This document shows, piece by piece, positions 1 through 64,000 of a stretch of 64,000 nt of DNA (position 1 is its first letter; each line of letters starts with the position of its first letter). Position numbers and translations under genes: made by a program. Below the pieces are notes generated by a model that had not been told where the DNA came from, did no database searches, and was given only the letters and a program-made list of their open reading frames with translations. This DNA is from Verrucomicrobiia bacterium (GTDB taxonomy: Bacteria; Verrucomicrobiota; Verrucomicrobiia; Limisphaerales; DSYF01). Where the stretch lies: positions 1-64,000 of the forward strand of contig DASTWL010000011.1 in NCBI GenBank assembly GCA_035765895.1, in the 5' to 3' direction.

Positions 1-81
1 GGCGTCATCGTAGCGTTTGGCTTGTGGCACCGGCGTCGCCGCAGTCGTGTGCTTGGGTTCAGCAGTCTTGAGCTTGTTCAT
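1..81 (-). CDS. N-terminal fragment of a gene cut by the window edge
   Basis: Reading leftward from an ATG at 81, 27 codons stay open to the window edge (MNKLKTAEPKHTTAATPVPQ, then AKRYDDA). The start is Lys/Thr/Pro/Ala rich and shows no signal peptide. No clear Shine-Dalgarno sequence precedes the ATG. Too little is visible to assign a family, and the call rests only on an open frame with a plausible start. Confidence 0.3.
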   Translation of the reverse strand, partial: MNKLKTAEPKHTTAATPVPQAKRYDDA

Positions 82-295
82 GTGCGCTTTCTGTTAGCGC
101 ACCGCCCCCAAGGTGTCCATCAAACCGGGTGAGGCCCAGGCCTCATGACAAACGGAACATCACCAGCGTGATCTCCGAAGAAAGAGGCAATCTGAATCGA
201 GATTCCAGTTGCGAACAAAAGCACTTTACTGCTCAGCCGGGCTTTCATCAATCATCTGTTAAAACTCATCACGCGCGGTGACATATTCTGTTACA
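82..295. other. Intergenic gap, nothing recognised
   Basis: Short spacer between the edge fragment and the SPFH gene, on which I see no gene, hairpin terminator or repeat. Confidence 0.5.
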
Positions 296-1369
296 TTACG
301 ACTTCAAAAACTCATCCAGCGCTGCCTTGGTCACGCGCCAGGTCGAGCCGATTTTTTTGCCCTTGAGATCGCCTTTTTCGAGCGTCGCCAGCACGTCGGC
401 TTCGGCAACGCCGAGAACCTGGGCGACTTCCGGAACGCCCATCAGTTCCGGAATGCCGCTGATGACGGGCGGCACGTTCGGAGCCGGGACCGCGGCGGGT
501 GTGGTTTGGGCGGCGCCCATGGCCGCCATCATTTGCTGGCCCATCGCGAGGCCGGCGCCCAATCCCGCGGCGGTGCTGGCCATGCCCGCGCCTTCGCCGC
601 CGCCTTTGCCCATGGCTTCGGCCATCTGGAACTTCACGTAATCGTTCAGGTTGCCAATGGCCGCCATGCTGGACCGTTTGTCGATGGCCTGCTCGACCTC
701 CGGCGGCACGGACACGTTCTCGACGATGAAACTGCCGAGTTCGATGCCGTATTTCGCCGCGATGGCGGGGTTGATGGCCGGCAGCAGCGCCTCGCCCAAT
801 TCGGCGTAGCGCGCCGCGACGTCGAGCACGGGCACCTTCGCCGAAGCCAGTGCGTCAGTGAACACGCTGACAATGCGGGAGCGCATCGTATCGGCGAATT
901 CATCAAGCCGGAAGTTGTCGTCCGTGCCGGCCACTTCCTTGAGGAACGTCTTCACGTCCACAACGTGGAAATCGTAGGTGCCGTAGGCGCGCGCGCGGAC
1001 GATGCCGAAATCGGGATCACGCAGCATGATGGGGTTCGCGGTGCCCCACTTGTTGCCGGTGAAGAGGCGCGTGTTGACGAAATACACGTCGGCCTTGAAC
1101 GGTGATTCGAGGCCGTATTTCCAGCCCTTGAGCGTGGAAAGGATCGGGATGTTGTCGGTGACCAGCGTGTGCTTGCCGGGGCCGAACGTGTCGCCGAACT
1201 GGCCAAGATAGATGAACTGCGCCGTCTGGCTTTCGCGGACGATGAGCTGCGCGCCGCGCTTGATTTCCTTGTCCTCGTCGGGGAAGCGCCACGAGATGGT
1301 GTCGCGCGAGTCGTCCTGCCACTGGATGATTTCCAGGAACTGCGTTTTGAGATAATCCATCAGGCCCAT
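296..1369 (-). CDS. SPFH/Band-7 protein with C-terminal excisionase-type HTH
   Basis: 357 aa. Residues about 1-240 match the SPFH family often named 'virion core protein' (YdjI-like): a soluble N-terminus, the stretch IIVRESQ-like 'LIVRESQTAQFIYLGQFGDT', then the Band-7 fold ending near 'SVPPEVEQAIDKRSSMAAIG'. Residues about 250-300 are a Gly/Ala/Met-rich low-complexity linker (MGQQMMAAMGAAQ). Many relatives end in a zinc ribbon; here residues about 310-357 instead read as a small helix-turn-helix of the excisionase/MerR type (GVPEVAQVLGVAEADVLATL, then KGDLKGKKIGSTWRVTKAALDEFL). Family proteins are thought to form membrane-associated or cytosolic oligomeric scaffolds; the precise role is unknown. 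The ATG at 1369 is preceded on its strand by GAAGGAAATC, a good ribosome site. It is transcribed alone, away from the 1.4-2.4 kb gap. Confidence 0.85.
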   Translation of the reverse strand: MGLMDYLKTQFLEIIQWQDDSRDTISWRFPDEDKEIKRGAQLIVRESQTAQFIYLGQFGDTFGPGKHTLVTDNIPILSTLKGWKYGLESPFKADVYFVNTRLFTGNKWGTANPIMLRDPDFGIVRARAYGTYDFHVVDVKTFLKEVAGTDDNFRLDEFADTMRSRIVSVFTDALASAKVPVLDVAARYAELGEALLPAINPAIAAKYGIELGSFIVENVSVPPEVEQAIDKRSSMAAIGNLNDYVKFQMAEAMGKGGGEGAGMASTAAGLGAGLAMGQQMMAAMGAAQTTPAAVPAPNVPPVISGIPELMGVPEVAQVLGVAEADVLATLEKGDLKGKKIGSTWRVTKAALDEFLKS

Positions 1370-1643
1370 GATGATTTCCTTCGGTTGTGCGGTTGAACGT
1401 TGGCGGAATCATCCGCGAATCGGCGGCCGGCGAAAGTATAAAGTTATGGGGCAATTGTAGCCCGGCGCGCGCGCTTCGGTGCGACACCAACTGACATGTT
1501 GCTAATTGTGCTCGTTCCTTGACGCAAATCAATTTCGGGCGCGGCGGAACCGGGTATCTGTGCTGGTGCAAGACGATCTATGCGATCGCGGGCGCCGCCT
1601 GAAAAAAGCGTCTGAACCACGCCACGAACCCCGCGAATCGCGC

Positions 1644-1671
1644 GCCGCCCCGGATTCCGGGGCGGCTTTTT
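1644..1671 (+). terminator. Rho-independent terminator, no obvious upstream gene
   Basis: GCCGCCCCGGA / TCCGGGGCGGC forms an 11-bp perfect stem (effectively 9 bp with a GATTC loop) followed by TTTTTG on the plus strand. The only plus-strand material upstream is the 270-bp spacer behind the divergent SPFH gene, so it may end an untranslated RNA. The opposite strand has no T-run. Confidence 0.7.
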
Positions 1672-1984
1672 GTTTCTGCGGGCAGAACAGCACGATGATG
1701 CACGAAGTTCGCCAAGCGTCCGGGGGCGCGCCAGCCCTCTGACGCTTTGGGCGGCGGGACGATGAAACCGAAAATGACGCCAAATACGCGAACGGGATTT
1801 TGGTTTTATTTACGCATGGTTTGCGGTTCGAATGAATGGCGCGGATTTGATGCAACGTCTTCAGCGTTGATGAATGGGTGGCGACGATTTCCCAGTGTGG
1901 CCCGCCGCCCGTCAGGCTTGGGCCGCGGCCAACTTGGGGCAGAGGGATGGAATGCTGTTGGGATTTGCGGATGCGGCCGCCGTT

Positions 1985-2171
1985 GTGCCGGAGGCACGAT
2001 CGAGATTAGCCAGACACGAAGTGTCTGGTTGAGTCGGAACAGGATTCACGTCCCGGAGGGACGATGGAAATGTTGTGCCAATGTTCCACCGTCCTTTCAG
2101 GACGAGATGATTTTTTGGGCGCGCTACCAGCCACAATGTGGCTGGCTAATTTCCGATTGTCCCTTCGGGAC
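1985..2171. repeat. Row of six short hairpins with 3-nt loops
   Basis: Six perfect palindromes, each a 5-8 bp stem around a 3-nt loop: 1985-1997 (GTGCC GGA GGCAC), 2010-2028 (CCAGACAC GAA GTGTCTGG), 2049-2063 (CGTCCC GGA GGGACG), 2090-2104 (CGTCCT TTC AGGACG), 2127-2145 (CCAGCCAC AAT GTGGCTGG), 2159-2171 (GTCCC TTC GGGAC). The same stem/3-nt-loop design recurs in the element inside nrdA. It resembles REP-type palindromic repeats. Confidence 0.75.
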
Positions 2172-2200
2172 GAAGCGGAGCGCTGTCAGGAGCGCAATAG

Positions 2201-2280
2201 GGTGGGGCGAGTGTCCCCACGAGGCGGGGCGAACGCGTAAAGATGGATCAACGACGGCGCGCGAGGACGCTCGCCCCACC
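2201..2280. repeat. 16-bp inverted repeat
   Basis: GGTGGGGCGAGTGTCC (2201-2216) and GGACGCTCGCCCCACC (2265-2280) are inverted copies with one mismatch, 48 bp apart. They follow directly on the hairpin row and may be arms of another small palindromic element. Confidence 0.6.
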
Positions 2281-2421
2281 GAAAATGCCGCCCGCCTGGT
2301 GATGATTCCACCGCCCATCATCCAACGGATTCTTTTTCCCGTGATCCTCTTCCTGGGAACACTGCTCGGCAAATACCATGGAACGAACTGGCCGGGCTGC
2401 CCCGCCCGCTGCACCGGCGTT

Positions 2422-2449
2422 TGACCTTCCCCCCGACATTTAGGCCGGG
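2422..2449. repeat. Left terminal inverted repeat of the IS3 element
   Basis: Starts TGACCTTCCCCC and ends TTTAGGCCGGG. It overlaps the stop codon of the transposase orfB (2440-2442). Confidence 0.85.
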
Positions 2450-3276
2450 CTGAGCGAGAAGATTATGGATTGAGGTTGATGGTTTCGGTGTGAGGAAGCA
2501 AATCGATTTGGTGGTATGCGGCCGAGGCTGCTATGAGGACGGATTTGGTTGTATTCTTGGCGCCAGCGTTCGATGAGGAGGCGGGCTTCATTTAAGGTGG
2601 TGAACCAGTGTCCGTTGAGGCATTCATTACGGAACTTGCCGTTGAAGCTTTCGATGAAAGCGTTCTGCGTGGGCTTGCCTGGGGTGGTGAAGTTTAATTT
2701 TACGCCGTGTTTCTGGGCCCAGTCGTGGAGGATTTTGCCGGTGAACTCTGGCCCATTGTCCACGGTGATGGCCCGTGGCAGGCCATGAGCTTTGGCCAGC
2801 TGTTCCAGCACCCTGATGACCCCGTGACCGCCGATGCTGTGATCCGTCCAAAGGGCTGGGCACTGGCGGGTGAAGTCATCCACGATGGTCAGCGTGCGGA
2901 ACCGGCGGCCATTGGCGAGTTGGTCATGGATGAAGTCCATGCTCCAGCGTTCGTTGGGTCGGGTGGCGGATGGCAGGGGCACCCGGAGCACGGCGGGGAG
3001 TTTCTTGCGGTGTTTGCGACGCAAGGAAAGCTGTTCTTCCCGATAGAGCCGTTCAGTGCGCTTGTGATTGATGACCACGCCTTCAGCGCGCAGCACATCA
3101 TGGAGCATCATCGGGCAGCCCCAGCGAGGATGTTCTGCCGCCAGCTCTTTGAGCCGGTTACGCTCGGTCGTGTCGTTTTTGGGCTGGGGTTGATATTGCA
3201 GGCTGGAACGGTTCCAGCCGGTGAGGCGGCAGGTGCGACGTTGGGATAGCCCAAAGCTCTGGATGGCGTCAGTCAT
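2440..3276 (-). CDS. IS3-family transposase OrfB (DDE integrase domain)
   Basis: 278 aa. The N-terminal half carries the HTH_21-like region ending in 'RPNERWSMDFIHDQL', followed by an rve integrase core. The DDE triad is visible: Asp in 'WSMDFIHD', Asp in 'ITVDNGPEF', Glu in 'NAFIESFNGKFRNECL'. It catalyses strand transfer of the element. In the IS3 family OrfB is made mainly as an OrfAB fusion. Here the minus-1 frame from the A6G site (3306-3312) runs without a stop through VLTPKARRSA into the ATG at 3276, so the fusion is encoded. The ATG start alone would make free OrfB. Confidence 0.92.
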   Translation of the reverse strand: MTDAIQSFGLSQRRTCRLTGWNRSSLQYQPQPKNDTTERNRLKELAAEHPRWGCPMMLHDVLRAEGVVINHKRTERLYREEQLSLRRKHRKKLPAVLRVPLPSATRPNERWSMDFIHDQLANGRRFRTLTIVDDFTRQCPALWTDHSIGGHGVIRVLEQLAKAHGLPRAITVDNGPEFTGKILHDWAQKHGVKLNFTTPGKPTQNAFIESFNGKFRNECLNGHWFTTLNEARLLIERWRQEYNQIRPHSSLGRIPPNRFASSHRNHQPQSIIFSLSPA

Positions 3277-3299
3277 GGCGGAGCGGCGAGCTTTGGGCG

Positions 3300-3599
3300 T
3301 TAGAACTTTTTTGCGAGGAGATCCTTGAGGACCATCATGTCGAGCGCCTGGTCAGCCACGAGCTTCTTGAGCTTGCGGTTTTCGTCCTCCATAAGGCGGA
3401 GGCGCTTGGCTTCGCTAACTTCAAGGCCGCCGAACTTGTGCCGCCACTTGTAGAAGGTGGCTTGGCTGACACCGTGCCGACGGCAGAGATCGGCGACGGA
3501 AGCGCCGGCTTGATGTTCTTTGAGGAGTTGAATGATCTGTTCTTCGGTATGTCGTGTTTTCATGTTGAGCTTTGTGCCGCATTCGCGGCTCATTCTCAA
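3300..3599 (-). CDS. IS3-family transposase OrfA (HTH)
   Basis: 99 aa. It contains a helix-turn-helix (about residues 15-60, 'EEQIIQLLKEHQAGASVADL', 'GVSQATFYKWRHKFGGLEVS') and a leucine-zipper-like tail (MEDENRKLKKLVADQALDMM) typical of IS407-group OrfA, which binds the terminal repeats. M13 (KTRHTEEQII) is an equally plausible start. It ends at GCA AAA AAG TTC TAA, where A AAA AAG is the minus-1 slip heptamer. Confidence 0.9.
   Translation of the reverse strand: MRMSRECGTKLNMKTRHTEEQIIQLLKEHQAGASVADLCRRHGVSQATFYKWRHKFGGLEVSEAKRLRLMEDENRKLKKLVADQALDMMVLKDLLAKKF
3306..3312 (-). promoter_or_regulatory. Programmed -1 frameshift site (A6G) in the IS3 element
   Basis: The minus strand reads A AAA AAG two codons before the orfA stop. 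Slipping one base back continues in the orfB frame with no stop. A6G is the classic slip heptamer in many IS3-family members. Confidence 0.75.
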
Positions 3600-3605
3600 C
3601 TCATA

Positions 3606-3632
3606 CCCGGCCTAAAGTCAGGGGGAAGGTCA
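3606..3632. repeat. Right terminal inverted repeat of the IS3 element
   Basis: Read on the minus strand it starts TGACCTTCCCCC and ends TTTAGGCCGGG, pairing with 2422-2449. Its terminal TGA supplies the stop codon of the truncated ApeA-like gene. Confidence 0.85.
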
Positions 3633-3950
3633 CCAGGATTCAACAGACTGTCCAACTATTGCGATCAAAGGGTGAAATTCATACGAAGCGAGACCGCCAG
3701 ATTTGCTCACTCCGGGATTTGAACAACAGAAGAGTGAGATAGGACTGTCATCCTTGTCGCGTCCCTGAAGAACGTCTGGGAAGTCCGTGCGCTTAACTTC
3801 TTTCAGAATTTCAGCTACCCCGTAGGATTGCGCGATTTTTACTTCGAGTCGCAGCCCCTTCTCCGGACTGTAGTGGAGGACACCAAAATGCTCTGGCTTT
3901 TCAGTTCCAAAAATCCACCAGCGTCCTTCAAAAGTTCTCGACTCTTTCAC
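3630..3950 (-). pseudogene. ApeA-like anti-phage gene, N-terminal remnant cut by the IS
   Basis: Residues 1-106 resemble the N-terminal beta-rich domain of ApeA proteins: 'FEGRWWIFG', 'FGVLHYSPEKGLRLEV', then 'DVLQGRDKDDSPISLFCC'. Complete ApeA proteins continue for several hundred residues into a HEPN RNase domain, which is absent. The IS end lies at 3632 and its terminal TGA forms the stop directly after 'VGQSVESW'. Nothing on the far side of the IS (below 2422) continues the protein, so the 3' part has been deleted. The proposed start is GTG at 3950, 9 bp after the carB stop, with no clear ribosome site. Family assignment is from remembered motif pattern and moderately sure. Confidence 0.5.
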
Positions 3951-3959
3951 TGAAAGGTT

Positions 3960-5465
3960 TCAATTCTTCACCCCCGCCAACTCCTCCTCAAAATCCACAA
4001 TCTCTTTGATCTGCACCAGAAACCAGCGGTCGATTTTGGTGAGGTTGAAAATCTCCTCGATGGTGAAGCCGGCGCGCAGGGCGTGGCGGATGAAGAAGAT
4101 GCGTTCGGCGTTGGGCACGCTCAGTTTGCGGCTGATGACGTCGCGCGGGAGGATATCGCGGTCGCCGTAAAGTTCGGTGCCGATGCGCCAGGGTTTGCCG
4201 TCGCCGCCCAGGCCGCTGCGGCCAATCTCCAGCGAGCGCAGGCATTTTTGCAGGCTTTCCTTGAACGTGCGCCCGATGGCCATGGCTTCGCCGACGCTTT
4301 TCATCTGCGTGGTGAGCGTGGGATCGGCTTGCGGGAATTTCTCGAAGGCAAAGCGCGGGATCTTCGTGACGACGTAGTCAATGCTCGGCTCGAAGCTCGC
4401 CGGCGTTTCGCGCGTGATGTCGTTCTTGAGTTCGTCGAGCAGATAGCCGACGGCGAGTTTGGCGGCGATTTTCGCGATGGGAAAGCCGGTGGCCTTGGAC
4501 GCCAGCGCCGAGCTGCGGCTGACGCGCGGGTTCATCTCGATGATGACCATGCGTCCGGTGTCGGGGCTGACGCCGAACTGGATGTTCGAGCCGCCGGTTT
4601 CGACGCCGACGGCGCGGATCACGGCGAAGCTTTGGTCGCGCATGATCTGGTATTCCTTGTCGGTGAGCGTCTGGATGGGCGCGACGGTGATGGAATCGCC
4701 GGTGTGGACGCCCATCGGGTCGAAGTTCTCGATGGAGCAGATGATGACGCAGTTGTCGGCCTTGTCGCGCATGACTTCCATCTCGTATTCCTTCCAGCCG
4801 AGGAGGGATTCTTCGATGAGAATTTCGTTCACGGGCGAAAGCTCGATGCCGCGTTTGGCGATCTCTTCGAATTCGTCGCGATTGTAGCCAATGCCGCCGC
4901 CGGTGCCGCCGAGCGTGAACGCGGGACGAATGATGAGCGGAAAGCGTCCGATCTTTTCGGCGATGGCGCGGGCTTCATCCATGTTGTGTGCGACACCGGA
5001 AATCGGCACGTCGAGTCCGATGCTCAACATGAGTTCCTTGAACGCAAAGCGATCTTCGCCTTTGTGAATGGCCTCGGGCTTGGCGCCGATCATCTCGACG
5101 TCGTGCCGGGTGAGGGCGCCGTTTTTGTGCAGGGCCATGGAGGTGTTCAACGCCGTCTGGCCGCCGAGCGTCGGGAGCAAAACGAGTTTGCCCTGGGCGC
5201 CGATGCGTTTCATCTCCTCCTTCTCGCGCAGAATGATTTTTTCCACCGCCTCGGGCGTGATGGGTTCGATGTAGGTGCGGTCGGCGAACTCCGGGTCGGT
5301 CATGATGGTGGCCGGGGTGGAGTTCACGAGAATGACGCGGTAGCCTTCTTCCTTGAGGGCTTTGCACGCCTGGGTGCCGGAGTAATCAAACTCGCACGCC
5401 TGGCCGATGATGATCGGGCCGGCGCCGATGATGAGGACGCTGTGGATGTCGGTTCTTTTTGGCAT
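3960..5465 (-). CDS. carB: Carbamoyl-phosphate synthase large subunit, N-terminal half only
   Basis: 501 aa from the ATG at 5465, where the protein begins [20 protein letters not shown] exactly as CarB does; an in-frame extension upstream is intergenic. It covers the carboxyphosphate synthetase domain (pre-ATP-grasp, then ATP-grasp with '[15 protein letters not shown]', '[20 protein letters not shown]') and the beginning of the oligomerisation domain ('[19 protein letters not shown]'), then stops after AGVKN. Full CarB is about 1070 aa; the second ATP-grasp half and the allosteric domain are missing. Split carB genes are known in Aquifex and some archaea, so this may be a genuine CarB1 whose partner lies elsewhere. 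Alternatively the 3' half was lost together with the ApeA gene and IS insertion next door. The reaction is ATP plus bicarbonate plus ammonia to carbamoyl phosphate for pyrimidine and arginine synthesis. Confidence 0.9.
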
Positions 5466-5512
5466 CTGGAAACTTTTTTGATTCCGGGCGCTGAATTCCG
5501 ATTTCACGTGCG

Positions 5513-5548
5513 GCGGCTGGGGACAGCCGCGCTCCGGAACAGGAGCGC
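5513..5548. repeat. Double hairpin of the leuS-type repeat family
   Basis: GCGGCTG GGGA CAGCCGC (5513-5530) is followed by GCGCTCC GGAACA GGAGCGC (5529-5548). The stretch 5513-5535 matches an arm of the element inside leuS (39031-39101) with only two or three differences. It lies in the divergent spacer between carB and the TPR gene. Confidence 0.7.
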
Positions 5549-5659
5549 CGAAACCGGGCGGCAAATTAACGGCCGGCGGCGGCGGTGTCAGCAGTTTTCC
5601 CCGTTCACTGTTGAATTTCACTTCTTCCTTTGGCCGGGACGCTGGATTAAAGTTCCACC

Positions 5660-8308
5660 ATGTGTTGTCGCGTGCGTTGTTTGCTGGGGTTGCTGGTCCT
5701 GTTGACCGGCGGGATGGCCCTGCGCGCAGCCCCTTCGCCGGCCGAAACCAAGGCCTTCAATGCCGCCGCACTCTCCTTCCAGGGCGGCTGGTGGGAACGG
5801 GCCAGCAACGAGCTGGACGACTTCACCCAGCATTTCCCGCAATCCGAACTGCTGCCCAAAGCGGTCCTGTTGAGGGCCCAGGCGCGCATCAACCTCAAGG
5901 ATTTTGACGGCGCGATCGAATTGCTGCAGGCGCATCAGGCCGCCGCCGGGCCGCTGGCGGACGATTATCTGTTCTGGCTGGCGGAGGCGCATTTCCAGAA
6001 GGGAGAGCTGGCGGCGGCCGCCGACCTGTTCAGCCAGTTCGCGCGAACGTATGCCAAATCGCCCCGCCTGCTGGAAGCGGTGGTCACCGAGGCGGCGGCG
6101 CGCGCACGGCTGGAACAGTGGCCGCAGGTGGGCGAGCTGCTGGGCGGCGCGGACAGCGCGTTCCGCCGGCTGGCGCCCAATTCCCCCGGCGCGTTGTCAG
6201 CCATTCAAGGCTGGTTGCTGCTGGGCGAGTCCCTGTTTCGGCAGGGCCGTTATGCCGACGCCGAAAAAGCCCTGGCGCCACTGACCGAGGCGCGACTGGC
6301 CGACACGCAGGCGTGGAAGCGCGACTACTTGCTGGCGCAGATTCAGCGCGCGGCCGGTCATCTGGATGAGGCGCTGGCCACGGCGCGCAACCTGACGAAG
6401 CTGACGAACCAGCCGTCCATGATGGCCGAAGGCGTGGCATTGCAGGCCAAAATCCTCGAAGACCAGGGGCAGGTGACGAACGCCATTGCCGTCTGGCAGT
6501 TGAATGTCACGGCGAACGTGCCGGTCGAGCGCCAGCGGGAGGCGTTGCTGCGCGTGAGCGATTTGTGGCTGACGCAAAGCCGCATCGGGGATGCGTTGCA
6601 GACGCTCGGCACCTTTCTGAACACCGCCACGAACTCCCCCGCGGCCGACATTGCCTGGCTGGCCATGGGCGAATTGCGGCTGCGGCGGTATCTGCTGACG
6701 AATGCCCCGACAGGAACCAACGTCACGGCCGGTGCCGCCACGAATCTCGTGGCCGACGCGTTGCAGGCGTTTGACACCCTGCTGACGAAATTTCCCGGCA
6801 CGTCGCTGGCGGGGCGGGCACAGTTCGGGCGCGGCTGGTGTTTCTGGTTTGAGCAACGGCCCGCAGACGCCGCCGCAGCGTTTGGCGCGGCTGTCAACGC
6901 GTTGCCGGCGTCCTATGAACGCAGCATGGCGCAGTTCAAGCTGGCGGACGCGTTGCTCGCGGAGAACAACTTTGCCGGCGCGCTCACCAATTACGACGCC
7001 GTCGTGGCCAGCGGCGAGGCGTTGCCGGCCGTGCGCACCAACCTCGTCGAACGGGCGTTGTATCAGGCGCTGCGGGCGGCGACGCAGGGCGGCGACAGCG
7101 CGGCGGCCAATCGTGCGATGGCCCGTTTGCTGAATGATTTTCCGAACGGCTTCCTGGCGGAGCGCAGTCTGATCGCCTACGGCAACACCGTTTCGGGCAC
7201 GACCGATCCGGCGGAGGCCCGCACGGTGTTTGAAGCCTTCCTGCAAAAGCTGCCGGCCTCGGACATTGCGCCGGCGGTCCGGCTGGCCGTGGCGCGCACC
7301 TATGAGCAGGAGCGCGACTGGCCCAAGGCGGAGGCCGCCTACGCCACCTGGCTCGACGCGTATCCGGACAACCCGGCCCGGCCGCGCGCGGAATACTACC
7401 GCGCCCTCGCCACGGCGCGGTCGGGCGACGAAACGAACGCGCTGACGTTGTTCACCAACTACGTGGCGCGTTTCCCAACCAATGAGTTCGCCCCGCTCGC
7501 GCGCCTGTGGGTGGCGGACCATTACTGGCGGCAGGATGACTTTGTGAACGCGGAGCTGAATTACCAGCTGCTGTTCAAGACGCATCCGACTTCGGACCTG
7601 CGCTACGAGGCCCAGTTGATGGCGGGCCGGGCGGCGTTTGCGCGGCGGCCCGAGGAGGCGTTGAGTTACTTCACCAATCTGACGAGCGATCCCACGTGTC
7701 CGCCAGCCATTGATGCGCAGGCATTGTTCGCCACGGGTGACGTTTACATGTTGCTGCCGGCGGCCGACAACGCGCCGGTCCGGACGAATTATTTCGAGGC
7801 GGCGGCGCGCTTCAGCAAGGTGGCGCAGCGCTATCCCAATTCGCCCCTGGCCATCCTGGCCGAAGGCAAGGCGGGGGAGTGCTATCTGCAACTGGGCGGT
7901 GGCGATCCCGTGCAATACGAATACGCGAAGCGCGAGTTTCGCAAGGTGCTCGGGGCCGCGGGGGTGGATGTCGCCACGCGTTCGGATGCCGAAGTTGGCC
8001 TCGGGCTCGCCTTCGAGAGCCAGGCGCAGCAGGCGACCGGCACCAATCAAACGCAGCTCGCGCAACAGGCGCTCGACCATTATTTGAGCGTCGTTTACGG
8101 TTCGCTGCTCGGGCCGGGCGAAAAAGCCGATCCGCTCTGGGTCAAGGAAGCCGGACTCAAAGCGTTGCGCGTGGCCGAGTCGTTGCAGGCGTGGGATCAA
8201 ATCGTCAAGCTGTGCGACAAGCTGTCCGAACTGCTGCCGCCGTTGCGGCCGCAGCTGGAAAAGAAGCGGGCGCGGGCCGTTGAACTATCCGGCAAAAGTG
8301 CCGATTGA
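5660..8308 (+). CDS. Secreted tetratricopeptide-repeat protein
   Basis: 882 aa. A signal peptide is visible ([20 protein letters not shown], cleavage near residue 25). The rest is helical TPR/Sel1-like repeats with the BamD/YbgF flavour, e.g. '[20 protein letters not shown]', '[20 protein letters not shown]', '[20 protein letters not shown]'. Such proteins act in the periplasm or at the outer membrane as scaffolds for secretion, envelope assembly or cell division; which of these applies cannot be told. It is divergent from carB, and the A-type Fe-S carrier gene begins 47 bp after its stop. No enzymatic motif is seen. Confidence 0.8.
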
Positions 8309-8355
8309 GTTCATTGACACCCGCGCGCGGCGCGCTACGTTGCCTCAGGAAGTCA

Positions 8356-8703
8356 ATGCAAACCGATTCAGCAGTTCAGCCAGTCATTCAACTCACCGCC
8401 AGCGCGGCCGCCGAGATCCGGGGCTTGCAGCAAAAGCCGGAGAACGCGGCCAAGCACCTGCGCATTTACGTGGAGCAGGGCGGCTGCTCCGGGATGCAGT
8501 ATGGCATGACCTTCGATGAACGCCGCGAGGGGGACAATGCCACGGAAATGCACGGGGTGACGGTGTTGGTGGACGGTTTCAGCGCGGGTTATCTGCGCGG
8601 CACAACTGTTGATTTTAGTGACGCCTTGACGGGCGGCGGCTTCAAGCTGACGAACCCGAACGCCCGGCACAGCTGCGGGTGTGGCAAATCCTTTGAGACG
8701 TAA
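8356..8703 (+). CDS. A-type iron-sulfur carrier (IscA/ErpA/HesB family)
   Basis: 115 aa from the ATG at 8356, chosen because AGGA sits 5 bases upstream and the family fold starts at 'VIQLTASAAAEIRGL'. All three cluster-binding cysteines are present: C44 in 'EQGGCSGMQYG' and C107/C109 in 'HSCGCGKSF'. Such proteins carry [2Fe-2S] or [4Fe-4S] clusters to apo-proteins. No other isc or suf gene is adjacent. A strong terminator follows at 8731. It could be ErpA, IscA or SufA; motif alone does not separate them. Confidence 0.93.
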   Translation: MQTDSAVQPVIQLTASAAAEIRGLQQKPENAAKHLRIYVEQGGCSGMQYGMTFDERREGDNATEMHGVTVLVDGFSAGYLRGTTVDFSDALTGGGFKLTNPNARHSCGCGKSFET

Positions 8704-8730
8704 GCGCTGAAACGCTTGCGCCGGAAAACC

Positions 8731-8762
8731 AAGCCGTTCCGTGTGATGCGGAACGGCTTTTT
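8731..8762 (+). terminator. Rho-independent terminator after the Fe-S carrier gene
   Basis: AAGCCGTTCCG / CGGAACGGCTT forms an 11-bp perfect stem with a 7-nt loop, running into TTTTT. It separates the Fe-S carrier transcript from mgtE. Confidence 0.9.
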
Positions 8763-8803
8763 GCTTGGCCAGCCTCCGGTCTGGAGTATTCATTGAGCGC
8801 CAC

Positions 8804-10189
8804 ATGATCGGCAACTTGCTGCAACCAGAACTGGCGGAGTTGATTCGCAAGCGCGATTTCAACCAGCTCCGCGGCATTCTGTGCGAGTTCCCCGCGCCCG
8901 ACGTGGCCGAAATCCTCGCCGACCTCAGCGCCGACGACAAAGCCATCCTGCTGCGCATCCTGCCGCATGAGCTGTCCACCGAGGTCTTTGAGTATCTTTC
9001 GCTCGATGACCAGGAGCAGTTGATCCAGGCCATGGCGACGGAGCAGGTCGTCAACATCCTGAACGACCTGCCGCCGGACGACCGCACCGCGCTGCTGGAG
9101 GAGCTGCCCTCGGCGGTGACGCAGCGATTCCTGAGCCTGCTCAAGCCCGAGGAACGCAAGATCGCCACCGACCTGCTCGGGTATCCCGAAGACTCCATCG
9201 GGCGGCGCATGACGCCCGAATACGTCTCCATCAAGCAGGGCTGGACCGTGGCGGAAGTGCTGGACCATCTGCGCCGCCAGCCCGAGCGCAGCGAGGCGAT
9301 GAGCCAGTTGTATGTCGTGGACGACACCGGGCGGCTGGTGGATTACGTCCGCTTGCGGAAGGTGGTGGTTTCGGATCCACTCACGCCGGTGGTGGAGTTG
9401 TTGGAACACCAAAACCTCGCGTTGCACGCGACCGATGACCAGGAAACCGCGGTGGCGGCCTTCAAGAAATATGATGTGACCATTCTGCCCGTAATCGATT
9501 CCAAGGGCGTTCTGGTTGGCGTCGTCACGGTGGACGACGTGCTCGACGTGGCGGAAAGGGAGGCCACCGAGGACATTCAGAAGCTGGGTGGCGTGGAAGC
9601 GCTGGACGCCCCATATTTGAAAATCGGCATGTTTGAAATGTTGCGGAAACGCGCGCCTTGGCTTGCCATTCTCTTCGTCAGTGAAATGTTCACCTCCACC
9701 GCCATGGGTTACTTTGAAAAGGAAATTGAGAAGGCCGCGGTGCTCGCGTTGTTCCTGCCGTTGATTCTCTCCAGCGGCGGCAATTCCGGTTCGCAGGCAA
9801 CGACGTTGATCATTCGCGCCATGGCCTTGCGCGACGTGTCGCTGCACGATTGGTGGCGGGTGTTCCGGCGGGAACTTACGGCCGGTTTGCTGCTCGGCTG
9901 CATCCTCGCCGCGCTGGGCGTGGTCCGCATTCTTTCCTGGCAGTGGCTGGGATTGAAGGATTACGGCGGCAATTATCCGAAACTGGCCTTCACCGTGGGC
10001 GGCAGCCTGGTTGGCGTCGTGTTATGGGGCAGCTTGATGGGCGCCATGCTGCCGATGCTGCTGCGCGCCTTCAAGCTCGACCCGGCCACCTGTTCCGCCC
10101 CATTTGTGGCAACCTTGGTGGACGTGACTGGCATCGTGATCTATTTCACGGTGGCCTATTACATCCTGCTCGGCCATTCGCTGTTTTAG
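8804..10189 (+). CDS. mgtE: Magnesium transporter MgtE
   Basis: 461 aa from the ATG at 8804 (MIGNLLQPELAELIRKRDFN); an upstream TTG in frame is less likely because it overlaps the terminator region. Order: cytoplasmic MgtE_N superhelix (about 20-130, with 'LRGILCEFPAPDVAEILADL'), two CBS domains (about 140-260, 'DSIGRRMTPEYVSI', 'VVTVDDVLDVAE'), then five predicted membrane helices. The pore signature 'SSGGNSGSQATTLIIRAMAL' is intact. The protein is a Mg2+-gated Mg2+ channel of the inner membrane. No Mg-sensing leader was recognised in the short upstream gap. Confidence 0.95.
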   Translation: MIGNLLQPELAELIRKRDFNQLRGILCEFPAPDVAEILADLSADDKAILLRILPHELSTEVFEYLSLDDQEQLIQAMATEQVVNILNDLPPDDRTALLEELPSAVTQRFLSLLKPEERKIATDLLGYPEDSIGRRMTPEYVSIKQGWTVAEVLDHLRRQPERSEAMSQLYVVDDTGRLVDYVRLRKVVVSDPLTPVVELLEHQNLALHATDDQETAVAAFKKYDVTILPVIDSKGVLVGVVTVDDVLDVAEREATEDIQKLGGVEALDAPYLKIGMFEMLRKRAPWLAILFVSEMFTSTAMGYFEKEIEKAAVLALFLPLILSSGGNSGSQATTLIIRAMALRDVSLHDWWRVFRRELTAGLLLGCILAALGVVRILSWQWLGLKDYGGNYPKLAFTVGGSLVGVVLWGSLMGAMLPMLLRAFKLDPATCSAPFVATLVDVTGIVIYFTVAYYILLGHSLF

Positions 10190-10255
10190 CTTCGCCAGAC
10201 ACGACGCCATGGCGCTCCACCCGCTTGACCGCCCGCGCACCGCGTTTTAGTGTCT

Positions 10256-10344
10256 GCCGTTACGGGGAGCCGTTGGAACGGCTGAGAGTCCCGATCGCTC
10301 GGGAGACCCTTTGAACCTGATCCGGGTAATGCCGGCGTAGGAAA
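10256..10344 (+). promoter_or_regulatory. TPP riboswitch (THI element)
   Basis: The THI-box order is intact: GGGGAGC near 10264, CTGAGA at 10282-10287, a variable hairpin (TCCCGA...TCGGGA), then ACCCTTTGAACCTGAT (10306-10321), GGGTAATGCC and GCGTAGGAA. The thiC start lies about 30 bases downstream, so start-site sequestration is the likely mechanism; no U-tract terminator is visible. Confidence 0.95.
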
Positions 10345-10348
10345 TTGA

Positions 10349-12385
<2,037 letters not shown>

Positions 12386-12391
12386 CGAAGT

Positions 12392-12808
12392 ATGGATTCG
12401 GTTCGAATCACAACGCAAAACATCGAACAGTATCGGGGAAAACTCGGATTTCGGTTAGGTGATTTGCCTTTTGAGATGTGGCAAGTATTTGACCGCAGTG
12501 CCTACGACGCTTGCGGAACAGGGATGATTGTCCCGATTGAGAAGATTGTGAGCACGAAGAATCAGTTGCTCGATCCGAAATTCATTGCGGGTCAAAAGGG
12601 CGACCCAAGACACACAGCGTTCAAGTGGATGACGGCTGCCGCAAAGGGCCAGACAAAAAGGCGTGATCCCATTACTGCAACCTCCGCGAGAGACGGAACA
12701 TTCCTTGTTAATGATGGGAACGCGACGATTCAGGTTCTGATGTTTGTTGGCTGGCCCGAAGCTCCCGTTGCAATAGTTCACGTTGATGATAAACAGCGCG
12801 TCATATAG
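12392..12808 (+). CDS. Hypothetical protein, ParB/sulfiredoxin-like pattern
   Basis: 138 aa. I do not firmly recognise it. The run 'MIVPIEKIVSTKNQLLDPKF', a central basic helix, and 'DGTFLVNDGNATIQVLMFVG' followed by 'PVAIVHV' match the outline of a ParB N-terminal/sulfiredoxin-like fold (interface strand, helix, 'dG.y.v.DGN.t' strand). Base composition is visibly lower in GC than thiC, which ends only 6 bp upstream. It opens a three-gene cassette with the next hypothetical gene and a ParA fragment. That points to acquisition rather than to a thiamine role. Confidence 0.6.
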   Translation: MDSVRITTQNIEQYRGKLGFRLGDLPFEMWQVFDRSAYDACGTGMIVPIEKIVSTKNQLLDPKFIAGQKGDPRHTAFKWMTAAAKGQTKRRDPITATSARDGTFLVNDGNATIQVLMFVGWPEAPVAIVHVDDKQRVI

Positions 12809-12837
12809 AATCGCGGCTGTAAAACCTGAGGAAAATT

Positions 12838-13470
12838 ATGAATGATGAAGCCAATCAAATAGCGTCACCTCAAACGGATGACTTTGAATCATTGCGGCGT
12901 ATCATTGAATGTCTGCGAGGGCAGGATGATGAAGGGAAAATCCGGTTGCTGAAAAGTGCCATCACCTTTCTTCGCCTTGATGGCGCTTTTGGGGTGCGAC
13001 AGGCGGTTGCTACTACCGCGTCATCAGCTGTTCGGCCACCAACTGGTCTTGCAGCGCCAGATTCTGGTTCAAGTTTTTCAACGCGGACGGAGATGTCTCC
13101 CAAGCAATTCCTGATCGAAAAGCAGCCGGCGAATGACATCGAACGAGTTGCCTGCCTTGCTTATTACCTGACGCATTTCCGAAGCATGCCGGAATTCAAA
13201 ACACTGGATATTTCAAAGCTCAACACTGAGGCAGCGCAGCCCAAATTCTCCAACCCTTCAGTGCCCGTTGATAGCGCAACTCGCCGAGGATACATAGTTA
13301 CTACCTCCGGCTGGAATAAGCAGTTGGGTGCTCTTGGCGAGCAATTCGTTCAAGCCCTGCCAGATCGCGAAGCTGCCAAACTTGTTACGGATCGTGTGCG
13401 ACTACGTAAACCGAGAAAAAAGAGAAACGGAAACGGAACAGAAACCTCCGAAACAAACGGCAATGAATAA
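12838..13470 (+). CDS. Hypothetical protein upstream of a ParA-like ATPase
   Basis: 210 aa, family not recognised. The N-terminal 50 residues are acidic and helical. A Ser/Thr/Pro linker follows (about 55-85). Residues about 90-185 look like a winged-helix-type domain ('[20 protein letters not shown]', '[18 protein letters not shown]', '[20 protein letters not shown]'). The tail is strongly basic ([15 protein letters not shown]), which suggests nucleic-acid contact. Its stop overlaps the ParA start by 8 bp, so the two are translationally coupled. Composition is AT-richer than the surroundings. Confidence 0.7.
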
Positions 13471-13765
13471 TAGAGCGCGCGCAATTCGCGTGGCTGTGTA
13501 TAACCACAAGGGTGGTGTTGGAAAAACAACGCTTACGATTAACCTAGCGGATGCGCTATCCCGCCTAGGCAAGAGGGTTCTTCTGATTGATTCTGACCCT
13601 CAATGCAATTTGACCTCCTATTTGGTGGATGACGACGTCGTTGACTCGTTGCTGGATGATTCAGACACCGCCAAAGGTCAAACGCTTTGGGCTGGATTAA
13701 AGCCGGTTGAAAGTGTTGGCGCGCTTGACGTCTGGCTGCATTCGGTTGGTGGATTCAGTTTTTGA
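13463..13765 (+). pseudogene. ParA-like ATPase, truncated to its N-terminal 100 residues
   Basis: From ATG 13463 (overlapping the previous stop) the protein has the deviant Walker A KGGVGKTT (residues 16-23) and the A' motif '[15 protein letters not shown]' (40-54) of ParA/MinD ATPases. It stops at residue 100, whereas ParA proteins usually exceed 200 residues; the Walker B region and the rest of the fold are lost. Sixty bases after the stop a fragment of a DUF4256 gene begins, so the 3' part was replaced by a rearrangement. The truncated product is unlikely to hydrolyse ATP. Confidence 0.75.
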
Positions 13766-13825
13766 GTCGAAAAAAGAACACGAACAATTTTCGAAAAAGT
13801 GACGAGTGTTGTTCTAGCCGCGCCC

Positions 13826-13995
13826 GTGAACAACGTGAAGATCATTAACAAAGAATTGTCCCCCAAACAACGCGACGAGTTGCTGGCCGCGTTGAAAGCC
13901 CGGTTTGACGCGAACAAGGCCCGTCACCCAGGTTTGGTATGGGCCAAGGTGCAGGCGCGGTTTTAGGCCCAGCCGGACAAGCTTTGGTCGCTTTA
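13826..13995 (+). pseudogene. DUF4256 gene fragment (broken duplicate)
   Basis: A GTG-started frame (NNVKIINKELSPKQRDELLA, then ALKARFDANKARHPGLVWAK) reads into a stop after VQARF. Bases 13856-13983 match 15847-15974 of the intact gene at about 120 of 128 positions without gaps. Only the N-terminal quarter is left, and substitutions create two stops. It abuts the ParA remnant on one side and the tail of tetR on the other. Confidence 0.85.
13856..13983 (+). repeat. Direct repeat, copy 1 (DUF4256 5' segment)
   Basis: 128 bp, same orientation and ungapped match (about 94%) to 15847-15974. The two copies flank the tetR-SDR-SnoaL remnant segment of about 1.9 kb. Confidence 0.85.
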
Positions 13996-14015
13996 GTGCG
14001 CTGGGCCTGAGCCGT

Positions 14016-14618
14016 TCATTTCGGCCAGGCCTGCAAAGCGATTTCAACAATGCGCAACAGCTCTTTACGAGTTGCCCCGGTGGAGGCCGAAACGGTTAAC
14101 CCAAAGTTCACCGCTTGCACATAATTTGCGAGCGCATCTGCGTTAGCATCCGGAGGAAGCTCTCCCTCACGGATGGCGCGCTTGAAGCGTTCTGACAAGG
14201 CGCCATGTCCCGCAGCGCGCTGCGCGGCGAATTCCTTGCGGAAAGCATCGTCCCCGCAGGAAAGTGCGCCATGCACCCACAGGCAGGTCGTTGGCGTGCG
14301 TGGGTCGGCGAGCAGCTCAACAATCCCTTGGAAAAGATGCTCCACGACGGCACGGGCGGTCGGCTTTTGGAGTGCTTCGCCCAAATACGCGGACGGACCG
14401 TCGAAATAGCGGGCGAGTGCCTTGCGGAAAAGCGACTCCTTGTTGCCGAACGCTGCGTAAAGGCTCGGACGGTTGATGCCCATCGCATCAGTCAGGTCGG
14501 AAAGCGACGCTCCCTGATAGCCTTTGCGCCAAAAGACCAGCATCGCGCTATCCAACGCTTTCTCCATGTCGAACGCCCGCGGGCGACCCGGCGCGGCGTT
14601 GTGTCTTTCATGTTGCAT
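14016..14618 (-). CDS. TetR-family transcriptional repressor
   Basis: 200 aa. The N-terminal HTH is typical ('FDMEKALDSAMLVFWRKGYQ', 'GASLSDLTDAMGINRPSLYA', 'AFGNKESLFRKALARY'), followed by a helical ligand-binding domain (about 75-195). It is divergently transcribed from the SDR gene with 113 bp between starts. Two related 13-bp sites lie in that gap, one overlapping its own start codon. It therefore probably represses both itself and the SDR. The ligand cannot be told from the sequence. Confidence 0.92.
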   Translation of the reverse strand: MQHERHNAAPGRPRAFDMEKALDSAMLVFWRKGYQGASLSDLTDAMGINRPSLYAAFGNKESLFRKALARYFDGPSAYLGEALQKPTARAVVEHLFQGIVELLADPRTPTTCLWVHGALSCGDDAFRKEFAAQRAAGHGALSERFKRAIREGELPPDANADALANYVQAVNFGLTVSASTGATRKELLRIVEIALQAWPK

Positions 14619-14629
14619 ACCGATCAGTA
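14617..14629. promoter_or_regulatory. Candidate TetR operator 1
   Basis: ATACCGATCAGTA contains the near-palindrome TACCGATCAGTA with a GATC centre and overlaps the tetR start codon. It shares 10 of 13 positions with the second site. Confidence 0.45.
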
Positions 14630-14668
14630 AAATATCAATTGACGCCGCTTCGTCTACCCCCTAATTTA

Positions 14669-14681
14669 ATACCGAACGATA
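14669..14681. promoter_or_regulatory. Candidate TetR operator 2
   Basis: ATACCGAACGATA lies in the divergent tetR-SDR gap, 50 bp from site 1 and about 50 bp before the SDR start codon. It matches site 1 at 10 of 13 positions. Confidence 0.4.
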
Positions 14682-14731
14682 CACAATAGCAGACAATAGC
14701 AGCCAAATCCCATATTCGAAGGACACAAATC

Positions 14732-15487
14732 ATGAACACCCACAAACTTGCAGGAAAGATTGCCCTCGTCACGGGCGGCACGAGCGGCATCGGCCTCGCC
14801 ACAGCCAAACGATTCGTCAGCGAAGGCGCGTATGTCTTTATCACCGGCCGGCGTCAACCCGAACTAGACGCTGCCGTGAAACAAATCGGAAGCAACGTTA
14901 CCGGAATCCGCGGCGACGTTTCCAATCTTGCAGACCTGGATCGCGTCTATGCCGAGATTAAAAGTGCGAAAGGCCGCATTGATGTCGTGTTTGCCAACGC
15001 CGGAGGCGGCAGCCTGGCGCCGCTTGGTCAGATCACGGAGGAACATTTTGACCAGACCTTCAATACCAATGTGCGGGGACTGCTTTTCACGGTGCAAAAA
15101 GCCCTGCCGCTCATGCCGCCCGGTTCGTCAATCATCCTGAACGCATCCACCACCTCCGTGAAGGGCACCCCGGCCTTCAGCGTTTACAGCGCAACCAAGG
15201 CAGCCGTGCGGTCATTTGCTCGCAATTGGACACTGGACCTTAAAGAACGCAAAATTCGCGTGAACGCCATCAGCCCGGGGGTCGTGCCCACACCAGGCTA
15301 TGATCTGTTGGGGTTGACGAAAGAACAGGTGCAGGGCTTCGTGGACTCCATGGTGCCGTTTATTCCACTGGGTCGCGCCGGCGTTCCGGACGAAATTGCC
15401 AAGGCGGTTGTGTTTCTCGCTTCCGACGACAGCAGTTTCGTCAACGGCATCGAACTCTTCGTGGATGGCGGCATGGCACAAATTTGA
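14732..15487 (+). CDS. SDR-family NAD(P)-dependent oxidoreductase
   Basis: 251 aa, the usual length of a classical short-chain dehydrogenase. Visible motifs: cofactor loop TGGTSGIG (14-21), NAG (89-91), catalytic Ser139, Tyr152 and Lys156 in '[13 protein letters not shown]', and the C-terminal '[16 protein letters not shown]'. An Arg after the second strand ('ITGRRQPEL') favours NADP(H). AAGGA lies about 10 bases before the ATG. The substrate is unknown. In related loci such SDRs sit beside a TetR regulator and a SnoaL-like protein; here the SnoaL-like gene survives only as a fragment just downstream. Confidence 0.93.
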
Positions 15488-15492
15488 ACGGC

Positions 15493-15599
15493 ACTTTAGA
15501 AACGCAAAGGAACTTCTGAATGCCTGCCTAGCCCAGATTCGGGATCCTAAAGTAGCTGCCGCTCTATTGGCAGGCGACGGCGTGATCGAACTACCTTGA
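15493..15599 (+). pseudogene. SnoaL-like (NTF2-fold) gene remnant
   Basis: Five bases after the SDR stop a frame reads RNAKELLNACLAQIRDPKVA then AALLAGDGVIELP and stops. That is the first helix and strand of SnoaL/NTF2-like proteins ('...DPxAAAALFAEDGVIELP'). No start codon precedes it (the expected position is mutated), and the remaining ~90 residues are missing. The short length keeps this tentative. Confidence 0.5.
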
Positions 15600-15801
15600 G
15601 TGGGCGCGCACGCCCCAGGGCCGGCCGCGATTGAAAAATTTCTTTCGCCCAACCCATAGCAAAGTCTCGATTGAACAAGGGTGAAGCCTTTTTCAAGCCG
15701 GGATGTTGTTATAGCTGCTACCGTTTTCAGCACGGTCGCGCTCCGACAAGTGGTTTACTACCTGGCTTGCGGCTTGCTCGTTGAATTGATTTACTTTTCC
15801 C
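15600..15801. other. Intergenic gap, nothing recognised
   Basis: About 200 bp between the SnoaL remnant and DUF4256. No open frame, terminator or repeat stands out. Confidence 0.5.
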
Positions 15802-16392
15802 ATGACCGCTCAAACTATGAAAACAAACGCCAGTGACAAAAAAGATTTGTCCCCCAAACAACGCGACGAGTTGCTGGCCGCGTTGAAAGCCCGGTTTGAC
15901 GCGAACAAGGTCCGCCACCCAAGTTTGGTGTGGGCCAAGGTGCAGGCGCGGTTGGCGGCCAAGCCGGACAAGCTGCTTTCGCTCGCGGAAATGGAACGCA
16001 CCGGCGGCGAACCGGATGTGGTGGGGCAGGATAAAAAGTCGGGCGAAGTCATTTTCTTCGATTGCTCCGAGCAAACGCCGTCCGGCCGCGTCAGCCTGTG
16101 CTACGACGATGAGGCGCTGGCGTCGCGCAAGGAACACAAGCCGAAGGGCAGTGCGATGGGCCTGGCCGCGGCGATGGGCATCGCGCTGTTGACGGAAGAG
16201 GAATATCTCGCGCTGCAAAAGCTGGGCGAGTTCGATAAGAAGACGTCGAGCTGGATCGCCACCCCGGCGGATTTTCGCGAGCAGGGCGGCGCGCTCTGGG
16301 GCGGTCGGAGTTACGGTCGCGTCTTCATCGGTTGCAACGGCGCGCAGTCGTATTACGCAGCACGGGGATTCCGTGGCTCGCTCAAGATCTGA
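15802..16392 (+). CDS. DUF4256 domain-containing protein
   Basis: 196 aa. The DUF4256 signature is visible throughout: 'ELLAALKARFDANKVRHPSL', 'LLSLAEMERTGGEPDVVGQD', 'EVIFFDCSEQTPSGRVSLCY', 'SSWIATPADFREQGGALWGG', 'RVFIGCNGAQSYYAARGFRG'. The function of the family is unknown; proteins are small and cytosolic. A second Met (MKTNASDKKD, 15817) is a possible start. A 128-bp portion of its 5' region is duplicated at 13856-13983. Confidence 0.9.
   Translation: MTAQTMKTNASDKKDLSPKQRDELLAALKARFDANKVRHPSLVWAKVQARLAAKPDKLLSLAEMERTGGEPDVVGQDKKSGEVIFFDCSEQTPSGRVSLCYDDEALASRKEHKPKGSAMGLAAAMGIALLTEEEYLALQKLGEFDKKTSSWIATPADFREQGGALWGGRSYGRVFIGCNGAQSYYAARGFRGSLKI
15847..15974 (+). repeat. Direct repeat, copy 2 (inside the intact DUF4256 gene)
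   Basis: Ungapped partner of 13856-13983, about 94% identical, same orientation. Confidence 0.85.
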
Positions 16393-16597
16393 AGTGCGAG
16401 TCGCACGTGCCACCGCTGGGGCAACGAGGCAGGAATTAATTAGCGGCGGCACAGCCCGTTCACATTACCAGGGGCAGCAGCCTAGGCTCGCCAGCGTGGA
16501 GCCTGATCCTCCTGGCAGGATGGCTGCTGTGCGACATGGGCATGCTTCTGACTCCACATTTGCACGCTCCGTTCCACCAAACCGGGGCAAGGCCAGT
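16393..16597. other. Intergenic gap, nothing recognised
   Basis: About 205 bp between convergent DUF4256 and nrdA. I find no gene and no convincing terminator hairpin. Confidence 0.5.
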
Positions 16598-19510
16598 TCA
16601 CTGACACGCTTCGCAGGTGCCGCCGTTACGCATGGCTTCGATGGAGCAGGCCGCCTTTTCCGATTCGGTGTATTCGTGTTTTGGGGGCACGGCTGCCATG
16701 GCTTCGGATTGGCGGTCACGATGGGCGGAGTCAATGGCGCTGCGGTTCAGGGTGCGGAGATAGTAGGTGGTTTTGAGGCCGCGTTCCCACGCTTCACGAT
16801 AGACGAAGCTCGCGGTGCGTGCGTCGTTGTCGGCGAGCCAGAGATTGGTGCTCTGCGCCTGATCGATCCATTTCTGCCGGACGGCGGCACATTGGAGAAT
16901 CCACGTGGGCGCGATTTCGAACGCAGTTTTGTAGAGCCGCTTTAACTCATCGGGCACACGGTCAAGTTGCTGGATGCTGCCATCGTGCGCCTTGAGTTCG
17001 GCGCGCAGCGCGTCGTCCCAGAGCCCGAGCGCCAGGAGGTCACGGATGAGCGGGTCGGTCGTGCGAATGAAATCCCCGCTGAGGTTCGACTTGGTGTGGA
17101 TGTGTTTATAGACCGGCTCGATGCAGGGCGTGGTGCCCAGGATGTTCGAGATCGTCGCGGTGGGGGCGATGGCGAGGCAGTTGGAGTTGCGCAGGCCATG
17201 TGTGCGGATGCGTTCGCGCAACGCAGACCAGTCGAGGCGCGCGTCGCGGTTGACCTGCACGGTCCTGCCGCGTTCGTGGTCGAGCAGCGCGAGCGTGTCG
17301 AGCGGCATGAGACCGCGGTCCCATTTGGAACCTTTGAAACTGGAGTAGGCGCCGCGCTCGCGGGCGAGTTCCGTGCTGGCTTGGTAGGCGTAATAAGCCA
17401 CCGCCTCCATGATTTCGTCGTTGAAGGCGACGGCTTCCGGTGCATCAAAGGGAATGCGCTTCGCGTAAAGACAGTCCTGCAAGCCCATCACGCCGAGCCC
17501 GACCGGGCGGTGCTTGAGGTTCGCATTCCGGGCGGCTTCGACGGGGTAGAAGTTCAGGTCGATCACGTTGTCAAGCATCCGCATGGCCGTGGCGACGGTG
17601 GCGCGGAGCCGGGCGTGATCAATCGCGCCGTCCGCCGTGAGATGTTCGGCAAGGTGGATGGACGCGAGATTGCACACGGCAACTTCGTCCGTCGAAGTAT
17701 TCAAGGTGATCTCGGTGCAGAGGTTGGAGTTGTGAATCACGCCCGCGTGATCCTGCGGCGAACGCACGTTGCACGGGTCCTTGAACGTCATCCATGGATG
17801 GCCGGTCTCGAACAGCGCTTCGAGCATCCGCTTCCACAAGGCGAGCACGCGAATTTTGCGGCCAAAGAATTTTCCCTGCTCCGCCAGCGCCTCGTAATGT
17901 TTGTAACGCTCTTCGAAGGCGCGCCCGTGCAACCCGGCAAGGTCGGGCGTTTCGTTGCTGCGGAACAGCGTCCACGTGGCGTCCTTGGGCAGCACGCCGT
18001 CGGCGATGGCCTTGAGGCGCTTCATGAACAGGTCGGGTATCCAGTGGGCGGTGTTCATGTTGTGCGTGCGGCGGCGTTCGTCGCCGGTCTCCTTGCGGAG
18101 GTCGAGAAAATCCTCGATGTCCGTGTGCCAGAGTTCGAGGTAGCTGCACAGCGCACCGGGACGTTTACCGCCCTGGTTCACGGCAATGGCGATGTCGTTG
18201 CTGACCTTGAGAAACGGAATCACGCCACTGGATTCGCCGTTGGTGCCATGGATGTGGGCGCCCGTGCCGCGGACGGCCGTCCAGGAGCAGCCGAGGCCGC
18301 CGGCCCATTTTGAGAGCAGCGAGAAGCGGCGCCACGTCTCGGTGATGTCCTCGATGCTGTCGCCGCAGTAAAGCAGGTAGCAGCTCGACAACTGGCTGTG
18401 CCGCGTGCCGCTGTTAAAGAGTGTCGGCGTGGAACTGCACGCGCGACGGGACTTGTAAACCTGGTAGAACTCAATGGCCCAGTCTTCGCGGGAGCGTGCC
18501 GGAGCGTCGGGCGTTGCCCGGCTTGATTGAATGTTCTGCTTTTCATGCCGGGCAATGCCCGGCGTTCCACCCTCATTGATCGCCAGACCCATGGCCACGC
18601 GCATCCAGAAAATCTGCGGCGCTTCGAGGCGTTGCTTGCGATTGGAGACGGAATCGGTGCGAAGGTGAATCAGGTAACGGTCGTAGAGCGTTTGCAGGCC
18701 GAGAAAGTCAAACGCGAGATCAGCGTAGGGATCGAGCGCGTCCGCGAGCTTGTTCAAGTCGAACGTCGCAAGTCGTTCGTCGAGGCGTCCGGCTTCGACG
18801 CCGCGCGGGATGGTGGCGATGAAAGAGCGGCGGTGCGCCTCCTTGAGCCGGGCCATGCCGTCCGTGACGCGCCAGGAAAGCGTTTCCTCGTAGATGAACG
18901 TCAGCAGAATCCGGCCGGCGAAGAAACGGCTGTCGGCGTCGAGATCGAGCAGCGACTTGGCGTTGAGAACGATGGTGTCGCGGCGTTCCTCGGGCGACAG
19001 CGCGAGGGAGACGCTGCGGAGCAGGCGTTCGATGAGCTGTGCCTCGTTCAGGACGAGTTGGAGGCCGAGCCGGGCGAAGCTCACGCGGGCGCGCACGTCG
19101 GCAAGCAGTTCGCCGGGAACCAGCTCAGGCTGCTCGGGCGCGGGATGCTGCCGCAACGCCTCGGCTTCGCGCAGCGTGACGCGCCGGGCGCGTTCGCGGG
19201 CGTGGGCGAGTGCGATCTTCGGATGGCCAAGTTCAATGAGCAAATCCTCGACGAGCGCGCAGAGGTCTTCGTGGTGCAGCAACGACGGGCGGTCTCGACG
19301 CAGGCGGAACTCGATTTCGGCGCGGGCTTGTTGCGGCAGCGATCCGACCGGGGTGACGGCAATCAGGCAGGCGCGCTCGACGGCATCCTCGATCTTGTCG
19401 CCGCGCCACGGGACGATCTCTTCGGGCGCTCCGGGCAGGGCGGGTTCGATGATGCGGGGCAAAGCGCCGGTGGATTCGGCGACGGCGGGGAAGAGTTCGG
19501 TGGTGGGCAT
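16598..19510 (-). CDS. nrdA: Ribonucleoside-diphosphate reductase alpha subunit (class I)
   Basis: 970 aa. An ATP-cone occupies about residues 30-120 ('EEIVPWRGDKIEDAVERACL'). The catalytic barrel has the first redox Cys in 'SQLSSCYLLYC' (about 377), the N-x-C-x-E centre in 'HNSNLCTEITLNT' (about 595) and its partner Cys in 'EVAVCNLAS', 'TYYLRTLNRSA' for radical transfer, and the C-terminal pair CEAC (966-969). It reduces NDPs to dNDPs with NrdB. It lies downstream of nrdB in the same direction, 158 bp apart, so both fall under the upstream cobalamin riboswitch. Odd: residues about 312-340 (GGTPGIARHEKQNIQSSRAT, then PDAPARSRED) interrupt 'MGLAINE...WAIEFYQVY', which is normally contiguous. 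They are encoded by an inserted double-hairpin repeat (18501-18568). Confidence 0.96.
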   Translation of the reverse strand: MPTTELFPAVAESTGALPRIIEPALPGAPEEIVPWRGDKIEDAVERACLIAVTPVGSLPQQARAEIEFRLRRDRPSLLHHEDLCALVEDLLIELGHPKIALAHARERARRVTLREAEALRQHPAPEQPELVPGELLADVRARVSFARLGLQLVLNEAQLIERLLRSVSLALSPEERRDTIVLNAKSLLDLDADSRFFAGRILLTFIYEETLSWRVTDGMARLKEAHRRSFIATIPRGVEAGRLDERLATFDLNKLADALDPYADLAFDFLGLQTLYDRYLIHLRTDSVSNRKQRLEAPQIFWMRVAMGLAINEGGTPGIARHEKQNIQSSRATPDAPARSREDWAIEFYQVYKSRRACSSTPTLFNSGTRHSQLSSCYLLYCGDSIEDITETWRRFSLLSKWAGGLGCSWTAVRGTGAHIHGTNGESSGVIPFLKVSNDIAIAVNQGGKRPGALCSYLELWHTDIEDFLDLRKETGDERRRTHNMNTAHWIPDLFMKRLKAIADGVLPKDATWTLFRSNETPDLAGLHGRAFEERYKHYEALAEQGKFFGRKIRVLALWKRMLEALFETGHPWMTFKDPCNVRSPQDHAGVIHNSNLCTEITLNTSTDEVAVCNLASIHLAEHLTADGAIDHARLRATVATAMRMLDNVIDLNFYPVEAARNANLKHRPVGLGVMGLQDCLYAKRIPFDAPEAVAFNDEIMEAVAYYAYQASTELARERGAYSSFKGSKWDRGLMPLDTLALLDHERGRTVQVNRDARLDWSALRERIRTHGLRNSNCLAIAPTATISNILGTTPCIEPVYKHIHTKSNLSGDFIRTTDPLIRDLLALGLWDDALRAELKAHDGSIQQLDRVPDELKRLYKTAFEIAPTWILQCAAVRQKWIDQAQSTNLWLADNDARTASFVYREAWERGLKTTYYLRTLNRSAIDSAHRDRQSEAMAAVPPKHEYTESEKAACSIEAMRNGGTCEACQ
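18501..18568. repeat. BIME-like double-hairpin element inside nrdA
   Basis: Two 24-bp arms (18501-18524 and 18545-18568) are inverted copies matching at 20 of 24 positions around a 20-nt spacer. Each arm is itself a hairpin with a 3-nt loop: CGGGC GTT GCCCG (18508-18520) and GCCGGGC AAT GCCCGGC (18547-18563). It adds roughly 25 codons without breaking the nrdA frame. Confidence 0.8.
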
Positions 19511-19668
19511 GGCTATTCGGGAGTTGAAGCGAAGCGAGTGGTGCGTGGCCGTATGCGGAGCATCGACCGCAGTGGGTGGGATTTGAGAAAACGCGTCATT
19601 TTATTCCTGTGCGTTCGGTGCCGGCGAAATGCTGCTGCTGGCCTGTCAGACACAGCCGGGCGCCATGC

Positions 19669-20835
19669 TCAAACCAAATCATCCTCCGCGGTGTTCTTCA
19701 CGCTGCCGCTGGTTTGGTATTCGGTGACGCGGGTTTCGAAGAAATTTTTTTCCTTCTTCAGGAAGATGACCTCATCGAGCCACGGGAACGGGTTCGTGGT
19801 CACCTTCGAGAGCGGCGCGAGGCCGAGGCTGGTGAGGCGGCGGTCGGCGTTGTAATCCACGTAGTCGAGAAACTCCTTCTGCGTCATGCCGACGGCGTCC
19901 TCGGGCAGGCAGTCGCGGACGAATTCCTTTTCCAGCGCCACGCCGTCGCGCATGAAGGTGCGGAGCTCCTCGCGGAACTCAGGCGTCCAGAGTGCGGGGT
20001 TCTCGCGGATTAATTCCGTGAGCAGGTAGCGCCCGAGCGCGATGTGGTTTGATTCGTCGCGCAACGTGTATTGGAACATCTGGCCGATGCCGGTCATCTT
20101 GTTCTGGCGGTGCAGCGAGAGAATCATTGCGAACAGGCCGTAGAATTGCGTGCCTTCCATGACCTGCGTGATGCCGAAGAGCGCCTTGGCAAACTTGCGC
20201 TGGTTCTCGACCTGGGTGAGGTCGAGGCCGCGCTTGAGTTCGGGCATGTGCGCGGTGATGAAATCGTTTTTGCGGCGGATGCTCGGGATGTCGTTGAACT
20301 TGGCGGTGACTTCGTCCTGGTCAATGTCGAGGCTGCCGATGATGTGCAGGAGCGAATCCATGTGGATGGATTCCTCGGCGATCCAGCGGAGCACGGCATG
20401 CTTCAGTTCGGCGGCGGTGAGGTTGTCCTCGATCGCGTGCAGGACGCTGTCACCCACGATGCCTTCCGCCGCGGAGAAGTAGCCTACGCCCATTTCGATG
20501 ATCCAGCGTTCCTTGGGCTTGAGCGCGCCGGAGTTCCACAGCGTGCAGTCCTTCGTCATGTCAATGACGTCGGGCTCCCAGTGGTTCGCCTTCATCTGTT
20601 TGTAGATGCGGTAGGCGTCGGGATATTTGAGCGGAAGGACGTTCAACTCGGGCGTGCGCGGACCGTTGATGACGCGCTTGGCGTCCTTGCGTGCGCGGGC
20701 GCGTTCGCGGTCGAGGCGGAAGGTTTTGCCGCGGAATTCGTAAATGACGAAACGGCCTTCCTCGCGTTCGGTGAAGTCGTGAGGCGGAAGGGCTGGCGGA
20801 GTGGTCGGGCGAACCGGTTCGACGATGGCGTTCAT
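19669..20835 (-). CDS. nrdB: Ribonucleotide reductase beta subunit, tyrosine-less metal site
   Basis: 388 aa. The ferritin-like core shows the metal ligands: E124 (in 'GYFSAAEGIVG', Glu rather than the usual Asp), E155 and H158 in 'WIAEESIHMDSLL', E227 in 'VMEGTQFYG', and E261/H264 in 'RDESNHIALG'. In E. coli NrdB the radical Tyr lies four residues after the first ligand His; here that position is Leu162. This, with the Glu ligand, points to a tyrosine-independent subclass such as class Ic (Mn/Fe cofactor, Chlamydia type), though another metal pair is possible. The C-terminal tail is short and Glu/Asp/Val-rich (NTAEDDLV), as needed to dock on NrdA. It is transcribed first in an nrdBA operon behind a cobalamin riboswitch. 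Confidence 0.93.
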   Translation of the reverse strand: MNAIVEPVRPTTPPALPPHDFTEREEGRFVIYEFRGKTFRLDRERARARKDAKRVINGPRTPELNVLPLKYPDAYRIYKQMKANHWEPDVIDMTKDCTLWNSGALKPKERWIIEMGVGYFSAAEGIVGDSVLHAIEDNLTAAELKHAVLRWIAEESIHMDSLLHIIGSLDIDQDEVTAKFNDIPSIRRKNDFITAHMPELKRGLDLTQVENQRKFAKALFGITQVMEGTQFYGLFAMILSLHRQNKMTGIGQMFQYTLRDESNHIALGRYLLTELIRENPALWTPEFREELRTFMRDGVALEKEFVRDCLPEDAVGMTQKEFLDYVDYNADRRLTSLGLAPLSKVTTNPFPWLDEVIFLKKEKNFFETRVTEYQTSGSVKNTAEDDLV

Positions 20836-20883
20836 GTTTTGGCTTCAACCGCGCGCCAACGCGGTCCATGCACGGAACGACGA

Positions 20884-20940
20884 AATAAAAACGCCGTTTC
20901 CGCACGGGCAAACGACGAGACGCCCGCGACTGGAAACGGC
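20884..20940 (-). terminator. Intrinsic terminator of the cobalamin riboswitch platform
   Basis: On the minus strand GCCGTTTCC (from 20940) pairs with GGAAACGGC (to 20893), followed by GTTTTTATTT. It lies between the riboswitch (ending at 21012) and the nrdB start (20835), the place expected for a transcription-attenuating expression platform. Confidence 0.75.
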
Positions 20941-21011
20941 CAGCCGGATCGCCTCATCCGGTCCTTGGCGGGACCGCGAATGCCGGCAGCAGGCCGGCGA
21001 TCTGATGAGTT

Positions 21012-21177
21012 CAAGCAAGCCGGTCTTCTGGCTTCGAGGTCGTCCTACTCCGCCGCCTTACCGCCCGCATGGGCAGTGGCTGGGTGGCGTTTCGTCGCTC
21101 GTTACAGCGGCGCAACCGCGCGGGATTCGCACCCGCTTCCCGATTCTCCTCCGGCCATAACCGGAGGCACTTGCTTG
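21012..21177 (-). promoter_or_regulatory. Cobalamin (B12) riboswitch upstream of nrdBA
   Basis: Read leftward from 21177: P1 strand CAAGCAAG, AGTGCC, then GGGAAGCGGGTGCGAATCCC, GCGCGGTTGCGCCGCTGT (the B12-box region), a long variable arm, and GCCAGAAGACC before the closing P1 strand CTTGCTTG at 21019-21012. P1 is a perfect 8-bp match. The order and core sequences fit the cobalamin family. When B12 binds, the terminator at 20884-20940 should form and shut off nrdBA. Confidence 0.92.
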
Positions 21178-21211
21178 TCACAGCCACAGCTAATGGTGGC
21201 TTCTGTTAAAG

Positions 21212-21237
21212 AACACCGCTATTCCTAGTGCGGTGTT
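21212..21237. promoter_or_regulatory. 8-bp inverted repeat upstream of the riboswitch
   Basis: AACACCGC (21212-21219) and GCGGTGTT (21230-21237) are perfect inverted arms around a 10-nt centre, just 5' of the nrdBA leader. It could be an operator in the nrd promoter region. It does not fit the 16-bp NrdR box closely. Confidence 0.35.
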
Positions 21238-21384
21238 GAATTGGGGTCAAGCGCACAGTTCGTCTCGGTCGGGTTTTGTGTGCCCAAGCCATTCAATCGG
21301 GACAGGGAGCGTTGGAAGCAGTTGGTTTGGCCCGGGACCGCTTGCCAAGTGCCGGGCTGGCTGATTTCATCCGGGCAAAAGCTT

Positions 21385-22002
21385 ATGAAGCCACTCTTTC
21401 ACGCTGTGACCGCGTTGGTGCTCCTCGCCATGGCGGTGAAGGTTCTTGCTGTAACCGAACCGCCCAAGCGCATGGTGGACGGGGTGACCGTGGACCTCAG
21501 TCCGTTGCTGGCATGGCGGAAGAGTCACCAGGGCGACCGACCCTTGACGCGGTGGGTGGAACTCAAGGGCAGCATTGTGGGCACAAACGGGCTGGGCTGG
21601 GTTTTGTTTGCCCATGCTGGAGGCAAAACAAGCAAGGAGACGAAGGTGATTTTGAAAAATCCGCCCCAGGCCGAAGGCGCGCGGTATGCGCTACTGGCGG
21701 CGCAGCTCGAGGCATTGAAGCAGGAGCGGGCACGATTCCAGGCCGAAGCGAACCAGCCATTGCACGACCGCAAGGTCCGGACGCGTCGCGGCACCCGCGT
21801 CCTTCGCGATCCGAATCACGCGGAAGTGAAAGATGCCAAGGCGCAGTTGGCCGACGTGAACCAGCGCGTCAAAGTCGTGGAAAAGGAGCTCGCGCAACTG
21901 CCGTCGCAGAATGGCCGCTACGTGGTGGATTGTCTGGCGCTGCAAACCGGCACAGTGGCGGGCGGGCTGCCGGTGTTTGACCGGGGAGCAATTGTTCCGT
22001 GA
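21385..22002 (+). CDS. Hypothetical secreted protein
   Basis: 205 aa from the ATG at 21385, chosen because a signal peptide begins there (MKPLFHAVTALVLLAMAVKV, cleavage near LAVTEPP); the frame upstream is non-coding in character. The mature part has a beta-strand stretch on a 'WVELKGSIVGTNGLGWVLFA' motif, then a charged coiled-coil (about 85-165, 'AAQLEALKQERARFQAEANQ', 'VNQRVKVVEKELAQLPSQNG'). No family recognised. Its stop overlaps the rsgA start (TGATG), so the two are co-translated. Confidence 0.65.
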   Translation: MKPLFHAVTALVLLAMAVKVLAVTEPPKRMVDGVTVDLSPLLAWRKSHQGDRPLTRWVELKGSIVGTNGLGWVLFAHAGGKTSKETKVILKNPPQAEGARYALLAAQLEALKQERARFQAEANQPLHDRKVRTRRGTRVLRDPNHAEVKDAKAQLADVNQRVKVVEKELAQLPSQNGRYVVDCLALQTGTVAGGLPVFDRGAIVP

Positions 22003-23099
22003 TGATCGAGGGGGACCTGTCATTGCACCGGCTGGGCTGGGATGAATCGTGGGGGGCGGCCTTTGCACCGCACCGGGAGCGCGGCTTGCGCGCCGGCCGC
22101 GTGGCGGTGCAGGACAAGCATCACTACGTGCTTTTTGCCGAGGAGGGCGAGTTGCTCGCGCAAATTGCCGGCAAACTGCTGCATGGGCTCACGTCCGAGG
22201 CGGAACTTCCCAAGGTGGGCGACTGGGTGGCCTTCAAACCCACGATGCTGGGCGAGGCGAAAGCCGTCATTCAGGCCGTGCTGCCGCGGCGCACGAAACT
22301 GGGGCGCAAAATTCCCGGCCGGGAAACCGAGGAGCAGGTGCTCGTGGCCAACATTGACACCGCGTTCATCGTGCTGGCGTTGGACGAAACCTTCAACCCG
22401 CGCCTGCTCGAACGTTTTCTGCTCATGGTGGTCGAGGGAGGGGCGCAGCCGATGGTGGTGCTGAACAAGGCCGATCTCTGCGATACTCTTGCAGCGCACG
22501 TGGCCGAGGCCCGACGGTGTGCCGGTGAGGCGCCGGTGGTGGCGGTCAGCGCAAAAACCCGGCGGGCCCTGAAAAATGTGCTGGAATTGATCCAGCCTGG
22601 CGCCACGGTCGTGTTTATTGGCACGTCGGGCGTGGGCAAATCCACGTTGATCAACCGGCTCTACGGCGAGGCGATCCAGCCCACCGCCGAGGTGCGCGAG
22701 GGCGACCGCAAAGGCCGCCATACGACAACCTGGCGCGAACTCATCGTGCTACCCAATGGCGGGCTGGTGATCGACACGCCGGGCATGCGCGAGTTTCAAC
22801 TTTGGCTGGCGGGTGAGGGGATGCACGAGGCGTTTCCCGACATCGAGCTTCTGGCGCTTAAATGCCGTTTTCGCGAATGCCGTCACGGGGCGGAAAGGGA
22901 CTGTGCTGTGCAGGCCGCACTGGCCGCGGGCACGCTGGCGCGCGAACGGTTCGAAAATTTTCTCAAGCTCCGCCGTGAACTGGACTTTCTCGAAAAGGCC
23001 CGCACGTATCATCAACCGTATGGCCGCGGACGCAGTGAAGCGGAAAAACGCAAACGTGCTGCCCGCGAAAAGTGGCGCTACACCGGCGAAGAAGAGTGA
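22002..23099 (+). CDS. rsgA: Ribosome small subunit-dependent GTPase RsgA
   Basis: 365 aa. Order: OB fold (about 20-100), circularly permuted GTPase with G4 NKAD ('VVLNKADLCDT') before G1 'GTSGVGKSTLINRL' and G3 'DTPGMREF', then the C-terminal zinc motif CxxxxCxHxxxxxC ('KCRFRECRHGAERDC'). It checks late 30S subunit maturation. The ATG at 22002 overlaps the preceding stop; a GTG at 21999 is an alternative. The tail is strongly basic (EAEKRKRAAREKWR). Confidence 0.95.
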   Translation: MIEGDLSLHRLGWDESWGAAFAPHRERGLRAGRVAVQDKHHYVLFAEEGELLAQIAGKLLHGLTSEAELPKVGDWVAFKPTMLGEAKAVIQAVLPRRTKLGRKIPGRETEEQVLVANIDTAFIVLALDETFNPRLLERFLLMVVEGGAQPMVVLNKADLCDTLAAHVAEARRCAGEAPVVAVSAKTRRALKNVLELIQPGATVVFIGTSGVGKSTLINRLYGEAIQPTAEVREGDRKGRHTTTWRELIVLPNGGLVIDTPGMREFQLWLAGEGMHEAFPDIELLALKCRFRECRHGAERDCAVQAALAAGTLARERFENFLKLRRELDFLEKARTYHQPYGRGRSEAEKRKRAAREKWRYTGEEE

Positions 23100-23237
23100 C
23101 GGATTGGGAAGTCAGAGAGGATGTCCCTTCCGTTGAACCAGCGAACTGCCAATTCGCCAAGAGTTCGTGTTCGCCACCGCTCGCGTTTGGCTGATTTCCA
23201 AATTGCGTAATCGCGCCGCGGGCCTACTTTCTCCGGC

Positions 23238-23894
23238 ATGAAACTGACCCTGAGTTCAGCCATCCTCGCCGGGTTGCTGGCCGGCGCCTGTCTGCCGGTG
23301 ACCGGATGCAAATCCGTTTACTACGCCACCTACGAGAAGTTTGGGGTTTACAAGCGCGATCTGCTCAAGAAAAACGTCCAGGCCGCGCGCGATGACCAGC
23401 AAAAGGCGAGCGAGCAGTTCAAGGACGCGCTGACGAAACTCAAGGAGGTATATGCGTTCGACGGCGGCGAACTGGAAAAGGCCTATCGCGATTTGAACTC
23501 GGAATACGAAGATTCCGTGGATCGCGCGGCGGCAGTGCGCAAGCGGATTGCCGACGTGGAAACAGTGGGCAGCGATTTGTTCAAGGAATGGGAGGGCGAG
23601 ATTCAGCAAATTTCCACGCCGTCGCTGGCCGAGAGCAGCCGCAAACAATTGCGGGAGACGCGCGCCAAATATGATCTGATGGTGGACGCGCTCAAACACG
23701 CGGAACAGAGCATGGAACCGGTGCTGACCAAGCTGCACGACCAGGTGCTTTACCTGAAGCACAACCTGAACGCTGCGGCCATCGCGTCCTTGCGCGGCGA
23801 GGCCACAAACATTCAGGCCGAAATCGCGAAACTCATTGCCGACATGAACGCGTCCATTGCCAAGGCCGACGAGTTCATCAAGACGATGGATTAA
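23238..23894 (+). CDS. DUF2959 lipoprotein
   Basis: 218 aa. A lipoprotein signal is visible: hydrophobic stretch then lipobox VTGC with Cys24. The mature protein matches DUF2959: 'KSVYYATYEKFGVYKRDLLK' followed by long helices with a coiled-coil look ('ARDDQQKASEQFKDALTKLK', 'SEYEDSVDRAAAVRKRIADV', 'LYLKHNLNAAAIASLRGEAT'). The family is secreted and of unknown function. A HerA-like ATPase gene starts 39 bp downstream on the same strand. Confidence 0.9.
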   Translation: MKLTLSSAILAGLLAGACLPVTGCKSVYYATYEKFGVYKRDLLKKNVQAARDDQQKASEQFKDALTKLKEVYAFDGGELEKAYRDLNSEYEDSVDRAAAVRKRIADVETVGSDLFKEWEGEIQQISTPSLAESSRKQLRETRAKYDLMVDALKHAEQSMEPVLTKLHDQVLYLKHNLNAAAIASLRGEATNIQAEIAKLIADMNASIAKADEFIKTMD

Positions 23895-23933
23895 GCAGGG
23901 CTCGGTTCGAAACGCGAAACATACGCCACTGCC

Positions 23934-25496
23934 ATGAACCCCGAACCCATCCTCGTCGGCCGCAGTCGGCAAACGGACCTTTTTCTCCTCCCGCCGATGG
24001 CGAATCGCCACGGACTTATTGCGGGCGCGACGGGGACGGGCAAAACCGTCACGCTGCAGGTGCTCGCCGAAAGCTTCAGCGCGCAGGGTGTGCCGGTATT
24101 CATGGCCGATGTGAAGGGGGATCTCGCCGGCATCAGCCAGCCCGGCGGGCAATCGCCCAAGGTGCAGGAGCGCATCGCGCAGTTGCAGCTCGCTGGCTAT
24201 ACGCCGGCAGGCTGCCCCGTTACTTTTTGGGATGTGTTCGGCCAGAACGGGCATCCGGTGCGCGCGACCGTTTCCGAGATGGGCCCGCTGCTCCTCTCGC
24301 GTTTGTTCAATCTCAACGAAACGCAGGCCGGCGTGCTGAACATTGTGTTCCGCGTCGCGGATGAACACGGCCTGCTGCTGCTCGACTTGAAGGACCTGCG
24401 GGCGACGCTGAATTACATCGGGCAGAACGCGGCCGCGTTCACGACGCAATACGGCAACATCTCCGCCGCGAGCGTGGGTGCCATCCAGCGGGCGCTGCTC
24501 GCCGTCGAGTCGGAGGGCGGCGACCAGTTCTTCGGCGAACCGGCGTTGAATCTGGACGACCTGCTGCAAACCGATCCGAACGGGCGCGGCGTGGTGAACA
24601 TCCTGGCTGCCGACCGGCTCATGCAATCGCCCAAGGTCTATGCCACGCTGCTATTGTGGATGCTTTCCGAGTTGTTCGAGAACCTGCCCGAAGTCGGCGA
24701 CCCGCCCAAGCCGAAGCTCGTCTTCTTCTTCGACGAGGCGCATCTGCTCTTCAACGACCTGCCGCCGGTGTTGCTGGAGAAAATCGAGCAGGTGGTGCGG
24801 CTCATACGATCGAAAGGTGTTGGCGTTTACTTTGTGACACAGAACCCGCGCGACGTGCCGGATACCGTGCTCGGCCAGCTCGGCAACCGTGTGCAACATG
24901 CTTTGCGTGCCTTTACGCCTGCGGATCAAAAGCCCGTGAAGGCCGCCGCGCAAACCTTCCGCGCAAATCCCGCGCTCAATACGGAGTCCGTCCTGACGGA
25001 ACTTGGCGTGGGCGAGGCGCTGGTGTCGTTGCTCGACGAACGCGGGCAGCCGTGCGTGGTGGAACGGGCGATTATCGTGCCGCCGCGCAGCCAGATTGGT
25101 CCCATCCGGCCGGACCAGCGGCAGCAGCTCATGGCGAACTCCATCGTGGCGGGTGTGTATGAACAGGCGGTTGATCGCGATTCAGCCTACGAGAAACTGA
25201 CAGGCGCAGTGGCGGCCAGCCCGTCCCAACAACAGGCGCCGCCCGTCCTCGAAGCGAAGCGAAGCCTCTACGACCGCATCTTTGGTGTGGACGACCCGAA
25301 GTCGAACGCGTCCCCTGCGTCTCCGCCCGGGTTGCCGACGGCGGCTCCCCGACGCCCGGCGGGCCGCCCGCCGCAAGGGATGGGGGAGATGCTCATGAAA
25401 GGCGCGGCCCGCACAGCGACGACAATTGTCGTGGGGCAGATTGTGCGCGGGTTGCTGGGCGGAATCCTGGGGGGCGGAAGACGGCGTCGGTGGTAG
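23934..25496 (+). CDS. HerA/FtsK-like ATPase (DUF853, YjgR family)
   Basis: 520 aa. Walker A GATGTGKT lies at 31-38 and Walker B in '[13 protein letters not shown]' near 265; '[20 protein letters not shown]' is the sensor region with the finger that follows in DUF853 proteins. The C-terminus becomes Pro/Ala-rich and ends with a Gly/Arg tail ([11 protein letters not shown]). The E. coli homologue YjgR is uncharacterised; HerA relatives are hexameric DNA pumps. Whether it works with the DUF2959 lipoprotein just upstream is unknown. Confidence 0.9.
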
Positions 25497-25653
25497 CGGA
25501 GCACGGTTACCGCTGGCGCTTCAGCGAAAGCCATACCGCACGAGCGACGCAGTTGGTTTCCAAGCCGCCGTCTCTTTTGGGCCCAGCGCTTGTCTCAGCG
25601 ATCAGCCGTGTCGCCCCTTCGCTGCACCCAAACTATTCTCCGGCGGGTGGCTT

Positions 25654-28600
25654 TCAAGGGCCGACGAGGCGAAAAAACTGCGCCGCGGCGCTGGGCAGCA
25701 GCGTCACGCTGAGGAATCCGTTGGAGGTGACGGGAGGATTCGTTACGAGCGACCAGATTACGGGCGGCGCCAGGTTGGTGGCCGAATAGAGGCCCCAGTC
25801 GTTCGCCCAATCGGGCCAGGTGAACGTGAGCGAACCGCCAGCCGTGCCGACGGTCAGGGCGGGCAGCGGCAAAAGCACCGCGACGACCGCTGAATTGCTG
25901 CCGGTGCCGCAGGGGCTGTAGGCGGCGACCTTATAGTAATTGGTGGCGCCGACGACGGCGTTGGTGTCGGTGAAGCTGGTGGTGGTGAGGTTGCCGATGA
26001 CTTGCGTGTAGGGACCGGCGGGGCTGGCGGACCAGTTCAGTTTGTAGCCGCTGGCGCCGGCGGCAGGCAGCCAGTCGAGGGAAACCTGGCGATTGCCGGG
26101 CGTGCCGCGCAAATCCTGCGGCGCGGCGGGTGGCGCACCCGATCCGATGCCGTATTTGCAGAGCAGGGCGTTTTCTTCGGCCGTGCGGTCCGCGGGCGTC
26201 AGGGCGGCGGCGAAAATTTTCACTTCGGCAAGATCACCGGTCAGAAAGTTGACCAGGGTTTGCTGCGCGCCGAGCACGAGTTGCGTCGGCGCGGTCAGGG
26301 ATTGCGTGCCGCCGGTGGCCGTGCCTTGCACGGTGCCATCGACATAGAGTTCGAGCACGCCGCCGCTGCGCTGGCGCCGGAAGGTCACCAAGTGGGGCAG
26401 GCCGTTGTTGAAGCCGGAACTGCTGGAGGCGATGGTCGTGTCGGGCGCGCCGGTGCCGGCCAGCACGTAACCGTTCGTGTTGAGGCTCAGCCCAAAATCG
26501 CCCGCGACCCCGGAGACCTCGCCATTAACCAGTCCCGCGCCTTGATAGAACTGGGTGCCGGTGCCGATGCCCTGACTGCTGCGGTAAACACAGAGAATGG
26601 TGAAATCGTCTTCCACCGGTCGCGAGAGCGCGAGGTAGTTGCTGCTGGTGCCGTTGAAATGCACTGCGGGCAGGCCGTTGAGGGCCGCGGCGAGATAGGT
26701 TGGTTTCTGACTGGAAGTGGTTTGCAGGGCATCAAAGCCACGGCCGCTGACGTCCGGCCACGTGGAAACCGGCGCGCCGTTGGCGAGGCCGGTCAAGGCG
26801 TCGGCCTTCAGCCATGCCACCGGACTGGGCGGAACCGCGTAGGGCGCGGTGATGCTGACTTCGTCGGAATCGGCGCTTTCGCCAGATGCATTCATGGCGG
26901 AGACGACGTAATAGTAGGTCGTGCCGCCCACCGTGGTGGTGTCGGTGGCGCTGTTGACCGGAGGCGTGGCCACGACATCGGTGTAAGGCCCGCCGCTGAC
27001 GGTCGCACGTTTGAGGCGGTAGCGGATGGCGTCCATGGCCGAGTTCCAGCCGAGCGAAACGCCGAGCGAACCCAACGCGGCCCGCAGGCCGGTCGGTTTC
27101 GGCGGCGCGGGCCGGGCGGGATTGTTGACGGTGCTTTGTCGCACGGTGAGGCCCACGTCGATGTATTGGCCGCCGCCGGTTTGATGGCAGTGAACGGCGA
27201 GCACGTTGTTCGCGTTCGGCACGAGTGCGGCCCGGCCGGCGGCGTTCACGGGGAGCAGGGTGTAACTGGTCGTGTAACCCGAGGCGCTGCCGGCAAGAAC
27301 GCCGTTCACATAAATCTCCACGTCCTCGTCGTGATAGACGGTGAAGAAAAGGTTGCTGATTTGTTGCGCGGTCAGGCTGCCCGGATTGAAGTTCCGGCGC
27401 AGCCAGATGTCGGCGGTGTTCCACGTCGTGCGAATCAATCCCGTGGTGTTGGGCGGATTGTTCGCCCCGAAACCGGCCTGGCCTGATGACCACGCTGCGT
27501 CGTTGTAGTTGCTCGCATACCAGTTCGCGCCGGGTGTGCCGGTCGTGTATTTCCACGTTTGGCCGGCGGTTTGCGACGTTGGGAGCACCGTGGTCTGGGT
27601 GACGGCAGCACTGGCCGAGAAGACTGCGGCGCGGATGCGATCCGCGTCGGGCTTGCGCACCTTGCGGTCGTAAGTCAACAGGCCGTTCAACTCCGTTTCG
27701 ACGTCGGTCGTCTGCGTGTAAACGGCGGCGCTCAGGCCATGATTCTGCACGAAGTCGGAAAGTTGAAAGCAGAAGTCCTCGAATTTGGCCGCCAGGTCAT
27801 TGCCGTCTGTCGCGCCCACATAACCCCAGCCTGACGCCCAGGTGTGATTGGTGATGCCCAGGCCGACGCCGCCAAATTCGCCGCAAACGACCGCCTGGTT
27901 GGAACTGGTCGGGCACGCGGGATTTGGATAGCTGTGCCAGTCCAGAATGTCGCCGACGCCGTAGTAACTGCCGCCGCTGGCCTGGTTGACCAGGCGCGAC
28001 GGATCAAGACTTTTGATTTCGCTGACGAGCGATTCCGTGTCGTGCTGGCCCTGCGATTCGTTGAAAATTACCCACATGATGATGGCCGGGTGATTCCAGT
28101 GATTGGTGACCATGCGCAGCAATTCACTCTCGAATTCCGGCACGTCGAGCGGCTGCGGATTGCCGGTGTAGGAATTCGCGCTGGGCATGTCCTGCCACAC
28201 GAGCATGCCGAGTTTGTCCGCCCAATAATACCAGCGCGCCGGTTCCACCTTGATGTGTTTCCGGATCATGTTAAAGCCGAGCGTTTTTTCCTGTTCGATG
28301 TCGCTTTTGAGCGCGTCATCGGTGGGCGCGCGGTAGATGCCGTCCGGCCAGAAACCCTGGTCGAGGGGTCCGAATTGAAAGACGAACGAATTGTTCAGCA
28401 GCATCTTTACGAAGCCGTTGACGGTGCCGAGGCTGATTTTGCGCATGCCGAAGTAGCTCGTCACCGCATCCACCTGTGTCGGGCCGTTCGCGAGCGTGAG
28501 ATCGAGGTCGTAAAGAAACGGATTGGTCGGACTCCACAGATTCGGGTTCGGCACGGGCAGGATGAGGCTGGCACCGGGTGCGCCGGACACGGTGCTCACG

Positions 28601-29421
28601 AGGTTGGTGCCGATGCGGGCCACGGCCTGCACCGAAATCCCGTTCGTCGGACCGGCCACATTGACGGTCACCGTCAACCGCTGATTGTCGATGTCGGGCA
28701 CCGCGTGAAAGCTGGCGATGCGGGTGGCGGGCACAGGCTCGAGCCAGACGGACTGCCAGATGCCGCTCGTCGGCGTATACATGATGCCGCCGGGATACAA
28801 GGTTTGCTTGCCGCGCGGTTCACCGGCGCCATCCGTGGGATCGTAGACGCGGACAATCAACTCCTGCGGTCCAGTGCCATTCAGATACGGCGTGATGTCA
28901 TACGTGAAGGCATCGTAGCCGCCGTGATGCAGTCCAACGCTCTGGCCGTTGACGAACACTTCCGCCTCCCAATCCACGGCGTCGAGATGCAGCAGGAGGT
29001 GTTGCCCCTGCCAGTCCGGTGGAACCGTGAACGTGCGGCGATACCAGGCACGGTCGTAATGCTGCATGACGCCCGACAAGGCGGACTCCATCGGGTAGGG
29101 CACGAGAATGTCGCCCGCGAGCGTCTGATGGGTCGGCACCGAATCGTTCGCCGCGCCCGCCTGGAATTGCCAGAGCCCGTTCAGGTTCAGCCACTGGGCG
29201 CGGACCATCTGGGGCCGGGGATACTCGGGCAACGGCGCGTTGGTATCGACCAGTTGCGCCCAATCCGTCAGCAGCGGCGCGGTTTTCAATTGCCAGGCGG
29301 CGGCGGGACGGGGCAGCCAGGCGAGCAGGGCGCCCGCCATCAATCCGGTCCAAAGGTGCGGGCGTTGCCGCAACAATGCAGAGATCATCATGAGTTTCAG
29401 TGCGCGGACAGCATTGGCCAT
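25654..29421 (-). CDS. Secreted glycoside hydrolase family 2 enzyme with LamG and FN3 modules
   Basis: 1255 aa from ATG 29421 (a TTG 7 codons upstream is less likely). The N-terminus has a long signal ('LWTGLMAGALLAWLPRPAAA'). GH2 order: sugar-binding jelly roll ('WYRRTFTVPPDWQGQHLLLH'), Ig-like sandwich ('SGIWQSVWLEPV'), TIM barrel. Acid/base Glu is in 'MWVIFNESQGQ' (about 455) and the nucleophile Glu in 'AVVCGEFGGVG' (about 515). Downstream come a beta-sandwich with 'HDEDVEIYVNGVLAGSA', an FN3 repeat, a LamG-type domain (about 26140-26830), a second FN3 and a C-terminal module ending 'AAQFFRLVGP'. The last ~390 residues closely resemble the tail of the GH76 protein at 57471. Likely a beta-galactosidase or beta-glucuronidase type activity outside the cytoplasm; exact substrate open. 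Confidence 0.92.
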   Translation of the reverse strand: MANAVRALKLMMISALLRQRPHLWTGLMAGALLAWLPRPAAAWQLKTAPLLTDWAQLVDTNAPLPEYPRPQMVRAQWLNLNGLWQFQAGAANDSVPTHQTLAGDILVPYPMESALSGVMQHYDRAWYRRTFTVPPDWQGQHLLLHLDAVDWEAEVFVNGQSVGLHHGGYDAFTYDITPYLNGTGPQELIVRVYDPTDGAGEPRGKQTLYPGGIMYTPTSGIWQSVWLEPVPATRIASFHAVPDIDNQRLTVTVNVAGPTNGISVQAVARIGTNLVSTVSGAPGASLILPVPNPNLWSPTNPFLYDLDLTLANGPTQVDAVTSYFGMRKISLGTVNGFVKMLLNNSFVFQFGPLDQGFWPDGIYRAPTDDALKSDIEQEKTLGFNMIRKHIKVEPARWYYWADKLGMLVWQDMPSANSYTGNPQPLDVPEFESELLRMVTNHWNHPAIIMWVIFNESQGQHDTESLVSEIKSLDPSRLVNQASGGSYYGVGDILDWHSYPNPACPTSSNQAVVCGEFGGVGLGITNHTWASGWGYVGATDGNDLAAKFEDFCFQLSDFVQNHGLSAAVYTQTTDVETELNGLLTYDRKVRKPDADRIRAAVFSASAAVTQTTVLPTSQTAGQTWKYTTGTPGANWYASNYNDAAWSSGQAGFGANNPPNTTGLIRTTWNTADIWLRRNFNPGSLTAQQISNLFFTVYHDEDVEIYVNGVLAGSASGYTTSYTLLPVNAAGRAALVPNANNVLAVHCHQTGGGQYIDVGLTVRQSTVNNPARPAPPKPTGLRAALGSLGVSLGWNSAMDAIRYRLKRATVSGGPYTDVVATPPVNSATDTTTVGGTTYYYVVSAMNASGESADSDEVSITAPYAVPPSPVAWLKADALTGLANGAPVSTWPDVSGRGFDALQTTSSQKPTYLAAALNGLPAVHFNGTSSNYLALSRPVEDDFTILCVYRSSQGIGTGTQFYQGAGLVNGEVSGVAGDFGLSLNTNGYVLAGTGAPDTTIASSSSGFNNGLPHLVTFRRQRSGGVLELYVDGTVQGTATGGTQSLTAPTQLVLGAQQTLVNFLTGDLAEVKIFAAALTPADRTAEENALLCKYGIGSGAPPAAPQDLRGTPGNRQVSLDWLPAAGASGYKLNWSASPAGPYTQVIGNLTTTSFTDTNAVVGATNYYKVAAYSPCGTGSNSAVVAVLLPLPALTVGTAGGSLTFTWPDWANDWGLYSATNLAPPVIWSLVTNPPVTSNGFLSVTLLPSAAAQFFRLVGP

Positions 29422-29591
29422 GTCGCCACCGAATGTGAACAACTTAATTCAAAGGCGTTTTGCGGCACCCAATGCTGATGCCCAACACGGTGGGTCATCG
29501 TGGCGCCGGAAGCACGTCGCATGAACGGGTGACAGTGTTGCAACACGTGCGCCGTCGGCGGGCACAATGAGGGCTCCGGGCCGCCGCCGGG

Positions 29592-32500
29592 TCACGCGAG
29601 CAGCTCCTGGATTTCCTTCCAGCTCAACGCCGCGGCAAATTCCGCTTCGCCGCCGAGCGTCGCTTGAATCACCTCGCGTTTGCGGTTTTGCAGCGCCACA
29701 ATTTTTTCCTCCACGGTGTCCCGCGCGATGAGTTTGTAACTCGTGACCACGCGCGTCTGGCCGATGCGGTGCGCCCGGTCTGTTGCCTGATCCTCCACGG
29801 CCGGATTCCACCAGGGATCGAGATGAATCACCGTGTCGGCACCGGTTAAATTCAAGCCCACGCCGCCGGCCTTCAGGCTGATGAGAAACACCGGAATCGT
29901 TGCGTCCCGCTGAAATTGCTCCACCACGCGGGCGCGGTCCGCGGTCGAGCCATCGAGGTAGCAAAAGGCGATGTCCTCGCGGGCGAGCCGTTCCTTGACC
30001 AGGCTCAGGAGGCTTACGAACTGGCTGAACACCAGCACGCGATGGCCGCCGTCGATGACTTCCTCCAGCAGTTCATCGAACAGGTCCAGCTTGCCGGAAG
30101 CGTTCGCGGCGTTGACGTTGTCGAGCTGCAGGAGCCGCAGGTCGCAGCAAATCTGCCGCAGGCGCAACAAGGCATTGAGGGCAACCATGCGGCTTTTGGC
30201 TTCGCTCGACGCGCCCTCGGCGGCCAGAACCTCCTGGCGCGTGGCTTCGATGACCTGCTGATACACGGTGCGCTGGTCGCTGGTCAGTTCACAAAAGGAA
30301 ACCTGCTCGATCTTCGCCGGCAAATCGGCGGCGACTTCGCGTTTGAGCCGGCGCAGCAAAAACGGCCGCAACCGGCGCGCCAGCCGCGCCTGCGCCTCGG
30401 TGTTCTTCTCGCGCGTGATGGGCAGCTCGTAGCGTTCACGGAAATCCTTCGAGGTGCCCAGATAGCCGGGCATTAAAAAGTCGAAGATGGACCACAGATC
30501 GAGCACCGAGTTTTCGAGTGGTGTGCCGGTGAGCACGAGCCGGTGGCGCGACCGCACCGCCTTGACGGCCTGCGCGTTCTGGGTTTGGCGGTTTTTGATG
30601 TGCTGGGCTTCGTCCAGGACCACGGTGTCGAACTCCAGTTCCCGATACCGCTCCGTGTCGCGGCGGATCAGCGCGTAGCTGGTGACAACCACGTCGCTGG
30701 TCGCTGCGCCCGCAAAGCGCGTGTGGCGGTCGGTGCCATGCAGGGCGAGCACCTTGAGTTCCGGCGTGAACCTGCGCGCTTCAGCCACCCAGTTCGCAAC
30801 GAGACTCGTCGGACAAACAATCAAGTGCGGCAACGGGCCGGCAGCACCCTTGGCGGGTGCCGCGCATTGCCGTGCGGCGCGGAGGTGCGCGAGGGTCTGC
30901 AACGTTTTGCCGAGGCCCATCTCATCGGCGAGAATGCCGCCAAAGCCGTTCGCCCGCAAAAACTGGAGCCACGCCACGCCGTGTTTTTGATACGGGCGCA
31001 ACACGGATTCCAAATCGCCCAGCGGCGGACAGACGAGTTTGGCTTCGCCGCGTTGCTGGGCCGCCCGCTCGCGCCACGCGGCCGGCGCTGCGAACTTCCA
31101 GGCGCCGTGCTCACGCAGGGAGGCGTCTAGAAAGCCCGCCTGCGCCTGGCTGAGGCGGTAGCCGTTCGCGTGTTGCTGCGGTGCGCAATCGAGCAGCACC
31201 TCCTGCAATTCCTCCACCGCGCCGGTGTCGATGAGCGCCAGCTTGCCGTTCTTCAGGCGTGTGTGGCTCTGGCCGGACAGCAGCAGCCGCTGGATGTCGG
31301 CGGCGTTGAACGTCTCGCCGCCCGAACTGGCGAACACGACGCCCAAATCAAACCACTGCACGCCGGACGACGTGATTTCAAAGCGCGGCTCGATGCGTTC
31401 CAAATTCTGCCGCTTGCTGCGCTCGAGGCGTTCTTCGAGGTTCACGACCCATTCGCGCTCCAACTGCGGGAATTCGCGGGCGAAGAAATTCAACACGGCG
31501 CCCTGGCCGTTCAATTGCCAGTGGCCCTGTGCGTCGGGTCCGGAAAAACCGCTGCGGTGGAGTCGGGCGAGGGCGGCGCGCTCGGCAGCCGGATCGCGCG
31601 TGGCATAGCGCGTGGGCACTTCCGGATCGGGCAGCCACACGCTTTCGTCCGTGGCGGTGACGCCGGCGGTCATGATGCGCGGTCCGTAGGCGCATTGGAG
31701 CAGGGCGGTGAGCTGGGCGAGTCCGCCTTTGAGTTCGAGGAGAAAACGCGGCGCCTGCGGGGCGAGGGTGAAATCCTCCAGCCTGAAGTTGGCCTCGACC
31801 TGGCCGTCGGCCTGCCACTGCGGCCACTGCTGGCTGAGAAACTGAGGGACGTGCAGGCGCGGGATGCGCACCGGCCCACGCAAGACATCGCGCGCCACCG
31901 GCGGCAGGCCGAGTGGCTGCAAGGTTCCGGCCTGCCAGGCCCAGTCACCGACGAGCGTAGCCGGCGGCCTGGACTTCAGGGCAAGGGTGATTTCGCCATT
32001 CGGCTCCAGGGTCGCGCGCAAGGGCAATGACAGCGGCGAGCACGAAACCGTCAGTGAACTGGCCTTGCCCAGGGTGAGGCGCTCGTGGCCCGCCAGCCGC
32101 GGCAGCAGAGCGGCAAATTGCGCCGCGTCGAGTTGCAACACCGCCGCCGTTTCGCCGCGGGTCAAGGTTTCGACATGATCCAAAATCGCGTTGTCCGCCG
32201 GCGCAAAGGCAAATGCGCGTCCTTTGGGCAAGGCATTGAGCGGGCAGCGGCCTCCTCCCCATTGGGCTTCAAAGACGACCATGATCCGGCCCCGCGTGAG
32301 CGCCTGGTCGAAGTTGGGCGGGAGAATGAGCCACAACTCGGCCGGCTCGCCATTCGCTTCGCGGCGCAGGCCGGCGACGGGTTTGGCCGGGGCCGGCGGC
32401 GGCACGCTGGCAACGGAACGCCGCGGCGCGGGCGCGGCGCCGGGCTGGCGGGACTTCAACCAATGCAGGCCCACCGCCACGCTGTGGGCGCAGATTTTTC

Positions 32501-32729
32501 CCCACTGCCGCGCATCGCGGCACGTGCACAGATTTTCGATGTCGATGCGGTCCTTGATGACCAGCGAGGCGCGGAACGAGAGGTCACCGGCCTGCACGAC
32601 GCCACGCAACAAGGGCGGTTCCCAAAACGAACTGAGCACCTGGCCCTGTGCGAGGTAGGCGCGGGCCATCTTCATCGCCTCCCATCCGGCGGCGTTGCTG
32701 AGCAGCGATTCGGTCAGTTCAACCGGCAT
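29592..32729 (-). CDS. SWI2/SNF2-family helicase with SWIM zinc finger
   Basis: 1045 aa from ATG 32729 (MPVELTESLLSNAAGWEAMK). A SWIM motif lies near residues 65-85 ('LCTCRDARQWGKICAHSVAV', CxCx(n)CxH). After a long middle region the SNF2 core starts: motif I 'LADEMGLGKTLQTLAH' (about 603), motif II DEAQH (about 706), 'LTGTPLENSVLDLWSIFDFL', and in the second lobe 'VFSQFVSLLSLVKERLARED' and 'DRAHRIGQTRVV'. Such bacterial RapA-like translocases remodel protein-nucleic acid complexes; a specific target is not known. No methylase or nuclease gene is adjacent, so there is no sign of a defence locus here. Confidence 0.93.
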   Translation of the reverse strand: MPVELTESLLSNAAGWEAMKMARAYLAQGQVLSSFWEPPLLRGVVQAGDLSFRASLVIKDRIDIENLCTCRDARQWGKICAHSVAVGLHWLKSRQPGAAPAPRRSVASVPPPAPAKPVAGLRREANGEPAELWLILPPNFDQALTRGRIMVVFEAQWGGGRCPLNALPKGRAFAFAPADNAILDHVETLTRGETAAVLQLDAAQFAALLPRLAGHERLTLGKASSLTVSCSPLSLPLRATLEPNGEITLALKSRPPATLVGDWAWQAGTLQPLGLPPVARDVLRGPVRIPRLHVPQFLSQQWPQWQADGQVEANFRLEDFTLAPQAPRFLLELKGGLAQLTALLQCAYGPRIMTAGVTATDESVWLPDPEVPTRYATRDPAAERAALARLHRSGFSGPDAQGHWQLNGQGAVLNFFAREFPQLEREWVVNLEERLERSKRQNLERIEPRFEITSSGVQWFDLGVVFASSGGETFNAADIQRLLLSGQSHTRLKNGKLALIDTGAVEELQEVLLDCAPQQHANGYRLSQAQAGFLDASLREHGAWKFAAPAAWRERAAQQRGEAKLVCPPLGDLESVLRPYQKHGVAWLQFLRANGFGGILADEMGLGKTLQTLAHLRAARQCAAPAKGAAGPLPHLIVCPTSLVANWVAEARRFTPELKVLALHGTDRHTRFAGAATSDVVVTSYALIRRDTERYRELEFDTVVLDEAQHIKNRQTQNAQAVKAVRSRHRLVLTGTPLENSVLDLWSIFDFLMPGYLGTSKDFRERYELPITREKNTEAQARLARRLRPFLLRRLKREVAADLPAKIEQVSFCELTSDQRTVYQQVIEATRQEVLAAEGASSEAKSRMVALNALLRLRQICCDLRLLQLDNVNAANASGKLDLFDELLEEVIDGGHRVLVFSQFVSLLSLVKERLAREDIAFCYLDGSTADRARVVEQFQRDATIPVFLISLKAGGVGLNLTGADTVIHLDPWWNPAVEDQATDRAHRIGQTRVVTSYKLIARDTVEEKIVALQNRKREVIQATLGGEAEFAAALSWKEIQELLA

Positions 32730-32848
32730 CAGGCGAGTATGCCCGGGTGGCGGGGGGCGGCTCAAGGATGCAACGGGCGGGACAGAGCGTGGCTGGCGCC
32801 GCGAGTTTTCGCCTTTAATCCGCGGCCGCCGCTGACTATAAAAACCGG

Positions 32849-33766
32849 GTGTCAGACATCTCGGTCATCAACGCCAGCACGCGCCTCTGCGCGGTGTTCG
32901 GCCATCCCATCCGCCATTCCGCGTCGCCCGCAATGCAGAACGCCGCGTTTGCCCAGCTGGGATTGAACTGGTGTTACGTGGCGTGTGACGTCCGGCCGGA
33001 GGAATTGCGGGCGGCGTTGCTGGGCGCCAAATCGATGCAGTTCTCCGGACTGAATCTCACCGTGCCGCACAAGCTTCTCGCGCTGGACATGGTGGATGTG
33101 CTCGACGAATCCGCGCGCAACTGGGGAGCCGTGAACACCATTCGCTTCGAAGGCCGGGACAAGAGCGGCACGTGGATGCCGCTGGATCAATTCGCCGAGA
33201 CGCCGCCGGAGAAGGTGCGTTCGCTCGGCTTCAACACCGACGCCGATGCGATTACCCGGGCGGTGCGTGAGTCGTTGGGCATGGAACTTGAAGGAAAGCG
33301 CGTGTTGGTGATTGGCGCGGGCGGCGCCGGTCGCGTGGCGGCGTTGAAGCTGGCGGCGGAGAATGTTGGCGAGCTGTATCTCGTCAATCGCACCGAGTCC
33401 AAGGCCGCCACGGTCGCGGCGGAAATCCGCCGGCGCCACCTGCGGATGAAGGTGCAGCTGGGTTATCCGCGCGGCGACATCGATCTGGCCATCAATGCCA
33501 CGTCGCTGGGATTGCTGCCCGGCGACGCCTTGCCGTGGGACGGCAGGCAGTTTTCCCTCCGCCAGGCCCACGCGGTGTATGACATGATTTATCGTCCGGC
33601 GGAAACGCCGTTCCTCGCCGCCGCCAAGGCCGGAGGCAGCAAAACCGCCAACGGGCTGGAAATGCTGCTCTACCAGGGCGCCGCGGCCTTTGAATTATGG
33701 ACCGGCCATCGGGCGCCGTTGAACGTCATGCGGGCGGCATTGGAGGCAAACATTTATGGGACTTAG
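32849..33766 (+). CDS. aroE: Shikimate dehydrogenase
   Basis: 305 aa. Shikimate-binding Ser24/Ser26 in 'HPIRHSASPAMQNAAF', catalytic Lys75 in 'GLNLTVPHK', Asp131 in 'FNTDADAI', and the NADP Rossmann loop GAGGAG (156-161) with 'LVNRTESKA' are visible. It reduces 3-dehydroshikimate in aromatic amino acid synthesis. The start is GTG at 32849; only 6 bases upstream lies TATAAA (32837-32842), an extended -10-like box after TG, so the transcript may be leaderless. The stop overlaps the prepilin peptidase start by 11 bp. Confidence 0.95.
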   Translation: MSDISVINASTRLCAVFGHPIRHSASPAMQNAAFAQLGLNWCYVACDVRPEELRAALLGAKSMQFSGLNLTVPHKLLALDMVDVLDESARNWGAVNTIRFEGRDKSGTWMPLDQFAETPPEKVRSLGFNTDADAITRAVRESLGMELEGKRVLVIGAGGAGRVAALKLAAENVGELYLVNRTESKAATVAAEIRRRHLRMKVQLGYPRGDIDLAINATSLGLLPGDALPWDGRQFSLRQAHAVYDMIYRPAETPFLAAAKAGGSKTANGLEMLLYQGAAAFELWTGHRAPLNVMRAALEANIYGT

Positions 33767-34868
33767 CGCTGTTTTTGACCGCAGCAACTGGGTGGGGATT
33801 CCCTTTCATTTCTGGTCCGCCGTCATTTTCTGGCTGGGCTGCATGGTGGGCAGTTTTTTGAACGTCTGCATCCACCGGATGCCGCTCGGACTCAGCGTCG
33901 TTCATCCGCCGTCGCATTGTCCGCACTGCAAATACTCCATTCCGTGGTATCTGAACGTGCCGTTGCTGACGTGGTTGATGCTGCGGGGCAAATGCAAAAA
34001 CTGCGGCGCGCCCATTTCGATCCGCTACTTTCTCGTCGAGCTGCTGACCGGACTGCTGTTTCTAGCCTCCTGGTTGCAGTTTGGCGGGCAGTCACCGGTC
34101 CGGGCGCTGGCCTGCTGTGTTTTGCTGGCGGGTTTGATCGCGGCCACGTTCATTGACTTCGAGCATTTCATCATTCCGGATGAAATCACCATCGGCGGCA
34201 TCGTGGTGGGATTTGTGCTTTCGTTCTTCCTGCCCGAGTTGCACGGGCAAACCACGCTGACGGGCGGCATCACGCACAGCCTCGCCGGCATCGGGGTGGG
34301 TGGCGGGGTTATTTACGCTATTTTGCGGCTCGGCAAATTGCTGTTCGGGCGGCAACGCGTCGCGCTGCCCGCCGACACCAAAATCATTTTCGGCGAAACT
34401 GCCGTGGTGCTGCCGGACAAGGAAATCCCCTACGAGGAGCTGTTTTATCGCAAGAGCGATGTCATCGTGCTCCAGGCGCGCACGGTGGAACTGGTGGATC
34501 GCGGCTACCGCAACGTTGAAGTGCGGCTCAGTCCGGAGCGTTTGCGCATTGGCGGGGAGGATTTCGATCCCGAGACGGTGAAACATCTCGAAGCCGTGAG
34601 TGCGGAGATCACACTGCCGCGGGAGGCCATGGGGTTCGGCGACGTGAAATTCATGGCCGCCATCGGAGCCTTCCTCGGCTGGCAGGCCACCATTTTCTCG
34701 CTTATGGTCAGTTCCATGATCGGCGCCGCAGTAGGCGTGGGGTTGATCGTGCTGCGCAAACAACAATGGTCCTCGCGCCTGCCCTACGGACCCTACATCG
34801 CGCTGGCCGCAGTCGTCTGGTTGTTCGGCGGGCGCGCCCTTTGGACGGAATTATTCCTGCCGCGCTGA
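33756..34868 (+). CDS. Type IV prepilin peptidase (A24 family)
   Basis: 370 aa, multi-spanning membrane protein. The N-terminal DiS_P_DiS domain has the four-Cys metal site C55/C58 ('HCPHCKY') and C80/C83 ('KCKNCGAP'). The catalytic aspartates are D134 in 'TFIDFEHFIIPDE' and the Asp of 'GFGDVKF' near residue 295. A soluble insert of about 90 residues ('KIIFGETAVVLPDKEIPYEE', 'VDRGYRNVEVRLSPERLRIG') separates the two aspartates and is larger than in E. coli PilD. It cleaves and N-methylates type IV pilin or type II pseudopilin signal peptides. No pilin gene is in the window. Translationally coupled to aroE. Confidence 0.94.
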   Translation: MGLSAVFDRSNWVGIPFHFWSAVIFWLGCMVGSFLNVCIHRMPLGLSVVHPPSHCPHCKYSIPWYLNVPLLTWLMLRGKCKNCGAPISIRYFLVELLTGLLFLASWLQFGGQSPVRALACCVLLAGLIAATFIDFEHFIIPDEITIGGIVVGFVLSFFLPELHGQTTLTGGITHSLAGIGVGGGVIYAILRLGKLLFGRQRVALPADTKIIFGETAVVLPDKEIPYEELFYRKSDVIVLQARTVELVDRGYRNVEVRLSPERLRIGGEDFDPETVKHLEAVSAEITLPREAMGFGDVKFMAAIGAFLGWQATIFSLMVSSMIGAAVGVGLIVLRKQQWSSRLPYGPYIALAAVVWLFGGRALWTELFLPR

Positions 34869-34887
34869 GCGGCGGGGGCACCATTCC

Positions 34888-35832
34888 TCAGTTGCGGGTC
34901 ACGGAAGCGACGGCTTCACGCAGAATTGCGGCGCTGTGTTGCAGGCCGTTTTTTTCGGCGTCGTTCAAGGGCAGGGGAATCGCGGCCAATGCTCCCGCGC
35001 CGCCCACCAAATGAGGCAACGCCAGAGTGACGTTGTCGAGTCCGGCCACAGCAGTAATGCGCGTGGTGATGGTAAGAATGGCCCGTTGATCGTGCAGGAG
35101 CACCTCCACCAGCCGTGCGACGGCGCTGCCAATGCCATAGTAAGTCGCGCCCTTGCCGGCGATGATGTGATACGCCGCACGCCGCACCTGTTCATCGATG
35201 TTTTGACGGTCGTCCCCGGTCAGCGGTTTTTCCTGCACGCGGCTGAACTCAGCCAGGCTCATGCCGGCAATCGACGCCTGGGACCAGGTCAACACCTCGG
35301 AATCACCGTGCTCGCCAATCACGTAGGCATGCACGTGATGCGGATCCACGCCGAAGTGGCGTCCCAACAAGGCCCGGAACCGGGCGGTGTCGAGCATGGT
35401 TCCCGAACCAATGACGCGGGTGGCGGGCACGCCGCGTTGGGCCGCGAAATGCGCCGCCAGATGAGTGAGAATGTCCACCGGATTGCTGACCACCAGCAGC
35501 ACGGCCTGTGGCGCGTGGGAGAGGATGCCGGGCACCACCTCGCTCAAAACGGCGGCGTTGCGTTGCAGCAGTTGCAGCCGCGTTTCGCCCGGCTTCTGCG
35601 CCACTCCGGCCGCAATAACCACCACCGATGCGCCTGCAAGGTCGGCATAATCTCCGGCCCGGACGGTCAGCGCGTGCGCGAACGGCACGGCGTGATAAAT
35701 GTCATTTGCCTCGGCCTGGGCCCGGGCGCGATTGAGATCGACCAGCACGATTTCCCGGCCCACGCCGCGCATTACCAGCGCAAACGCCGAGGCCGAGCCC
35801 ACCATGCCGCAACCCACGATGCCAATTTTCAT
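34888..35832 (-). CDS. ldh: L-lactate dehydrogenase
   Basis: 314 aa. The NAD fold shows [13 protein letters not shown] and Asp32 ('IVLVDLNR'). The specificity loop reads '[15 protein letters not shown]' with Gln79 where malate dehydrogenases have Arg, which favours lactate/pyruvate. Catalytic His175 in '[10 protein letters not shown]' and Arg151 in 'LDTARFR' are present. It is convergent with the prepilin peptidase (19-bp gap) and stands alone. Confidence 0.93.
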
Positions 35833-35922
35833 AGTGACGATTACTGTAGTTCCCGGCCCGATTGCCGCCAGCCGAAAGGCGGGCGGTCAGACAAGCGTAT
35901 TGAGGCACTGGGCGGGGCCGGC

Positions 35923-36648
35923 TCAGCTGTGCCCGGCCGTCCCTGCGTCAAAGCCTTTGAGCACGAACTGGGCAAGCATCTCCGCCACCGCTTCGGTGGG
36001 AATGAGGTCGGTATTGATGACCAGGTGGTAAAGCTGGGGGTTGGCGACGTCTTCACCGAAATACTTCTTCACGAACCGGCGCCGCCCCAGATCATGTTGC
36101 TGGATGAAATCGAGCGCCGATTTACGGGTCATGCCGCGATTCTCCGCCAGGCGTCGCACGCGCGCTTCCAGCGAGCCGACCAGGCGCACGTGCAGCACGT
36201 CCGGCAGCTTGCGCGTGACGATGCTGCTGCCGCGGCCGATGAGGATGACGTTGCCCAGCGCCGCCAGTTGCAACATGGTTTCAGTCGTTTGCTGCACGAG
36301 CGTCCACGACGCCGGGCGCAGGCCGAACACTTCGTCCATGATGTCCTGAAGTTCGGTGAGGCGGTCTTCCGGGAAGAACTTGTGCAGGCGCGCGGGCAGT
36401 TGATGATCTTCCAGCACCTTCTCGATGAGATTGCGGTCAAAAATCGTCCACGGGCGCGGCGCCTTGCGATCCGCCTCGTCCAGCAATTCGACCAGGTGAC
36501 GCGCCACGACATTCGCACCGCTGCCGGCTTCCCGGGACAAGGTCACCGCGCGGAAACGTTTTTGCGGCGTGGCGGAAGGGCGGATGCCGGTTTTGATCTG
36601 CGTGCTGAGGTAGGACTGGCACCGTTCGAGGCGAAGGTTTTCATTCAT
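35923..36648 (-). CDS. Cytidylate kinase-like family protein
   Basis: 241 aa from ATG 36648, which has a strong GGAGGAATC ribosome site; an extension upstream in frame is non-coding. It resembles the AAK/cytidylate-kinase-like family: a P-loop-region variant 'VTLSREAGSGANVVARHLVE', 'FDRNLIEKVL', 'VILIGRGSSIVTRKLPDVLH', 'VRLVGSLEARVRRLAENRGM'. The P-loop is GSGANVV rather than canonical GKS/T, so substrate and activity are uncertain. It follows leuS on the same strand 236 bp downstream. Confidence 0.85.
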   Translation of the reverse strand: MNENLRLERCQSYLSTQIKTGIRPSATPQKRFRAVTLSREAGSGANVVARHLVELLDEADRKAPRPWTIFDRNLIEKVLEDHQLPARLHKFFPEDRLTELQDIMDEVFGLRPASWTLVQQTTETMLQLAALGNVILIGRGSSIVTRKLPDVLHVRLVGSLEARVRRLAENRGMTRKSALDFIQQHDLGRRRFVKKYFGEDVANPQLYHLVINTDLIPTEAVAEMLAQFVLKGFDAGTAGHS

Positions 36649-36884
36649 GATTCCTCCACAACGTGGCGGGTTGTTGTTGCGGTCGGCAGAGCGGAAAATC
36701 CAGCCCGTCCCTTTGGCGGGCGGTGCCGCGCGACCGGGCTCTCGAATCGCACCGGCCGGCTGCGGCCTTCCCCGGTGGCACCAACTGGAACACACGGTTT
36801 CACCTGTTCCAAATTAGCTCACCCTTAGGAGCTTGCAAACGCGTTCTTGCGCATTCCTGCGCGGCGCGATGCCGGCCAGCTCGT
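36649..36884. other. Intergenic gap between leuS and the kinase-like gene
   Basis: 236 bp. A G/C-rich inverted sequence (CCCGTCC...GGCGGGCGG near 36704) is present but no T-run follows, so no terminator is called. Nothing else recognised. Confidence 0.4.
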
Positions 36885-39683
<2,799 letters not shown>

Positions 39684-39940
39684 AGGCCGGCAAGGATGTG
39701 GAAACCACGCGAGCCGGGCAATCGCTGATTTCGCGCTGCGGCGTGCTCCTAACCTCCGGGCGCGCCGGGTCGTGCGGGACGATTGGCCGAAGACGCGCCG
39801 GCATGGCCAGAAGCGCGGCTGGGCTTTTTTTGGCTTTTGGCAAAGCAACCGGCGAGTAGCCCGGATTGATTTTTCGGCGTTCACTGGAAACGGTTATCAA
39901 TGCCACCAAGGCGGTCCGTCGGTGCGAACATGGGTGCGTT
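39684..39940. other. Divergent spacer between leuS and the activase gene
   Basis: 257 bp that should hold both promoters. I see no confident -35/-10 pair, and a T7 run near 39820 lacks a good stem. Confidence 0.4.
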
Positions 39941-42900
39941 ATGAATGCGCGTATTACAGCCGTTCCCGAAGCGGCGGCCGGCGATCACCAGGGGGCGACG
40001 CCAGTGACCGTCCGCCGTTTCCTCGGCATTGATCTGGGCGCGGAAACACTGAAGATCGTGGAAGTCTGTGAAGCGGGCGGCCGGATCACACCCATCCGGC
40101 GTCGGCTGGTGGAACATCACAAGAAGCCCGGGCCGTGCCTGCTTGAGCTGCTCCGGGAATTCGACTGGGACAACGTCCATGGTGCTGCCATCAGCGGCCG
40201 GCTTGCCCGGCTGGTTACGTTGCCGCGGATTCCCACCAAGCAGGCCCAGGCGAGCGGCTTCCGCTTTCTGTTTGGGCAGCGCGCCGCCACGGTGGTGGCC
40301 ATTGGCAGCCACGGTTTTTCCGTGCTGGAACTGCGCCCCAACGGACTGGAAGTGCTGCGCGAAAACAGCCGTTGCTCGCAGGGCACGGGGAATTTTCTGC
40401 GGCAACTGTGCGAGCGCTTCAATCTCACGCCCGCCGCCGCGAGCGAGGTGTGTGCGGATGTGCAGCAATCCGCCCCGCTTTCCGGACGCTGCCCGGTCAT
40501 CCTCAAGACCGACATGACGCACCTCGCGAACAAAGGCGAAAGCCGGGAGGCCATTCTCGCCGGGCTGTTCGATGCCGTGTGCGAAAACGTCCTCGTGCTC
40601 GTCAAACCCGGGGTCAGTCCGCCGGACGTGGCGCTCATCGGCGGGGTGAGCCGGTCACGGCGCATCCGCAACACCTTTGCCGCCAAACTGGCCGCGCAAG
40701 GCATGAACCTTCTCGAAGTGGAAGCCGCGGACGTGGAATTTTTTGACGCCATCGGCTGTGCGCTCCAGGCCGCCGCCAAACCGGCGCCGGTGCCGCCGCT
40801 GGAAGAATTGTTGATCACCAATTCCGAAGCCCGGCTCGACACGGTCGAAGCGTTAAGCGGCGCCTTGCGCCTCGTGCGGCGCCTGCCCCCACCGGTTCCG
40901 CCCGCCCGCAACGGCCACGTGCGCCAACTGATCTTCGGCTTCGACATCGGCTCGACCGGTTCCAAAGCTGTGGCGCTGGATGCGGCGACGGACGAGACGA
41001 TTTGGGAAGGCTACCGGCGCACGTCCGGGGATCCCGTCGGGGCCGCCCAGGAGCTGCTGGCGCGCTTCGTGACGGAATGCGGATCTGAAGGCGTCATCCG
41101 GGCCTTTGGCGTCACGGGCAGCGGCCGCGAAATCGCCGGCTCGCTGCTCACCACGTGCTACGGCGGCGACGCGGTGTTCATCCTGAATGAAATCGCCGCC
41201 CATGCCGAAGGGGCGCGGCACTTTGATCCGCGGGTGGACACCATTTTTGAAATCGGCGGGCAGGATGCCAAATACATCCGGCTCGCGGATGGCCGCGTGG
41301 TGGATTGCGCGATGAACGAAGCGTGCAGCGCGGGCACCGGTTCGTTCATTGAGGAGCAGGGCGGCAAGTTTGCGGGTATTGCCGGCGTGGTGCAGCTCGG
41401 TGAAGAGGCGTTGCGCGCCGGGCGGTGCGTTTCGCTCGGGCAACATTGTTCCGTTTTCATGGCGGAAGTGATTGGTGAAGCGGTGGCCGCGGGGCGCGAA
41501 CAGCGCGAGATCATCGCCGGGCTTTACGATTCAATCATCCAAAACTACCTGCATCGTGTGAAAGGCAACCGCTCGGTGGGCGCGGTGATTTTCTGTCAGG
41601 GCATGCCGTTCGCGTCCGATGCGCTGGCGGCGGCGGTGGCCCGGCAGACCGGGAGTGAAATCATCATCCCGCCGAACCCCGGCACCGTCGGGGCGCTTGG
41701 CATCGCGCTGCTGGCCCGTCACGAAACGAACTGGCTGGCGAACGCCATGCTCGATCCACAACGCTTCCTGGAAGCGCGCATCGAGGCGAAGGAAACCTTC
41801 AACTGTCGCTCGACCGTGGGGTGCGGCGGCGTAGGAAACCGTTGCCGCATTGATTCCATCCGCACCGTCGTGGCCGGCCGGCAACAGCGCTTCAACTGGG
41901 GCGGCGCCTGTGCGCTCTACGACAAGGGCACGCGCAAACGCAAGCTGCCGGACCGCTCGCCCGACCCGTTCCGCGAGCGCGAAGACCTGATTCAGGCATT
42001 GCTCGCCACCAACGACGCCCGGCCGGGCGCCAAGGTCATCGCGCTGACCGACGAGTTCGGGCTGAAGGGGACCTTTCCGTTCTTCGTCACGTTCTTCCGC
42101 GCGCTCGGCTTTCAACTGCGCGTCAGCACGGGCGCGGACCACGCGGTGCTCAAACGCGGCGTGAAGGAGGCGAACATTCCGTATTGTGCGCCGATGCAGC
42201 TCTACCACGGTCTGACCAGCCAGATGGCTGACGCGCCGTGTGATTATATTTTCCTGCCGATGGTGTGCAGCCTGAACCGCGTGGGCGGCGAAGAACATGC
42301 AAAAGTCTGCCCCATCGTGCAGGCGAGCCCATGGATTCTTCAACGCGACTTCGACAGCAGATTGAACGGCAATGTGCTGTCGCCGGTGATCGAGGTCGGC
42401 GCGGGGAACTACGACTCTGCCGAGTTCAAAGCCAGCTGTGCCCGGCTGGCAGCCCAGTTGGGCTTTGCCGCCGAAGTCCAGTGGCAACCCGCGTTTCGAG
42501 CCGCCGTCGCGGCGCAACAACAATTCGACGCAGATTGCCGGTCCATCGGCGAACGCGCGCTGACCTTTTGCGCCGGGCACAAATTGCCGGCCGTGGTGGT
42601 GCTGGGGCGGCCCTACACGATTTACAACAAGGTGCTCAACTCGAATGTGCCGGCGATTCTCCGCGAGCAGGGGGCGATGGGGATTCCCGTCGATTGTTAT
42701 CCGTTGGGCGGCGACGTGCCGGTGTTTGGCGACATGTATTGGGCGCACGGTCAGCGGATTCTCCGCGCCGCGCATCAGATTCGCCGCGCACCGGGCATTT
42801 ACGCGGTTTATTGCAGCAACTATTCCTGCGGCCCGGACAGCTTCAACCTCCACTTCTTTGCCTACATCATGGACGGCAAACCGTTCGCGATCATCGAGAC

Positions 42901-44302
42901 GGACGGTCACGCGGGAGACGCGGGCACCAAAACGCGCATCGAGGCGTTCCTGCACTGTGTGGCGGGAGAACTCAAAGCCGCGGCGGCGACGGCAAAAACG
43001 CCGAATCGTTTTGCCGCCTTGCAGCCTGCGCGGCTTGCGGTGGCGGACTTTCAACGGGACCAGCGCATCTTGATTCCGCCGCTGGGACCGAACTCTGACG
43101 TGCTCGCGGCGGGTTTGCGCGGGCTGGGTTACCGCGCGGAAACGTTGCCGCCCGTGGACGCCGCCGCGTTGCGGCTCGGGCGGCGGTTTACGTCCGGCAA
43201 GGAGTGTGTGCCGATGTGCATGACACTGGGCGGCCTGCTGCAACGCATGAGCGAACTGCCAGCCGATGAGCACGTCATTTACGCGCTGCCGGGGGGGAGC
43301 GGCCCGTGCCGGTTTGGTGTTTACAACCTGCTGAACCAGCTCACGCTCGAACGGGCCGGCCTGCGTGAGCGCGTGCACATCTGGGCGCAGCACGAGGAGG
43401 GCTACTTCGACCGGTTGCCGCCGGGCTTTGCGTTGCTGGTGTTCGCGGGCTTCACGGCGGCGGATGCCTTGCAGGAAATGCTGCTGGAGGTGCGTCCCGG
43501 CGAGAAAAATCCCGGCGCCGCCCAGGCGATTTACGAGCGCGCCACCCGCAAATTGCATCGCCGGCTCGAAGACCGCGCCATGGGGGACTTGGGTCTGACC
43601 CGCGCGCTCTGGCAGGTGGCCGGAGGAAATCTCTTTGGACTGCGGCGTCTGCTCACGCAGGCGGCGCGCGAGTTCGCGGCGGCACGGGGCGAAACGGAGC
43701 GTCCACGCGTGCTGGTGGTGGGCGAGATTTACGTGCGCTCTAACGCGTTCGCGAACGACCACGTCGTCGCGCGCTTGGAGGAACGGGGGTTGCGGGTTGC
43801 GCTGGCGCCGTGTGGAGAGTTCATCGAATACGTGGACCATCTCAACCATGTGGTGCATCGTCGCGGCGGGTGGAGCAGCCATATCAGCATGGCCGTTCAG
43901 GATCGCGTGCGCGCGCTGGTGGCCCGCGTCGGGCAACGCGAACTTGGCATGCATCCACCGGTGCCGGTGGCGGAGACGCTGGCTGCCGCTGGGGATTACC
44001 TGCCCGTCAGTCACGAAGGCGAGGCGGTGCTCACCCTGGGCGCGGCCCTGCACCATTGGCGCGCTGGCCAGATTGACGCCGTGGTGAACGTGGGGCCGCT
44101 GGAATGCATGCCCACCAAGGTGGCCGAGGCGCAATTCTTCCACATCGCGCAAAAGGAAGGTCTGCCGACGCTGACCCTCGCGCTGAACGGCGACCCGCTG
44201 AACCCGGAGGCACTGGACAATTTCGTCTTTGAAGTGCAGGAGCGTTTTCGGAGGAAGGTCGAATCGAGCTGTGCTTCCGTCAATTTTGCCGGGAAGTGTT
44301 GA
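39941..44302 (+). CDS. Double BadF/BcrA-type acyl-CoA dehydratase activase fused to DUF2229/HgdB-like domains
   Basis: 1453 aa from ATG 39941. Two ASKHA-fold activase domains follow each other: domain 1 begins 'RRFLGIDLGAETLKIVEV' and has its cluster Cys in 'SRCSQGTGNFL'; domain 2 begins near residue 330 ('LIFGFDIGSTGSKAVALD') with 'FEIGGQDAKYIRL' and 'NEACSAGTGSFIEEQGG'. From about 690 a DUF2229 domain ('VIALTDEFGLKGTFPFFVTF', 'KEANIPYCAPMQLYHGLTSQ') leads into a HgdB-like region with several Cys ('SGKECVPMCMTLGGLLQ', 'VVNVGPLECMPTKVAEAQFF'). Activases of this family use ATP and a [4Fe-4S] cluster to pass a low-potential electron to 2-hydroxyacyl-CoA dehydratases or benzoyl-CoA reductases. 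This giant stand-alone fusion form is widespread but its substrate is unknown. No CoA-metabolism gene is adjacent. Confidence 0.9.
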   Translation: MNARITAVPEAAAGDHQGATPVTVRRFLGIDLGAETLKIVEVCEAGGRITPIRRRLVEHHKKPGPCLLELLREFDWDNVHGAAISGRLARLVTLPRIPTKQAQASGFRFLFGQRAATVVAIGSHGFSVLELRPNGLEVLRENSRCSQGTGNFLRQLCERFNLTPAAASEVCADVQQSAPLSGRCPVILKTDMTHLANKGESREAILAGLFDAVCENVLVLVKPGVSPPDVALIGGVSRSRRIRNTFAAKLAAQGMNLLEVEAADVEFFDAIGCALQAAAKPAPVPPLEELLITNSEARLDTVEALSGALRLVRRLPPPVPPARNGHVRQLIFGFDIGSTGSKAVALDAATDETIWEGYRRTSGDPVGAAQELLARFVTECGSEGVIRAFGVTGSGREIAGSLLTTCYGGDAVFILNEIAAHAEGARHFDPRVDTIFEIGGQDAKYIRLADGRVVDCAMNEACSAGTGSFIEEQGGKFAGIAGVVQLGEEALRAGRCVSLGQHCSVFMAEVIGEAVAAGREQREIIAGLYDSIIQNYLHRVKGNRSVGAVIFCQGMPFASDALAAAVARQTGSEIIIPPNPGTVGALGIALLARHETNWLANAMLDPQRFLEARIEAKETFNCRSTVGCGGVGNRCRIDSIRTVVAGRQQRFNWGGACALYDKGTRKRKLPDRSPDPFREREDLIQALLATNDARPGAKVIALTDEFGLKGTFPFFVTFFRALGFQLRVSTGADHAVLKRGVKEANIPYCAPMQLYHGLTSQMADAPCDYIFLPMVCSLNRVGGEEHAKVCPIVQASPWILQRDFDSRLNGNVLSPVIEVGAGNYDSAEFKASCARLAAQLGFAAEVQWQPAFRAAVAAQQQFDADCRSIGERALTFCAGHKLPAVVVLGRPYTIYNKVLNSNVPAILREQGAMGIPVDCYPLGGDVPVFGDMYWAHGQRILRAAHQIRRAPGIYAVYCSNYSCGPDSFNLHFFAYIMDGKPFAIIETDGHAGDAGTKTRIEAFLHCVAGELKAAAATAKTPNRFAALQPARLAVADFQRDQRILIPPLGPNSDVLAAGLRGLGYRAETLPPVDAAALRLGRRFTSGKECVPMCMTLGGLLQRMSELPADEHVIYALPGGSGPCRFGVYNLLNQLTLERAGLRERVHIWAQHEEGYFDRLPPGFALLVFAGFTAADALQEMLLEVRPGEKNPGAAQAIYERATRKLHRRLEDRAMGDLGLTRALWQVAGGNLFGLRRLLTQAAREFAAARGETERPRVLVVGEIYVRSNAFANDHVVARLEERGLRVALAPCGEFIEYVDHLNHVVHRRGGWSSHISMAVQDRVRALVARVGQRELGMHPPVPVAETLAAAGDYLPVSHEGEAVLTLGAALHHWRAGQIDAVVNVGPLECMPTKVAEAQFFHIAQKEGLPTLTLALNGDPLNPEALDNFVFEVQERFRRKVESSCASVNFAGKC

Positions 44303-44418
44303 GGCGGGTTTCGGACGTTCCAAGGCGCACAACGACGATTCGTGGTGGCGCTCTGGAACCACGACGAATCGTGTTCCCCCGCAATTTTTCCTTTTTCCGT
44401 CGCAGCCTTGCACGTTGA

Positions 44419-46521
<2,103 letters not shown>

Positions 46522-46570
46522 GGCGAAAAACCCGCGCCAGACTACCGGCGCCGCGCTGCGGGCCGCCGAT

Positions 46571-48016
46571 TCAAACGGCCTTGATGACGACCAGCGTCTG
46601 GTCGTCGGCCAAAGGTGCGTCCTGGGTGAACTGCTTCACGCCGCCAAAAACAGCGGCTGAAATTTCCAACGCGGTCGCGCCGCGTTTCGCCTGCAACAAC
46701 GCAATGAGCCGGTCACGGCCAAACTCCTCTCCGGCTGGGCCGACGGCCTCGGTCAGACCGTCCGTGTAAAGCACCAGCAGGTCGCCGGTTGCCACGGCGA
46801 TCTCCTGCTCGGCCCGGGCATTGTCCAGCTTGCCTTCGCGGTCCAGGCCGATGGCCACGCCTTTGGGGGCGAGCACGTCCACCGCGCCTGTGTCGGCATG
46901 GACCCAGAGCAGCGGATCATGCCCGGCGCGGGCAAAGCGGAACGTCCGCTTCGGGCCATCAAGGATGCCATACAACACGGTGACGAAGGTGTCTTCGCGC
47001 AAATCGGGGGATACCTGATGGTTGAACTCGGTCAGCGCCTGCGCCGGGGCGGTGTGTTGCAGCATTTGGGAGCGCATGACGGAGCGGCACATGGCCATGA
47101 CCAAGGCGCCCGCAGCGCCTTTGCCGGAAGCATCGGCAATGGCCACTCCGACTCGTTGTGCGTCCAGCGCCAGGTAATCAAAGTAGTCACCGCCGACGCG
47201 CAAGGCGGGCTGGTTGGCGCCGGCGATTTCAAACCCGCTGATGGTGGGTGTGACCTTGGGCAGGAGCAGGGCCTGGGCTTCGCTGGCCAGGCGCAGGTCC
47301 GCGTCGAGCCGTTGCTGTGCCGCCTGAACTTCAAATGCCTCGGCAAGGTAAAGTGACATCGCGATTTGGGCCGCCAGCGCATCGAGCAGAAAATAGTCGA
47401 ACTCGGTGAAGAACGGTGGCGCGAGTTCGTGGTCCGGCTGCTTGTTGATGACGGCGATGACGCCCAGCAGGCGGTTGCGGAACTTCAGGGGCACGGTCAG
47501 CAAACTGCGAATCGGTTCGCCTGCGGCCGGCTTCGGAAAACGTTCGTCATTGATGGCATCGCGAACCAGCATGCAGCGGCCCAAGGCGGCCGTCTGCCCG
47601 ATGAAACCCTCGCCGGCCGCGAAGGTTTCCGGCTCGCGGGGTGGCGCGGAGAGGGCGGGAAAGGAACCAATCGTGAGGCGGCGCGTCAGGCGGCCCTCGG
47701 CGCCTTCGGGCAGGAACAGCGCGCCCGCCGAGGCCACCGTGGTCCGGATGGCGAAGCGCACGATGGCGTGCATCATCGCCTCCATTTTTGTGCCCGAGTG
47801 AAAGGCGTCGCCCAGCGGTTGCAGGTTTTCGAAGGCCAGCCGGCGGCGTTCCTCGTAGAGCGCGAGCCGCGCCTGCAAATCCTGAATCCGTTCCGTGTTT
47901 CGACGGAAAATCGCGAGCAGTGCGATGACCAGCGTGGAAAGAAAGATGACGACAAAAGCCCAGCCCGAATTGGTGATGGCAAACAGAATTGGAAGCGATC
48001 CGTGGTCGGGCGTCAC
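46571..48016 (-). CDS. GAF-SpoIIE (PP2C-type) serine phosphatase
   Basis: 481 aa. One N-terminal membrane helix ('GWAFVVIFLSTLVIALLAIF'), a short coiled coil, a GAF domain (about 65-215, 'SLLTVPLKFRNRLLGVIAVI'), then a SpoIIE/RsbU phosphatase ('ALRVGGDYFDYLALDAQRVG', 'VAIADASGKGAAGALVMAMC', 'LLVLYTDGLTEAVGPAGEEF', 'DDQTLVVIKAV'), with the metal-binding aspartates in place. In partner switching, such enzymes dephosphorylate a STAS anti-sigma antagonist. The STAS gene lies directly upstream with an ATGA overlap, so it is the obvious substrate. The GAF and membrane helix suggest signal input. Confidence 0.93.
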   Translation of the reverse strand: MTPDHGSLPILFAITNSGWAFVVIFLSTLVIALLAIFRRNTERIQDLQARLALYEERRRLAFENLQPLGDAFHSGTKMEAMMHAIVRFAIRTTVASAGALFLPEGAEGRLTRRLTIGSFPALSAPPREPETFAAGEGFIGQTAALGRCMLVRDAINDERFPKPAAGEPIRSLLTVPLKFRNRLLGVIAVINKQPDHELAPPFFTEFDYFLLDALAAQIAMSLYLAEAFEVQAAQQRLDADLRLASEAQALLLPKVTPTISGFEIAGANQPALRVGGDYFDYLALDAQRVGVAIADASGKGAAGALVMAMCRSVMRSQMLQHTAPAQALTEFNHQVSPDLREDTFVTVLYGILDGPKRTFRFARAGHDPLLWVHADTGAVDVLAPKGVAIGLDREGKLDNARAEQEIAVATGDLLVLYTDGLTEAVGPAGEEFGRDRLIALLQAKRGATALEISAAVFGGVKQFTQDAPLADDQTLVVIKAV

Positions 48017-48513
48017 GCGCCACTTTTAAGGCGTTTGAGGTCTTCTGCCAAGAATTGTGTGAGCTCCTTGAACTTGGGGACGTTGTCCGAGCAAATGCTC
48101 ATCAGCGTTTGATGCGCTTCGAGCGAGGCTTCCTTGAGCTCGATCTTCGAGGGATTGAGCGGCGTCGGCGCGGAACTGGTCGGCGGGCTGGGCAGCTTGA
48201 GCGGGCCGTGCGTCACCTGGAACAGGTGCAGAACCCCGAGGTTGTCGAGCAGTTCGGTGATGCGCGGGTTGGGGTTGAGCAGTTCAACGCCAGGCTGGCG
48301 GAGGCCGAAGCCCGACAATACGCCGAGAAACGTGCTGTCCATGAGCGTGCAATCAGTCAGGTCGATGAGATACCGATCAAAGTGCTCCTCGCGCAATCCG
48401 TTGCACAGGGATTTGAAATCCAGGGCGGAGGCAAAATTGGCGCGGCCATGGATCTGCACACAGGCAAAATGCCCGCAGGCCAGCACCATCAAAGTGGCGG
48501 ACGATGTGCTCAT
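48013..48513 (-). CDS. STAS-domain anti-sigma factor antagonist
   Basis: 166 aa. The STAS fold occupies about 8-105; the phosphorylation loop is 'IDLTDCTLMDSTFLGVLSGF', with Ser in the usual DST position. A Pro/Ser linker and a helical tail ('EAHQTLMSICSDNVPKFKEL') follow and are not part of a minimal RsbV/SpoIIAA protein. It overlaps the phosphatase gene by 4 bp and the holA gene by 4 bp. The matching kinase/anti-sigma factor is not in the window. Confidence 0.9.
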   Translation of the reverse strand: MSTSSATLMVLACGHFACVQIHGRANFASALDFKSLCNGLREEHFDRYLIDLTDCTLMDSTFLGVLSGFGLRQPGVELLNPNPRITELLDNLGVLHLFQVTHGPLKLPSPPTSSAPTPLNPSKIELKEASLEAHQTLMSICSDNVPKFKELTQFLAEDLKRLKSGA

Positions 48514-49682
48514 CTTCGGTTCGATGCGACGGCGGGCGGACGGCGGGAGGGCTCGCCCACAATCCGCGCCAGCGTTTGCTGCAATATCATCGCGTCGTCA
48601 AGGCCGCTGGAAACCAGTTTCCGGTTGGCCTGCAACAAAAGGTCCATCGCGCGCACCAGTTCGGCAGATGAATAATTTCGCGCCTGCCGCAGCGAGTTGA
48701 ACAGCACGAACGGATGCATCGCCAGGGGATTGTATTTCCGGTCTTCGGGCAGCCGGTCGGCCGGCACCTGGGCGAGCTGGGCCTTGAACTGGTCATAGCG
48801 CGCCGCCGACTTGAGCCAGCCTTCCCGGAGCATCTCCTGCAACAGAATCAACACGCGCACTTTAGAAATGAGCCCGTAGAGCAGTCCGATCGTGGACTTG
48901 TCCTTGTCGACTTTGAGGCGGATTTCCCAGAGTTCCTCGTCGAGGCACTTGAGCAGCCTGGGCAGATCCCGGTCGCCCAAGGCATCGCCGAGGGCAAAGG
49001 CGCGGGCCTGTTTGTTGCGGACGCAAACGGCCTCGACATCGGCCAGCGTCACGGCAGCCCGGTCGCCGGCATACAATGAAACTTTTTCGACTTCGGAAGC
49101 GAGGGCGCGGGCGTTGGGACCGACGCGGGTGATCATTTCCGCGAGCGCCTCGGCGGCGATGGTTTTGCCGCGTTCCTGCAAGGCCTGTTCGGCCCAGCGT
49201 TCTGCCTCGTCCTCCCAGCCTTTCTGGTCAACGGACCAGCCGGCAAAGGTTTCGATGGCGCCAACCTTCTCAAGCGTTTTGTAGAAGCCCCGGCGTTTGT
49301 CCACCCTTGCGGCGCTGATGACCAGGCGGACGCCCTGCCAGTTGAAGTCCTTGAGCTCCGTGGCGAGGTCGCCGAGGGCACTGGTGACGGCCGCGGAAGT
49401 GGCGGTGCGCTCATCGCCGAGGAAATTGCAGTCGCGGAACCAGATGGCCTTGCCGCCACCAAAGAAGGGAAGGGTCTGGAGCGCTTCGCGCAGGCGGGCC
49501 AGGGCTTTGAGCGCCTCGTCGGCGTTGCCGGCGGTGGCGTCGATGGTTTCGTGGTCCATGCCGCCCAGTTCGTCGCACCATTGCTGGTAAAGTTGACGGG
49601 CCCGCTGTTTGACGGCGTAATCGTCTTCGCCGCAAATGAGCGCCAGGGGGGATTGAGGGCCACTGGACTTGGACGGGGGCAT
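48510..49682 (-). CDS. holA: DNA polymerase III subunit delta
   Basis: 390 aa. HolA features: 'LALICGEDDYAVKQRARQLY' at the N-terminus, 'LPFFGGGKAIWFRDCNF' (beta-clamp contacting element region), 'SEVEKVSLYAGDRAAVTLAD' and 'ELWEIRLKVDKDKSTIGLLY' to the C-terminal collar 'NPLAMHPFVLFNSLRQARNY'. It opens the sliding clamp as part of the clamp loader. It starts 2 bp after the DUF151 stop and overlaps the STAS gene by 4 bp, placing a replisome subunit in one transcript with a phospho-signalling pair. Confidence 0.9.
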   Translation of the reverse strand: MPPSKSSGPQSPLALICGEDDYAVKQRARQLYQQWCDELGGMDHETIDATAGNADEALKALARLREALQTLPFFGGGKAIWFRDCNFLGDERTATSAAVTSALGDLATELKDFNWQGVRLVISAARVDKRRGFYKTLEKVGAIETFAGWSVDQKGWEDEAERWAEQALQERGKTIAAEALAEMITRVGPNARALASEVEKVSLYAGDRAAVTLADVEAVCVRNKQARAFALGDALGDRDLPRLLKCLDEELWEIRLKVDKDKSTIGLLYGLISKVRVLILLQEMLREGWLKSAARYDQFKAQLAQVPADRLPEDRKYNPLAMHPFVLFNSLRQARNYSSAELVRAMDLLLQANRKLVSSGLDDAMILQQTLARIVGEPSRRPPAVASNRR

Positions 49683-49684
49683 GA

Positions 49685-50134
49685 CTACTCCGCCTCGCCC
49701 GATTCATTCATGCGCTCGAGCGCCTCGCTCATGTCCTCAACCTGTTCCCAGAGCGCGGTGGAGACAAAAATGGGCTTCCGTTGGGCGGTGGCGAGGGCCA
49801 AGCAATCGCTTGGGCGGGCGTCCAGTTCGACCAGTTTGCGGCCGAGTTCGTTCTGCTGCTGCAAGATGATGCGGGCAAAATACGTTGCGTTGCGCAGTTC
49901 GGTGATGACCACGCGTTCGATGCCGATGCCGAAGCCTTTGAAGATGTTCTGGACCAGTTCATGGGTCAGCGGGCGCTCGGTGCGCTGGTTGTGGAGATAC
50001 ATGGCGATGATCTGCCCCATGTTGGGATCCACGCTGATGACGAAAACCTTCTCCTCATTGCCCACAAACACCGCACTGCCGGTGTTGGCGGGCAATATCC
50101 CCCGAATTTGAACTTGCACCACGTCCTGTTTCAT
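49685..50134 (-). CDS. Bifunctional nuclease family protein (DUF151)
   Basis: 149 aa. It fits the BFN/DUF151 fold: 'VQVQIRGILPANTGSAVFVG', 'VFVISVDPNMGQIIAMYLHN', 'RPLTHELVQNIFKGFGIGIE', 'LDARPSDCLALATAQRKPIF'. Family members show DNase/RNase activity in plants and some bacteria; the bacterial role is unclear. First gene of a tightly packed four-gene operon (DUF151-holA-STAS-phosphatase). Confidence 0.92.
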   Translation of the reverse strand: MKQDVVQVQIRGILPANTGSAVFVGNEEKVFVISVDPNMGQIIAMYLHNQRTERPLTHELVQNIFKGFGIGIERVVITELRNATYFARIILQQQNELGRKLVELDARPSDCLALATAQRKPIFVSTALWEQVEDMSEALERMNESGEAE

Positions 50135-50203
50135 CCTGTTTGACTCTAGTTTTCAACCGGCCAAAACACAAGTCTGCCGCCTGCAAAAACGGGCGGCTTC
50201 GGC

Positions 50204-51082
50204 TCAGGAACTCGCGCTGGTGTAACGCCGCAGGGAGGCGCGCCACCCCAGTTCCGAGACGGCCGCGCACAGTGCGGCCATGCCCAGCATCAGCAACAGC
50301 GGTCCTGGCTGGTCCAGTTTGTCGGCCAGAACCCGCGTCGGGACGTTGGAAACCAGAAGCATCGGGATGGCCAGCGTGAAGAACGCCTTGAACAGCCCGC
50401 GAAAGGCTTCATCCGGCAGGCGGGCGATGTTGAACAGATTGTAGTAACCCCACACGATGCCCTGCGCCTTCACCGTCCAGAAGCAAACGGCCGCCAGCAG
50501 GAGCATCAGCGAGTAATGAATGGAAATGCCCAGGACGCACAGGCCGAGAAAGCCCGCAAGTTGGAGGACGGTGGGATGGAGGTGCAACTGGTGGGCCGCG
50601 TAAGCCATGACCAGCGCCGCCGAACCCGCGTTGACGAAACCGCCCAAATCCACCTGTCGCAGCGAAACGATGAACCGCGTGTTCGCCGGCAGTAACAGGA
50701 GAAAGTCCAGTTTGCCGCTCCGCACCAATTCGGAAAGATTGGTCAGGTTGACGAGAAAAAAGGACTGGAAGATTTGCTGGATGAAGTTGCTGGCGGCCAC
50801 CAGCAGGACCACCTGCCATTTGGTCCAGGAGCCGATGGCATCCGTGTGAAGGTAGAGCACGCTGATGAAACAGATTTGCAATGCAAACCAGAGCAGCTCG
50901 ACGATGATCCACAGGAGAAAATTGCTCTTGAAGCTCATCTCCCGCGCGAGCGAGTTTTTGGCCAGGGCGAGATAAATCGAAAAATAGCGCGCCCAACGGG
51001 ATTGCCCCCGGGGCGTAGCCGCCGGGCGGGGGGGCGGGGTCGGCTTTGCCAAATCCGTTGCGGAAGTCGGGTTCATGCTCAT
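50204..51082 (-). CDS. ABC-2 type transporter permease
   Basis: 292 aa. After a Pro-rich N-terminus it has six predicted membrane helices of the ABC2_membrane_6 type ('FLLWIIVELLWFALQICFIS', 'VVLLVAASNFIQQIFQSFFL', 'LVRSGKLDFLLLLPANTRFI'). It overlaps the neighbouring permease gene by 4 bp, implying a heterodimer. These permeases normally pair with an ATPase gene upstream, and none is visible here. Confidence 0.88.
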   Translation of the reverse strand: MSMNPTSATDLAKPTPPPRPAATPRGQSRWARYFSIYLALAKNSLAREMSFKSNFLLWIIVELLWFALQICFISVLYLHTDAIGSWTKWQVVLLVAASNFIQQIFQSFFLVNLTNLSELVRSGKLDFLLLLPANTRFIVSLRQVDLGGFVNAGSAALVMAYAAHQLHLHPTVLQLAGFLGLCVLGISIHYSLMLLLAAVCFWTVKAQGIVWGYYNLFNIARLPDEAFRGLFKAFFTLAIPMLLVSNVPTRVLADKLDQPGPLLLMLGMAALCAAVSELGWRASLRRYTSASS

Positions 51083-51888
51083 CCCCCCACCGCCGAGTAT
51101 TTGCGAATGCCGCGCGCCCAGGCAAAGCGCGCGGCGCCATAGGCGAGCATGACCCAGAGGAACTGCATGCCCAGGCCTTGATACAGCGCGGGCCCGGTTG
51201 TCTTGCCCATGTAAACGCTGACCGGAAAGTAGAGTTGATAGGGAAATGGCGTGTAATACATCGCGTGTTGCAATCCCGGCGGCAGAATATCCAGCGGAAA
51301 CAAGTGCCCGCTCGCGAGGTATTCAAAGGCGTAGAGAATGAAGATGAACGTTGAAACCTCCAGCACCCAGAACGCGAGCATGGCCATGGCGTAGGAGGTC
51401 AGAAACTGGAGCAGGGCGGTCAACCCGACTGAAAGACCAAACCAGCCGAACTGGCTCCACGTGGGCGGCAGCACAAAATATTGCCGGAACCAGAAGATGA
51501 ACAGCGCCAGCGGAATGGCCGCGACGCCGAGGTATGTCAGCCGGCCCGCCAGGAACAGGCTGAGCCGATACCACAGATAGTCCAGCGGCTTGAGCAGGAA
51601 CTGGCTGATGTTGCCGTCCTTGATGTCCGCCGCAATGGCCCAGTCGTCCTCGTTCACGGCGGTCAGCGCATCAACGAGTTGCACGATGAGATAATACGAC
51701 AGCATCTCGGCGAGCGTGTAACCGGAGATCGTCGCCCCGGCACCGCCCTTGCCGGTGTAAATCGTCCGCCAGAGATAAAGCATCGCGGTCAGCGGAATGA
51801 GTCCGAACAGGGAGCGCGCCAGAAAGTTCACCCGGTAGGCCAGGTTGTTCTGCATTCCGACGCTAATGACGTGCCAATACTTCTTCAT
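51079..51888 (-). CDS. ABC-2 type transporter permease
   Basis: 269 aa. Six predicted helices of the same family as the downstream permease ('VNFLARSLFGLIPLTAMLYL', 'EMLSYYLIVQLVDALTAVNE', 'IKDGNISQFLLKPLDYLWYR', 'LEYLASGHLFPLDILPPGLQ'-like region). The pair resembles the YehN-type uncharacterised exporter permeases. It opens the transcript; the gene on its other side, glgP, is divergent, so the ATPase must be elsewhere. Confidence 0.88.
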   Translation of the reverse strand: MKKYWHVISVGMQNNLAYRVNFLARSLFGLIPLTAMLYLWRTIYTGKGGAGATISGYTLAEMLSYYLIVQLVDALTAVNEDDWAIAADIKDGNISQFLLKPLDYLWYRLSLFLAGRLTYLGVAAIPLALFIFWFRQYFVLPPTWSQFGWFGLSVGLTALLQFLTSYAMAMLAFWVLEVSTFIFILYAFEYLASGHLFPLDILPPGLQHAMYYTPFPYQLYFPVSVYMGKTTGPALYQGLGMQFLWVMLAYGAARFAWARGIRKYSAVGG

Positions 51889-52033
51889 GCCGCGTTGCGC
51901 ATGTCCATTTTAAGCCAGCCTGTGAGGAAAGCGCCAGCGCACACCCGCAGATGGATGAATTTGTTTGCGGCCATTATCCGGGGATTCTAGGGTCAGCGGC
52001 TTCCGGAGCACGGGGAGGCAGAAAAATTGCTAA

Positions 52034-54259
52034 ATGATGAAATTTATGGCTAAGGCACCGCTCGCAAAAGAGGAACTCGACCGGTTGGTCGCCGGGCTCA
52101 ACAAGCTGGCGCGCAATCTGTGGTGGACCTGGGATCAGCAGGCACAGGAGGTGTTCCAGGAACTTTCTCCACGCGGCTGGCAGAACATGTTCCACAACGC
52201 GGTCGCCATTCTGCGCGAAGTTTCGGAGAGCGAATTGCGCGCCCGCCTTCAGGATCAGGACTTCGCCGAGCGCGTGGGCGCCGCCATTGCCAAGTATGAA
52301 ACCTACGTTGCGGAAAAGAACACGTGGGGCAATGAAAACGGCCCGGCGCTCGCCAGGAATCCCGTGGCCTATTTTTCGGCGGAGTTTGGCCTGCATGAAA
52401 CGCTGCCCATTGCGGCTGGCGGCCTTGGGGTGCTGGCGGGCGATCACATGAAATCCGCCAGTGATCTGGGCCTGGGTTTTGTCGGCGTCAGCCTGTTCTA
52501 TCGCGAAGGCTATTTCCAGCAGGCCATTGATCACAACAACTGGCAGACCGAATACTACACGCTTTTGAACCCGCCCAACCTGCCGATGGAACCCGTGCTC
52601 GACGCGCAGGGCAACCCGGTTGTCTGCACGGTGGACATCAACATGGCGCAGGTCGCCTTCCAGGCCTGGCGTGTGAACGTCGGACGCGTCCCGATTTATC
52701 TCATCGACGCCAACCGGCCGGAGAACGAACAACGCTTTCGCGACCTTACCATGCGCGTTTATGGCGGCGACAGCAGCACGCGCATCATGCAGGAAATTCT
52801 TCTCGGCATCGGTGGTGTAAAACTCTTGCGTCAGCTGGGCGTGACGCCCTCGGTCTTTCACATGAACGAAGGGCACGCCGCCTTCCTGACCCTTGAGCTG
52901 ATTCGGGAAAAGATGGCCGCCGGCAAAACCTTTGAGCAGGCCGCGGCGGACACCAAGCAGCAATGTCTGTTCACCACGCACACGCCGGTTGAGGCGGGGC
53001 ATGATCGTTTCACCGTGGAGATGATGGACTATGCGCTCCACCGCTACCGGAATCAGCTGGCGGTTCCGTTTGACCAGTTGATCGGTTTGGGCCGGGTCAA
53101 ACCCGAAGATGCACGCGAACCGTTCTGCATGACCGTGCTCGCGCTGAAGCTTTCGCGCGCGGCCAACGGCGTGAGCGAGCTGCATGGCCGCGTCAGCCGC
53201 CACATGTGGCACGCGCTTTTCCCCGGCAAGGCGGTCGAAGAGGTGCCCATTGGCCACGTCACCAATGGCGTTCACACGCTGGGCTGGATGAAGGGACCGG
53301 TGCGCAAATTCTGGCGGCGGCGGCTGGCGGGCAACTGGGAGGGCTTTTCCCCGGCGGAGAAGAAGGCCAAAGGCGGCAAGGGCACGTCCGTCTGGAGCAA
53401 GCTGACCAAGGCCCATTGGGACGACACGCTCGACGATCCGGAGTTCTGGCAGCGGATTGCTGACCCAGGTTACGTTTCCGACGAGGAACTCTGGGCATTG
53501 CGGTATCAACTGCGCCGTGAGCTGATTGAATTCACCCGGCGCCGGCTGTTGTTGCAGGGACAATCCTTCCGGCAGGGCGACTTCATCATTTTCGATCACC
53601 TCCTGAATCCAGATGCGTTGACGATCGGCTTTGCCCGCCGCTTTGCCACCTACAAGCGGGCGCCGCTGATCTTCCAGCAGTTCGACAACATCGTCCGGCT
53701 TTGCCGCGACAAGTCACGCCCGGTGCAGTTCGTATTTGCCGGCAAGGCGCATCCGCGCGACGACGACGGCAAGCGTTTCATCCAGCACATCATTCACCTC
53801 AGCAAATACAGCGATCTCAAGGGCAGCCTGGTGTTCATCGAGAATTACGACATGCACGTCGCACGGCAGATGGTGTCCGGGTGCGACGTGTGGTTGAACA
53901 ATCCGCGCCGTCCGCTCGAAGCCTCCGGCACGAGCGGCATGAAGGCCATCGCCCACGGCTGTCTCAACATGAGCATCCTCGACGGCTGGTGGCGCGAGGG
54001 GTATGACGGCCAGAACGGTTTTGCCATCGGGGACGATTCGCATCCGGCCTCCGTCGAGGAGCAGGATCGCATCGATTCCGCCAACCTGTTCAACACCTTG
54101 AACAACGAGGTCATCCCGCTCTTCTACGAGCGGGATGCGACCGGGCTGCCGCGCAACTGGATCAAACGCATCCGCCACGCGATGGTCACCCTCATGCCGG
54201 TCTTCAACACGCACCGCATGGTCAAGGAATACGCTGAAAAGTATTACGTGGCGAAGTGA
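52034..54259 (+). CDS. glgP: Alpha-glucan (glycogen/maltodextrin) phosphorylase
   Basis: 741 aa, the short DUF3417-containing phosphorylase type. Residues about 10-110 form DUF3417 ('ARNLWWTWDQQAQEVFQELS'). The catalytic part shows 'AYFSAEFGLHETLPIAAGGL', 'HMNEGHAAFLTLELIREKM', 'FARRFATYKRAPLI' and the PLP-lysine block 'EASGTSGMKAIAHGCLNM' (Lys near residue 637). It releases glucose-1-phosphate from alpha-1,4-glucans in the cytosol. Start at 52034 (MMKFMAK); Met at residue 2 or 5 is also possible. rlmN follows after 23 bp. Confidence 0.94.
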   Translation: MMKFMAKAPLAKEELDRLVAGLNKLARNLWWTWDQQAQEVFQELSPRGWQNMFHNAVAILREVSESELRARLQDQDFAERVGAAIAKYETYVAEKNTWGNENGPALARNPVAYFSAEFGLHETLPIAAGGLGVLAGDHMKSASDLGLGFVGVSLFYREGYFQQAIDHNNWQTEYYTLLNPPNLPMEPVLDAQGNPVVCTVDINMAQVAFQAWRVNVGRVPIYLIDANRPENEQRFRDLTMRVYGGDSSTRIMQEILLGIGGVKLLRQLGVTPSVFHMNEGHAAFLTLELIREKMAAGKTFEQAAADTKQQCLFTTHTPVEAGHDRFTVEMMDYALHRYRNQLAVPFDQLIGLGRVKPEDAREPFCMTVLALKLSRAANGVSELHGRVSRHMWHALFPGKAVEEVPIGHVTNGVHTLGWMKGPVRKFWRRRLAGNWEGFSPAEKKAKGGKGTSVWSKLTKAHWDDTLDDPEFWQRIADPGYVSDEELWALRYQLRRELIEFTRRRLLLQGQSFRQGDFIIFDHLLNPDALTIGFARRFATYKRAPLIFQQFDNIVRLCRDKSRPVQFVFAGKAHPRDDDGKRFIQHIIHLSKYSDLKGSLVFIENYDMHVARQMVSGCDVWLNNPRRPLEASGTSGMKAIAHGCLNMSILDGWWREGYDGQNGFAIGDDSHPASVEEQDRIDSANLFNTLNNEVIPLFYERDATGLPRNWIKRIRHAMVTLMPVFNTHRMVKEYAEKYYVAK

Positions 54260-54282
54260 CGGAATCCTCTTAATCTGGGAGT

Positions 54283-55476
54283 GTGAATCCGGCAGGGGAG
54301 CGCTTTGGCTCCGGGGCCGGATCGAGATTGAGAGTGAGTGAGAAACCCGACATCAAATCGCTGACCGACGCGGCGCTGGCGGATTGCCTTAAAGAATGGG
54401 GTCAGCCGGCGTATCGGCTGGCGCAAATTCTGGCCTGGATTTACGTCCAGCGCGCGACCGATTGGGAGGCGATGACCAACCTGCCCAAGGCGTTGCGCGC
54501 CTTGTTGCGCGAGCACTTCACCCATCAAGTGCTGCAACTCGTCCGCAAGCAGGGTGCGACGGACACGACCCAGAAATTCCTCTGGCGGTTGGCGGATCAG
54601 GCGCTGATCGAGAGCGTGTTGATTCCCGCCAATCCCGCGCTCTACGGGGAGGCCAGCGACCGGCATACACTCTGCATTTCCACCCAGGTCGGCTGCGCCT
54701 ACGGCTGCAAGTTCTGCGCGAGCGGCCTGGATGGCTGGAAGCGTAATCTGCGCGTTGAGGAAATTGTGGACCAGGTGCTGGCCGTGGAACGCTGGCATGA
54801 TCAGGCAGAACCAGAGCCGCCCGTCGCCGCAGCCGAGGCAGCCGGTCCCGCTGGCGCGCCTGCCCGAATCGTCAACAACATCGTGGTGATGGGGATGGGG
54901 GAACCGCTGGCGAACTACGACAACCTGCTCGCCGCCCTGCGCATTCTGAACGCGCCGTGGGGCGGGGGCATCGGTGCACGGAAGATTACCGTTTCCACCA
55001 GCGGCCTGGTGCCCCAAATCCGGCGGCTCGCCGACGAGCCCTTTCAATTCCGCCTTGCCATTTCGTTGCACGGTGCCACCGACGCCGTGCGCGAGAAAAT
55101 CATGCCCGTCAACCGGAGGTATCCGCTGAAGGAACTGGCCGCGGCCTGCGATTACTACCAGCAACAAAAGGGGCGCATGCTGACGTTCGAATACATTCTC
55201 ATCGCCGGCGTGAACGATGGGCTCGATCAGGTGGGGCCGCTGGCCCGGCTGGCCCACCAGCTGCACGCGAAGGTCAATTTGATTCCCTACAACACGGTGG
55301 AAGGACTGCCGTGGGAACGCCCCGCGCCGTCGGTTCAGGAGACGTTCCTGGCGGCTCTGGAAGCCCAAGGAGTCACTGCCACCTTGCGACGCGAAAAAGG
55401 CGGGGACATTGACGCGGCTTGTGGTCAGCTCCGGCTCAAAACCGAACGCGAACTGGCAATTGGGGTTGTGGATTAA
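54283..55476 (+). CDS. rlmN: 23S rRNA (adenine-2503-C2)-methyltransferase RlmN
   Basis: 397 aa by the GTG at 54283; GTG 54334 (SEKPDIKSLT) is an equally good start. The radical SAM cysteines are in 'GCAYGCKFCASGLDGWKRNL' (CxxxCxxC). 'VVMGMGEPLANYDNLLAALR', 'KITVSTSGLVPQIRRLADEP', 'LAISLHGATDAVREKIMPVN' and the C-terminal 'TLRREKGGDIDAACGQL' with the second catalytic Cys are intact. It methylates A2503 of 23S rRNA (and possibly tRNA A37). A Glu/Pro/Ala-rich insert (about 175-190) is not conserved in E. coli. Confidence 0.94.
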   Translation: MNPAGERFGSGAGSRLRVSEKPDIKSLTDAALADCLKEWGQPAYRLAQILAWIYVQRATDWEAMTNLPKALRALLREHFTHQVLQLVRKQGATDTTQKFLWRLADQALIESVLIPANPALYGEASDRHTLCISTQVGCAYGCKFCASGLDGWKRNLRVEEIVDQVLAVERWHDQAEPEPPVAAAEAAGPAGAPARIVNNIVVMGMGEPLANYDNLLAALRILNAPWGGGIGARKITVSTSGLVPQIRRLADEPFQFRLAISLHGATDAVREKIMPVNRRYPLKELAAACDYYQQQKGRMLTFEYILIAGVNDGLDQVGPLARLAHQLHAKVNLIPYNTVEGLPWERPAPSVQETFLAALEAQGVTATLRREKGGDIDAACGQLRLKTERELAIGVVD

Positions 55477-55563
55477 CGGGTTGCGTGGCTCCTTCGCTTC
55501 GCGTTCTGGCACCGGGCGTGCTCTTGCAAGGATGCGGCGGGTCGCCCGCCCACTTTACCCATA

Positions 55564-55692
55564 ATGAAACGCACGCCCTCACCCCGCACCACCGCTGCCC
55601 GAGTTCTTGGAATCCCGTTCGCCGGCTTGCTGATACTCGCCCTGGCCGCAGGCCTCCTGGCGGCGTTCTTCATCCCGGTGACGGTTCACTGA
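55564..55692 (+). CDS. Small membrane protein, hypothetical
   Basis: 42 aa: a short basic N-terminus (KRTPSPRTTAARVLG) then one long hydrophobic helix ('FAGLLILALAAGLLAAFFIP'). It lies 87 bp after rlmN on the same strand. No clear ribosome site precedes the ATG and no family is known to me, so the evidence is only the amphipathic layout. Confidence 0.35.
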   Translation: MKRTPSPRTTAARVLGIPFAGLLILALAAGLLAAFFIPVTVH

Positions 55693-55801
55693 GCCAGTTC
55701 ACCCGTCTAATCCGCGCCGATTGGGAGATCTTGTGCCCCGGCCAACGATGGCAGCAAAGGAAAGGTCAACGGCTCAATTCCGTTGCGGATGCTTGAAGTT
55801 C

Positions 55802-57241
55802 TCACTCAGTCTTACCTGAGGATTTCTGAATCAAAACCCTTTCAACATGCCTCCATACGATGCGTTGGCCCGGCTCATCCACTGCGGTAAAAACCAGGTC
55901 GTGTGGGCGAGTATTGCTGTTCATTTGCTCAATCATGATGTCCCCATCGATTTGATAAGCTCGAGAGCCCAATCTTCGGGTTGAATTCCACGTCCCCTTC
56001 GGAGTGACAGTAGGAACAGGGCTGGAAACCCGCACAAGACGAAGCCCGAGCGGTTCCAACTGGTAAACCCGATTGTCCACTTTGAACAGGGCGCCGCCGT
56101 CGTCCCAGCCTTCAAAGCTGACCCAATAATCGTTGCGCGGGGTGGCAAAGCGTATTTCCGTTGCCTTCTTAAGGTTGCCTTTGAAGTCGTAATTCTCAAA
56201 CCAAGGTTGACCTTTTGAATGGTGCTCATCGAGCCAGATCCTTTCGCATTGTGCATAACGGATCATATTCGAGCCATGCAGCACCCAGCTCGATTGTTCA
56301 TTTGTATGCGTCATGGGCTCCGGAAACTGGGAGACCCGACCAGTGCGGTCGTCAAAAATGGCCATCGCAGTGCCTTGCTCTCCCGAAACTTGAAAGAGGC
56401 ACCGATCTCCAAACGAATACTGACCGGACTCAAGACTCGTGGACATTGGAGAGACTGATGCGGATTGCAGTCGTGACCCGGATACGGTCCTCATGCGGCC
56501 ATTTTTGAATACGAATAATCCGTCGTCATTCACCAGCAGTTTGGTTTCCCCGGCTGTGCCAACGTATTCCCCGGGGCCGCCCTTTTGAAAGTGCCCGGAT
56601 TGTTCGTCAAATAGGAGCCAGTCGTTGAAGCATTTGGAAACAATACACCCCGATCTTTCCATGGCCTCGCGCATTACCAACAATTTGCCCGCGCTGAGGG
56701 CGAGCTTGTAGGTGTAATAGGATGGCTTCGGTCTTAGGGTGAATAGAACAGTCGCTGGCGCACGTTGCTTGACGCCAATCCATTCCAGAAGTTTCCGCGA
56801 AACCACCTGATAACGCGAGGGCGGTAGCGGCTTTTGTTGAGGGATTTTTACCAGGCTTTGCAGCCAGACGATATTGCCCGAGGCGAGTTGCCGCTTTTGC
56901 AGGACATCTCCTGCGATCAGATACAAGAAACCATCGTCGGTCGCCAAGCCGTCTCCCATCACTCTTTCCGTCTTCTTCTGCCACAACAGGCGACCGTCTT
57001 TGGCATCCAAGGCAAGTAAATCCGCAGCCTCGCATCCGCTGACACTCTTTGAAAAAACAACCACCTTTTGTGAAGCCGCTACAAAACAGGCTTCGGCGTA
57101 TCCGTCGATATGCACCATTTGTGCAAGTGCGGGCAAGGCGGACAGACAAACTATCAGAGCCAGCCGGAGGAGGTGATAATGCCGGCGAACAGCGAGATTT
57201 GCCCGCTCAATGGATTGCTGCGGCGCTCGTAAACCGTGCAT
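55802..57241 (-). CDS. Secreted PQQ-like beta-propeller protein, hypothetical
   Basis: 479 aa from ATG 57241 (MHGLRAPQQS); a longer frame upstream runs through the tRNA gene and is an artefact. A signal segment is visible ('LLRLALIVCLSALPALAQ'). The N-terminal part shows PQQ/YVTN-type blades ('ADLLALDAKDGRLLWQKKTE', 'GFLYLIAGDVLQKRQLASGN'). The rest is beta-rich and unrecognised. Base composition is lower in GC than neighbours such as rlmN, which hints at transfer. It lies directly downstream of tRNA-Leu on the same strand. Confidence 0.7.
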   Translation of the reverse strand: MHGLRAPQQSIERANLAVRRHYHLLRLALIVCLSALPALAQMVHIDGYAEACFVAASQKVVVFSKSVSGCEAADLLALDAKDGRLLWQKKTERVMGDGLATDDGFLYLIAGDVLQKRQLASGNIVWLQSLVKIPQQKPLPPSRYQVVSRKLLEWIGVKQRAPATVLFTLRPKPSYYTYKLALSAGKLLVMREAMERSGCIVSKCFNDWLLFDEQSGHFQKGGPGEYVGTAGETKLLVNDDGLFVFKNGRMRTVSGSRLQSASVSPMSTSLESGQYSFGDRCLFQVSGEQGTAMAIFDDRTGRVSQFPEPMTHTNEQSSWVLHGSNMIRYAQCERIWLDEHHSKGQPWFENYDFKGNLKKATEIRFATPRNDYWVSFEGWDDGGALFKVDNRVYQLEPLGLRLVRVSSPVPTVTPKGTWNSTRRLGSRAYQIDGDIMIEQMNSNTRPHDLVFTAVDEPGQRIVWRHVERVLIQKSSGKTE

Positions 57242-57289
57242 CGCTTTTAGATGCTTGAAGTTTTTTCCCGAACTGTCCGGAAGTGCTTT

Positions 57290-57376
57290 TGGTGCCGATG
57301 GAGGGGCTCGAACCCCCACGTCCGCGAGGACACCAGATTTTGAGTCTAGCGCGTCTGCCAATTCCGCCACATCGGC
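57290..57376 (-). tRNA. tRNA-Leu (anticodon CAA)
   Basis: Cloverleaf on the minus strand from 57376: acceptor GCCGATG pairs with CATCGGC, D-arm GCGGAATTGGCAGAC, anticodon stem CTAGA/TCTGG with loop CTCAAAA (anticodon CAA at 57342-57340), long class II variable arm GTGTCCTCGCGGAC, T-arm GGGGGTTCGAGCCCCTC, and encoded CCA. 87 nt with CCA. Reads UUG codons. Confidence 0.97.
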
Positions 57377-57450
57377 CACCAAGGGCGGACATTAAGGATT
57401 TTGCCCCGCCGCGAATCAAGTTTTGTTTTCCACCAATGTGCTCGTTCCCT

Positions 57451-57467
57451 GCGGTGGGGACAGCCGT
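57451..57467. repeat. Decayed copy of the GCGGCTG/CAGCCGC hairpin
   Basis: GCGGTGGGGACAGCCGT differs at two of 17 positions from the hairpin at 5513-5530. It lies between the tRNA and the end of the GH76 gene. Confidence 0.5.
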
Positions 57468-57470
57468 CAG

Positions 57471-60400
57471 TCACCAGGGCTCTTGCGGTGCCGCCAAGCG
57501 GAAGAAGCGCGTCTGGGAATCCACCGGCAGGCTCACACTGAACCGGCCGTTGTTGCTGGTGACGGTGCTGGTCACCGGATTCCACTGAACGGGCGGGGTC
57601 AAATTGGTCGTGGAATACAATTCCCAGTCACTGGCCCAATCCGGCCAGGTGAGATTCAGTGCGCCGGCGCTCGCCGTCAGACTCAGTGAGGGCAATGGCA
57701 GAAACACCCCCAGCGGCGCCGAGTTGACGCCGGTGCCGCAATCGTTGCTGGCGGTGAGGCGATAATAATTCATCTGACCTCCGGCCGCCTCGTGGTCCAC
57801 GTAACTGCTCGTGGTGAGGCCGGCGGCAATCAGTTGGTAGGACGCCCCGTAGTCCGTGGAGCGCCAAAGGTTGCAGCCTTCCGCCCCCGGCGAGGCCTGC
57901 CAGTTCAGGGCGATTTGGCGATTGCCTGCGGTGCCGGCCAGGCCGCCGGGGGGCAGGGGAGCCGCGCCGCCGGCGATGCCATATTTGCATTTCAGCGCGC
58001 GTTCCTGTCCCAGCCGGTCCGCGTCGGAAAGTGCCGCGTTGTATATCTGCACTTCGGCCAGATCGCCGGTCAGAAAATTATTCAACACACCCTGCGCGCC
58101 CAGCACGAGACAGTTTGGGGCGGTCAATGATTGCGTTCCGCCCGACGCGGAACCCGCCGGAGTGCTGTCCACGTAAAGAACGATCACCCCGTTGCTGCGG
58201 GTGCGTTTGAAGGTGATGACGTGCGGCTGTCCGTTGCTCAGGCCCGTGGCGGAATGAATCGTCGTGTCCGGGTTGCCAACGCCGGCCAGGATTTGTCCAT
58301 TGGCATTCAGTGCCGTGCCGAAGTCACCCACCGAACCGGAAACTTCCCCGTTGACCAGTCCCGCACCGTTCCAAAACGCCGTGCCTGTGCCAATGCCCTG
58401 ACTGCTTTGGTAAACAAAGATCATGGTGAAGTCGTCCTGCACGGGCCGATAAAACCAGAGGTAAGAGTTGTTGGTGGCGTTGAAACGCACGGCGGGCATT
58501 CCATTCACCGCAGTCGCGGCGAAAGTCGGTTGATTGACGGTTACGGGCTGCAGGGCGTCGAAGCCATGCCCGCTGGCGTCGGGCCAAATGCCAACCGACG
58601 CCCCATCGGCGAGGGCCGCAAGGTCGCTGGCTTGGAACCACGCCGCCCGTGCGACCGGCGTGGCGCTTGCCTGGTCGGAGTCCGGTCCCTCGCCCAGCGA
58701 ATTCACGGGCGAAACCACATAGTAATACGTGCGATTGTTGATGAGGCCCGCATCCGTGCAGGTCGTGGCCGCAAGATTGGTGACCACGATGTAAGGACTG
58801 CCGTCAATCAGTGAACGTTTCACGTTGTAACTGGTCGCGCCGGCGGCGGCCGACCAGGTCAACTCCACCTGCCCGTTTCCCGCCACGGCGCGCAAATTGG
58901 CGGGCGCGGTGGAGGGTGGTTGAATGCCGCAGACATACAGCGCCGCAACCTCGCTGGCATCCAGCACCCGCGGGAAAATTCTGATGTCGTCCAGGCTGCC
59001 GTTGAAATACCCGCCGCCCGAGGCAATCGCGCCGAACAGGAGCTGGCCCGAGGCGTTCAGAACGTTCTTGTTGGCGCTGCCCGTGGCTTGCAGGACGCCG
59101 TCCACATAAACCTTGATGGTGCCGGTGTCGCGTTGCCGCGTCGCGACGCAATGGTGCCAGTTGCCGTTATTGATGGCGGTGGCGGAAAGCAGAGTGGTGT
59201 CGGGGTTGCCGACGCCAAAGGCGAACTTGCCGCCAACCAGCGCCGTCCCAAAATCGTTGCTGCTGAACGGCGCGTCACCATCCACCAGGCCGCGGCCGTT
59301 ATACCACTGGCCCGTTCCGGCGGTTTGCGTCGTCTTGACCCAAAGCGCGATGCTGAAATCAGCGGCCGCGGGATTGCTGACCTGCACGGAACTGTTCACG
59401 CCGTTGAAGGTCAGGCAGCCGCCGATGAGGCCGGCGCTGGTCCAGGCTGCGCCGGCCACGGCGCCATCATTGTGATTGGCGGAAAGGTCGGCGGCCACCG
59501 TGCCGGTGGTGGCGTCCAACGGCCAGGCGCCGATAAAATTCGCCGGCAGCGCCTGCAGGGCCGCGTCCTGCGTCGGCTCCGCCGCAAGCATGATTTCGAA
59601 CGAGGAGATGCAGTCCCACGCGTAGAAGTTGGTTCCGGCCGGACTGGGGTGCAGCCACTGGCACCAGGACAAGTTGTCGGTGGGTCGTCGCAAATTCCAG
59701 GCCGCCTCGGCATTGCGCTGAAGCCACGGGCCGTAGGTGCCCTGCAAATTGCGGTCGCGCATGAAGCGCACCAGCCAGCGGAGGAAGATGGCGTTGAATC
59801 CCGAGTTGTTGCCGGCGATGCCATATTCCGGAAGGATGCCGCCGGTGGTCATTTTCATCATCGTGTAATTCGCCGCGAGCGCGGCGTCGTTGGTGCGGCC
59901 GAGAAAATGGGCCGCGCCGATGAACGTGCCCTGGTTGTAGGTGCTGGCCCAGGTGTTGATCACGCCGTTCGTGCCAATGGCGTCGGAAATGGCGCCGGAG
60001 TTGGTGTTGAACAATACCGCGCGCTCCCAGTTGTAGGCGTCCGTGGCCTTGCTCAAATAAGCCGGGTCGCCGTAAATCTGATACAGCAGCGACGCCGCGA
60101 TGGACCCGGGGCCGTTGACGCAGGCGTTCTTCGTCCAGTTCCCCGTGGTCCAATACAATCCGCCGCCCAGCGTGTTGTCCCAGGCCCGGGCATAGCACAT
60201 GTCGAAGTTCGCCCTGGCAATGTTGCAATAATTCAGGTTGCCCGTGTCCCGCCCGCCGCGCGCAAAGGCGAGCACCGCCCACATGATGTCGTCGTTGTAA
60301 ATGTTCCAGGACCACGAAGAGCCGTTGTTCTTGAGAAAGCCGTTCAGCAGGTTGGTGATCATTCCCTTGTAGGTCGCATTCGACGTCCATTCATACGCGT

Positions 60401-60623
60401 CGATGGCGCATTCGATCATTTCAGCCTGGCCCCAGAAATACGCCACCCCGCCCGTTTGCGTGTCTTTGAACCAGCCGTTCGTCCCGCTGAGGCTGTAGAA
60501 GGCGTTGTTGTAGGCCACGGCCATTGCGTCGGCGTCCTTGGCCGTGTAGGCGCGCGCCCCCAGCACCGGACCGAGCAGACACAAAACCAGCACCAGCAAA
60601 AATGAATTGGGATTGCGCGGCAT
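57471..60623 (-). CDS. Secreted GH76 (alpha-1,6-mannanase-like) protein with LamG and FN3 modules
   Basis: 1050 aa from ATG 60623; ATG 60629 is also possible. Signal peptide 'SFLLVLVLCLLGPVLGARAY'. Residues about 25-370 match the GH76 alpha/alpha barrel, with the catalytic Asp pair 111-112 in 'WNIYNDDIMWAVLAFARG' and 'GGGLYWTTGNWTKNACVNGP', 'YNQGTFIGAAHFLGRTND'. Then a LamG domain (about 385-590, 'LTFNGVNSSVQVSNPAAADF'), FN3, a second LamG-type domain ('WPDASGHGFDALQPVTVNQP'), FN3, and a C-terminal module ending 'TRFFRLAAPQEPW'. The second LamG onward resembles the tail of the GH2 enzyme (25654-29421). GH76 enzymes cut alpha-1,6-mannan. A divergent GH92 gene starts 216 bp away. Confidence 0.9.
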   Translation of the reverse strand: MPRNPNSFLLVLVLCLLGPVLGARAYTAKDADAMAVAYNNAFYSLSGTNGWFKDTQTGGVAYFWGQAEMIECAIDAYEWTSNATYKGMITNLLNGFLKNNGSSWSWNIYNDDIMWAVLAFARGGRDTGNLNYCNIARANFDMCYARAWDNTLGGGLYWTTGNWTKNACVNGPGSIAASLLYQIYGDPAYLSKATDAYNWERAVLFNTNSGAISDAIGTNGVINTWASTYNQGTFIGAAHFLGRTNDAALAANYTMMKMTTGGILPEYGIAGNNSGFNAIFLRWLVRFMRDRNLQGTYGPWLQRNAEAAWNLRRPTDNLSWCQWLHPSPAGTNFYAWDCISSFEIMLAAEPTQDAALQALPANFIGAWPLDATTGTVAADLSANHNDGAVAGAAWTSAGLIGGCLTFNGVNSSVQVSNPAAADFSIALWVKTTQTAGTGQWYNGRGLVDGDAPFSSNDFGTALVGGKFAFGVGNPDTTLLSATAINNGNWHHCVATRQRDTGTIKVYVDGVLQATGSANKNVLNASGQLLFGAIASGGGYFNGSLDDIRIFPRVLDASEVAALYVCGIQPPSTAPANLRAVAGNGQVELTWSAAAGATSYNVKRSLIDGSPYIVVTNLAATTCTDAGLINNRTYYYVVSPVNSLGEGPDSDQASATPVARAAWFQASDLAALADGASVGIWPDASGHGFDALQPVTVNQPTFAATAVNGMPAVRFNATNNSYLWFYRPVQDDFTMIFVYQSSQGIGTGTAFWNGAGLVNGEVSGSVGDFGTALNANGQILAGVGNPDTTIHSATGLSNGQPHVITFKRTRSNGVIVLYVDSTPAGSASGGTQSLTAPNCLVLGAQGVLNNFLTGDLAEVQIYNAALSDADRLGQERALKCKYGIAGGAAPLPPGGLAGTAGNRQIALNWQASPGAEGCNLWRSTDYGASYQLIAAGLTTSSYVDHEAAGGQMNYYRLTASNDCGTGVNSAPLGVFLPLPSLSLTASAGALNLTWPDWASDWELYSTTNLTPPVQWNPVTSTVTSNNGRFSVSLPVDSQTRFFRLAAPQEPW

Positions 60624-60838
60624 ACACATCACATCACTCCGGGATTGGCAACAACTGGAGTTCGGCAAGTTTCCGAAAATGCGCCCGCGACGTCATGTCG
60701 CATGAAATGGGTGGCGCGCGGCGCCGGGCCAATTTGCTTTCTTGCGGCGGCACGGGCGCTTAAATATGGGTGCATGACACCAATTGCACGTGTTCCGGCG
60801 TTTGAATCAATCTCCGTTTGCGGGAGTCTGCTTTGAGC
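60624..60838. promoter_or_regulatory. Divergent intergenic region of the GH76/GH92 pair
   Basis: 215 bp between two outward-facing hydrolase genes, expected to hold both promoters. GGAG near 60637-60640 is the likely ribosome site for the GH76 gene. I could not identify an operator. Confidence 0.4.
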
Positions 60839-62977
60839 ATGAAAAAACACTTCGCGGCCCTGGCTGCGTTCGGGATGCTGGCGCTTGCGGCACAGGCCGA
60901 AAAACCGCTGGTGTCGTATGTGAATCCATTCCTCGGCACGGCGCCACTGACCAATGTGACCGACATCGGTTTCAATCCGCCCTGGCGGGTCTGGGCCGGG
61001 CTCACCTTTCCCGGCGCGTCCGTGCCCAATGCGATGGTGCAGCTCAGTCCCATCACCAAATTCGGCAGCGGCGCGGGCTACGAATACGAGGACACCGTCA
61101 TCCAGGCGTTTGCGCATTCCAACAAGGGGCATTGGAACCTCTGCCACATTCCCATCCTGCCGGTGACCGGCGAAGTGAACCCCAACGACTTCGGGTCCCG
61201 CTTCAGTCATGCCCGCGAGTCGGCGACGCCGGGGTATTATCAAGTGTTCCTGGAGCGCTATGGCATCAACGCGGAACTGACCACCACGCTCCACTGTGGC
61301 TACCACCGTTACACGTTTCCCGCCGGCGCAGCGGAAAAACTGGTGGTGAATCTTGCTGTCTCGAACGAGCGCGTCCGACGCTGGGGCCTGCAGCCGGATG
61401 GCGACTACGCGTTCCAGGGTTTTCAGCACGCGAACGAGAAGGTTTATTTCTACGCCCGGGCCAATCACAGAATCAAACGGATCAAAACGCTTCACGGGAC
61501 GCGCCACGATGTTTCGGTGGTCGAATTTGAGGCAGGAACGGGGCCGTTGGAAATCAAGCTCGGGCTCTCGTATGCCCGGCCGGACAACGCGCGCGACAAT
61601 TTGGAGGAGTTGGATGGGAAAAGCTTCGATCAGGTGCGGGCCGGGGCGGCGCAGGAATGGGAGGCATTGCTTTCCAAGATCCAGGTCAAGGGCGGCACCG
61701 AGCGCCAGAAGCGGCTGTTTTACTCGTGCCTTTACCGGTCGTTTCTCTGGCCGGCCTTGCGGAGTGACGTGAACGGCGAGTTTCTGGACGCGCACGATCG
61801 CGTGGTGCGGAAGGATTTCGCCTATTACACCGTTCCCTCGTTGTGGGATGATTATCGCAACAAGCTCGTCCTGTTTGGCCTGCTGTCGCCCAAAGTCACG
61901 GAGGATGTCATTCAATCGTTGGTGGACCGCGGCGAGGCGACGGGATTCATTCCCACGTTCTTCCACGGGGACCATGCGGCGCCGTTCATCGCGGGATCGT
62001 ATCTGCGCGGGCTGCGCGGTTTTGATGTCACCAATGCCTACCGGCTGTTGCTTCGCAACGCCACGGTGGAAGGGCCGTCGCGCCCTTACCTCGGGGAATA
62101 TCTTGCCAAGGGTTACATTGCCACGCCGGACATTGCGAACCCGAACGTGGAAACCAAGGCCCGGGCGGCCGTCACCAAAACCCTCGAATACGCCTACGAC
62201 GATTACGCGGTGGCTCTGCTCGCCAGGGCGCTCCATGACGAGACGAACTACACCATGCTTCTCAGGCGGTCGCACAATTTCACCAACCTCTTCGATCGCT
62301 CGACCGGCTTGATGCGCGGACGCCGTGAAAACGGCGACTGGGTGGAGCCGTTCAATCCGCAGTATCCCTATTACGAATACATGTATCGCGAGGCGAACGC
62401 CTGGCAATCCTCGTTCTTCGCGCCACAGGACACGCCGGGCCTGATCCGGCTGTTTCCCAGCCCGGGGGAGTTTGAGCATCAACTCGACCGGTTCTTTTCC
62501 ATTCCGTGGAATCCGCATTACATCGCGATGAACATCAACAGCTTCATCGGCCAGTATTGCCACGGCAACCAACCGGATCACGGCTTTCCCTACCTCTACT
62601 ACTTTGTCGGCAAACCGGAGAAGTCGCAGGCGATTCTGAACGAGATCATGGATCGCTTTTACGGCATGGAAGGTGGCAATACCTTGTGCGGCATGGATGA
62701 CGCCGGGGAGATGTCATCCTGGTATGTCTTCAACGCCATTGGCCTCTACACCTACTCGCCCGCGGATCCGGATTACATCGTCACCGTGCCCCTCTTCGAC
62801 GAGGTGAAACTGGATCTGGGAGGCAAGATGCCGCTGGTCATTCAAAAGCAGGGCTCCGGGACGAAAATCACCGGCATCAGTTTTGACGTCCACCCACTGG
62901 ACGGTTACTTCATCCCGCACCACGAACTGGTCAACGGGGGAAAGCTGGTCATCCGCACGGCCCCGGCCTCGCCCTGA
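60839..62977 (+). CDS. GH92 family glycosidase (alpha-mannosidase-like)
   Basis: 712 aa from ATG 60839 (MKKHFAALAAFGMLALAAQA, a signal peptide). GH92 blocks in order: 'YVNPFLGTAPLTN', 'FPGASVPNAMVQLSPITKFG', 'AFAHSNKGHWNLCHIPILPV', 'FYSCLYRSFLWPAL', 'YTVPSLWDDYRNKLVLFGLL', 'NQPDHGFPYLYYFVGKPEKS' and 'GMDDAGEMSSWYVFNAIGLY'. The family comprises Ca2+-dependent exo-alpha-mannosidases acting outside the cytoplasm. The motif is GMDDAGEMS where GNDDxGQMS is usual, which may shift linkage preference. Divergent from the GH76 gene, which suggests joint action on alpha-mannan. Confidence 0.94.
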   Translation: MKKHFAALAAFGMLALAAQAEKPLVSYVNPFLGTAPLTNVTDIGFNPPWRVWAGLTFPGASVPNAMVQLSPITKFGSGAGYEYEDTVIQAFAHSNKGHWNLCHIPILPVTGEVNPNDFGSRFSHARESATPGYYQVFLERYGINAELTTTLHCGYHRYTFPAGAAEKLVVNLAVSNERVRRWGLQPDGDYAFQGFQHANEKVYFYARANHRIKRIKTLHGTRHDVSVVEFEAGTGPLEIKLGLSYARPDNARDNLEELDGKSFDQVRAGAAQEWEALLSKIQVKGGTERQKRLFYSCLYRSFLWPALRSDVNGEFLDAHDRVVRKDFAYYTVPSLWDDYRNKLVLFGLLSPKVTEDVIQSLVDRGEATGFIPTFFHGDHAAPFIAGSYLRGLRGFDVTNAYRLLLRNATVEGPSRPYLGEYLAKGYIATPDIANPNVETKARAAVTKTLEYAYDDYAVALLARALHDETNYTMLLRRSHNFTNLFDRSTGLMRGRRENGDWVEPFNPQYPYYEYMYREANAWQSSFFAPQDTPGLIRLFPSPGEFEHQLDRFFSIPWNPHYIAMNINSFIGQYCHGNQPDHGFPYLYYFVGKPEKSQAILNEIMDRFYGMEGGNTLCGMDDAGEMSSWYVFNAIGLYTYSPADPDYIVTVPLFDEVKLDLGGKMPLVIQKQGSGTKITGISFDVHPLDGYFIPHHELVNGGKLVIRTAPASP

Positions 62978-63030
62978 CGACCTTTCACACCGACAAACAA
63001 ACTGGCCGGCGTGTTGAAGGGCAAATGAGA

Positions 63031-63060
63031 CCGCCCACTTCGTGTGCGTGAAGTGGGCGG
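63031..63060. terminator. Hairpin between convergent GH92 and AhpD-like genes
   Basis: CCGCCCACTTC / GAAGTGGGCGG is an 11-bp perfect stem with an 8-nt loop, placed between two converging genes. No strong T-run follows on either strand, so it may work as a bidirectional but weak terminator or an mRNA-end stabiliser. Confidence 0.55.
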
Positions 63061-63076
63061 CTTGCTGAAGCGGACT

Positions 63077-63379
63077 TCAACTCAGCGCATGAGTGGCATG
63101 CGTGATCGCGCCGCCTGCCCGCAGCGCCGCCGCCACGATGGCGGCTTCGGCCAGTTCCGCCTCCGTGGCTCCGGCCTTGCGCGCGTTCGCGGTGTGGATG
63201 CCGATGCAATAGGGGCATTGCGTTGTCACGGCCACCGCGACGGCAATGAGTTCCTTGTATTTCACCGGTATCGCGCCTTCCGCCACGGCCAGCTTGTCGA
63301 ACGTCCAGAACGCCTTCATCACTTCGGGCGCGAGGTCGTTCATCTGCTTGATCTTCGTCAGGTTCTCTTGGTTATACAT
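63077..63379 (-). CDS. Carboxymuconolactone decarboxylase-family protein (AhpD-like)
   Basis: 100 aa. The family helix and redox motif are visible: 'AVAVTTQCPYCIGIHTANAR' with C55, C58 and H62, then 'KAGATEAELAEAAIVAAALR'. Such small proteins act as alkylhydroperoxidase-like thiol reductants or decarboxylase relatives. The CxxC and His favour a peroxidase-type role. It is 34 bp downstream of a methyltransferase gene on the same strand and is probably co-transcribed with it. Confidence 0.92.
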   Translation of the reverse strand: MYNQENLTKIKQMNDLAPEVMKAFWTFDKLAVAEGAIPVKYKELIAVAVAVTTQCPYCIGIHTANARKAGATEAELAEAAIVAAALRAGGAITHATHALS

Positions 63380-63413
63380 GATGTGTGCTTTGTTGATTTT
63401 GATGTTTTCTCGT

Positions 63414-64000
63414 TCAGAACTTCATCGCGACCACTTCCAGATATTCGGCGGCAACTTCCGTCGTGCCGGGAATAATCGCGGTGTTGTGGCGGGTTTGCAG
63501 GTCCACCAGTTCCCGTTGCAGCGCGGATTGCCCGCTCGGGGGCAGGGATTCGAAGGCGCGCAGCGTCGGGCCGTAATGCTTGCGGAAGAACTCAACGGTC
63601 TCCGCGGGTGGAAACGGAAAGCGCATCATCGCGACCCGGCGCGTGAGCCGCACGTCGGTGAAGCTGCCATGCAGTCGTTCGCGGACGATCAATTCGTTGC
63701 CCCATTCCATTGGCGAGGGCAGGCCGGCGGGCGGCGGAGGGAGATGCGCTTTGAAGACGGTGAACATCTTCCCGATGAATCCTTCAACCGTCCAGTTCGC
63801 GAGCGCGATCTGCCCGCCAGGTTTCGTCACGCGCCACAATTCGGCCGTGGCGACCGGGGGTTGCGGCGTGAACATCACACCGAACATGCTGACGGCGAGG
63901 TCAAACGTGTTGTCCGCGAACGGCAACGCCTCCGCGTCTGCCTCCTGGAGCACGAGGTTCAATCCTTCCGCCGCAGCGCGGGTGCGCGCCTGGGCCAGCA
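63414..64000 (-). CDS. Class I SAM-dependent methyltransferase, 5' end beyond the window
   Basis: At least 195 codons are in the window; the frame stays open to the edge (…LAQARTRAAAEGLNLVLQEA), so the true start is outside. The visible part has the post-II region of a UbiE/Methyltransf_11 type enzyme: 'EADAEALPFADNTFDLAVSM', 'ELWRVTKPGGQIALANWTVE'. The SAM-binding GxGxG motif must lie upstream. The substrate is unknown. The neighbouring AhpD-like gene is likely in the same transcript. Confidence 0.88.
   Translation of the reverse strand, partial: LAQARTRAAAEGLNLVLQEADAEALPFADNTFDLAVSMFGVMFTPQPPVATAELWRVTKPGGQIALANWTVEGFIGKMFTVFKAHLPPPPAGLPSPMEWGNELIVRERLHGSFTDVRLTRRVAMMRFPFPPAETVEFFRKHYGPTLRAFESLPPSGQSALQRELVDLQTRHNTAIIPGTTEVAAEYLEVVAMKF

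Follow-up and report, generated by a model that had tools for sequence, protein, structure and literature searches.

A class Ic-like ribonucleotide reductase subunit with leucine at the radical-tyrosine position and a cobalamin riboswitch in its leader in a Verrucomicrobiia bacterium

The window analysed here, the first 64,000 nucleotides of contig DASTWL010000011.1 from a Verrucomicrobiia bacterium, contains the two genes of a class I ribonucleotide reductase (RNR), both on the minus strand, as are all window features described below. The nrdB gene (19669..20835) encodes the 388-aa radical-generating subunit (R2), as assessed from its open reading frame, alignment and profile matches (PF00268, 221 bits; NCBIfam NF005550, over its cut-off). 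Directly downstream, nrdA (16598..19510) was identified by profile matches as the gene for the 970-aa catalytic subunit, which has the expected cysteines (SSC, NLC, AVC), a YY pair and a C-terminal CxxC. An ATP-cone was detected only below cut-off in NrdA (19.7 vs 25.8 bits), and none was found in NrdB. The nrdB 5' leader carries a cobalamin riboswitch aptamer (RF00174; 21001..21189), which scored 109.9 bits against a gathering threshold of 31.5 over model positions 1-189 of 189, and folding revealed a terminator-like hairpin between the aptamer and the nrdB start (20883..20940; GCCGTTTCC ... GGAAACGGC, then GTTTTTATTT).

The nrdB product retains all six metal ligands. Its alignment with the Chlamydia trachomatis R2 has zero gaps around them and pairs E124 (codon 20464..20466, site 1), E155 and H158 (ExxH motif E155-S156-I157-H158, codons 155-158, 20362..20373), E227 (20155..20157), E261 and H264 with C. 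trachomatis E89, E120, H123, E193, E227 and H230, respectively; codons 256-264 (20044..20070) include the last two ligands together with Y256, D260 and T257, the counterpart of C. trachomatis I223. The radical-tyrosine position, four residues after H158, is occupied by Leu162 (20350..20352), which aligns with C. trachomatis Phe127. The first-pass annotation had placed a leucine at the position of E. coli Tyr122 from the ExxH motif, and the gap-free alignment bears this out, ruling out a misalignment of that motif. Its observation that E124 replaces the usual Asp ligand of Tyr-type R2s also held; because the C. trachomatis class Ic ligand is likewise Glu (E89), E124 is the expected companion of tyrosine loss and not a second oddity. 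The electron and radical pathway residues W86 (20578..20580; C. trachomatis W51, E. coli W48) and Y256 (C. trachomatis Y222) and the C-terminal radical-transfer Y373 (19717..19719; C. trachomatis Y338, E. coli Y356) are conserved, as is the D260-E261-H264 motif. Sequencing error, chance and a pseudogene were ruled out by 80 different sequences that share the Glu/Leu pair and keep the remaining ligands. Codon 151 (20383-20385), which corresponds to E. coli W111, specifies Trp in the nrdB product and its nearest relatives; other Leu-type and most Phe- and Tyr-type relatives have Gln or His there.

Sequence and structure comparisons place the protein nearest to the class Ic R2 of C. trachomatis. 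The best PDB sequence matches were 4d8f (E 4.1e-80) and 1syy (4.2e-80), both from C. trachomatis, followed by 6y2n (4.4e-68), which has Phe at the radical site; all other PDB R2s matched at E 4e-32 or worse. An AlphaFold model built from a 32-sequence alignment (pLDDT 87.2, pTM 0.83) had as its best fold match the Mn(II)Fe(II) form of C. trachomatis NrdB (Z 43.2 over 331 residues, 38% identity), followed by 6y2n (Z 42.2), the E. coli class Ia and Aquifex R2s (about 37) and class Id (about 34). The protein resembles C. trachomatis NrdB (1syy, 4d8f, 4m1i) in its Glu site-1 ligand, its radical site without Tyr, its equivalents of W51, Y222 and Y338, its fold and its nrdA partner, but differs in having Leu for Phe127, T257 for I223 and Q230 for F196, a separate clade, a cobalamin riboswitch and only about 38% identity.

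We compared these features with the signatures of the known R2 classes. In class Ie, metal ligands are replaced and DOPA is formed from the tyrosine (see also PMC8463856); here all six ligands are present and the radical site lacks Tyr. Class Ia and Ib R2s combine an Asp ligand with a radical tyrosine four positions after the ExxH histidine, and class Id pairs a Glu ligand with Tyr (PMC8463856); the nrdB product has E124 and L162, and so carries neither combination. Class Ib was further ruled out by a genome-wide search that found no NrdI. R2lox proteins lack the C-terminal pathway tyrosine, have Ala at the C. trachomatis F197 position and have no R1 partner (PMC3824934, PMC4118035), whereas the nrdB product has Y373, F231 at the F197 position and an adjacent nrdA. 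The tyrosine-less radical site, as in R2lox, might suggest a degenerate subunit or R2-like oxidase and not a working R2, but we regard this as highly improbable: ligands, pathway residues and the C-terminal Tyr are kept across the relatives that share the leucine, nrdA is adjacent, the gene is the sole R2 of its genome, F231 occupies the R2lox cavity position, and R2lox models scored far below class I models.

The product has every sequence feature of the class Ic mechanism except that leucine is the replacing residue: L162, which cannot carry a radical, replaces the radical tyrosine, Glu is the first site-1 ligand, and Y256 and W86 correspond to C. trachomatis Y222 and W51. By the strict definition, class Ic requires Phe at the radical site (PMC3824934), and the protein falls outside the Chlamydia R2c group in our tree, in a separate starred Leu clade; for these two reasons, we call it class Ic-like and not class Ic. 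Leucine in R2c-type proteins was known before, since Hogbom 2010, as related in PMC3824934, documented Leu, Ile or Val at the radical site of some R2c proteins, and the nrdB product resembles these in its leucine. Our literature search turned up no Leu-type R2 whose cofactor had been measured, and on Verrucomicrobia with class Ic RNR it returned only PMC9816063, which speaks of class Ic for the chlamydial ancestor.

Relatives were drawn from three sets of genomes: 84,980 representing species, 288 from the phylum and 116 from the order. Among 182 relatives, positions 124 and 162 were Asp and Tyr in 72, Glu and Phe in 30 and Glu and Leu in 80, with zero mixtures; the identity of the acidic residue at 124 is thus perfectly coupled to the presence or absence of Tyr at 162. 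We computed a tree without these two columns by a quick search, in which the placement of two very long branches (L155, L164) is unsure. The Glu/Leu proteins, nearly all from Verrucomicrobiota, formed one branch (support 98), apart from the Chlamydia-type Glu/Phe clade, and the three combined states require four changes on the tree. The solved Glu/Phe R2 6y2n sits among Asp/Tyr proteins, which suggests that the coupled change probably arose more than once.

The Leu clade has about 30 clade-specific positions, including T257, one turn ahead of ligand E261 and Ile in others, and Q230, which adjoins F231 and is Phe or another residue elsewhere; both changes likely lie in the metal pocket. Y119 is a further such position, with Phe in the Glu/Phe proteins. 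On this sequence evidence, the Glu+Leu R2 is a settled lineage and no error, because it forms one well-supported clade with further pocket changes. Since the clade lies outside the Phe clade and has so many positions of its own, its metal preference could differ from that of Chlamydia. An R2 that relies on metal alone might then contain a dimanganese centre of the class Id kind, Mn(IV)/Mn(III), or another homometallic cofactor, which the pocket changes of the Leu clade would tune; class Id shows that Mn2 clusters are capable of this role (PMC8463856). We consider this unlikely, as in class Id R2s the Glu ligand goes with a Tyr and the best match to such a protein reached only E 1e-12, and as Mn/Fe class Ic is much the nearer in both fold and sequence. 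Somewhat less doubtful, though still improbable, is the broader proposal that the Leu-type Verrucomicrobiota R2s form a separately evolved metal-only subclass, with a remodelled pocket (Leu162/Thr257/Gln230), cofactor or O2 chemistry unlike the Chlamydia Mn/Fe centre and, in the subclade of the nrdB studied here, riboswitch wiring; if true, a riboswitch-wired cell would swap a cobalt cofactor for one of manganese/iron type.

A tyrosine elsewhere in the protein could in principle do the job of Tyr122, and the first-pass annotation had named a tyrosine near the metal site as evidence against its reading. Alignment found none at the radical position. C. trachomatis likewise has Tyr at the positions of Y71, Y78, Y232, Y256, Y325 and Y373, but not at those of Y32, Y75, Y119, Y270 and Y328; of these last five, only Y119 sits on a ligand helix close to a ligand. 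Its position is Tyr in 78/78 Leu-type sequences and Phe in 30/30 Glu/Phe sequences, and Y256 is conserved, so that either might be proposed to bear a radical. However, Y119 is also Tyr in five Tyr-type R2s, and it lies on the E124-bearing helix at i-5 from that ligand, about 140 degrees round from the metals, so that by helix phase and homology it should point away from them; Y256 corresponds to C. trachomatis Y222, an electron-transfer residue that forms no stable radical (PMC4118035). We therefore judge a substitute tyrosyl radical very unlikely.

A tyrosine-independent metal cofactor, as originally proposed in the first-pass annotation, is instead the best reading, because the radical position lacks Tyr and the sequence features match class Ic. 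The nearest characterised enzyme is a Mn/Fe class Ic R2, with which the Glu ligand and radical-transfer residues agree, and in class Ic, tyrosine loss and the site-1 Glu accompany direct oxidation of the R1 cysteine by a Mn(IV)/Fe(III) cluster (PMC8463856, PMC4118035, PMC11883743). By analogy, the metal centre is most probably Mn/Fe, and its oxidation states and the activity of the enzyme would follow the same model: a dinuclear centre, with site 1 occupied by Mn and site 2 by Fe, would be converted by O2 into a stable high-valent cluster, Mn(IV)/Fe(III) as in C. trachomatis, and this cluster, not a tyrosyl radical, would oxidise the NrdA active-site cysteine via W86 and Y373. The additional electron required for cofactor activation would come through Y256 and W86; Leu162 would occupy the place of the radical tyrosine, and Glu124 would tune the metal site.

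The leader provides a probable regulatory context. Its hairpin combines a base stem of nine base pairs with an inner stem (-29.2 kcal/mol) with GTTTTTATTT immediately after, and a comparable site occurred in 10/2000 shuffles of the leader; it is likely a terminator and the probable expression platform of the riboswitch. A pattern-based terminator scan missed it because the loop limit of that scan was 8. Within the subclade of this nrdB, the riboswitch lies upstream of nrdB in 9/13 loci, including this one and L004, L005, L007, L083, L171, L172, L173 and L174 (L004 and L173 have equal riboswitch scores and may be one genome); it was absent at threshold from L002, L003, L006 and L008, and no other scanned Leu-type or Phe-type locus had one at threshold. 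The genome holds two cobalamin riboswitches, the second (G000:C73:15278-15440, L198) upstream of a 361-aa open reading frame without a Pfam match.

A gene for the B12-dependent class II enzyme NrdJ is present on another contig of the genome. It lies within about 7 kb, on one strand, of genes for a Der/EngA-type GTPase and an Nramp-family (Mn/Fe) transporter (G000:C92, L197). That the genome encodes an Nramp-family transporter agrees with a Mn/Fe centre in the R2. No second, Tyr-type R2 was found in the genome, and a class III backup was ruled out since the genome lacks NrdD. NrdJ was over the cut-off in all searchable riboswitch genomes (this genome, G000, and G320, G375, G337 and G047), and G399, a riboswitch genome that is 76% complete, had an NrdJ fragment only. 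Most searched Leu-type Verrucomicrobiales-like genomes had no NrdJ over the cut-off. The link runs in one direction only, since the riboswitch is missing from some NrdJ-bearing genomes. One same-genus and one same-family genome have NrdJ and no R2 match, and the class I enzyme therefore looks accessory in the family. A B12 riboswitch likewise governs the class Ia operon nrdABS of Streptomyces coelicolor (Borovok 2006, related in PMC4991794), which, as far as that account goes, shares with the present locus a class I RNR operon under cobalamin control and an NrdJ in the same genome; unlike that enzyme, described there as class Ia, the R2 here is tyrosine-less and class Ic-like.

In our best reading, nrdBA encodes an RNR of class Ic-like, tyrosine-independent type that serves the cell in the presence of O2 when B12 runs short. 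The cobalamin-bound riboswitch would halt transcription ahead of nrdB, and without B12 the operon would be expressed and substitute for class II NrdJ when O2 is present. We thus consider it probable, with good though incomplete confidence, that nrdB encodes a functional class Ic-like R2 with the metal centre as oxidant and that nrdBA is repressed by cobalamin and replaces NrdJ in O2. The new element is the context, namely the cobalamin riboswitch and terminator-like hairpin ahead of nrdB and the co-resident class II NrdJ, which suggests a testable role for a metal-only class I enzyme as an O2-dependent substitute for a B12-dependent one. The Leu-type proteins represent a large clade of R2s outside Chlamydia that lack the radical tyrosine and are apparently uncharacterised, mostly from free-living bacteria, and the Asp/Tyr, Glu/Phe and Glu/Leu pairs, which never mix, offer a natural test of cofactor determinants.

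Some Leu-type R2s (L002, L005, L006, L009, L014) come from MAGs labelled Akkermansia muciniphila, Chlamydiae or Fimbriimonadaceae; these labels may be wrong, the contigs may be mis-binned or, for L014, the gene may have been transferred. Two genomes, G116 (L100 / L144) and G207 (L122), have two tandem R2 genes ahead of nrdA. The second R2 of each keeps all metal ligands and the Leu, has Asn at the Y256 position and Cys or Phe at the Y232 position, and lacks the KKEKNFFE segment ahead of the C-terminal Tyr; it is possibly a non-radical partner subunit.
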